DNA from: Gammaproteobacteria bacterium 13_2_20CM_66_19
GTDB taxonomy: Bacteria > Pseudomonadota > Gammaproteobacteria > Steroidobacterales > Steroidobacteraceae
DNA length: 35,804 nucleotides
Reading direction: 5' to 3'
NCBI GenBank assembly: GCA_001914695.1
Contig: MNCZ01000049.1
Span: 1-35,804, forward strand
A model generated the notes under the pieces. That model was given only the letters and a program-made list of their open reading frames with translations. It was not told the DNA's origin and did not search any database. This document shows, one piece after another, positions 1 through 35,804 of the stretch. Within the stretch, counting starts at the first letter, position 1, and every line of letters starts with the position of its first letter. A program made the position numbers and the translations under genes.

Positions 1-840
1 GAACGCGGGATTGAGCTCGACGACATCGAGCGACCCCAGCCGCCGCGTGTCGGCGATCATCTCCATGCACAGCTGCGCTTCCCGGTAGGTCGGACCTCCC
101 GGTACCCGGGTTCCGACTCCGGGCGCGATCTCGGGATCGAGGAAGTCGACGTCGAAGCTCACGTGCAGATGCGTGCCGCTGTCGAGCCCGGCGAGCGCCT
201 GCTCCATGGTCTGACGCATGCCCATCTCGTCGACGTAGCGCATGTCGAACACCTCGAGCCCCTGCTCGTGGAGGAAGCGCTTCTCGCCGGCATCGACGCT
301 GCGCACGCCGAGCTCGCGGACCCACGAGGGTTCGAGCGCCGGCGTGGCACCGCAGAGTCCGGTGAGCGCGGCCGGCCCGAAGCCGAACAGGCAGGCGAGC
401 GGCATGCCATGGACATTGCCGCTCGGGGAGAGCTCGCTCGTGTTGAAATCGGCATGCGCGTCGAGCCACAGCACCCGCAGCTTCCTGCCCTGCTCGCGGC
501 AATAGCGCGCGACCGCGCCGATCGAGCCGACACTGAGCGAATGATCGCCGCCGAGGAGCACCGGCAGCCGCTGCTGCTCGAGCTGCGCGTACACCGCCTC
601 GTGCACCAGCTGGTTCCAGCGCACCACCTCCGGCAGATGCCGGTAGCCGTCTTCGGGCGGCTGCCAGGGGTTGCCGGGTCCGTTGAGGTTGCCGAGGTCG
701 AGGACCTCGAGCTCCCGCTCGCGCAGCGCCCGGGTGAGTCCCGCCACCCGCAGGGCTTCAGGGCCCATCGACGCGCCGCGATCCGCCGCGCCGACATCCG
801 TCGGCGCGCCGATGAGGGTCGCCACGCGCGTGCTGCTCAC
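1..840 (-). CDS. rocF: arginase, 3' end beyond the window
   Basis: Hydrolyses L-arginine to ornithine and urea in the cytoplasm (ureohydrolase family). The minus-strand frame from GTG at 840 reads open to base 1, giving 280 residues. Metal-binding motifs are in order: GGDHS at about residues 97-101, WLDAHADFNT at about 125-134, GNVHGMP at about 141-147, SFDVDFLDP near residue 228, and DVVELNP at the window edge. These supply the His/Asp ligands of the binuclear Mn site. Arginases are usually about 300 residues, so only a short C-terminal tail is missing. The GTG start overlaps the ornithine cyclodeaminase stop (GTGA, 837-840), so the two are probably translationally coupled. Together they convert arginine to ornithine and then proline. 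Agmatinase is the main alternative, but the arginase-type GNVHGMP and DVVELNP motifs favour arginase. Confidence 0.93.
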   Translation of the reverse strand, partial: MSSTRVATLIGAPTDVGAADRGASMGPEALRVAGLTRALRERELEVLDLGNLNGPGNPWQPPEDGYRHLPEVVRWNQLVHEAVYAQLEQQRLPVLLGGDHSLSVGSIGAVARYCREQGRKLRVLWLDAHADFNTSELSPSGNVHGMPLACLFGFGPAALTGLCGATPALEPSWVRELGVRSVDAGEKRFLHEQGLEVFDMRYVDEMGMRQTMEQALAGLDSGTHLHVSFDVDFLDPEIAPGVGTRVPGGPTYREAQLCMEMIADTRRLGSLDVVELNPAF

Positions 841-1913
841 GCTGCCACTCCGCGCTGAGCGGCGAACGGCTCCAGCTCGCCCGCGAGGACGCCGAAGAGA
901 TCCTTCGGGTCCTCCAGGTCCGGCAGCAGATCGATCTGCTGCTCCCCGCCGCGCTCCTCATGGTGGATACGCAGCAGGTAGCGCAGCGCCGAGAAGTCCT
1001 CCAGCGCGAATCCCACCGAGTCGAAGATCGTCACCTCGCGATCGCCCGCGCGCCCGGGCGCGCGGCCCGCGAGGACCTGCGCGAGCTCGATGACGGGGAA
1101 GTCGGCGGGCATCTGCTGGATCTCGCCCTCGATGCGCGTCTGCGGCCCGTACTCCACCACCACCCGCACGTCCGCACGCGACAGGATGTCGGGATGGAGC
1201 TCGGTCTTGCCAGGACAATCGCCGCCCACGGCGTTCACGTGCACGCCGCCGGTGATCATCTCCGGCGTGAGGATCGTGGCATTGCGCTTGTCGGCCGTCA
1301 CCGTCGTGATGATGTCGGCGCCCTGCACGGCCGCCGCGCTCGAGGCGCAGCGCACCACCTCGAGATCCGAGAGGGCGAGCCGCGCGAGATTCCGCTCGAG
1401 CTTGTCGGTGGCCCCGGCGTCGGTGTCGTAGAGGCGCAGCCCGCGGATGCCGAGCAGAGAATGGAACGCGATGGCCTGGAATTCGCTCTGTGCGCCGTTG
1501 CCGATGAGCGCCATGACGCGGCTGTCGGCGCGCGCCATGCGCCGCGCGGCGAGCGCCGAGGTGGCGGCGGTGCGCAGCGCCGTCGTGAGCGTCAGCTCCG
1601 AGAGCAGCAGCGGGTAGCCGGTGTGAACATCGGCGAGCACGCCGAAGGCGGTCACCGTGAGCAATCCCACCGCCGTGTTCTTCGGGTGGCCGTTCACGTA
1701 CTTGAAGGCGTAGAGCCGCCCGTCGGATGCCGGCATGAGCTCGATCACCCCGACGGTCGAGTGCGTCGCGTGGCGCGCGGACTTGTCGAACTCGTTCCAG
1801 CGCAGAAAATCCGCCTCGATCTCGGAGGTGAGCTCCTCGATGAAGCGAGCCGCTCCGCGGCGCGCGACGAGCTGCCGAATGCGCTCGATACCGATGTAGT
1901 CGACCATGGTCAT
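837..1913 (-). CDS. ocd: ornithine cyclodeaminase
   Basis: 358 residues of the ornithine cyclodeaminase/mu-crystallin family, which converts L-ornithine to L-proline plus ammonia using bound NAD. The dinucleotide-binding motif ALIGNGAQSEFQ lies near residue 137, followed by the Rossmann segments LRLYDTDAG and GADIITTVTAD. The family signature ATHSTVGVIELMP is near the N-terminus and VNAVGGDCPGKTEL near residue 230. The start is ATG at 1913; a second in-frame ATG lies two codons later. The stop overlaps the downstream arginase GTG. It is divergent from the Lrp-type regulator at 2083, which is the obvious candidate controller. The GGDCPGKTEL form is typical of true ornithine cyclodeaminases rather than alanine dehydrogenase-like relatives. 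Substrate assignment rests on that and on the arginase next door. Confidence 0.93.
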   Translation of the reverse strand: MTMVDYIGIERIRQLVARRGAARFIEELTSEIEADFLRWNEFDKSARHATHSTVGVIELMPASDGRLYAFKYVNGHPKNTAVGLLTVTAFGVLADVHTGYPLLLSELTLTTALRTAATSALAARRMARADSRVMALIGNGAQSEFQAIAFHSLLGIRGLRLYDTDAGATDKLERNLARLALSDLEVVRCASSAAAVQGADIITTVTADKRNATILTPEMITGGVHVNAVGGDCPGKTELHPDILSRADVRVVVEYGPQTRIEGEIQQMPADFPVIELAQVLAGRAPGRAGDREVTIFDSVGFALEDFSALRYLLRIHHEERGGEQQIDLLPDLEDPKDLFGVLAGELEPFAAQRGVAA

Positions 1914-2002
1914 GTCTCCAGCCGGAGCGCCGGGGCTCGCGGGTCCCCCGGGCGCGTCACCATGGTCGGACGGCCCACAACCAAAATAAAGCCAAAAACC
2001 TG

Positions 2003-2031
2003 TTCATAAGTTGCATAGTATTGATCATAAT
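2003..2031 (+). promoter_or_regulatory. candidate promoter for the Lrp-type regulator, with TCATAA repeats
   Basis: The plus strand reads TTCATA (2003-2008), a 17-base spacer, then CATAAT (2026-2031), a plausible sigma-70 promoter facing the regulator. The hexamer TCATAA occurs at 2004-2009 and 2025-2030, exactly 21 bases (two helical turns) apart, as would suit a multimeric DNA-binding protein. It overlaps the candidate opposite-strand promoter, so one bound regulator could affect both directions. This is inference from spacing alone. Confidence 0.35.
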
Positions 2032-2042
2032 GTCAGAGGCAA
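2015..2042 (-). promoter_or_regulatory. candidate promoter for ocd-arginase
   Basis: In the AT-rich island between the divergent genes, the minus strand reads TTGCCT (2042-2037), a 16-base spacer, then TACTAT (2020-2015). This resembles a sigma-70 promoter facing ocd. It would give a leader of about 95 bases. Prediction by eye only. Confidence 0.35.
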
Positions 2043-2061
2043 TTGACGTTTTGATAAGCAC

Positions 2062-2079
2062 CTCACCCGAGGAGGTGAG
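2062..2079 (+). promoter_or_regulatory. hairpin covering the regulator's ribosome-binding site
   Basis: CTCACC (2062-2067) and GGTGAG (2074-2079) are perfect complements with a 6-base loop. The very strong Shine-Dalgarno GGAGGTGA (2071-2078) sits in the loop and 3' arm, just before the ATG at 2083. The stem could limit translation. An alternative pairing, CACCTC with GAGGTG, uses the same region. Confidence 0.4.
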
Positions 2080-2082
2080 TCC

Positions 2083-2505
2083 ATGGACGACACCGATCGC
2101 CAGCTGATCGGCCTGCTGCGCAACGACGCCCGCGCCTCGGTGGCCTCGCTCGCCAAGGCCCTGCGGGTCGCGCGCGGCACGGTCCAGAACCGCATGGCGC
2201 GCCTCGCCGCCAACGGCACGATCCTCGGCTACACGGTGCGGCTGAAGCCCGACGTCGAGGAGCCGCGCATGCGCGCGTTCATGACCGTCGCCGTCGAAGG
2301 CAATCAGGTGGACGCGGTGATCAAGGCGCTGCGCGGCGATCCGTCGGTCGCGGCGCTCTACAGCACCAACGGCCGCTGGGACATCGTCGCGGAGCTGCGC
2401 GCCGACAGCCTCGAGGCCTTCGACCGCGCGCTCGCGCGCATCCGCCTGATCGAAGGGATTTCACAGACCGAAACCAGCCTGCTGCTGTCGTCGTTCAAGT
2501 TCTGA
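2083..2505 (+). CDS. Lrp/AsnC family transcriptional regulator
   Basis: 140 residues, the usual length of a single-unit Lrp/AsnC protein. The N-terminal AsnC-type helix-turn-helix spans about residues 1-50 (DDTDRQLIGLLRNDARAS, then SLAKALRVARGTVQNRMARL). The C-terminal RAM ligand-binding/oligomerisation domain covers about 65-135 and includes GRWDIVAEL and IRLIEGISQTETSLLL. The start is fixed by GGAGGTGA six bases upstream. It is divergent from ornithine cyclodeaminase and arginase, the arrangement typical of a local regulator responding to arginine, ornithine or proline. The ligand is inferred from that context, not visible in the sequence. The gene is followed after 35 bases by a small unknown gene on the same strand. 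Confidence 0.93.
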   Translation: MDDTDRQLIGLLRNDARASVASLAKALRVARGTVQNRMARLAANGTILGYTVRLKPDVEEPRMRAFMTVAVEGNQVDAVIKALRGDPSVAALYSTNGRWDIVAELRADSLEAFDRALARIRLIEGISQTETSLLLSSFKF

Positions 2506-2540
2506 TAGCCTGCCGGGCTTTAGGGAGCTGCGGAGGCTGA

Positions 2541-2885
2541 ATGCCGTTTGTCAGGCTCGCCGAGCGTCGTTACGCGCGTCACGCGAGCCGCCAGCTGCTC
2601 GATCTTTTCTGGCTCGAGCAACGCGAGCACCCTGAGCTGAACGGTCGGTCGCTGTACCAGGCCGTGGTGGCGCGGCGTCTCGGACCGGAAGCCGCGCGCG
2701 CGGCCGAGGTGATCCGGCGCGCGGAGGAAAGCTTCACCGATTGGCCGGTGGAGCGGGAGCTCCGATTCCGTCACGTGGTCCACTACCAGATCTTCGACGA
2801 GTACACCCGCCGGGCCACCGCCCGCCAGGGCACCCGGACCAACATCGGCGCGATGGTGGCGCGCATCATTCCCGAGGAGCTCTGA
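2541..2885 (+). CDS. small uncharacterised protein
   Basis: 114 residues, not recognised. The predicted protein is soluble, rich in Arg, Glu and Ala, with no signal peptide or membrane segment, and probably mostly helical. A GGAGG at 2532-2536 lies four bases before the ATG, which supports translation. It begins 35 bases after the Lrp-type regulator and may share its transcript. It converges on the thiolase, with its stop 35 bases from the thiolase stop. The aromatic-rich segment RFRHVVHYQIFDEYTRR in the second half is the most distinctive part. No function is proposed. Confidence 0.65.
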   Translation: MPFVRLAERRYARHASRQLLDLFWLEQREHPELNGRSLYQAVVARRLGPEAARAAEVIRRAEESFTDWPVERELRFRHVVHYQIFDEYTRRATARQGTRTNIGAMVARIIPEEL

Positions 2886-2920
2886 GGCTCCTCCCCCGTC
2901 CACCGGCGGCAAGCGGCCCC

Positions 2921-4078
2921 TCAGGCGAGCCTCTCGATGATGGTCACGTTCGCCTGGCCGCCGCCTTCGCACATGGTCTGCAGGCCGTAGCGAGCTCCGC
3001 GCCGCTCGAGCTCGTGCAGGAGCGAGGTCATGAGCCGCGCGCCCGTCGCCCCGATCGGATGACCGAGAGCGATCGCGCCGCCGTTGACGTTGACCCGCCC
3101 GAGGTCGGCGTCGAGCTCGCGCTGCCAGGCGAGCACCACCGAGGCAAAGGCTTCGTTGATCTCGAAGAGATCGATGTTGCCGAGCTTCAGTCCGCTCCTC
3201 GCCAGTGCTTGCCTCGTGGCGGGAATCGGCGCGGTCAGCATCCAGATGGGATCCGCGCCCCTCACCGAGAGGTGGTGAATGCGCGCCCGGGGCTCGAGCT
3301 CGAAGCGCTCTACCGCGCTTTCAGAGGCGATCAGCACAGCGGCCGCCGCATCGGCGATCTGGCTGGAGACGGCCGCCGTGATGCGGCCGCCGGGCGTGAG
3401 CGGCTCGAGCGTCGCCATCTTCTCGAGCGTCGTGCCGAGGCGCGGCGTCTCGTCCTGCTCGAGGCCGCCGATGGCTGCGATCTCGCGCCTGAAGAAGCCG
3501 CCCCCGATGGCCTCCAGCGCGCGGCGGTGGCTCTCCAGCGCGTACTCCTCCATCTCCCGGCGGCTGATGTTCCATTTCGCGGCGATCATTTCCGCGGCGC
3601 GGAACTGCGACACCTCCTCGGTGCCGTAGCGCTCGCGCCAGCCGCGAGAGCCGCTGAAGGGGTCCGGGTGACCGAATGAGCGCCCGGCCGTCATCGCCGC
3701 CCCGAGGGGAATCTGGTTCATGGTCTGCACGCCGCCGGCGATCACGAGGTCCTGAGTCCCGCTCATGACGGCCTGCGCCGCAAAGTGCACGGCCTGCTGC
3801 GACGAGCCGCATTGCCGGTCCACGGTGATGCCTGGAACCTCCTCGGGCAGGCCCGCCGCGAGCCAGCAGCTGCGCGCCACGTCGCCGGCCATGGGACCGA
3901 TCTGATCGATGCAGCCGAAGATGACGTCGTCAACCCGAGCCGGATCGACCCCCGTGCGCTCGATGAGCGCGCGGAGGACGTGTGCGCCGAGGTCCGCCGC
4001 GTGCACTCCCGCGAGGCTCCCCTTCTTTCTGCCGGTCGGCGTGCGCACCGCGCCGATGATGTAGGCCTGCGGGCTCAT
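2921..4078 (-). CDS. acetyl-CoA C-acyltransferase (thiolase)
   Basis: 385 residues, a full-length type II thiolase. The nucleophilic cysteine is Cys90 in [16 protein letters not shown], the [16 protein letters not shown] loop carrying the catalytic His, and the second catalytic Cys in TMCEGGG near residue 370 are all present. The enzyme should cleave 3-ketoacyl-CoA with CoA or condense acetyl-CoA units. By eye it resembles the FadA5-like and acetyl-CoA acetyltransferase groups more than FadA of the FadBA complex, but its chain-length preference cannot be read from sequence. The chosen start is ATG at 4078, which overlaps the cysQ stop (ATGA); the upstream in-frame extension reads through cysQ and is not used. 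Its coupling to a sulfate-activation operon is unusual because no other beta-oxidation gene is nearby. Confidence 0.93.
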
Positions 4079-4887
4079 GGCACGGGCTCGAGCAGAGCCA
4101 GCCAGTCCCGATCGCGAGGACCGAAGGCGACGAAGGAGGGGTTCAGCAGCGCCTCGCGCGTGTTGTACTCGAGGGGCGCGCCGTCCAGGCGGCAGACGGT
4201 ACCGCCGGCGGCCGTGACCACCGCATGCGCGGCCGCAGTGTCCCACTCGCTGGTCGGGGAGAGACGCGGGTAGACGTCCGCCCCACCCTCGGCGATGAGG
4301 CAGAACTTCAGTGCGCTGCCGAGGGGGAGCAGCTCGTGCGGACCAACGCGTGCGAGGAACGCATCGAGCGAGTCCCCGCGGTGCGAGCGGCTGCCTGCCA
4401 CGCGCAGCGGCGCGCCGGTCCGCTCGGCCACATGAATCGGCTCAGGCTCCCCGCCCCCCCTCTGCCGCCACGCGCCCGTCCCCGGGAGCCCCCGGTAGCT
4501 CGTGTCGGTCACCGGGACGTGCACCACGCCGAGCGAGGGCGCGTGCCCTTCGATGAGGGCGATGTTCACGGTGAACTCGCCGTTGCGGGAGAGGAACTCC
4601 CGCGTGCCGTCGAGCGGATCCACCAGCCAGTAGCGCCCCCAGAGCGAGCGCTGCGCGAAGGGCGTGTGCACCGATTCCTCGGAGAGCACCGGCACGTCGG
4701 GCGCGAGCTCGCGCAGCGCGTCGACGATCAGGCGGTGCGCGCGTACATCCGCCGCGGTGAGCGGCGAGGCATCGGCTTTTGCCGTCGCGGCGAGCTCGCC
4801 GCCCGCATACACCTCGAGAATCTCGCCGCTCGCGCGCCGGGCGATCCCGGCCACGCGGGCGAGCAGCTGCGGCGAGGCTGCGATCAC
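4075..4887 (-). CDS. cysQ: 3'(2'),5'-bisphosphate nucleotidase CysQ
   Basis: 270 residues of the inositol monophosphatase-like, lithium-sensitive phosphatase family. It removes the 3'-phosphate from PAP, and possibly PAPS, so preventing build-up of the by-product of PAPS reduction. The first metal-site glutamates are in VLSEES; the metal motif is [11 protein letters not shown]; the C-terminal motif [17 protein letters not shown] is present. The start is GTG at 4887, overlapping the cysNC stop (GTGA, 4884-4887). In-frame codons further upstream lie inside cysNC. Its own stop overlaps the thiolase ATG. Position directly after cysD-cysNC supports the CysQ assignment over a plain inositol monophosphatase. 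Confidence 0.93.
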
Positions 4888-6791
4888 GCGGGGCCCGTCA
4901 CTTTGAGGGCCATAAGGCGCGCAACGATGCGCTCGGCGGCCGCGTCCGGATCGAGCCGCATCGTCTCGATGTGGATCTCCGGGCTCTCGGGCGGCTCGTA
5001 GGGCGAATCGATGCCGGTGAAGTTCTTGATCTCCCCGCGCCGCGCCTTGCGGTACAGCCCCTTGACGTCGCGTCGCTCGGCCTCTGCGAGCGGCGTGTCG
5101 ATGAACACCTCGAAGAACTCCCCCGGCGCAAACAGCGCCCGCGCCATGCGCCGCTCGGAGCGGAACGGGGAGATGAAGGACACCAGTACGATCAGGCCCG
5201 CATCCAACATCAGCTTCGACACTTCCGCGACGCGGCGGATATTCTCGACGCGGTCCTGCGCGGTGAAGCCCAGGTCCTTGTTGAGGCCGTGGCGGACGTT
5301 GTCGCCGTCGAGCAGGTAGGTGTGCCGGCCGGAGGCGGTGAGGCGCTTCTCGACCAGATTGGCGATGGTGGACTTGCCGGCGCCCGAGAGTCCCGTGAGC
5401 CACAGCACGCAGGCTCTCTGTCCCTTCTGCCGCGAGCGTGTCTGCTTGTCAACGTCCACCGCCTGCCAGTGCAGGTTCTGTGAGCGGCGCAGCGCGAAGT
5501 GGATCAGCCCGGCGCCGACGGTGTTGTTGGTGAGGCGGTCGATGAGGATGAAGCCGCCGAGCGCGCGATTCTCGCGGTAGGGCTCGAACGGGATCGACCG
5601 GTCGAGCTCGAGCTCGCACACGCCGATGTCGTTGAGCTCGAGCCGCTCGGCGGCGGTGTGCTCGAGCGTGTTGACGTTGATCTTGTGCTTGAGCGGGCTG
5701 ACGGTCGCCGATACCGTGCGCGCGCCCGCCTTCATCAGGTAGGCGCGCCCCTGGAGCATCGGCTCATCGTGCAGCCAGACGATGGTCGCCTCGAACTGAT
5801 CGGCCACCTGCGGGGGCGAGTCGGCGGCGGCGATGAGATCGCCGCGCGCGACGTCGAGCTCGGCATCGAGCGTGAGGGTCACCGACTGCCCGGCGGTGGC
5901 GGCCTCGAGGTCCCCGCCGGCCGTCACGACGCGCGCCACGCGGGCTTCGCGCCCCGATGGCAGCACGCGGACGCGGTCGCCCGGCCGCACGGTGCCGCTC
6001 ACGATCTGCCCGGCGAAGCCGCGGAAGTCGGCGTTCGGCCGGTTGACCCACTGCACCGGCATCCGCAGCGCCGCCCCGGCATCGTCGGTGCGCACTGCGA
6101 CGCGCTCCAGGTGCTCGATGAGGGTCGGCCCCTGGTACCAGGGCATGTTCGGTCCGCGGGAGATGATGTTGTCGCCGTGCACTGCGCTCAGCGGGACAGG
6201 CGTGACGTCGGCGAGTCCGATGCCCGAGGCGAAGGTGCGGTAGTCGGCGAGGATCGCCTCGAAGGTGGTGCGCGAATAAGCCACCAGATCCATCTTGTTG
6301 ATCGCCAGCACTACGCGCGATATCCCGAGCAGCTGCACGAGGACGCTGTGGCGGCGCGTCTGGGTGAGCACTCCCTTGCGCGCATCGACCAGGATCACCG
6401 CCAGATCCGCCGTCGAGGCGCCGGTCACCATGTTGCGGGTGTACTGCTCGTGGCCCGGAGTGTCGGCGACGATGAACTTGCGCCGCTCGGTCTCGAAGAA
6501 GCGGTAGGCCACGTCGATCGTGATGCCCTGCTCGCGCTCGGCCGCGAGCCCGTCGACCAGCAGCGCGAAGTCGAGCTCGCCGCCGCGCGTGCCGACGCGC
6601 TTCGAGTCGAGCTCGAGCGCCGCGAGCTGGTCGTCGAGTATGAGCCTCGCTTCGTACAGCAGCCGCCCGATGAGGGTCGACTTGCCGTCGTCGACCGAGC
6701 CGCAGGTGATGAAGCGCAGCAGGCCCTTCTGCTCCTGCGCGCGCAGGTACTCGGCGGGATCGCGGGCGGCAAGCTCGGCGGGGCGCTCCAT
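4884..6791 (-). CDS. cysNC: bifunctional sulfate adenylyltransferase subunit 1 / APS kinase
   Basis: 635 residues, a CysN-CysC fusion. Residues 1 to about 435 are the elongation-factor-like GTPase CysN: P-loop GSVDDGKST, switch [14 protein letters not shown], base-recognition NKMDL, then beta-barrel domains. From about residue 440 comes the APS kinase CysC, with its P-loop GLSGAGKST near 467-475, [15 protein letters not shown], and FISPFRSER. CysN uses GTP hydrolysis to drive APS formation by CysD; CysC then phosphorylates APS to PAPS. The start is ATG at 6791, sharing one base with the cysD stop (TGATG). An upstream in-frame extension of 23 codons lies within cysD and is rejected. PAPS reductase and sulfite reductase genes are not in the window. 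Confidence 0.96.
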
Positions 6792-7768
6792 CAGAAGTAA
6801 CCCTCCCGCTTCTTCCTCTCCATCGAGGCCGCGGCGTCGTGGTCGATGACGCGGCCGCATCTCTCGGAGCTCCTGCTGAGCAGCGTCTCGCGGATGATGG
6901 CGGACAGCGTATCCGCCTCGCTCTCGATGGCGGCGGTGAGCGGGTAGCAGCCGAGCGTGCGAAAGCGCACTCTTCTCGGCGCCGGCCGCTCGGTTGGCTC
7001 GAGCGGCATGCGCTCATCGTCCACCACGATGAGCGCCCCGCCGCGCTCGACCACCGGGCGCTCCGCCGCGAAGTACAGCGGCACGATCGGGATCTCCTCC
7101 CGCCAGATGTACAGCCACACATCGAGCTCGGTCCAGTTGGACAGCGGAAACACGCGCAGGCTCTCGCCCGGGCGCTTGCGGGTGTTGTAGAGCGCCCAGA
7201 GCTCCGGGCGCTGCTGCCGCGGGTCCCAGCGATGTCCGGCGGAGCGGAACGAGAAGATGCGCTCCTTGGCGCGGCTCTTTTCCTCGTCACGGCGCGCGCC
7301 GCCGAATGCTGCATCGAAGCCGTACTTGTCGAGCGCTTGGCGTAGCGCCTCGGTCTTCATGACGTCGGTGTACAGCTGGGAGCCGTGGGTGAAGGGGTTT
7401 ACGCCCGCGCGCAGCCCGTCCGCGTTCACGTGCACCAGCAGCTGCATGCCGAGCTCGCGCGCACGGCGGTCCCGGAACTCGTACATCGCGCGGAACTTCC
7501 AGGTGGTGTCCACGTGGAGCAGCGGGAAGGGCGGCACGGCCGGATAGAAGGCCTTCACCGCGAGATGCAGCATCACCGCGCTGTCCTTGCCGGCGGAATA
7601 GAGCATCACCGGCCGCTCACACCCCGCGACTACCTCGCGCAGGATGTGGATGCTCTCGGCCTCGAGCCGCTCGAGATGGCCGAGCGGGGCGACCCGCGCC
7701 AACTCGCGAGCCGCCGGCTCCCCGCCCGTAGCCGCCCGGGCGGCGGCGCCGGACTGATCAGTGGACAT
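6791..7768 (-). CDS. cysD: sulfate adenylyltransferase subunit 2
   Basis: About 325 residues of the PP-loop ATP pyrophosphatase family. It makes APS from ATP and sulfate together with CysN. Visible motifs are the PP-loop [16 protein letters not shown], the segment [16 protein letters not shown] before it, [19 protein letters not shown], and the C-terminal [11 protein letters not shown]...KREGYF. The ATG at 7768 is taken as start, though it has no good Shine-Dalgarno. TTG at 7777, in frame, lies 10 bases after an AGGAG and is an alternative. Either gives about 25 residues more at the N-terminus than the E. coli enzyme. A 12-codon ORF with a strong ribosome-binding site overlaps the start (see 7758-7796). 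First gene of the cysD-cysNC-cysQ-thiolase operon. Confidence 0.95.
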
Positions 7769-7796
7769 GGCCGGCAATCGGGCGGGTCTCCTGCAT
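7758..7796 (-). CDS. possible 12-codon leader ORF overlapping the cysD start
   Basis: ATG at 7796 is preceded by GAGGAG with a 7-base spacer, the best ribosome-binding site near the cysD start. It encodes [12 protein letters not shown] and stops with TGA at 7760-7758, eleven bases past the A of the cysD ATG and in another frame. The arrangement would allow termination-reinitiation coupling into cysD. The peptide has no Cys or Met run to suggest attenuation by sulfur amino acids. Could equally be chance. Confidence 0.3.
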
Positions 7797-7957
7797 GGCT
7801 GGGCTCCTCACTCCGGGACGGGGTTTATGGTACCGAAGACGGCAGGGCGTGGCCCCCAAACCCCCCGGGCGGCGGCGGCGGCCGCCCCGATACCCCGCTG
7901 ATGGTCGAGACCGGGCATGAAAAGCGCCCCCCGAGGATGGGACGGGTGAGCGCCAGA

Positions 7958-9034
7958 ATGCGACGAAGCACCTGGAGACGCCCGTCACTCCGTGCTCTAC
8001 TTTCCGCCGTGCGCAGTTGCTCCCCAGTGCTGCTGGTCGCGTGTCTCCTCGGAATCGCCACCGCTGCGGCGCCGGCGGCCGACACGCCGCCGGACCCCGT
8101 GGGCGGCGCACCCGCGCCGCCCACGGCGGCTCCGCCACCCGAGCCGGCGATGATCACGCCCAATCAAGAGGTGCTCAACGAGATCATCGTGGAGACCACC
8201 GAGCCCCAATTCGTGGCTCCGACGCGGCGCGATCGCATCGGCAGGATCTGGGCCCCGGTGCTGATCGACGGCAAGGGCCCCTATCGACTGGTGCTCGACA
8301 CCGGCGCCAATCGCTCGGCGATCACCGCGCACACCGCGCAGCTGATGGGGGTGCTGCCCTCCGGGGACGGCTCTACGGTGGTCACCGGGTTCACCGGCTC
8401 CGCCCGCGTGCCCACCATTCACGTCGATCACATGGAGGTGGGCGAGCTGCTGCTGGGTCCGACCGTTCTGCCCATTCTTAGCGATGTATTCGGCGGCGCC
8501 CAGGGCGTGCTCGGCATCGAGGGACTGACCGGCATGCGCGTCTATGCCGATTTCGGTCGCGACCGGCTCGTGATCGCGCGTTCGCATGGCGAGCGTGCAG
8601 GCCGCGATTTCACCGCGGTGCCGCTGCGTCTCATACGCGGGGGCCTGCTGGTCGCCGACGTGCACGTGGGGTCGGTGCGCGCCAAGGCAATCGTGGACAC
8701 CGGCGCCCAGGGCACGATCGGCAACCTGATGCTGCGCGATGCGCTCATGCGGCATCCGCCGCGCAACGTGGCGCACGAGGACGTCATCGGCGTGACGCTC
8801 GACGTGCAGGGCGGGGACAACATCCCGATGCCCGACATCGACTTCGGTCATCTCACCATCCGCGGCGTGCGCGTCACCTTCGGAGACATGTACCTGTTCC
8901 AGCACTGGAAGCTGACCGATGAGCCCACCCTGACGCTCGGCATGGATCTGCTCGGATCGTTCGACGTGCTGATCATCGATTACAGCCGGCACGAGCTGCA
9001 GATCCGGCTGCGCGGCGCGCAGATGCCGTACTGA
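7958..9034 (+). CDS. exported retropepsin-like aspartic protease with two DTGA motifs
   Basis: 358 residues. An Arg-rich N-terminus followed by the hydrophobic stretch SCSPVLLVACLLGIATAAA, ending before AADTPPD, looks like a signal peptide. A Pro/Ala-rich linker follows. Two aspartic-protease-like segments come next: YRLVLDTGANRSAIT and, about 135 residues later, AKAIVDTGAQGTIGN, each carrying the retropepsin active-site triplet DTG-A. The first is followed by the hydrophobic LGIEGL and the second domain by TLGMDLLG, matching the family's second conserved block. The chosen ATG is at 7958, seven bases after GGTGAG; ATG at 7937 is in frame but has a poor site. Likely a periplasmic protease or peptide-binding protein. 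Convergent with the next gene, two bases apart. Confidence 0.82.
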   Translation: MRRSTWRRPSLRALLSAVRSCSPVLLVACLLGIATAAAPAADTPPDPVGGAPAPPTAAPPPEPAMITPNQEVLNEIIVETTEPQFVAPTRRDRIGRIWAPVLIDGKGPYRLVLDTGANRSAITAHTAQLMGVLPSGDGSTVVTGFTGSARVPTIHVDHMEVGELLLGPTVLPILSDVFGGAQGVLGIEGLTGMRVYADFGRDRLVIARSHGERAGRDFTAVPLRLIRGGLLVADVHVGSVRAKAIVDTGAQGTIGNLMLRDALMRHPPRNVAHEDVIGVTLDVQGGDNIPMPDIDFGHLTIRGVRVTFGDMYLFQHWKLTDEPTLTLGMDLLGSFDVLIIDYSRHELQIRLRGAQMPY

Positions 9035-9036
9035 TC

Positions 9037-9528
9037 CTAGGACGTTCCGCGCCCGCGCTGCCCCATTCGCTGAAACCGCCGCCGCTCGTTCCATTGATGG
9101 CGCGCGTGCAGCCGCTCGGACTGATTGCTCGGCTCGGGCGGCAGCGCCTGCAGCGCGCGCAACGCCGCGGCATGCGCCATGGCGACCGCCGGATCGGTCT
9201 GCAGCAGTGCGCGGTAGTGCTCGAGGAACGGCTGATCGGCCAGCCCGCCACCGCCGGCGAGGAGCTCCCGCGCGTGCGCGCCGATCGCGGCGCTCTCGCT
9301 TTCGGGGAGGTCGTCGGCGTAGGCCAGCGCGTGATCGACGTCGGCGATCAGCCGGTAGAGAGGCTGCAGCCAGGCCCACTCGGGGCTGGTGGTGATCTGG
9401 CGCAGCCGCTCGAGGGGCGAAGCTGGAGGCGCGAAATGGCGCTCTGCCTCGAGCAGCGCTCCGAGCACGCTCTGCAGGGCGGCACTGCTCTCACGAAGAC
9501 GGTCCAGCCATGGACGGTCCGACGACAT
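9037..9528 (-). CDS. uncharacterised 163-residue protein
   Basis: Not recognised. ATG at 9528 follows an AGGA six bases upstream; a longer in-frame form starting at 9588 would run through the palindrome at 9546-9565 and is less likely. The protein appears soluble and helical, with DRPWLDRLRESSAALQ, SPEWAWLQPLYRLIADVDHAL, and an Arg/Gln-rich tail HQWNERRRFQRMGQRGRG. There is no signal peptide. The strong GC3 bias and convergent placement two bases from the protease gene support a real gene. The repeat cluster lies immediately upstream, so its promoter must lie in or beyond the repeats. Confidence 0.65.
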   Translation of the reverse strand: MSSDRPWLDRLRESSAALQSVLGALLEAERHFAPPASPLERLRQITTSPEWAWLQPLYRLIADVDHALAYADDLPESESAAIGAHARELLAGGGGLADQPFLEHYRALLQTDPAVAMAHAAALRALQALPPEPSNQSERLHARHQWNERRRFQRMGQRGRGTS

Positions 9529-9545
9529 GTCCTGCCTCGCGCTCG

Positions 9546-9565
9546 GGGGTGCCCAGGGGCACCCC
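9546..9565. repeat. 20-bp perfect palindrome beside the repeat cluster
   Basis: GGGGTGCC (9546-9553) and GGCACCCC (9558-9565) are perfect inverted arms with a 4-base loop. It ends six bases before the first 78-bp unit and shares the (G)CACCCC terminus of those units, so it may be a remnant of the same family. Confidence 0.55.
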
Positions 9566-9571
9566 GCTAAA

Positions 9572-9649
9572 GCACCCCACGAAATCAAGCATTACCCGAA
9601 CGGCAGGTGACTACCGTCCATCAAGACGCTCGATTTCGTGGGGACCCCG
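9572..9649. repeat. 78-bp palindromic repeat unit, type A
   Basis: Begins GCACCCC and ends GGGGACCCCG. The outer arms CCCCACGAAATC (9575-9586) and GATTTCGTGGGG (9632-9643) are perfect 12-base complements. The core contains an inner stem, ACGG with CCGT, around CAGGTGACTA. Same length and same termini as units B1 and B2 but with different, compensating arm sequence. Core positions shared with B include GGTGA and GACGC. Confidence 0.75.
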
Positions 9650-9706
9650 GCTAGCCTAACCGCTGCCCCGCGGTAGCGCCAGGCACCTGATTTTCCGGGG
9701 ACCCCG
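9650..9706. repeat. left-truncated repeat unit (57 bp)
   Basis: Its right 20 bases, from CTGATTTTCC to ACCCCG, are identical to the right end of B1 and B2, but the matching left arm is missing: the sequence abuts the end of unit A directly. Its core differs from both A and B and holds a short inverted pair, CGCT with AGCG. Reads as a deleted or recombined family member. Confidence 0.6.
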
Positions 9707-9709
9707 CTC

Positions 9710-9787
9710 GCACCCCGGAAAATCAGACATCACGCGAGCTGCGGGTGAGCGCCGCCAGCCAGGACGCCTGATTTTCCGGGGACCCCG
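9710..9787. repeat. 78-bp palindromic repeat unit, type B copy 1
   Basis: Perfect 14-base outer arms CCCCGGAAAATCAG and CTGATTTTCCGGGG. The core folds into a second stem, GCTGCGG with CCG-C-CAGC around GTGAGCG. Followed by the trinucleotide CTC and then copy 2, giving an 81-bp direct-repeat period. Differs from copy 2 at one visible base (gccagcc versus gccaacc). Confidence 0.85.
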
Positions 9788-9790
9788 CTC

Positions 9791-9868
9791 GCACCCCGGA
9801 AAATCAGACATCACGCGAGCTGCGGGTGAGCGCCGCCAACCAGGACGCCTGATTTTCCGGGGACCCCG
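9791..9868. repeat. 78-bp palindromic repeat unit, type B copy 2, overlapping the HAD gene end
   Basis: Nearly identical to copy 1. The minus-strand HAD hydrolase reading frame enters this unit at 9868 and stops at 9804, so about 21 codons of that gene are repeat sequence. Beyond 9868 the sequence is normal HAD coding DNA. Confidence 0.85.
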
Positions 9869-10517
9869 CTTCGGCGAGCTCGCCGATCCTCCCGAGCGTA
9901 ACGTCCGCGGCCCGGTGCTGGTCGAGCTCGCGCGGATCGTGCGCATAGTGCCCCTGACGCACGAAGACCGTGGTGAGCCGCTCGCGCCAGGTGCGCTTCA
10001 TGGCGGCGAGGATGCGCAGCTTGTCGTCGATCATGACGTAGTGGTCCGCGGGAAAGCGCCGCTCGATCGCGTCGAGCATGAGCTCCTTGTGCAGGTAGAT
10101 CAGAACCCGGCCACCCACGGCATCCCAGAGGCCCGCTCGCTGGACCTTGCGCGGCTGAAACACCACGTCGCCGTCGGAGAGGATGATCGTGGTGCCGAGG
10201 CGCGCGCAGCGCTCGAGCGCGGCGAGCGCGCCCGGAAAGAGCCGCTCCCCGAATGGGTAGTCGATCAGGAAGAACGACACGCGCAGCAACAGCGGATCGT
10301 CGAGGTTCTCCAGGCGATAGCGTTGCAGGGCGCCGAGATAGTCGGCGTATCCGAGCTCGGCGCGCAGCTCCTCGAAGATCGCCCAGTAGCGGTCGCGGCT
10401 GGCGCCGCCGAACTCGCGCTGCAGATAGGCGCTGAGATCGGCCTGCACGGCGTCGTTGTCGAGGAGCGTGTTGTCCACGTCGAACAGGAACGCGATCTTC
10501 TTCGATGTCGCCGTCAT
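9804..10517 (-). CDS. HAD-superfamily hydrolase, C-terminus supplied by a repeat unit
   Basis: 237 residues. HAD motif I is FDVDNTLLDND (nucleophile and acid/base Asp), motif II is TIILSDGD, and motif IV is YVMIDDKLRIL. The region between motifs I and II is a helical cap. Likely a phosphatase of small phosphorylated metabolites; the substrate is unknown. The start is ATG at 10517; in-frame codons upstream to 10574 are possible but overlap the control region of the divergent FG-GAP gene. The last ~21 residues (from about GSPENQASW to RSSRDV) are encoded by repeat unit B2, so the ancestral stop was probably near LGRIGELAE. The core fold should be intact because all visible motifs lie upstream of the repeat. 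Confidence 0.87.
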   Translation of the reverse strand: MTATSKKIAFLFDVDNTLLDNDAVQADLSAYLQREFGGASRDRYWAIFEELRAELGYADYLGALQRYRLENLDDPLLLRVSFFLIDYPFGERLFPGALAALERCARLGTTIILSDGDVVFQPRKVQRAGLWDAVGGRVLIYLHKELMLDAIERRFPADHYVMIDDKLRILAAMKRTWRERLTTVFVRQGHYAHDPRELDQHRAADVTLGRIGELAEAGSPENQASWLAALTRSSRDV

Positions 10518-10674
10518 GCGACCGCCCGGTTTCCTCACCCCTTTCGGCAGTGTACGCTCGGGGAACGCAGCCACCCGCGGGACCTGTCAACCCGGCTTAG
10601 GGGGGCGCGTTCTGCGAACACGGGAGGTCCTGCGCGTGCGGCCGTTGCGCGCGCCGGGCACGGAGGTGCAGGGA

Positions 10675-11943
10675 GTGAACAGCGAGTCTTTGTTGAGATC
10701 TCTCTACGGCCGAGCGGCGGTCCGGCCGCTGGCAGTCGGCGGCGTGACGGCATTGCTCGGTACGCTCCTGAGCTGCGGCTACGGCTCCGGCTATAGCATC
10801 CAGACCGTCAGCGTCCCGAACTCCATCGCGGTCGCGGATGTCAGCGGCGACGGCGTTCCGGACTTGCTGGTCGCCACGACCTCCTATCAGGGTAATCCCA
10901 CGAACCCGGGCTTCGCGAACGTCATTCTCGACAACAAGACAACCGCCGGCACGTTTCAGAAGGGGGTGCCGTACCCGACGACCGGAACCAACCCCTCGAG
11001 CATTGCGGTCGCGGACCTGACGCGCTCCGGATCGCTCGACCTTGTGATCGCGAACTACGCCTCCGGCAGCGTCTCGGTCTTCATGCACGGCTCCACCCCG
11101 GGCAGCTACATGCCCGCGGTCACCGTGACGACCGGCGGGCTTCCGAACCAGGTCGTGATCGCCGACGTGAATCTCGATGGACACCCGGACCTGGTCCTCG
11201 CCGACGCGAGCGCCAGCGGCAACGCCATCGTCCTGCTCCAGGATCCCGCCAACCCCGGGCAGTTCCTCGCGCCGGCCCTGCTCTCGACCGGCAGCACCAG
11301 CGCCCCATCGGTCGCCGTCGCCGACCTGAACGGCGACGGCAAGCCGGACGTCGTGGCCGCGACCTCGGATGCGAGCGGCAACAACGGCGCCGTTTACGTC
11401 TTCTACCAGAGCGCCACGAGTCCCGGGAGTTTTCTCGCGGCGAGGGTTTTTCCCGCCGGCGCGCAGCCGCAGGCGGTCAGGACCGCGGATGTGAACGGTG
11501 ACGGTCTTCCGGACATCGTGGTGGCGAACTTCGGTCCCGGTGCGGACGGCACCGGATCAGCGGGTGTCTCCGTGCTGCTGCAGGATGCGGCGAATCCCGG
11601 GAGCTTCCTCGCACCGGTGACCTACGCAAGCCAAGCCCGGGCCATTGACGTCGCGGTCGGCGACTTGAACGGCGATGGGAAGCCCGACCTCGTGGTCGCG
11701 AATCTCGGGCCCGCGCCGACCGGCAGCGTGTCGGTCCTGCTGCAGGATGCGGCGCAGCCGGGCGTGTTTCTCTCGGCCACGAGTTACGCCGGTTTTGGCC
11801 AGCCGCTCTCGGTCACTATTGCCGATTTGAACGGTGACGGACATCCCGACATCGCGGTGGCCGACAGCACCAGCGCGACGATCATGCTGCAGAACGCAAC
11901 CGCGCCGGGAACGTTTGCGGCCGCCACGCAAGTCGGAAATTAG
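10675..11943 (+). CDS. FG-GAP/VCBS repeat lipoprotein, probable seven-bladed propeller
   Basis: 422 residues. GTG at 10675 lies seven bases after GGAGGT, which decides the start over longer in-frame options. The N-terminal hydrophobic segment VTALLGTLLSCGYGSG has a lipobox ending in Cys, so it is predicted to be lipid-anchored. Seven calcium-loop repeats of the form ADxNGDGxPDxVVA follow: VADVSGDGVPDLLVA, VADLTRSGSLDLVIA, IADVNLDGHPDLVLA, VADLNGDGKPDVVAA, TADVNGDGLPDIVVA, VGDLNGDGKPDLVVA, IADLNGDGHPDIAVA. This fits an FG-GAP/integrin-alpha-like beta-propeller binding Ca2+ in each blade; the second blade has lost most Asp ligands. Function is probably surface adhesion or ligand binding. Convergent with the next gene, ten bases apart. 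Confidence 0.88.
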   Translation: MNSESLLRSLYGRAAVRPLAVGGVTALLGTLLSCGYGSGYSIQTVSVPNSIAVADVSGDGVPDLLVATTSYQGNPTNPGFANVILDNKTTAGTFQKGVPYPTTGTNPSSIAVADLTRSGSLDLVIANYASGSVSVFMHGSTPGSYMPAVTVTTGGLPNQVVIADVNLDGHPDLVLADASASGNAIVLLQDPANPGQFLAPALLSTGSTSAPSVAVADLNGDGKPDVVAATSDASGNNGAVYVFYQSATSPGSFLAARVFPAGAQPQAVRTADVNGDGLPDIVVANFGPGADGTGSAGVSVLLQDAANPGSFLAPVTYASQARAIDVAVGDLNGDGKPDLVVANLGPAPTGSVSVLLQDAAQPGVFLSATSYAGFGQPLSVTIADLNGDGHPDIAVADSTSATIMLQNATAPGTFAAATQVGN

Positions 11944-11953
11944 GAAGTCAGCG

Positions 11954-12853
11954 TCAGCGTGCGCTGTAGCCGCGCGCATCCAGACAGGCAATCATGGCGC
12001 GGCGATAGTCCGCGGCGCTTCCCGATGACTGCCCGGACGTGCGGGTGGGATCGAAGCCCGTCTGGCTCACCGCCCAGCTGTGACACTCGTAGCGGTCCTG
12101 CTGGGTCTGCGCATCGCTCTGGCCGTTGCGCGGATAGAGATACACGTCCGCGCCGCTTCCGCCGTCGCCGTACCCGGACGAGGAGTCGCTCGCGTTACTA
12201 CCGGCCACGGGCGGCGGATCCGTGACGACGTAGCCGTAATCGGCCGGGCTCCACGTGTAATAGAGGTTATTCCAGTAGTAGTACGGGATTCCGCCCCACC
12301 AGAACGTCGCGTAGCCGTAGGGAAGCACGGGCAGGAACCACGCAAAGCCCGGGTTGAACCACACCTGCGGCCAGAAGCCCCCGCGCCAGTAGCCGCCGCC
12401 CCAGCCACGCCACCCGTTCCAGCCGCCCGAGCCGGGCGCGAAGCGACCCGCACTGTGGTTGGCGCTCATGGTCGGGAAGCCCCCGTGCACGGGAGCGTGC
12501 GCGGCGGCGCCGGTGGCGGCTCCCGCAAAATGAGGCGCGGAGTAATGGCCTCCGCTCCCGGCGAAGTGCCCGCCCGCGACGCCTGCGTAATGGCCTCCGC
12601 CGCCGCTGCCCGTCACGTGTCCGCCGCCGAAGAACTGGCCGCCGCCGGAGTGGCCACCCCCGATGTGGCCGCCGCCACCCCCGATGTGGCCGCCGCCATG
12701 CCCGCCACCCCCGAAATGGCCGCCGCCTCCGAAATGACCACCGCCGCCTCCGGAATGGCCGTCCGCAAACGTGATGACCGGCGAGCCGGCTACGGCCACC
12801 CCGAGCAGCAGGGCTGCCCAGATCCGAATCCGTCGCGTGTTCGCCGTATTCAC
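11954..12853 (-). CDS. exported Gly/His-rich protein
   Basis: 299 residues. Signal peptide about residues 1-30 (IRIWAALLLGVAVAGSPVITFADG). Residues ~31-110 are a low-complexity array of GGGGHFGGGGH-type units with regularly placed His. A Trp/Tyr/Pro-rich middle follows (WNGWRGWGGGYWRGGFWP; FWWGGIPYYYWNNLYYTW). The C-terminal ~50 residues hold QDRYECHSWAVSQTGFDPT and YRRAMIACLDARGYS, a Cys/Trp-containing domain I associate with glycine-zipper-like envelope proteins of proteobacteria. The start is GTG at 12853, six bases after GGTGA. The His array might bind metal ions, but this is inference. A candidate promoter lies at 12904-12933. Confidence 0.8.
   Translation of the reverse strand: MNTANTRRIRIWAALLLGVAVAGSPVITFADGHSGGGGGHFGGGGHFGGGGHGGGHIGGGGGHIGGGHSGGGQFFGGGHVTGSGGGGHYAGVAGGHFAGSGGHYSAPHFAGAATGAAAHAPVHGGFPTMSANHSAGRFAPGSGGWNGWRGWGGGYWRGGFWPQVWFNPGFAWFLPVLPYGYATFWWGGIPYYYWNNLYYTWSPADYGYVVTDPPPVAGSNASDSSSGYGDGGSGADVYLYPRNGQSDAQTQQDRYECHSWAVSQTGFDPTRTSGQSSGSAADYRRAMIACLDARGYSAR
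12600..12770. repeat. Gly/His-coding low-complexity repeat tract
   Basis: Short imperfect repeats of the type ccgatgtggccgccgcc and gaaatggccgccgcc inside the 11954-12853 gene, encoding its GGGGH units on the minus strand. Likely variable in length between strains. Confidence 0.6.
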
Positions 12854-12903
12854 AGCTCATCACCCCGTCGTGCCGCCGCGATCTCGAGGACCCCGGCACT
12901 GGA

Positions 12904-12933
12904 ATTAGACGCCCCGCGGGCGCTGGTGTTCAA
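12904..12933 (-). promoter_or_regulatory. candidate promoter of the Gly/His-rich gene
   Basis: Minus strand reads TTGAAC (12933-12928), an 18-base spacer, then TCTAAT (12909-12904). The start of transcription would lie near 12897, leaving about 45 bases to the GTG at 12853. Five of six bases match at -10 and four of six at -35. Confidence 0.4.
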
Positions 12934-13010
12934 GGAGACGGACATTAAAACGCGGTAACCAGCCGGGGCGTTGACCGCCCTCGTGCGAACGATGGGAGCC
13001 CGCTGCTTTT

Positions 13011-13024
13011 CCCCGGAAATTCAG
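13011..13024. repeat. possible isolated half-copy of the 78-bp repeat
   Basis: The 14-mer CCCCGGAAATTCAG matches the left arm of repeat type B at 13 of 14 bases. No right arm appears at the expected distance. It lies in the 254-base gap 12854-13107, downstream of the outer-membrane protein gene; the rest of that gap holds only the promoter at 12904-12933 and GC-rich inverted stretches near 13070-13100. Confidence 0.3.
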
Positions 13025-13107
13025 CGATCTGCGCGGGCGGCAGCTTATGTTCCGTTTCAGCGGTGGCGCGCGGCGCCGTTCCCGCGCGCGCCGCGCGCAC
13101 TCGAAGC

Positions 13108-14124
13108 TCAGTACACCATGTTCAGGGCGAGGGCGGGCGTCACGCTCGAGGTGGTGTTGCGGCCCGCGGCGAACAGGCGCACCCCGAGCAGCACGCCGAT
13201 CCGGCTGCTGAAGTTGTATTCGATCGCGGGGGCGAGCTGCAGCGCGTAGAGGGAAGCGGAATCGGCGCTGAATCTGCCGCCGCCGGACCCGCCGGCGGGC
13301 GGCGCTACCTCACCGCGCACGAGCGTGTCGCCCTGGTGTTCATACACGACGTCGAGCGCCAGCACCCAGTTGCGCGTGACGCTGTACTCCGCGGCCGCAT
13401 CCGCGGTGAAGGAATTGCCGGGATAGGCGCGGCCGCTGAATCCGACCGGCGTCCCGTAGACGCTCGCATCGTGCAGGCCGACCGATGAGGACAGCGAGTA
13501 AGTGAGATCGAGCCGCACCCGCAGGATCCGCCCGTTGGGCATCCACAGGTAGTCCTGCGAATAGACCGAGAGAGCCGTCGTGTACGCTCCGCCTCCGAAG
13601 CCGTCGCTCGCACGGGAAAGGCGCTGGTAGCGTCCGGTGGGCAGCGTCTCGTCGAGCACCACCGCGATCGCCGGAGTGCGGTGACCATCCTCGAAGCGCG
13701 TCACGCCGAAACCGGCCTGCAGTGTCAGGTCGCCGACGCCCGGGTGCGAGCTGTTGGCCGCGCCGGCAGGCTCGTTGAAGACGAAGCGCGGAATCATGCC
13801 GACGGTCACCCTGTCGGTCACGCCGTACAACATGTAGGTGAGCGAGCCGATGTCGTGCTCGCCCGGGGCCGGCTGCCGCGTCCCGTTGGCGTCGAAGCGG
13901 CCGTCGCTCATGACGTCGAAGAGGTACGGCTCGATCAGCATGTGTCCCGAGGGCAAGGTCGCAGCCGACGGCGCGAGCATCGGTCCCGTCCACCAGGCGT
14001 CCTCGCGGGACTGATCCCGCGCGTGCACCGCGCCCGCCACAGCGCCTGCCAACACCGTGAGTGCGCCTGCGAGGCCGTGTGCGATGCGCGCTGCGCGCGC
14101 TGTTCCGTATCGTTCTCCCCTCAT
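13108..14124 (-). CDS. predicted outer-membrane beta-barrel protein (MetA-pathway/transporter-like)
   Basis: 338 residues. Signal peptide about residues 1-36 (GLAGALTVLAGAVAGAVHA). The mature part shows alternating amphipathic strands with Gly/aromatic turns and the N-terminal signature LPSGHMLIEPYLF. GSLTYMLYGVTDRVTVGMIP and a C-terminal strand ending LALNMVY with a terminal aromatic residue fit a beta-barrel. It resembles the 'putative MetA-pathway of phenol degradation' outer-membrane family, whose members are poorly characterised. ATG at 14124 is preceded by GGGAG with a 5-base spacer; in-frame codons further upstream run through the intergenic CRP-like site and are rejected. Divergent from the small exported protein gene at 14406. 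Confidence 0.8.
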   Translation of the reverse strand: MRGERYGTARAARIAHGLAGALTVLAGAVAGAVHARDQSREDAWWTGPMLAPSAATLPSGHMLIEPYLFDVMSDGRFDANGTRQPAPGEHDIGSLTYMLYGVTDRVTVGMIPRFVFNEPAGAANSSHPGVGDLTLQAGFGVTRFEDGHRTPAIAVVLDETLPTGRYQRLSRASDGFGGGAYTTALSVYSQDYLWMPNGRILRVRLDLTYSLSSSVGLHDASVYGTPVGFSGRAYPGNSFTADAAAEYSVTRNWVLALDVVYEHQGDTLVRGEVAPPAGGSGGGRFSADSASLYALQLAPAIEYNFSSRIGVLLGVRLFAAGRNTTSSVTPALALNMVY

Positions 14125-14259
14125 TTCGCTCCCGCTCCGGTGCGGCCCTGCCTCCGTTGAGTCGCTGCGCGCATGATCGGTGCCGCGCGCCCCGCGCGCA
14201 CTCCGTTTCCTGCTCTTTCGCGATTCCCTTCCGGACCCGTGCGCGCCGCTCCGCGCTGC

Positions 14260-14273
14260 GTGACACACGTCAC
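14260..14273. promoter_or_regulatory. CRP/FNR-family-like dyad between divergent genes
   Basis: GTGAC (14260-14264) and GTCAC (14269-14273) form a perfect inverted repeat; with flanks it reads CGTGA-N6-TCACA, one mismatch from the CRP core TGTGA-N6-TCACA. It is about 135 bases from both the ATG at 14124 and the ATG at 14406, so it could serve either gene. Regulator identity is inference. Confidence 0.4.
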
Positions 14274-14344
14274 AGTCGGGACCGCATTAACTTTCCGTCA
14301 CGATCGTCAGCACTCCCGAACCTGCGACGTTGTTAACGCCCAGA

Positions 14345-14362
14345 AGCCGGATGGTTCCGGCT
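14345..14362 (+). other. 7-bp leader hairpin upstream of the small exported gene
   Basis: AGCCGGA and TCCGGCT are perfect complements around the tetraloop TGGT. There is no following T-run, so it is not an intrinsic terminator. It may stabilise the 5' leader of the 14406 gene. Confidence 0.35.
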
Positions 14363-14405
14363 CAATACCGACCGCACAGACCAACCGTTTCAGGAGGAGA
14401 AGTGC

Positions 14406-14750
14406 ATGTTCAAGTCCATTCGTAGCATTCTGACCGTGGCCGTGGTGACCGTGTCGCTCGGCGCACTGGCCGGTGTGGCCAAGGCTGACACCGACACCAA
14501 GTGGCAGAAGAATCACCCGCGCCGCGAGCAGGTGAACGAGCGCCTCGCGAACCAGAACAAGCGCATCCATCAGGAGGTCAAGCAAGGCGACATGACCAAG
14601 GCGAAGGCGGCGCAGCTGCACCGCGAGGACCGGACCATCCGCAAGGAAGAGCGCACCATGGCGCGCACGAACCACGGCCACATCACGAAGGCCGAGCAGA
14701 AGGCGCTGAACCAGCAGGAGAATCAGGTCAGCAAGCAGATCGGCAAGTAA
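14406..14750 (+). CDS. small exported, highly charged helical protein
   Basis: 114 residues. A classic signal peptide (MFKSIRSILTVAVVTVSLGA to about AKA, cleavage near residue 27) is followed by a mature part rich in Lys, Arg, Glu and Gln. That part includes REQVNERLANQNKRIHQE, GDMTKAKAAQLHREDRTIRK and GHITKAEQKALNQQENQ. Two related GxMTKAKAxxL / GxITKAEQKAL segments suggest an internal helical duplication with about 30 residues between copies. The strong Shine-Dalgarno AGGAGGAG (14392-14399) and an intrinsic terminator after the stop mark a stand-alone, well expressed gene. Not assigned to a named family; a periplasmic structural or stress role is a guess. Confidence 0.85.
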   Translation: MFKSIRSILTVAVVTVSLGALAGVAKADTDTKWQKNHPRREQVNERLANQNKRIHQEVKQGDMTKAKAAQLHREDRTIRKEERTMARTNHGHITKAEQKALNQQENQVSKQIGK

Positions 14751-14767
14751 TCTGACCGGACCGTGAG

Positions 14768-14805
14768 CGGCGGGAGCGCGGTGTCGCGCGCTTCCGCCGT
14801 TTTTT
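14768..14805 (+). terminator. Rho-independent terminator of the small exported gene
   Basis: CGGCGG (14768-14773) pairs with CCGCCG (14794-14799), extended by GAGCGCG against CGCGCGCTT, and is followed by six T (14800-14805). It lies 17 bases after the stop at 14750. The yhhQ end is just beyond on the opposite strand. Confidence 0.85.
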
Positions 14806-14847
14806 CTTCCGCAGCTCACCCCACCGACCCCCGCCGCGCCACGCGCT

Positions 14848-15555
14848 TCAGGCCCGGAGCGAGAACGGCGTGAAGTTCGTGCCGCGATCGTAGTAGTCCT
14901 CCTGCTCGGCACGCTTGAGGAACGCGACGATGCGGTAGGTCACCGGTGTCATGACGATCTCCCACGCCGATTTCAGCACGTACTGTGTGACGGTCACGTC
15001 GAGCAGCTCGGGTCCGGGCCACTCCCCGGCGAACGCCATCGTGTAAAAGAGCGCGGAATCGACCAGCTCCCCGCAGAGCGTCGAGCCGACGATCCGCGTC
15101 CACAGCCAGCGGCCGGACGTCCACAGCTTCATTCTCGCCAGCACGTAGCTGTTGACGAACGAGCCGCACCAGAAGGCCACGATCGAGGCGCAAATGATGC
15201 GCGGGGTATTGCCGAAGATCGCCTCGACAGCGGGCTGCTTCGCGCGCCAGAAACCGGCAGGTGGCAGGTGCACGATGACCGCGGACATGAGCGCCGCGAA
15301 CACCAGCGCCGCGAAGCCGCTCCACACCACGCGGCGGTCGCGCGCGTAGCCGTACACCTCGGTGAGTATGTCCCCGAACAGGTAGGAGATCGGGAAGAAC
15401 AGCACCCCCGACATGAAGGTCACCGGTCCCCACAGCGGCAGCTGCACGGTCGATACCTTCGCCGGGCCGATCAGATTCGCGCACAGCACCACGCAGACGT
15501 ACGCCCCGAGAATGAGGTCGTAATAGCGGTAAGTCTTCAGCGGCGCGGAGGGCAT
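14848..15555 (-). CDS. yhhQ: queuosine precursor transporter YhhQ
   Basis: 235 residues of the VUT/YhhQ family (integral inner-membrane, about six helices), which imports the queuosine precursors preQ0/preQ1 for tRNA modification. Visible features are the membrane segments LILGAYVCVVLCANLI and VTFMSGVLFFPISYLF, the family motif FPISYLFGDILTEVYGY, FWCGSFVNSYVLARMKLWT, and GELVDSALFYTMAF. The ATG at 15555 shares one base with the fahA stop (TGATG), so translation is coupled. It is the last gene of the hmgA-fahA-yhhQ run. No queuosine biosynthesis or tgt gene is in the window. An upstream in-frame extension lies inside fahA and is not used. Confidence 0.92.
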   Translation of the reverse strand: MPSAPLKTYRYYDLILGAYVCVVLCANLIGPAKVSTVQLPLWGPVTFMSGVLFFPISYLFGDILTEVYGYARDRRVVWSGFAALVFAALMSAVIVHLPPAGFWRAKQPAVEAIFGNTPRIICASIVAFWCGSFVNSYVLARMKLWTSGRWLWTRIVGSTLCGELVDSALFYTMAFAGEWPGPELLDVTVTQYVLKSAWEIVMTPVTYRIVAFLKRAEQEDYYDRGTNFTPFSLRA

Positions 15556-16865
15556 CAGGCCGTCAGTACCGTGCCCACGGCCTCGCCGAAGCCGATGCGC
15601 GCATAGCCCGGCCGCTCGCACCAGCCGCGCAGGATCACCCGGTCGCCGTCCTCGAGGAAGGTGCGGGTCTCGCCGCCGGCGAGAGCGATCGGTCGCTTGC
15701 CCGCGCTCGTCAGCTCGAGGAGCGACCCGGCCTGCTCCGGCAGCGGGCCGGACTGCGTGCCGCTGCCGAGGAGGTCCCCGGGCTTCAGGTTGCAGCCGTT
15801 CACCGTGTGATGCGCGAGCATCTGCCCGATGGTCCACCACGAGTCGCGGAAGCTCGCATGCGACAGCCGTTGCGGCGCGAGACCCGCGGCGCGCATGCGT
15901 GCGGTGTCGAGCCGCGCCTCGAGCTGAATGTCGATCGCGCCTGACCCGCGCTCCGTCCCGTCGTCGAGATAGGCGAGCGGCGGCGGCTCGCCGGGCGGGC
16001 GGCTCCAGGGGACGCGAAACGGCGCGAGCGCCTCGAGCGTCACCACCCAGGGCGAGACCGTGGTGGCGAAGTTCTTGGCGAGAAAGGGACCGAGCGGCTG
16101 GTACTCCCACGCCTGGATGTCGCGCGCGGACCAGTCGTTGAGCAGGCACAGCCCGAAGAGGTGCGACTCGGCCTCCCGGAGCGGCACGCTGCGGCCGAGC
16201 TCGTTGCCGCGCCCGACGAACACCCCGACCTCCAGCTCGTAGTCGAGGCGGCGCGTGGCGGCGAGCTCAGGAAGCGCCGCCCCCGGCGGCAGCACCTGTC
16301 CGGCGGGCCGCGCGAAGTCGTAGCCCGACACGCGGATGGAAGAGGCGCGGCCGTGATAAGCGACGGGCAGCCACTTGTAGTTCGGAAACAGCGGATTGTC
16401 GGGACGTAACAGCTTCCCGACGGCGGTGGCGTGATGGATCGAGGCATAGAAGTCGGTGTAGTCGCCCACCTGCGCCGCCACGCGGTACTCCGCCGCTTCC
16501 TGCGGGATGAGGAGCGGTCGCAGCCGCGGCGCGAGCGTGGACTCGGTGCGCAGCGCCGCCGACAGCCCCGCCCGGAGCGCCGAGCTCGCTTCGGGCCCCA
16601 GGCCCATGAGCGCATTGAGGAACGGCCGGGCACAGGCGCCGAGCGAGTGCGCCGCGGGCCCGTCGAGCACGCCGAGCTCATGCAGCGCGCCGAGGTCCAG
16701 CACGGAGTCGCCGATGGCGACGCCGCCCCGGAACTCCTCGGCGCTGCGCGCGCGGCGGAAGGCGCAGAACGGCAGATTCTGGATCGGGAAGTCGCCGTCG
16801 GGTGCGTTGGCGGAGCTGACCCAGCTCTTGCGCTTCGGGTCGTGGCTTAAGTCGATCGCGCGCAT
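15555..16865 (-). CDS. fahA: fumarylacetoacetase
   Basis: 436 residues. Hydrolyses 4-fumarylacetoacetate to fumarate and acetoacetate, the last step of tyrosine/homogentisate degradation. The SH3-like N-terminal domain (about 1-115) precedes the catalytic mixed-beta-roll. Key motifs are VGDYTDFYASIHHATAVG (metal Asp and catalytic His), KWLPVAYHGRASSI, YELEVGVFVG (metal glutamates), NDWSARDIQAWEYQPLGPF followed by LAKNFATT, and NLKPGDLLGSGTQSGP. ATG at 16865 is chosen; a GTG three codons earlier is possible. It follows hmgA after 21 bases and overlaps yhhQ. Acetoacetate could feed acetyl-CoA metabolism, but no CoA-transferase is nearby. Maleylacetoacetate isomerase is not seen in the window. 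Confidence 0.95.
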   Translation of the reverse strand: MRAIDLSHDPKRKSWVSSANAPDGDFPIQNLPFCAFRRARSAEEFRGGVAIGDSVLDLGALHELGVLDGPAAHSLGACARPFLNALMGLGPEASSALRAGLSAALRTESTLAPRLRPLLIPQEAAEYRVAAQVGDYTDFYASIHHATAVGKLLRPDNPLFPNYKWLPVAYHGRASSIRVSGYDFARPAGQVLPPGAALPELAATRRLDYELEVGVFVGRGNELGRSVPLREAESHLFGLCLLNDWSARDIQAWEYQPLGPFLAKNFATTVSPWVVTLEALAPFRVPWSRPPGEPPPLAYLDDGTERGSGAIDIQLEARLDTARMRAAGLAPQRLSHASFRDSWWTIGQMLAHHTVNGCNLKPGDLLGSGTQSGPLPEQAGSLLELTSAGKRPIALAGGETRTFLEDGDRVILRGWCERPGYARIGFGEAVGTVLTA

Positions 16866-16886
16866 GAGGTGCACCGCCAGGCGCGC

Positions 16887-18233
16887 TCAGCGGCCGCGCC
16901 GCCCGCGCGGCGCCGCCGCGTCCGGTGCGAAATTCTTCTTCAGATCCCGCCACACGCGCTGGTAGTCACTCTGCAGGAGCGGGGTCTCGAGCGCGTAGCG
17001 CGTCGGCCGGATCACGGTGCGCGTCTCGAACATGAACGCCATGGTGCCCTCGACGTGCCGAGGTTGCGAGGTGTCGGCGGCGCTCGCCCGCTCGAAGGTC
17101 GCCCCGTCCGGCCCGTGCCCGCTCATGCAGTTGTGGAGCGACGCCCCGCCCGGGGCGAAGCCCTCGGCCTTGGCGTCGTAGACCCCCTCGATCAGTCCCA
17201 TGAACTCGCTCGCGACGTTGCGATGAAACCAGGGGGGACGGAACGTGTCCTGCATGGCGAGCCAGCGGGGCGGAAAGATCACGAAGTCGACCGCATCGAC
17301 GCCGGGCGTATCGCTGACCGATTGCAGCACGAGAAAGATCGACGGGTCCGGATGGTCGTAGCTCACCGAGCCCATGGTGTTGAAGCGGCGCAGATCGTAG
17401 CGATACGGGGCGTGGTTGCCGTGCCAGGCGACGACATCGAGCGGGGAGTGATCGATGCGCGCCGACCAGAGGTGTCCGGCGAACTTCGCCACCAGCTCGA
17501 ACGCGCCCTCGCGGTCCTCGTACCAGGCGACCGGGGTCGCGAAATCGCGCGGATTGGCGAGCCCGTTGGAGCCGATGGGCCCGAGGTCCGGCAGCCGCAA
17601 CGGGGAGCCGAAATTCTCGCAGACGTAGCCGCGCGCGGCGCCGTCCGGCAGCTCGACGCGGAAGCGCAGGCCGCGCGGGAGCACGGCGACTTCCAGTGGA
17701 CGCACCTCGATGAGGCCGAGCTCGGTGGCGAGCCGCAGCCCCCCCTGCTGCGGCACGATCAGCAGCTCCCCGTCCGCGTCGTAGAAGAAGCGCTCGCGCA
17801 TCGAGCGGTTGGCCGCGTACCAGTGAATGCCGCAGCCCGTCTGGGTGTCGGGTGAGCCGTTGCCCCCGAGTGTGGCCAGGGCCTCGATGAAGTCGGTCGG
17901 CTCGCGCGGCAGCGGCGGCGGATCCCAGCGCAACTGATTCGGCGAGGGCGCGAGCTCGCCGAAGGCGCTCGTGATCCGCCCGTCATCGATCCGGCGGAAG
18001 GCGTCGTGGACCGCCGCGGGCCGGATGCGGTAGAGCCAGCTGCGCCGGTTGGCGCTGCGCGGCGCGGTGAAGGCGGTGCCCGAGAACTGCTCGGCGTACA
18101 GTCCGTAGGCGCAGCGCTGCGGGGAGTTGCGCCCCTCGGGCAATGCGCCCGGCAACGCCTCGCTCGCGAAGTGGTTGCCGAAACCGCTCTGATAGCGCGG
18201 CGCGGCGCTCGTGGTTGCTGCGGCCTCGGTCAT
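16887..18233 (-). CDS. hmgA: homogentisate 1,2-dioxygenase
   Basis: 448 residues. Fe(II)-dependent ring cleavage of homogentisate to maleylacetoacetate. N-terminal [26 protein letters not shown] is the family signature (shown in shorter form: [18 protein letters not shown]). Iron ligands lie in [18 protein letters not shown] (His and Glu) and in NCMSGHGPD (His). [18 protein letters not shown] and [10 protein letters not shown] are also conserved. ATG at 18233 has GGAG eight bases upstream; in-frame codons further upstream pass through the promoter region. First gene of a three-gene operon. Loss of this enzyme causes brown homogentisate pigment in many bacteria. Confidence 0.96.
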
Positions 18234-18261
18234 GGGGCTGTCTCCGGTCACTTGGCTCCGC

Positions 18262-18267
18262 ATTATA
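18262..18267 (-). promoter_or_regulatory. candidate -10 element of hmgA
   Basis: A perfect TATAAT on the minus strand in the 119-base gap between hmgA and the divergent gene at 18353. No convincing -35 is seen at 16-18 bases, so an activator may be needed. Transcription would start about 20 bases before the hmgA ATG. Confidence 0.4.
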
Positions 18268-18352
18268 AATGCACGGGCCTCGCGAGCCGCGCCGGACGGC
18301 GCGTGCCTCACCGCTCGCGGGCTGGAAAACGGCGTGGAGTCGAGCTGCTAAC

Positions 18353-18934
18353 ATGCGCTGCGTGTCGGGACCGAAGCTGTGGCTGATGGCGATGGCGCTC
18401 GCGGGCGGGTCACTCCCCTGCGCTGGCGAGCCGCGCGAGGCGGACTCCAGGGCCGGGCCGCCGACCGCGGTGGCACGCTCGGCGCTCGCGATCCTCGAGG
18501 CGGCTGCCGCGCCCGCGGGCGTGACGCTCCGGCTGCGCCGTGCCGCCGATCAGACGCCTCTGCCTGCCACCGGGGTGACGGTGTCCGTCGCCGGCAGGAA
18601 CGCGCCCGCCACGGCGAGCGCTGACGGCTCGTGGTTCGCCCCGCTCCCGACGGCGGTCGGTGCCGGAGATACACTCGAGGTCGTGGTGGCCCACGACGGC
18701 ATCCGCGAGCTTCTCAGCGCCCGCTTCGCCGCCCCGGGCGCGAGAGATGCCGGCGGCGGTGCGGCAGCCGCCGACGCGTCGGGCGCTGCCCGCTCCCGCG
18801 CGAGCCCATCGGGCGCGGCCAAGGCCGCTGGCGTTGCGAGCCTGTGGCGGGATCACAAGCAGATGGCGTGGTGGATCCTCAACATCACCGTGGTGCTGAT
18901 CGCGACGATCGCGATCTCGCGGCGCATGTCGTGA
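18353..18934 (+). CDS. uncharacterised exported protein with C-terminal membrane anchor
   Basis: 193 residues, not recognised. An N-terminal hydrophobic signal-like segment (KLWLMAMALAGGSLPCAGEP) is followed by a beta-rich region, about residues 55-125, with ATGVTVSVAGRNAPATASAD and GDTLEVVVAHDGIREL, resembling an Ig-like or CNA-type fold. An Ala/Ser/Gly-rich linker follows. A C-terminal transmembrane helix MAWWILNITVVLIATIAI precedes a short basic tail RRMS. Topology would place the beta domain in the periplasm, tethered to the inner membrane. ATG at 18353 is chosen; alternatives at 18269 and 18386 exist. Divergent from hmgA, with no obvious link to it. Confidence 0.65.
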   Translation: MRCVSGPKLWLMAMALAGGSLPCAGEPREADSRAGPPTAVARSALAILEAAAAPAGVTLRLRRAADQTPLPATGVTVSVAGRNAPATASADGSWFAPLPTAVGAGDTLEVVVAHDGIRELLSARFAAPGARDAGGGAAAADASGAARSRASPSGAAKAAGVASLWRDHKQMAWWILNITVVLIATIAISRRMS

Positions 18935-18970
18935 GGGCAGGACCGGAGCGCCCACCCTCTCCCCGCTCAG

Positions 18971-19008
18971 CGACCCGCGCACCGCCCGGCGACCCGCGCA
19001 CCGCCCGG
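18971..19008. repeat. two tandem 19-bp repeats
   Basis: CGACCCGCGCACCGCCCGG occurs twice head-to-tail (18971-18989, 18990-19008), followed by a partial third start CGACCG. It lies between convergent genes and does not look like an intrinsic terminator. Confidence 0.8.
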
Positions 19009-19015
19009 CGACCGC

Positions 19016-20464
19016 TCAGCGTGCCGTGATGCTCCTGAGATAGCGGTAGAAAAACGTGTTGCCCGTGTAGAAGGACGCCACGCCGACGCGCTCGTCGCGC
19101 CCGTGCGCGCGCTCGTCGTCACGGTCGATGGCAATTCCGGAGACTCCGTAGGTCGGCAAGCCAGCGGCGCTGGTGTAGATCCCGTCCGAGGCGCCTGCAT
19201 GCATGTAGGGTATGACCTTGAGGCCCGGCCACGTCGCGGCGACCGAATCCTCCAGAGGCTTTTTCACCTCGGCGTCCAGCGGCGGCGGCGGGTAGCCGCG
19301 CCGATCCGGGGCGCGGTCGGAAATCTCCCCGTTGTCGGCGACGTAGCGGACCGTGATCTGCACATCATCCAGGACCTCGATCAGCCGCTGGCGGACTTCT
19401 TCCTGAGAATGCCCGGGGAGGATCCGGCAGTTCACGTTGGCGGTGGCGCGCTGCGGCAGCGCGTTATTGGCGTGACCCCCCTCGAGCCTTGTGGCGACAC
19501 AGGTCGTGTGCAGAATGCCCGCGACGGTCGGGATTTGCATGAGTCGCTCGAGGGCCTGGCCGTCGGGCGGGTCCGTGAGAATGCCCCGGTAGTCCGCGGC
19601 TTCCTGGCCGGTCGCCTCTGCGGCCATGCGCTCGAAATAGCCGCGCGTGACGTTGTTGAGCTCGAACGGGAAGCGGAACTTCTCGAGAGCCAAGAGCCCC
19701 GCGGCGAGCTCGTAGATCGCGTTGTCGGGTCGCGGCTGCGAGCTGTGGCCGCCCCGGTTGGTGACGGTCAGCTGGTAGTCGCCGTACACCTTCTCGGTGG
19801 CGCCCAGCTCGAATACCTTGGGCACGCCGTGCTCGGATCGGACCGAGTGTCCGTCGTGGTTCAGCACGAACTGGGCATCGATGAGCTCCCTGTGATTCCG
19901 GATGAGCCAGTCGACGCCGTTGCAGCAGCCGCCCTCCTCGTCCGCCGTGAGCGCAAGAATGATGTCGCGACTCGGGCGAAAACCCTCGTGCTTCATCCGC
20001 AGCAGCGTCGTCGCCATGATGGCATCGCCATCCTTCATATCCTGCGTGCCGCGGCCGTAGAAGTAGCCGTCCTTCTCGATGAGCTTGAAGGGATCGGTGC
20101 TCCAGTCCTCGCGCCGCGCCTCGACCACGTCGAGGTGGCCGATGAGCAGCACCGGCCTGTGCTTAGCTGTGCCACGGAGCCGCACCACCAGGTTCTTCTT
20201 GCGCTCGTTGGAACCGAGCACCGCGATGTCGGCGGCGGGGAAGCCCGCGTCCCGGAAGCGCTGCGCCGTCGCTTCGGCGGCGGTGGTGACGTTGCCGACG
20301 GAGTCGGTGGTGTTGATTTCGACCAGCTGCTTCAGGATCTCATGAGCGAGCGCGTTGGCCGCCTGGTCGGCTTCCGCGGCGGCGGCTGCGGCGGCCCGCG
20401 GCGCCGGCGCCGCCAGTCCCGCGATCAGGAGCGCCGTGAGCGCTGCGCGCCGAGGGGGGCTCAT
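19016..20464 (-). CDS. exported M20 family metallopeptidase
   Basis: 482 residues. Signal peptide about residues 1-30 (RRAALTALLIAGLAAPAPRA). Di-zinc M20 motifs are complete: VLLIGHLDVVEA (His and catalytic Asp), GRGTQDMKDG (bridging Asp), LTADEEGG (catalytic and metal Glu), NHDGHS, and the C-terminal AHGRDERV (His). The dimerisation-domain segment GGHSSQPRPDNAIYELAAGL is present. Probably a periplasmic dipeptidase or aminoacylase-like enzyme; M20 members also include succinyl-diaminopimelate desuccinylase and carboxypeptidases, and substrate cannot be read here. ATG at 20464 overlaps the propeller gene stop (ATGA), so longer in-frame forms inside that gene are rejected. It ends the transcription unit that begins with nuo genes. 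Confidence 0.9.
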   Translation of the reverse strand: MSPPRRAALTALLIAGLAAPAPRAAAAAAAEADQAANALAHEILKQLVEINTTDSVGNVTTAAEATAQRFRDAGFPAADIAVLGSNERKKNLVVRLRGTAKHRPVLLIGHLDVVEARREDWSTDPFKLIEKDGYFYGRGTQDMKDGDAIMATTLLRMKHEGFRPSRDIILALTADEEGGCCNGVDWLIRNHRELIDAQFVLNHDGHSVRSEHGVPKVFELGATEKVYGDYQLTVTNRGGHSSQPRPDNAIYELAAGLLALEKFRFPFELNNVTRGYFERMAAEATGQEAADYRGILTDPPDGQALERLMQIPTVAGILHTTCVATRLEGGHANNALPQRATANVNCRILPGHSQEEVRQRLIEVLDDVQITVRYVADNGEISDRAPDRRGYPPPPLDAEVKKPLEDSVAATWPGLKVIPYMHAGASDGIYTSAAGLPTYGVSGIAIDRDDERAHGRDERVGVASFYTGNTFFYRYLRSITAR

Positions 20465-21552
20465 GGGCCCCGCCCGCCCCGCGGGCTCGCGGCGGGCTCC
20501 TGCTCCGGCTCGAGCACCAGCAAGCGGAACGTGCCCGGCTGGATCGCCGGCCGCGGATGGGGCTGCTCGGGGCTGGCCGGGGGCGGCGGGCCGAAGTCCG
20601 CGGTGACGAGGTAGACGCGATGAGTGCGGGTATCGAGCGCCATCGTGCGGGCACCGCGCCGCGTCGGGACTGACTGCACGACTTGAGCAGCGCCGGAGGC
20701 GCCGGTGCGCACCACGGTCAGGTTCCCCTCGCCGCACGAGGCGAAGGCGAGGCCGCTGCCGGGATCGTAGGCCGCCGCGTCGACACCCGCGCCGATCGGT
20801 GCGCTGCCGAGCGCGCGCCCCGAGGCGGCATCCACGACCGCCATGACCCGGTTGGAGCACACCGGGAAGAGATGCCGCCGGTCGGCATCGAAGGCGAGCC
20901 CCGAAGGCTCTTCGCAGCCGGCGATCGGCCAGACCGACAGTACGCTCAACTTGCGCGCATCGAGCACGGCCAGGCTGTTCCTGTCCTCGAGGTTCACGTA
21001 GAGACGGCCCCTGCCGTCCGGCACGGCGAACTCGGGCTTGGCATCGAGGGCGAGGGTGCCGACGACCTGATCGGTCCCGGCATCGATCGCGGTGACGTTG
21101 CGCCCGCGGCCGTTGAAGGTGAAGACGTGCCGGGTGGCGGCGTCGTACACGATGGCGTCGGGGTTCTCCCCGGTGGTCTTGATTTCCTTCAGCCGCGCGA
21201 GCGTCTTCAGATCGAATACCACGACCAGCCCCGCGCGCCCGGCGCTGACATAGCCGCGATTGAGCTCGGGGGCGAGCGCGATCCCGTGCACGCCGGGCGT
21301 ATCGGCGATCCTGCCGGCCACCGCGAGCTTCCCGGTGTCGACGACCAGCACGTGCGTGCCGTGCGCGATGAACAGCCGGTGACCCTCGGGTTCGAGAGTC
21401 AGGTAGTCCCAGCCCTCATCGCCCGGAAGCGATACCTGGTGAGCGAGACGATAACGCGGCGCGGAATCGGCGCCTGCCGCGACGGCCGCCAGGAGCAGCA
21501 CGCCTGCGAGCGCGACGCCCCCTGCCCACTCGAACCGGAATGCGTGTCTCAT
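20461..21552 (-). CDS. exported YVTN-type beta-propeller protein
   Basis: 363 residues. Signal peptide about residues 1-29 (GVALAGVLLLAAVAAGADS). The rest is built of roughly 40-residue beta-propeller repeats with the pattern HRLFIAHGTHVLVVDTGKLA, NRGYVSAGRAGLVVVFDLKT, GRLYVNLEDRNSLAVLDARK, RHLFPVCSNRVMAVVDAASG, HRVYLVTADFG. This matches YVTN/NHL-like surface or periplasmic propellers, which mostly bind ligands rather than catalyse. Starts 13 bases after the nuoN stop and overlaps the M20 peptidase start, so it appears co-transcribed with both. A role in complex I is not suggested by any known subunit of that fold. Confidence 0.88.
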   Translation of the reverse strand: MRHAFRFEWAGGVALAGVLLLAAVAAGADSAPRYRLAHQVSLPGDEGWDYLTLEPEGHRLFIAHGTHVLVVDTGKLAVAGRIADTPGVHGIALAPELNRGYVSAGRAGLVVVFDLKTLARLKEIKTTGENPDAIVYDAATRHVFTFNGRGRNVTAIDAGTDQVVGTLALDAKPEFAVPDGRGRLYVNLEDRNSLAVLDARKLSVLSVWPIAGCEEPSGLAFDADRRHLFPVCSNRVMAVVDAASGRALGSAPIGAGVDAAAYDPGSGLAFASCGEGNLTVVRTGASGAAQVVQSVPTRRGARTMALDTRTHRVYLVTADFGPPPPASPEQPHPRPAIQPGTFRLLVLEPEQEPAASPRGGRGP

Positions 21553-21565
21553 GGGATCCCTTCCC

Positions 21566-23014
21566 TCAATGGATCAGCCGCGCGCATAGATCCAGCAGCG
21601 GGCCGGGCAGAACACCGAGCAGCAGCACCGCCGCCGCGTTCAGTCCCAGCGCCAGCCGCACGCCCGCGGCCGGCCGGGCGGCCGGCTGGGCGGCCGGCAA
21701 CGCCGTCGGCGGCTCGTCGAAGTACATGAGCTTGACCACGCGCAGGTAGTAGTACGCGCCCACCACGGACATGCCGGCCGCGATGACCACCAGCCACAGG
21801 TGGTTGGTTTCCCACAGCACCTGGAAGATCCGCAGCTTCGCCCAGAAGCCGACGAACGGCGGCACACCGGCGGTCGAGAACATCAGCATCATCATGGCGA
21901 GCGCGAGCAGCGGGTCGCGCTGATGCAGGCCCCTGTAGTCATCGAGCAGGTCGGCCTCGAAACCCTTGGCACTCGAGAGCAGGATCACGCCGAAGGAGCC
22001 GAGCGCCACCAGCACGTAGACCAGCGTGTAGTAGAGCGCCGCCGCGTAGCCGTCGGGCGTCCCGGCCACGAAGCCGAGCACGATGAAGCCCACGTTGGCG
22101 ATGGTCGAGTAGGCGAGCATGCGCTTCAGGTTGCTCTGCACGATCGCGACCACGTTGCCGACCACGAGGGTGAGCACCGCGAGCGCCGCGAGCATCTGCA
22201 CCCACTCGCTCGCGGTGCCGGCGAGGCCCTGCGCGAGCAGCCGCAGAGCGAGCGCGAAGTAGGCGATCTTCGGCGCGGTGCCGATGAAGAGCGTCACGCT
22301 GGTCGGGGCTCCCTCGTACACGTCCGGAAGCCACATGTGAAAGGGCACGGCGCCGAGCTTGAAGGCCACGGCCACCACGATGAAGGTGAGCCCCAGGATC
22401 ACGCCCGCGGTGTTCGGCGCCCTGAGCCGCGCGGCGATCTCCGCGAGATCGAGCGTGCCGGTGAGCCCGTAGATCAGCGACATGCCGTACAGCAGCGCCC
22501 CGGAGGCGATGGCGCCGAGCACGAAATACTTCATGGCCGACTCGGCGGAGACGCCCGAGTCGCGGTCGAAGGCCACCATCGCGTACACCGACAGCGCGAG
22601 CAGCTCCACCCCGAGGTAGACGGTCAGGAGGCTTCCGGCGGACACCAGCACGAAGATGCCGAGGAGTGCCGTGAGCGCGAGCACGTAGTACTCGCCGCGC
22701 AGGATGCTGCGGTTCTCGAGATACGTGCGCGAATACAGGAGCGCCACCGCGACCAGGAGGAACCCGGCGAGCTTCAGCACGAAACCGAGCTCATCGGCCA
22801 CGTACATGCCCGCGAACAGCGGGGCGCGCTCCGTGACGTGGCCGTAGCGCACCGTAAGCGCGGCCCCCACCGCGAGAGCGAGCAGCGTCAGCGTCGGGGT
22901 GACCCGGCGACCGCGTTCGCCCGCGAACACGTCGACGAGCAGGATGAGGCAGATCGCCGCCGTGAGAGAGATCTCCGGCACGGCGGCCGCGACGCTCGAC
23001 CAGGTGAGGACCAT
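21566..23014 (-). CDS. nuoN: NADH-quinone oxidoreductase subunit N
   Basis: 482 residues, the usual length. One of three antiporter-like proton-pumping subunits of complex I (inner membrane, about 14 helices). Visible family features include the pumping-channel segment FKLGAVPFHMWLPDVYEGAPT, MLAYSTIANVGFIVLG with the conserved discontinuous-helix region, and GVPPFVGFWAKLRIF. ATG at 23014 is 20 bases after the nuoM stop; GTG at 23023 or TTG at 23032 are alternatives. A Pro/Ala linker (ALPAAQPAARPAAG) precedes the last helix and is encoded by short ggccggcc-rich repeats. Followed after 13 bases by the YVTN-type propeller gene. Confidence 0.96.
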   Translation of the reverse strand: MVLTWSSVAAAVPEISLTAAICLILLVDVFAGERGRRVTPTLTLLALAVGAALTVRYGHVTERAPLFAGMYVADELGFVLKLAGFLLVAVALLYSRTYLENRSILRGEYYVLALTALLGIFVLVSAGSLLTVYLGVELLALSVYAMVAFDRDSGVSAESAMKYFVLGAIASGALLYGMSLIYGLTGTLDLAEIAARLRAPNTAGVILGLTFIVVAVAFKLGAVPFHMWLPDVYEGAPTSVTLFIGTAPKIAYFALALRLLAQGLAGTASEWVQMLAALAVLTLVVGNVVAIVQSNLKRMLAYSTIANVGFIVLGFVAGTPDGYAAALYYTLVYVLVALGSFGVILLSSAKGFEADLLDDYRGLHQRDPLLALAMMMLMFSTAGVPPFVGFWAKLRIFQVLWETNHLWLVVIAAGMSVVGAYYYLRVVKLMYFDEPPTALPAAQPAARPAAGVRLALGLNAAAVLLLGVLPGPLLDLCARLIH

Positions 23015-23034
23015 TTCGTGCACGGCGCTCAAGG

Positions 23035-24540
23035 TCAGATCTTGGTGGCGATCGCCTGCGCGACCAGGTGATGGATGCTCGGCTGCATGACCTTCAGCAG
23101 CGGCGCGGGCCACACCCCGACGACCAGCACCGCGAGCGCGAGCGCCGACAGCACCACGAATTCGCGACCGTTCAGGTCATCGAGCGCCGCGACGCGCGGG
23201 CTCGTCACGGGTCCGAATATCACGCGCTTCACCAGCCACAGCGTGTAGGCGGCGCCCAGCACCAGCGTCACGGCCGCGAGCGCCGAGTACCAGAAGCTCG
23301 CATTGAAGCTGGCGAGGATCACCAGGAACTCGCCGACGAAGCCCGAGGTCCCCGGGAGCCCCGTGTTGGCGAGCGCGAACAGCACCATGAAGGAGGCGAA
23401 CACCGGCATGGTGTTGACCACGCCGCCGTAGTCGGCGATCTGCCGGCTGTGAATGCGGTCGTACAGCACGCCGACGCACAGGAACAGCGCTCCGGAGATG
23501 AGACCGTGCGAGATCATCTGCACCATCGCCCCATCGAGGCCCAGGCCGGCGCCGCGGAGACTATGGGTGTTGCGCACGATCTCGTAGACGACGAAGGCAC
23601 CGAGTGTGACGAAGCCCATGTGCGCGATCGAGGAGTAGGCGATCAGCTTCTTCATGTCCTGCTGCACCAGCGCGACGAAGCCGATGTAGATCACGGCGAT
23701 CAGCGACAGCGCTATCACCAGCAGGTCGAGCTCGCGGCTCGCGTCGGGCGCGATGGGGAGGCTGAAGCGCAGGAAGCCGTAGCCGCCCATCTTCAGCATG
23801 ATGGCCGCCAGGATCACGGAGCCCCCGGTGGGCGCCTCGACGTGCGCGTCCGGCAGCCAGGTGTGCACCGGGAACATCGGCACCTTCACCGCAAAGGCGA
23901 GCAGCAGCGCGAGGAAGATCCAGCGCTGCTCGACGAGGGAGAGCGGCAGCGTCTGGAGGCTCGCGATCGAGTAGCTGCCACCCTTCACGTACATGTAGAT
24001 GAGCGCCGCCAGCATGAACACCGAGCCGAGAAAGGTGTAGAGGAAGAACTTGATGGTCGCGTAGACACGCCGCGGTCCGCCCCAGATGCCGATGATGAGG
24101 AACATCGGGATCAGCATCGCCTCCCAGAAGAAGTAGAAGAGCAGCGCGTCGGTGGCCGAGAAAACTCCGATCATCAGGCCTTCCATGATGAGGAAGGCGG
24201 CGTAGTACTCGGCCGGCCGCGTCTCGATCACGGTCCAGCCGGCGATCACCACCGGCACGGTCATGAAGGCGGTGAGCACGATGAGCGGCAGCGAGATGCC
24301 GTCGACCCCGAGCGCGTACCAGGCGTCGAAGCGCGGGATCCACGGCAGCCGCTCGGTGAGCTGCGGCAGCGCGCTCCCGGCGTCGAAGGCGGCCCACAGC
24401 GGCACGGTGAGCGCGAGTGTGGCGAGCGAAGCGAGTAACGCCAACCACCGTCCGGCGAGGATGTTCCGATCCCCGAGCAGCAGGACTCCCAAGCCCGCGC
24501 CGACCGGCAGCCAGATGAGCATCGACAGGAGGCCGTGCAT
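23035..24540 (-). CDS. nuoM: NADH-quinone oxidoreductase subunit M
   Basis: 501 residues, typical length. Antiporter-like membrane subunit of complex I, involved in proton pumping. Conserved segments: LGVDGISLPLIVLTAFM, FFFWEAMLIPMFLIIGIWGG (with the key Glu of helix 5), FAVKVPMFPVHTWLPDAHVEAPT (key Lys), LIAYSSIAHMGFVTLG, and GLPGTSGFVGEFL. ATG at 24540 lies 14 bases after the nuoL stop; a second ATG is six codons later. No strong ribosome-binding site is visible, so it may depend on coupling to nuoL. Confidence 0.97.
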   Translation of the reverse strand: MHGLLSMLIWLPVGAGLGVLLLGDRNILAGRWLALLASLATLALTVPLWAAFDAGSALPQLTERLPWIPRFDAWYALGVDGISLPLIVLTAFMTVPVVIAGWTVIETRPAEYYAAFLIMEGLMIGVFSATDALLFYFFWEAMLIPMFLIIGIWGGPRRVYATIKFFLYTFLGSVFMLAALIYMYVKGGSYSIASLQTLPLSLVEQRWIFLALLLAFAVKVPMFPVHTWLPDAHVEAPTGGSVILAAIMLKMGGYGFLRFSLPIAPDASRELDLLVIALSLIAVIYIGFVALVQQDMKKLIAYSSIAHMGFVTLGAFVVYEIVRNTHSLRGAGLGLDGAMVQMISHGLISGALFLCVGVLYDRIHSRQIADYGGVVNTMPVFASFMVLFALANTGLPGTSGFVGEFLVILASFNASFWYSALAAVTLVLGAAYTLWLVKRVIFGPVTSPRVAALDDLNGREFVVLSALALAVLVVGVWPAPLLKVMQPSIHHLVAQAIATKI

Positions 24541-24554
24541 CGTGGGGACCGCCC

Positions 24555-26630
24555 TCAGAACCGCGCGTGCGCCAGGAACCAACCGAGCAGCAGCGCGAGG
24601 CCGATCATCATCCAGAAGGCGTAGCTGTAGAGATAGCCGCTCTGCACCCGCCGCATGACGCTCCCCAGCCAGCCCACGGTCGCCGCGCTGCCGTTGACCA
24701 GAGCGCCGTCGATCAGCGCCTCGTCGCCCCCCTTCCACAGTCCGACGCCGATGAGACGCGCGAGCGCTGCGAGAATGCGCTCGTTGAACCAGTCGAAGTA
24801 ATACTTCTCGGTCAGCACCCGGTACAGCCAGCGCGCCTTTCGCACCGCGAGATCGGCCCACGCCGGGCGGCGCAGGAAAAACGCCCAGGCGGTGACGGCG
24901 CCCGCGGCCGCGAGCCAGAAGGGCGCCGCCAGGAGCCCCTGCAGCGCGAACAGCACCGGGCCGCCGAATTCCTCGCCGATCGCGCCCAAGACGTCGTTGC
25001 GGTCGAGCACGAGAATCGAGCCCGTGAAGTAGTGGCCGAAGAGCACCGGTCCCACGGTGAGCGCGCCGATCAGGATCGAGGGGATCGCGAGCGCGACGAG
25101 CGGCACCGTCACGACCGCCGGGCTCTCGCGCGGCGTGGCGCCGTGCCCGTGATCGGAGTGATCGCCGCCAGGGGCCTGCCCGTCGTCGAGGACCTGCGTC
25201 GGCTCGTCGGGGCCGATCATGCGTCCCGCGTCGACGTGCGCCTCATGCGTGTGAGTCGCGTCGCGGAATCGCTCCGGCCCGTGGAACGTGAGGAACAGCA
25301 TGCGGAAGGTGTAGAGCGCGGTCACGAACACGCCGCAGAGCACGCACCAGTAGGCGTAGGTCGCGCCCCAGCGATGGGACTCCCCGACCGCCTCGATGAT
25401 CGCGTCCTTGGAATAGAAGCCCGAGAAGAAAGGCGTGCCAACGAGCGCCAGCGCGCCGATCCAGCAGGTGGCGGCGGTGACCGGCATGTACTTCGCGAGC
25501 CCGCCCATGCGGCGCATGTCCTGCTCGTGGTGCAGCGCGATGATCACCGAGCCCGCGGCGAGGAACAGCAGCGCCTTGAAGAAGGCGTGCGTCATCAGGT
25601 GAAAGATCGCCGCCCCGTAGGCCGACACGCCGAGCGCCACCGTCATGTAGCCGAGCTGCGAGAGCGTCGAGTAGGCGATCACGCGCTTGATGTCGTTGTG
25701 CACCACCCCGAGCAGGCCCATGAAGAAGGCGGTGGTGGCGCCGATCACCAGCACGAAGGACAGCGCCGCATCCGAGTACTCGAACAGCGGCGACAGGCGC
25801 GCCACCATGAAGATCCCGGCCGTCACCATGGTCGCGGCATGGATCAGGGCGGAGATCGGCGTCGGGCCTTCCATGGAGTCGGGCAGCCAGACGTGCAGCG
25901 GCACCTGCGCGGACTTGCCCATGGCGCCGATGAACAGGCAGATGCAGATGAGCGTCAGCGCCGGCACCGACCAGGTGCGGCTCAGCGGAATGAGCGCCTG
26001 CGCCATGTTCGGGGCGGCGGCGAACGCGTCTCGGTAGGCGAGCGACTGGGTGAAATAGACGACGCCGGCGATGCCGAGAACGAAGCCGAAGTCGCCGATG
26101 CGATTGACGATGAAGGCCTTCAGATTCGCGAAGATCGCGCTCGGACGCGTGTACCAGAAGCCGATGAGCAGGTACGACACCAGCCCGACCGCTTCCCAGC
26201 CGAAGAACAGCTGCAGGAAGTTGTTCGCCATCACCAGCATGAGCATCGAGAAGGTGAACAGCGAGATGTAGCTGAAGAAGCGCGTGTAGCCCGGGTCGTC
26301 GCTCATGTAGCCGATGGTGTAGACGTGCACGCACAGCGACACGAAGGTCACCACCGCCATCATGAGCGCGGTCAGGCGATCGATCAGGAAGCCCACCTCC
26401 ATGTGCAGCCCGTCGCTCACGAGCCAGGTGTAGACCTTCGCGTCGTACACCGGCACGCCGTCGAGACAGATCTGTTTCAGCACGAGGAACGAGAGCACGC
26501 AGGAAGCCGCCACCGCGCCGCACGTCAGCCAATGCGCGCCCGCACGTCCGATGAGCCGCCCGCCGAGGCCGGCGACGATGGCGGCCAGGAGCGGCAGCAG
26601 CGGGATCGCGATCAGCACCGTGGGGTTCAT
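24555..26630 (-). CDS. nuoL: NADH-quinone oxidoreductase subunit L
   Basis: 691 residues, slightly longer than typical. Largest antiporter-like subunit, carrying the long lateral helix of complex I. Conserved: FFGWEAVGLVSYLLIGFWY, SAQVPLHVWLPDSMEGPTPI, SALIHAATMVTAGIFMVAR, VIAYSTLSQLGYM, and FFSGFYSKDAIIEA. Residues about 457-500 form a His/Asp-rich loop (THTHEAHVDAG and GGDHSDHGHG) between helices. The start is ATG at 26630; longer in-frame forms overlap nuoK. It follows nuoK after 11 bases and precedes nuoM after 14. Confidence 0.97.
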   Translation of the reverse strand: MNPTVLIAIPLLPLLAAIVAGLGGRLIGRAGAHWLTCGAVAASCVLSFLVLKQICLDGVPVYDAKVYTWLVSDGLHMEVGFLIDRLTALMMAVVTFVSLCVHVYTIGYMSDDPGYTRFFSYISLFTFSMLMLVMANNFLQLFFGWEAVGLVSYLLIGFWYTRPSAIFANLKAFIVNRIGDFGFVLGIAGVVYFTQSLAYRDAFAAAPNMAQALIPLSRTWSVPALTLICICLFIGAMGKSAQVPLHVWLPDSMEGPTPISALIHAATMVTAGIFMVARLSPLFEYSDAALSFVLVIGATTAFFMGLLGVVHNDIKRVIAYSTLSQLGYMTVALGVSAYGAAIFHLMTHAFFKALLFLAAGSVIIALHHEQDMRRMGGLAKYMPVTAATCWIGALALVGTPFFSGFYSKDAIIEAVGESHRWGATYAYWCVLCGVFVTALYTFRMLFLTFHGPERFRDATHTHEAHVDAGRMIGPDEPTQVLDDGQAPGGDHSDHGHGATPRESPAVVTVPLVALAIPSILIGALTVGPVLFGHYFTGSILVLDRNDVLGAIGEEFGGPVLFALQGLLAAPFWLAAAGAVTAWAFFLRRPAWADLAVRKARWLYRVLTEKYYFDWFNERILAALARLIGVGLWKGGDEALIDGALVNGSAATVGWLGSVMRRVQSGYLYSYAFWMMIGLALLLGWFLAHARF

Positions 26631-26641
26631 GGCGGGGCGGG

Positions 26642-26947
26642 TCAGCCCTTCAGCGTGTTGAGATCTTCGACGTTGATGCTGCCGCGTTCCCTGAACAGCA
26701 CCACCAGGATCGCCAGGCCGATCGCCGACTCGGCCGCAGCCACGGTGAGCACGAAGAACACGAACACCTGGCCGTTGATGTCGGAGAGATAGCGCGAGAA
26801 GGCGATGAAGTTGAAGTTCGCCGCAAGCAGCAGCAGCTCGACGCACATCAGCAGCAGGATCATGTTCTTGCGGTTGAGGAAGATCCCGGCGATCGCGAGC
26901 GAGAACACGATTGCCGACAGCGTCAGCAGCTGCGCCAGCGTGATCAC
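26642..26947 (-). CDS. nuoK: NADH-quinone oxidoreductase subunit K
   Basis: 101 residues with three membrane helices, the normal NuoK size. Membrane glutamates needed for proton transfer are in [17 protein letters not shown] and [20 protein letters not shown] start at 26947 overlaps the nuoJ stop by four bases (GTGA, 26944-26947), so translation is coupled. C-terminal [13 protein letters not shown] matches the family ending. Confidence 0.97.
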
Positions 26948-27549
26948 GGGCGTTTCTCCGCGTCCATCTTCACGATGCGCAGCCGCTGCTCGCGCCGCAC
27001 CGCCACCTGGCGGCTGACGTCCTGGTACTTCAGCCCCGCGCGCTGGCGCATGGTGAGCGCAATGGCCGCGACGATCGCGACCAGCAGCAGCATCGCGGCG
27101 AGCTCGAGCGGATAGGCGTAGCGGGTGTAGAGCACCCGCCCGAGCTCGAGCGTGTTGCTGTAGCCCGCGGGCGCAGGAAGCGCGCCCCGGCTGGCGTCGA
27201 TGCCGAGTCCGCCGCGCGCCCACACCACACCGACGATCTCGACGATCACTGCGAGCGCCGTGAGCCAGCCGAGCCAGGCGAAGCGCGTGAACCCCTGGCG
27301 CAGCTCCGCCAGGTTGATGTCGAGCATCATTATCACGAACAGGAACAGCACCATGACGGCGCCGACGTACACCAGCACCAGCACCACCGCCAGGAACTCC
27401 GCCTCGAGCAGCAGCCAGATCGCCGCCGAGGTGACGAAGCACATGACCAGCGCCAGCGCCGAGTACACGGGATTGCGCGCCGTGATCACCGCGAGCGATG
27501 CCGCGACGAGGATCGCGGCGAACACGTAGAAGAGCGCCTCGATCAGCAT
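26944..27549 (-). CDS. nuoJ: NADH-quinone oxidoreductase subunit J
   Basis: 201 residues, five membrane helices. Family segment [17 protein letters not shown] and the pi-bulge helix region [20 protein letters not shown] are present. A charged C-terminal tail ([16 protein letters not shown]) extends past the last helix. ATG at 27549 is chosen; the longer in-frame option lies in the 37-base gap after nuoI and beyond. Overlaps nuoK start. Confidence 0.96.
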
Positions 27550-27586
27550 CGGCGGCGGCCCGCGGCGGGTGGTGCGAGGCGCGTGC

Positions 27587-28069
27587 TCATCGGTACGGCG
27601 CATCCGCCGCGCGGTCGGCGGCGATCATCGCCTCGTAGCGCTCGCCGACCGCGAGCAGCTTGTCCTTGCTCATGATGTTCTCGCCGCGGCGCTCCATGTG
27701 GTACTCGTGGATGCGCGTCAGCACGATGGCATCCACCGGGCAGGCCTCCTCGCAGAAGCCGCAGTAGATGCACTTGAAGAGGTCGATGTCGTAGCGCGTG
27801 GTGCGCCGCGTGCCGTCGGGAGCCACGTCCGAATCGATGGTGATGCACACCGCCGGACACACCGCCTCGCACAGCTTGCAGGCGATGCAGCGCTCCTGGC
27901 CGTTCGGGTAGCGGCGCAGCGCGTGCAGGCCGCGAAAGCGCGGCGACTGCGGCGTCTTCTCCTCGGGATAGTTCAGGGTGTACTTGCGCGTAAAGAGGGT
28001 GCGCGCCGTCACCCAGAGTCCCTTGAGGAGCTCCGGCAGCAGGAAAGTCTTGAGCGGATTAACGGCCAT
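27587..28069 (-). CDS. nuoI: NADH-quinone oxidoreductase subunit I
   Basis: 160 residues. Carries the two [4Fe-4S] clusters N6a and N6b that pass electrons from NuoG toward Nuo[13 protein letters not shown] and [16 protein letters not shown], each with the following lone Cys-Pro ligand. N-terminal amphipathic helix and [18 protein letters not shown] match family. ATG at 28069 lies 12 bases after nuoH. Confidence 0.97.
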
Positions 28070-28081
28070 CGATGCGCCCCG

Positions 28082-29161
28082 TCAGTGGAACCAGCTGCGC
28101 GACCAGGGCCCGATCCGGTACGTCGCGAGCAGCATCTCCACGCCGATCCACACCAGCGTCACCGGGATCAGCGCCTTCCAGCCGAGGCGCATGATCTGAT
28201 CGTAGCGGTAGCGGGGGAAGGTCGCGCGGAACCACAGGAAGAAGAACACCACGACGAACACCTTGATGAGCAGCCACAGGAAGCTCGGCTGTCCCAGGAA
28301 GGTGTCGCCGAGCCGCGGATAGCCCTCAAACGGCCCCTGCCAGCCGCCGAAGAAGAACACCGCGGTGAGCGTCGAGATCAGGATCATGTTGGCGTATTCG
28401 GCGAGGAAGAACAGCGCGAAGGCGATGCCGGAGTACTCCACGTGAAAGCCGGCGACGATCTCGGACTCGCCTTCTGCCACATCGAAGGGCGCGCGGTTGG
28501 TCTCCGCGACGCCCGAGATGAAGTACACCATGAGCAGCGGAAACAGCCAGAACCAGTTCCAGGAGCCGATGCCGCCCCCCTGCGTGCGCACGATGGTGCC
28601 GAGATTCATGCTGCCGGTCGCCATCAGCACGCCGACGAGCGCGAAGCCCATGGCGATCTCGTAGGCCACCATCTGAGCCGCCGAGCGCATCGCGCCGAGG
28701 AACGCGTATTTCGAATTCGCCGCCCAGCCGGCGACGATGACTCCGTATACGCCCATCGAGGTGAGGGAAAGAAGGTAAAGGAGCCCCGCGTCGGCCTTCG
28801 ACACCACCACCTCGGGCGACAGCGGGATCACCGCCCAGGCGGCCAATGCCGGCACCAGCGCGATCACGGGCGCGAGGCGGAACAGGAACTTGTCGGAATT
28901 GGCCGGGACCACGACTTCCTTCAGCAGCAGCTTGAGCACGTCGGCGAAGGGCTGACCGAGTCCCGGCGCGACGCCGAAGAGCCGCACGCGGTTCGGCCCG
29001 CGGCGCAGCTGCATCCAGCCGATGACCTTTCGCTCCCAGAGCGTGAGGAGCGCCACGCTGATGATCAGCGCCACGGTGATCACCAGGATCCATGCTGTCG
29101 AGCGCGCGTAGTCCGGCAGTGACTGCCAGGTGGTGGCGAGCTGCTCGATCCCGTTGTGCAC
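28082..29161 (-). CDS. nuoH: NADH-quinone oxidoreductase subunit H
   Basis: 359 residues, about eight membrane helices. Forms the quinone-binding chamber at the junction with NuoB/NuoD. Conserved: [58 protein letters not shown], and [19 protein letters not shown]. The start is GTG at 29161 with AAGG eight bases upstream, which lies across the nuoG stop (14-base gap). Longer in-frame codons overlap nuoG. Confidence 0.96.
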
Positions 29162-29175
29162 CCCCGCGCCCTTCC

Positions 29176-31356
29176 CTAGTACGTCACGGCCGCCGTGCGG
29201 CCCTCGCGCGTTTTCTGCAGCGAGGGCGCGCGGCGCACCACGGCGTCCGTCTGATACATGGGCACGTCGACGAGCGGCTGCCTGGCTGCGCCGTCGATGG
29301 CGTCCGCGGCCCGGGGCACGGCATGGGAGCCCTGGTAGCCCGCCGGCTTCACCCCGGCGCAGGCCTCGCGCACCTCGCGCAGCACGTCCTCGGAGGACTG
29401 ATAGTCGAAGCCCTCGAGGCCGAGGAGGTTCCCGAGCACACGCAGCACCTTCCAGCCCGGGCGCGCCTCGCCGACGGGCGCCGCCGCCCCGGGATGGCTC
29501 TGCCATAGCCCCTCGCAGTTCACGTAGGTGCCGGAGGTCTCGGCGAAGGTGCCCATCGGCAGTAACACGCGCGCGATGCGCTTCGCCTCCTCGCTCGCGA
29601 ACGGGGTCACGGCGACGACGAGCTCGGCCTTCGCGAGCATGCGCAGGCTCTCGGGATCCAGCGCATCGATCGAGGGCTCGAGGCCGCCAAGGAGCAGATA
29701 GGCGCGCAGCGGCCGCTGCAGCATGTCACGCGCGGTGAGGCCCGGCCGCGCCGCGGCTCGCGCGCCCGCCAGGCGGTGCGGGATCGCGCCCGCAAGATAG
29801 GCGCCCGCGGCGTTGCCGCCCTCGGCGAGGCGGCCGAGGGTCGCGCCGGTGAGCTGCGCGAGCGCCGCGGCGAGCGCGCGCAGGTCCGCGAAGGAGGCAT
29901 GCCGGGCGGCGAGCGCGCCCAACCAGACGGCGCGCCGCTCGCCCGAGAGCAGCGCCTGCGTGGCGGCGCGGTGCGCATCCGTCACGCGCGCCTCGCCCAC
30001 TGCAGAGGCGAGCTGCGGCGGCACGCTCTTGCCGGTCGCGGCGGCCGCGGCAGCGAGGACCGCGGCGAGGTCGCCGACGAGATCCGCCGGCGCGGAGGTG
30101 AGTTGTGCGCGGACCGGAAACAGATGCGGGAAGCGCGCCGGGTTCAGCATCGCCACCTGCGCGCCGCGCAGTGCCGCCTTGCGCAGGCGGTGCGCGAGGA
30201 TCGGCACCTCGCGCCGCAGGTTCGCGCCGATGACGAGGAGCGAGTCGAGCGCCTCGACGTCGGCGAGCGCCATGCCGAGTCCCGGAAAAACCGGGTCGGC
30301 CTGCTGGTCGCGGAAGTCCCGCTGCCGCAGGCGGTGATCGACATTCTGGGTTCCGAGCCCGCGCGCGATGCGCGCCGCAAGATAGAGCTCCTCGAGCGTG
30401 CAGGAGGGGCTCACCAGGACGCCGAGATCGCCGGCGCGCGCGCGCAGCCCCGCCGCCGCCTCGCCGAGCGCGCTCTCCCAGTCGCTCTCGGCCCAGCTCG
30501 CGCCGCGGCGGAGCAGCGCGGTCGTCAGCCGATCGGGGCTGTAGATGCCCTCGTAGCTGAAGCGGTCACGGTCGGCGATCCAGGTCTCGTTGATCGCCTC
30601 GTTCTCGCGCGGCACGACCCGCATCAGCCGGCCGCGCAGCACGTGGCCGAAGAGGTTCGTGCCCACCGGGTCGTGCGGGGAGACCAGGGGGACTGCGTTC
30701 ATCTCCCAGGCGCGCGCGCTGAAGCGGTAGGGCTTGGACACCAGCGCGCCCACCGGACAGAGGTCGATCACGTTCCCCGAGAGCTCGTGATTGACCGTGG
30801 TCTCTATGTAAGTGCGCACCTTCATGTGCTCGCCGCGGCCGATCATCCCGAGCTCCTGGATGCCGGCGATCTCCTCGGTGAAGCGGATGCAGCGCGTGCA
30901 GTGGATGCAGCGCGTCATGTCGGTGGCGATGAGGGGACCGAGATTCTCGTCCGGCACCGAGCGCTTGCCCTCGTGGTAGCGCGAGACGTCGCGGCCGAAG
31001 CCGACGGCGAGATCCTGCAGCTCGCACTCTCCGCCCTGGTCGCAGATCGGACAGTCGAGCGGATGATTGATCAGCAGGAACTCCATCGTGGCGCGCTGCG
31101 CGCCGATGGCGCGGGGCGATTTCGTGAAGACCTTCATGCCCTCCGCCACCGGGGTCGCGCAGGCCGGGAGCGGCTTCGGCGCCTTCTCCACCTCGACCAG
31201 GCACATGCGGCAGTTGGCCGCAATCGAGAGCTTCTCGTGATAGCAGAAGCGCGGCACATAGACCCCGGCCCGGTCGGTGGCGCGAATGATCATCTCGCCC
31301 TTGCGCGCCTTGACCGGGGCGCCGTCGACTTCGATGTTGACCTGATCGTCTGCCAT
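29176..31356 (-). CDS. nuoG: NADH-quinone oxidoreductase subunit G
   Basis: 726 residues. N-terminal ferredoxin-like domain binds [2Fe-2S] N1b ([20 protein letters not shown] plus CATPV). The His-coordinated cluster N5 is in [15 protein letters not shown]4 is in [12 protein letters not shown] with the distal DLCPVGAL. The molybdopterin-oxidoreductase-like C-terminal domain (from about residue 220) has no catalytic molybdenum role in complex I. The extra N7 cluster cysteines found in E. coli-type NuoG are not obvious. ATG at 31356 lies 26 bases after the nuoF stop. Confidence 0.96.
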
Positions 31357-31382
31357 GGTAGTCCGGTCTGCGCGGTTCGCGG

Positions 31383-32711
31383 CTAAGCGGCCCGCGCCCC
31401 CAGCGTGTCGCTCGCGAGGCTCCGCCCGCCGTGGTCGATCATGTACTCGAACTCGTGCCGGTAGTGCTTGAGGAAGCTCTGCACGGGCCAGGCCGAGGCA
31501 TCCCCGAAGGCGCAGATGGTGTGCCCTTCGATGCGGTTGGCCACGTCGAGCAGCAGCGTGAGCTCCTCGCGCCGCGCCTGGCCGGCGAGCACCCGCTTCA
31601 GCATCCGGTTCATCCAGCCGGTGCCCTCGCGGCACGGCGTGCATTGTCCGCAGGACTCCGCCATGTAGAAGCGCGAGATGCGCTCGAGCACCCGCACCAT
31701 GCAGGTGGTCTCGTCCATGACGATGGCCGCGCCGGTGCCGAGCGCGGAGCCTGCGGCCTTCACCGAGTCGTAGTCCATGTTGGTCTTGAGCATGATCTCG
31801 CCCGGCACGACCGGAACCGAGACGCCGCCCGGGATGACCGCCTTCAACTTGCGCCCGCCGCGCACCCCGCCGCAGAGCCCGAGAAGATCCGCGAACGGGA
31901 TGCCGAGCGGCAGCTCGATGTTGCGAGGCCTCTCGACGTGTCCGGAGACCGAGTAGATCAGGGTGCCGCCGGAGTTGGCGGGGCCGAGGGAGGCGAACCA
32001 GGCCGGACCCTTGCGCAGGATCGTGGGCACGGAGGCGAAGGAGAGCGTGTTGTTAATGGTGGTCGGGGCTCCATACACGCCGAAATTCGCGGGAAACGGC
32101 GGCTTGAAGCGCGGCTTGCCCGGCTTGCCCTCGAGCGACTCGAGGAGCCCGGTCTCCTCGCCGCAGATGTAGGCGCCGGCGCCGACGAAGGTATGGAGGT
32201 CGAAGTCGATGCCCGAGCCCAGGACATTCTTACCGAGGAGTCCGGCGGCGTAGGCCTCCGCGAGCGCCGCCTCGAAACGCGGCACCGGCTCGCCGAGGAA
32301 CTCGCCGCGGATGTAGTTGTAGGCGACCGTTGAATTCGTGGCGTAGCCGGCGATGGCGAGCCCCTCGATCACCGAGTGCGGGTTGTAGCGCAGGATGTCG
32401 CGGTCGTGGCAGGTGCCGGGCTCGCTCTCGTCCGAGTTGCACACCAGGTATTTCTGCACCGGGGAAGCGCGCGGCATGAAGCTCCACTTGAGGCCGGTGG
32501 GGAAGCCGGCGCCGCCGCGGCCGCGCAGCCCCGACGCCTTCACCGCGTCGATGACCTGCTCGCGCGGCGGTTTCTCCTTCAGCAGCCGCTCCCACACCTC
32601 GTAACCGCCGATGCTGCGGTAGGTGGCGAGCGTCCAGGAGCGCTCGAGCTTCAGCGGCTCGAAGACCGTGAGGTTCATCCGGGCGGCGTATTGGCTCTCG
32701 AGGTCGCTCAC
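31383..32711 (-). CDS. nuoF: NADH-quinone oxidoreductase subunit F
   Basis: 442 residues. NADH- and FMN-binding catalytic subunit of the peripheral arm. FMN/NADH motifs [16 protein letters not shown] and [20 protein letters not shown] are present. The [4Fe-4S] N3 ligands lie in [16 protein letters not shown] with the distal Cys in HTICAFGD. The start is GTG at 32711, overlapping the nuoE stop (GTGA, 32708-32711); ATG at 32678 is a possible shorter start. Confidence 0.96.
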
Positions 32712-33244
32712 TTGAGGGCATCCAGGATCGCATCGAGCCTCTCGGGCGTGAGGTGCTCGTGGAACACGTGATCCACCATCATCATCGGCGCGCCGGTGCA
32801 GGCGGCGAGGCACTCCTCTTCTCTCTTCAGGAAGATGCGCCCGTCAGGCGTACTCTCGTTGAGCTTGATGCCGAGTCTTCCCTCGGCGTGCGCCACCAGC
32901 TCCTCGGCGCCCCTCAGCATGCAGGAGATGTTGGTGCAGATGCTGACGTGATGGCGGCCGCAAGCGTGGGTCTCGAGCATCGAGTAGAAGCTCGCCACCT
33001 CGTACACCTGGATCGGCGGCAGCTGCAGGTGCTCGGCCACCGCATCCATCAGATCGGGCGTGAGGTAGCCGCGGTTCTGCTCCTGCGCCGCGCGCAGCGC
33101 CGCGATGCACGCCGAGCGCTGCCGGCCGGGCGGAAACCTCCTCACCCAGTGATCGATCTCGCGGCGGGTCTCCTCCGAGAGCAGCGATAGTTTGCTCGCG
33201 AGCGCGGTGCCGCCGACACCGATGTTGCTGCGCTCGCCGTTCAT
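32708..33244 (-). CDS. nuoE: NADH-quinone oxidoreductase subunit E
   Basis: 178 residues. Thioredoxin-like subunit binding the [2Fe-2S] N1a cluster through SICTNISC (C-x4-C) and [10 protein letters not shown] (C-x3-C). N-terminal helical bundle includes [15 protein letters not shown] and [12 protein letters not shown] at 33244 overlaps the nuoD stop by four bases. The C-terminal [14 protein letters not shown] is a short helix. Confidence 0.97.
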
Positions 33245-34509
33245 CGGTCTATCTCCCCGAAGACGATGTCCTGACTGCCGATCACGGCCACCACGTCGGC
33301 GAGCATGTGGCCGCGGCACATCTCCTCGAGCGCCGCCAGATGCGCAAAGCCCGGCGCGCGGCACTTCAGGCGATAGGGCTTGTTGGCGCCGTCGGAGATC
33401 AGGTAGATGCCGAACTCGCCCTTCGGGGCCTCCACGGCAGCGTAGGTTTCTCCCTCAGGTACTTCATAGCCTTCCGTGAAGAACTTAAAGTGATGGATGA
33501 GGGCCTCCATGTCATCCTTCATGCGCTCGCGTCGCGGCGGACACGCCTTCCGGTCATCGACCATCACGGGCCCCGGGTGCGCGCGCAGCCAATCGACGCA
33601 CTGGCGGACGATGCGATTCGCCTGGCGCATCTCCTCGACGCGCACCAGGTAGCGATCGTAGCAATCCCCGTTGACACCCACCGGAACGTCGAAGTCCATG
33701 CGCTCGTAGACCTCGTAGGGCTGCTTCTTGCGCAGGTCCCAGGCTACGCCTGAGCCGCGCAGCATCGGACCCGAGAAGCCGAGCTGCATGGCGCGCTCGG
33801 GCGGGACCACGCCGATGTTCACGGTGCGCTGTTTCCAGATACGGTTGTCGGTGAGCAGCGTCTCGTAGTCGTCGATGGCCGCGGGAAAGACTGCAGTGAA
33901 CGCCTGGATGAAGTCCAGCATGCCGCCCGAGCGCGCCTCGTTGAGACGCGCGACCGCCTTCTCCGAGCGCCATCTCGACGCCTGGTACTTCGGCATCGCA
34001 TCGGGCAGATCGCGATGCACGCCCCCGGGGCGGTAGTAGGTCGCATGCATGCGCGTGCCCGATACCGCCTCGTAGACGTCCATGAGCTCCTCGCGCTGCT
34101 TGAAGCACAGCAGGAACACCGTCATGGCGCCGATGTCGAGCCCGTGGGAGCCGAGCCACATGAGATGATTCAGGATGCGCGTGATCTCGTCGAACATCAC
34201 GCGGATGTATTTCGCGCGCTCGGGCGGCTCGATGCCGAGCAGCCGCTCGATCGCGAGCACGTAGGCGTGCTCGTTGCACATCATCGACACGTAGTCGAGC
34301 CGGTCCATGTAGCCGATGGATTGATTGAAGGGCTTGGACTCGGCGAGCTTCTCGGTGCCGCGATGCAATAGCCCGATATGCGGATCGGCCTTCTGGATCA
34401 CCTCCCCGTCCATCTCCAGCACCAGCCGCAGCACTCCGTGAGCCGCCGGGTGCTGGGGCCCGAAGTTCATGGTGTAGTTGCGGATCTCGGAGAGCGGTGT
34501 GGCGGCCAT
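33241..34509 (-). CDS. nuoD: NADH-quinone oxidoreductase subunit D (49 kDa)
   Basis: 422 residues, not fused to NuoC. Quinone-site subunit derived from [NiFe] hydrogenase large subunits. Conserved: [19 protein letters not shown] (quinone His loop), [46 protein letters not shown], and the C-terminal [23 protein letters not shown] at 34509 shares a base with the nuoC stop (TGATG). Confidence 0.97.
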
Positions 34510-35216
34510 CAGCGCGGCACCTGCGGATCTTTGAGCGCGGGCTCGTAGCGGTGGTCGTGGCGGATCACCTTCGGGACCAGCACTCTCGGCGTGATGCTCA
34601 CCGGCTGGTACACGACCCGCTGCCTGTCGGGATCGTACTGCACCTCCACGTTGCCGATGAGCGGAAAGTCCTTGCGGAAGGGATGCCCGATGAAGCCGTA
34701 GTCGGTGAGCAGGCGGCGCAGGTCCGGGTGACCGCGGAACAGAATGCCGAACAGGTCGAAGGCCTCGCGCTCGAACCAGTTGGCGCTCGCCCATACGTCC
34801 ACCACCGAGTCGACGACCGGCTCGGCGGAGTCTTCGCACCTGACTGCGAGCCGCAGCCGCTGGTTGTGGCTGATGGAGAGCAGCTGATAGACGACCGCGA
34901 AGCGGCCGGGGGCGTTCGGGTCGGGCGCACCGCCCTCTGCGATCCGGCCGCGGCTGAAGCCCGAGCGGGTGGCATCCGTCGTCTGCCACTCCTCCCGCCC
35001 GTAGTGCAGATAATCGGCGCCGGCCAGATCCATCAGCATCTCGAAGGCGAGCTCGGGCGCATCGCGGAGTGTCCGGCACACCTCGAGGAGCGAGCCCGCG
35101 TCGGTGTCGTAGGCCAGCTCGCGGGCGAGCGCGGGCCGGCGCCGGACGCTGCCGCCGAGCCGCGCGTCGACCTTCAGGGCGAGAGCTTCGTTGAGCTCGC
35201 TCAAGCGCTGTCTCAC
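34509..35216 (-). CDS. nuoC: NADH-quinone oxidoreductase subunit C (30 kDa)
   Basis: 235 residues. Peripheral-arm subunit. Signature segment [20 protein letters not shown] followed by [18 protein letters not shown] is fully conserved. The C-terminal tail after [11 protein letters not shown] is slightly extended. GTG at 35216 is the first in-frame start 11 bases after the nuoB stop, but its GAGG lies very close; TTG at 35204 is a possible alternative start. Confidence 0.94.
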
Positions 35217-35227
35217 TCCTCGCCAGA

Positions 35228-35734
35228 CTATCGGGCGATCGTGCTGGTGCGGGCGATCTTCTTCTGCAGCTGCACGATCCCGTACACCAGCGCTTCGGCC
35301 GTGGGCGGACACCCGGGTACGTAAATGTCGACCGGCACGATGCGGTCGCAGCCGCGCACGACCGAGTACGAATAATGGTAGTAGCCGCCGCCGTTCGCGC
35401 ACGAGCCCATGGAGATGACCCAGCGGGGCTCCGCCATCTGGTCGTACACCCTGCGCAGCGCCGGCGCCATCTTGTTGACCAGAGTGCCGGCGACGATCAT
35501 GACGTCCGACTGGCGGGGGCTCGGCCGGAACACCACGCCGAAGCGATCGAGGTCGTAGCGCGAGGCGCCGGCATGCATCATCTCGACCGCGCAGCACGCC
35601 AGCCCGAAGGTCATCGGCCACAACGACCCGGTGCGCGCCCAGTTGATGAGAGTGTCGAGCTGCGTCGTGAAGAAGCCGCGCTGCGCGAAACCCTCCAGGG
35701 CCTCCAGTCCCGCCCGCTCGACCGCTAGTCCCAC
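35228..35734 (-). CDS. nuoB: NADH-quinone oxidoreductase subunit B
   Basis: 168 residues. Binds the terminal [4Fe-4S] cluster N2, which reduces quinone: tandem cysteines in [11 protein letters not shown], then [16 protein letters not shown] and [12 protein letters not shown]. The start is taken as GTG at 35734 ([11 protein letters not shown]), matching family N-termini, and overlaps the nuoA end by ten bases. A longer in-frame form from 35755 would read seven residues inside nuoA and is less likely. Confidence 0.95.
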
Positions 35735-35804
35735 TCGAGCGCCCCCTTCTTCCACTCGTAGATGAAGCCGACGACCAGGATCGCGAGGAAGATGCTCATG
35801 GCGG
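35725..35804 (-). CDS. nuoA: NADH-quinone oxidoreductase subunit A, C-terminal end only
   Basis: Partial at the right edge. The 25 visible residues, [19 protein letters not shown] then ALEWD, form the end of the last membrane helix and the conserved C-terminal [10 protein letters not shown] of NuoA, stopping with TAG at 35727-35725. The promoter of the nuo operon is outside the window. Confidence 0.93.

What the first reader, a model, noticed from the sequence alone, without database searches (positions are those of the whole stretch)
9572..9868. Equal-length palindromic repeat units whose arms covary
Units A (9572-9649) and B1/B2 (9710-9787, 9791-9868) are each exactly 78 bp, with the same termini (GCACCCC ... 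GGGGACCCCG) and shared core positions. The arms differ: CCCCACGAAATC pairs with GATTTCGTGGGG in A, and CCCCGGAAAATCAG pairs with CTGATTTTCCGGGG in B. Each change in the left arm is matched in the right. The inner stems also differ but pair (ACGG/CCGT versus GCGG/CCGC). Matched changes imply selection on a folded form, either single-stranded DNA (REP/MITE-type mobility) or RNA. I do not recognise the family. A fourth, left-truncated member sits at 9650-9706.
Basis: partly seen in the sequence, partly recalled or inferred. Interest (0 to 1): 0.75.

Follow-up and report, generated by a model that had tools for sequence, protein, structure and literature searches.

The report
Mobile hairpin repeats beside stop codons
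A 79-base hairpin repeat, seen so far in one genus of uncultured soil bacteria, appears to have spread around their genomes, often landing right at the ends of genes; it resembles the known REP/REPIN repeats, but the enzyme that would move it was not found.

Summary
A, B1 and B2 are copies of a dispersed 79-nt palindromic element reading on the window's minus strand. The own genome has 20 full copies; 18 of 58 same-genus genomes carry it, and 1 of 72 genera sampled in the order. Over 101 distinct copies the arms covary far beyond controls. Wobbles are strand-specific (G.T 86, A.C 8), so the CGGGG-first strand is the one that folds; it is antisense to the gene whose stop codon the element often abuts (35 of 91 copies). 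Element-free relatives at 10 of 16 own-genome sites show insertion beside YYA/TAG motifs, at 8 of 10 a gene's stop codon, with no target duplication detected. Best reading: a REP/REPIN-like non-autonomous element moved as single-stranded DNA. Against filing it as REP: no intact RAYT was found (genomes incomplete), GTAG is not conserved, units are long. Of the 'fourth member' only 9687-9707 is element; 9651-9686 is the ancestral end of a HAD hydrolase gene.

The parts
9572..9650 (-). element A, full copy (C at position 1, C at position 79, so without the outermost pair)
   Evidence: R1 92.6 bits; row of A3/A4; fold z -6.97
9567..9571 (-). TTTAG after A's 3' end; not seen at this place in the element-free loci of relatives
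9651..9654 (-). CTAG in front of A; TAG (9651-9653) is the ancestral stop codon of the HAD gene
   Evidence: G044 and G045 translations end GQRLG*
9655..9686 (-). ancestral 3' end of the HAD gene, not element sequence
   Evidence: aligned by eye with G044, G045, G009, no R1 match there
9687..9707 (-).
9710..9788 (-). element B1, full copy (G1/C79)
   Evidence: R1 83.4 bits
9791..9869 (-). element B2, full copy (G1/C79), tandem with B1 (81-bp period)
   Evidence: R1 84.0 bits
9804..10517 (-). HAD-like hydrolase gene whose present 3' end lies inside B2 (last 21 codons and stop are element sequence); start approximate
9037..9468 (-). next gene, no Pfam match at E 0.001; start approximate

Best explanation
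It is a non-autonomous, REP/REPIN-like mobile element of about 79-84 nt. Shown: the CGGGG-first strand carries a conserved hairpin with compensatory and strand-specific changes; copies are dispersed, some form tandems, and many sit next to stop codons in a preferred orientation; relatives have element-free versions of the same sites; no target duplication is detectable across copies. Inferred: a single-strand transposase (HUH/Y1 type, RAYT-like) recognises the hairpin, cuts beside its foot (positions 1 and 79), and joins the single strand next to a YYA/TAG target on opened DNA. In these GC-rich genomes such targets are often stop codons, so insertion can leave proteins almost intact. The transposase is unidentified and may have been lost.
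For: 20 full copies in the genome; 18 of 58 genus genomes; 1 of 72 genera in the order sample. Covariation. G.T 86 / A.C 8 in 91 copies; 51 / 3 in the 67 fixed-register copies, 18 / 2 without pair 5. Positions 1 and 79 covary (33 C/G, 18 G/C, 5 C/C, 4 G/G, 7 others; Fisher 1.6e-7 on the first four); this parallels the guide rule shown for TnpA-REP of Marinomonas (PMC8266576, passages: GTAG cuts at C|T or C|A; GTAC at G|A or G|T). Right-hand genes point at the element in 65 of 81 cases, 35 of 65 with the stop codon within -5..8 nt; 35 of 91 copies have such a stop 0-5 nt away, against 186 of 1514 eligible TTA/CTA/TCA sites and 700 of 65,097 non-coding positions. Empty sites at 10 of 16 own-genome sites, without a real R1 match. 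Nearest neighbour in the same genome for 46 of 91 copies, 18.9 expected.
Against: No intact RAYT or Y1 gene is linked to the element: PF01797 matches in 1 of 18 element genomes (a fragment) and 12 of 40 others; a RAYT query found one degenerate gene in an element genome (G005) with no copy in the 3.6 kb around it. The exact joint is unsettled: three sites (A, C9, C114) keep the motif in front as ancestral, three (C2, C10, C76) suggest the one behind is ancestral, four are ambiguous. Among 91 copies no dispersed pair exceeds 95% identity, so recent movement is not shown. 12 of 33 C1/G79 copies are followed by C, which the guide rule does not predict.
Confidence: 0.7

Rival explanations
1. It is a functional RNA: a 3'-end structure (terminator, mRNA stabiliser or antisense RNA) that spread because it is useful at gene ends.
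For: Position at gene 3' ends; sites occupied in two species (7 pairs compared); pyrimidines after the 3' end.
Against: Wobbles fit the strand antisense to the abutting gene, also between co-directional genes (23:2). No terminator-like or promoter-like site at the window locus; TTTT within 8 nt after the end in only 2 of 91 copies; no Rfam match. Orthologous sites hold copies no closer than unrelated ones in 5 of 7 pairs. In G021 a copy lies between the ATP synthase delta and alpha genes, a poor place for a terminator. No match in 40 of 58 same-genus genomes at E 1e-5.
Confidence: 0.13
2. It is a MITE of a DDE transposase or another double-strand mover.
For: Short, palindromic, non-coding, dispersed.
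Against: No left/right duplication signal: 76 of 192 matching bases against 73.9 +/- 4.7 shuffled, in the 48 of 91 copies that were in fixed register, non-tandem and had a YYA behind. Strand-specific structure is not needed by a double-strand mover.
Confidence: 0.06
3. It is mobile but moved by something other than a Y1 enzyme (another HUH nuclease, a recombinase, or RNA-mediated copying).
For: Y1 genes were rarely found where the element occurs; the folded strand could be RNA.
Against: No positive evidence for any such enzyme, and none was searched for. Several element genomes are only 63-84% complete, and the PF01797 genome search overlooked at least the G005 gene that Pfam recognises.
Confidence: 0.11

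Closest known systems
REPINs (REP doublets forming hairpins; PMC3116915, abstract and passages)
   Same: Two conserved ends, a less conserved spacer whose length matters, one long hairpin with compensatory changes, dispersed in extragenic space; similar size (71 bp between the invariant 16-mers of the GI type).
   Different: Ends are not a GTAG-tagged REP pair; a RAYT partner was not found; frequent contact with stop codons in one orientation.
GTAG and CGTC REPs (PMC3733652, abstract and passages)
   Same: Mostly behind genes; termini of GTAG REPs often supply a TAG stop codon; CGTC REPs also lack a known transposase.
   Different: Those are 20-40 bp with 5-13 bp (GTAG) or 8-9 bp (CGTC) stems; here 79 nt with a 16-bp outer stem; the tag here is only loosely N(T/C)A(G/C).
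TIR repeats of TIRYT genes (PMC3733652, section 16 read)
   Same: Long, partly self-complementary ends, some with a GGGGWSAS motif, next to RAYT-like genes; Y1 genes between such inverted repeats occur in other genera of this family.
   Different: GGGGWSAS occurs in 0 of 91 copies; the model gives only one chance-level hit (E 3.4) at the 24 Y1-gene loci fetched from the order sample.
Yeast mitochondrial GC clusters (PMC4478555, passages)
   Same: Mobile GC-rich hairpins with a constrained fold; one abundant class contains GGGGTCCCCG.
   Different: Mitochondrial, 32-42 nt, AG target; homology was not tested.

Membership tests
REP (GTAG super-family) | unpaired GTAG at one end | tested here: not met
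   Of 18 G1/C79 copies the tag is TAG in 11 and GTAG in 1; of 33 C1/G79 copies it is NAC in 19.
REP (GTAG super-family) | 20-40 bp, stem 5-13 bp | tested here: not met
   79 nt, 16-bp outer stem.
REPIN | inverted conserved ends plus spacer forming one hairpin with compensatory changes | tested here: met
REPIN | cognate RAYT in the genome | tested here: inconclusive
   None intact and linked in 58 genus genomes by two searches, but MAGs are incomplete and the first search missed a gene that the second found.
CGTC REP | terminal CGTC followed by an 8-9 bp stem | tested here: not met
   GCGTC/GCATC is internal and the inner stem pairs in only 61% of cells.
TIR repeat of a TIRtron | flanks a TIRYT gene | tested here: not met
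   No R1 match at 16 Y1 loci of the genus; one chance-level hit at 24 loci of the order.
TIR repeat of a TIRtron | GGGGWSAS motif (shared by some TIRs) | tested here: not met
   0 of 91 copies, either strand, 10 nt of flank included.
IS200/IS605-type mobility | strand-specific hairpin, insertion beside a short motif, no target duplication | tested here: inconclusive
   Hairpin strand and lack of duplication fit; the joint varies between sites.
IS200/IS605-type mobility | cleavage and joining by a Y1 transposase | not testable with these tools
   needs biochemistry
integron attC site | terminal RYYYAAC and GTTRRRY (recalled) | tested here: not met
   RYYYAAC near the 5' end in 1 of 91 copies, GTTRRRY near the 3' end in 0 of 91.
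known Rfam RNA | match to a family at gathering score | tested here: not met
   0 matches in the window.

The most novel reading that the evidence does not exclude
A stop-codon-directed hairpin element moved as single-stranded DNA by an enzyme outside the known RAYT/Y1 set, which carries its own YYA tail and so swaps or keeps the stop codon of the gene it joins; it could then spread even inside operons of essential genes with almost no cost.
Probability: 0.1. Interest if true: 0.72.

Novelty: new variant of a known kind. Interest (0 to 1): 0.48.

Why it matters
From the papers seen, how REP-like repeats insert, and why they crowd behind genes, is not settled. Here element-free relatives exist for ten sites, so target choice can be read directly: insertion beside YYA/TAG, at eight of the ten a stop codon. 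The covarying first and last bases and the strand-specific wobbles give natural support for single-strand recognition. If no RAYT exists in this genus, either another mover is at work or a stock of orphan repeats is decaying.

Tried and rejected
Simple chance inverted repeats: rejected. Target-site duplication: no signal. Autonomous copy: the 1053-bp gene between inverted element pairs in L135 is FabH-like, not a transposase; the gene between two direct copies in L179 is ATP synthase alpha. RAYT/Y1 partner: none linked. Virus carriage: 0 exact pattern hits. RNA family: none. Terminator/promoter scan of the window locus: none. Vertical inheritance as the whole story: in 5 of 7 shared sites the two copies are no closer than unrelated ones, in 2 they may be. 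In print: the searches showed no description of this element; the library holds open-licence papers only. Six of 16 own-genome sites (C90a, C32, C60, C90b, C126, C95) were not counted among the ten empty-site comparisons: C32 has one partial empty relative, C60 holds a collapsed copy in G044 and a full-length match in G045, C90b and C126 were too diverged, C90a aligned on one side only, and C95 has spanning hits that I did not fetch. Copies outside the fixed stem register (24 of 91) were dropped from the counts. Control mended: the background count masked some copies at wrong places, and the first redo also misplaced minus-strand copies and gave 19 of 91; both are replaced (35 of 91 against 186 of 1514; the motif and T-run counts are not affected).

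Full report
What is there. The window holds three full copies (A, B1, B2) and one 5' arm of a palindromic element. Its natural reading direction is the minus strand: (G/C)CGGGGTCCCC-NN-GAAAT-...-GC(G/A)TCTTG-spacer-GC...ATTTC-NN-GGGGTG(C/G), 79 nt. The minus strand of A folds at -45.7 kcal/mol (z -6.97), the plus strand at -30.9 (z -4.91).

Copies. A pattern search, an alignment of 20 copies (A3) and a covariance model R1 gave 20 full copies in the 3.1-Mb genome (82.6% complete); the other 7 of 27 hits are the reverse strand of the same places. At E 1e-5, 18 of 58 same-genus genomes (own included) carry it, up to 32 copies in G042. Of 40 genomes at E 1e-3 (own, same genus, 15 other families), 8 have it, all of this genus. 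In 396 genomes of the order, 11 have it, 1 of 72 genera (only 11 candidates were scored per genome there). An exact pattern in the one-genome-per-species collection found 23 stretches, all in MAGs titled Gammaproteobacteria bacterium; viral contigs gave none.

Fold. On A3 (19 distinct rows) 89.3% of cells pair, 57 cells changed on both sides against 22.5 shuffled. On A4 (101 distinct rows, aligned to the model and so leaning to it) 85.7% pair, 243 double changes against 113 shuffled and at most 73 slid; outer helices 97-99% paired, inner helix 61%. Relatedness is not corrected for.

Which strand. In the 16-bp stem of 91 copies (20 own, 71 from eight relatives) there are 86 G.T wobbles and 8 A.C. 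In the 67 copies with one register it is 51 to 3, and 18 to 2 without the fifth pair. By gene context in those 67: convergent 19:0 (25 copies), both neighbours antisense 23:2 (25), both sense 5:0 (8), divergent 0:1 (2), the rest 4:0 (7). So the CGGGG strand is the constrained one even where it is antisense to both neighbours. That speaks for single-stranded DNA, though an antisense RNA is not excluded.

Position. A simple codon-usage gene caller trained on the window was applied to the 91 copies. The gene on the element's 3' side points at it in 65 of 81 cases; in 35 of those 65 its stop codon lies within -5..8 nt. On the 5' side, 13 of 39 genes that point at the element end within that distance. 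Of 91 copies 35 have such a 3'-side stop 0-5 nt away, against 186 of 1514 eligible TTA/CTA/TCA sites (a matched 0-5 nt window gives the same count) and 700 of 65,097 non-coding positions in the same loci (binomial 2e-10 for the stricter control, copies not independent, which replaces). Those 35 stops are TAA 14, TGA 12, TAG 9; the called genes have TGA 149, TAG 54, TAA 37. Of the few neighbours that I identified, several are core genes: ATP synthase delta and alpha, DXP synthase and GARS. In G021 one copy lies between the ATP synthase delta and alpha genes and one behind alpha; G002 has a copy between homologues of those delta and alpha genes.

Empty sites. Close relatives G043, G044, G045 and G009 lack the element at many sites. 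Ten of 16 own-genome sites could be compared; R1 finds nothing above chance in those relatives' loci (the only real match there is at C60 in G045, a site not counted). At 8 of the 10 a gene's stop codon is at the joint; C82 and C114 are the exceptions. At A, C9 and C114 the motif in front of the element is ancestral and the one behind is extra; for A and C9 the motif in front is a gene's TAG stop. At C27, C48, C54 and C82 there is likewise one motif in the relative and two in G000, but which one is old cannot be told. At C2, C10 and C76 the motif behind is the ancestral one; in front there is CCA at C2 and none at the other two. In 48 copies the left and right ends do not match each other above shuffling (76 against 73.9 of 192). 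So no target duplication is detected, but the joint is not fixed to the base. At C60 relative G044 keeps a collapsed copy without its hairpin interior.

The window locus. In G044 and G045 the HAD gene ends ...GQRLG* with GGCTAG. A sits right behind that TAG. The B array entered further upstream in the gene; the HAD frame now runs 21 codons and a stop into B2. The sequence 9651-9686 is the old gene end, not element.

Mobility. Dispersed copies within a genome are up to 95% identical, and the nearest neighbour is in the same genome for 46 of 91 copies (18.9 expected; tandem pairs excluded by locus). At 7 sites occupied in two species, the two copies are no closer than unrelated copies in 5, and rank near the top in 2. 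Together this suggests repeated insertion at favoured sites more than plain inheritance.

The ends. Positions 1 and 79 covary in the 67 fixed-register copies. The 18 G...C copies are preceded by TA (11) or CA (4) in 15 cases and followed by T (10), A (4), C (2) or G (2); the 33 C...G copies are followed by T (19), C (12) or G (2). Copy A itself is C...C. In PMC8266576 (passages read) the fourth base of the GTAG guide sets the cut: GTAG gives C|T or C|A, GTAC gives G|A or G|T. The parallel is suggestive; the C behind G79 in 12 copies does not fit it, and a plain closing base pair would also covary.

The mover. PF01797 was found in 13 of 58 genus genomes, only one of the 18 with the element, and that one is a fragment that reads like IS200 (my reading). 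That search overlooked a gene in G005 that Pfam recognises, so absence is not proven. A RAYT-like protein (my reading) from a sister genus found G005, G010 and a marginal G061, 3 of 58; where the query has the second-to-last His of NHVH and the Tyr of RYVDQNPVRA, the G005 protein has Ala and His (catalytic roles recalled), and it carries a DnaA C-terminal domain. No copy lies in the loci of these genes. In other genera of the family Y1 genes are flanked by inverted repeats such as AAAAAGGGGACAGATCTATTTT; R1 gives one chance-level hit there. RAYT loss followed by decay of its REPs is described in PMC3686654 (passages).

Verdict. It works like a REPIN; membership is not established because the tag and size tests fail and the partner test stays open. 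A new variant of a known kind. On checking, the odds of the novel reading were lowered from 0.2 to 0.1, because it cannot exceed the odds of a non-Y1 mover (0.11).

Noticed in passing
L280:1501-2463 (G005) and L281 (G010): RAYT-like protein with a DnaA C-terminal domain (domain checked in L280 only); a His of the HUH-like motif and the Tyr are replaced in the G005 copy: possibly a domesticated or dead transposase. Inverted repeats around CAGTTACTGTC lie in both loci.
   Followed up: partly
L242:1634-1659 (G044), the site of own copies at G000:C60:13344-13506: The relative has a collapsed copy that kept only the outer arms: loss of a hairpin interior.
   Followed up: partly
window 9804-10517, minus strand: A HAD hydrolase gene has gained 21 C-terminal codons from the inserted repeat.
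   Followed up: yes
L058 and L128: Copies in two species sit beside the same tRNA-Ala(CGC) gene; this pair is among the few that may be inherited (ranks 2 and 6).
   Followed up: partly
L264:1097-1118 and 1956-1977; L266:1337-1389 and 2129-2181: Y1 genes of sister genera between long inverted repeats carrying GGGGACA.
   Followed up: partly
L042:1501-1740 (G000:C33): Fragment of a Y1 (IS200-like) transposase in the own genome.
   Followed up: no
window 10744-11943: Protein with FG-GAP repeats, strongly scoring.
   Followed up: no
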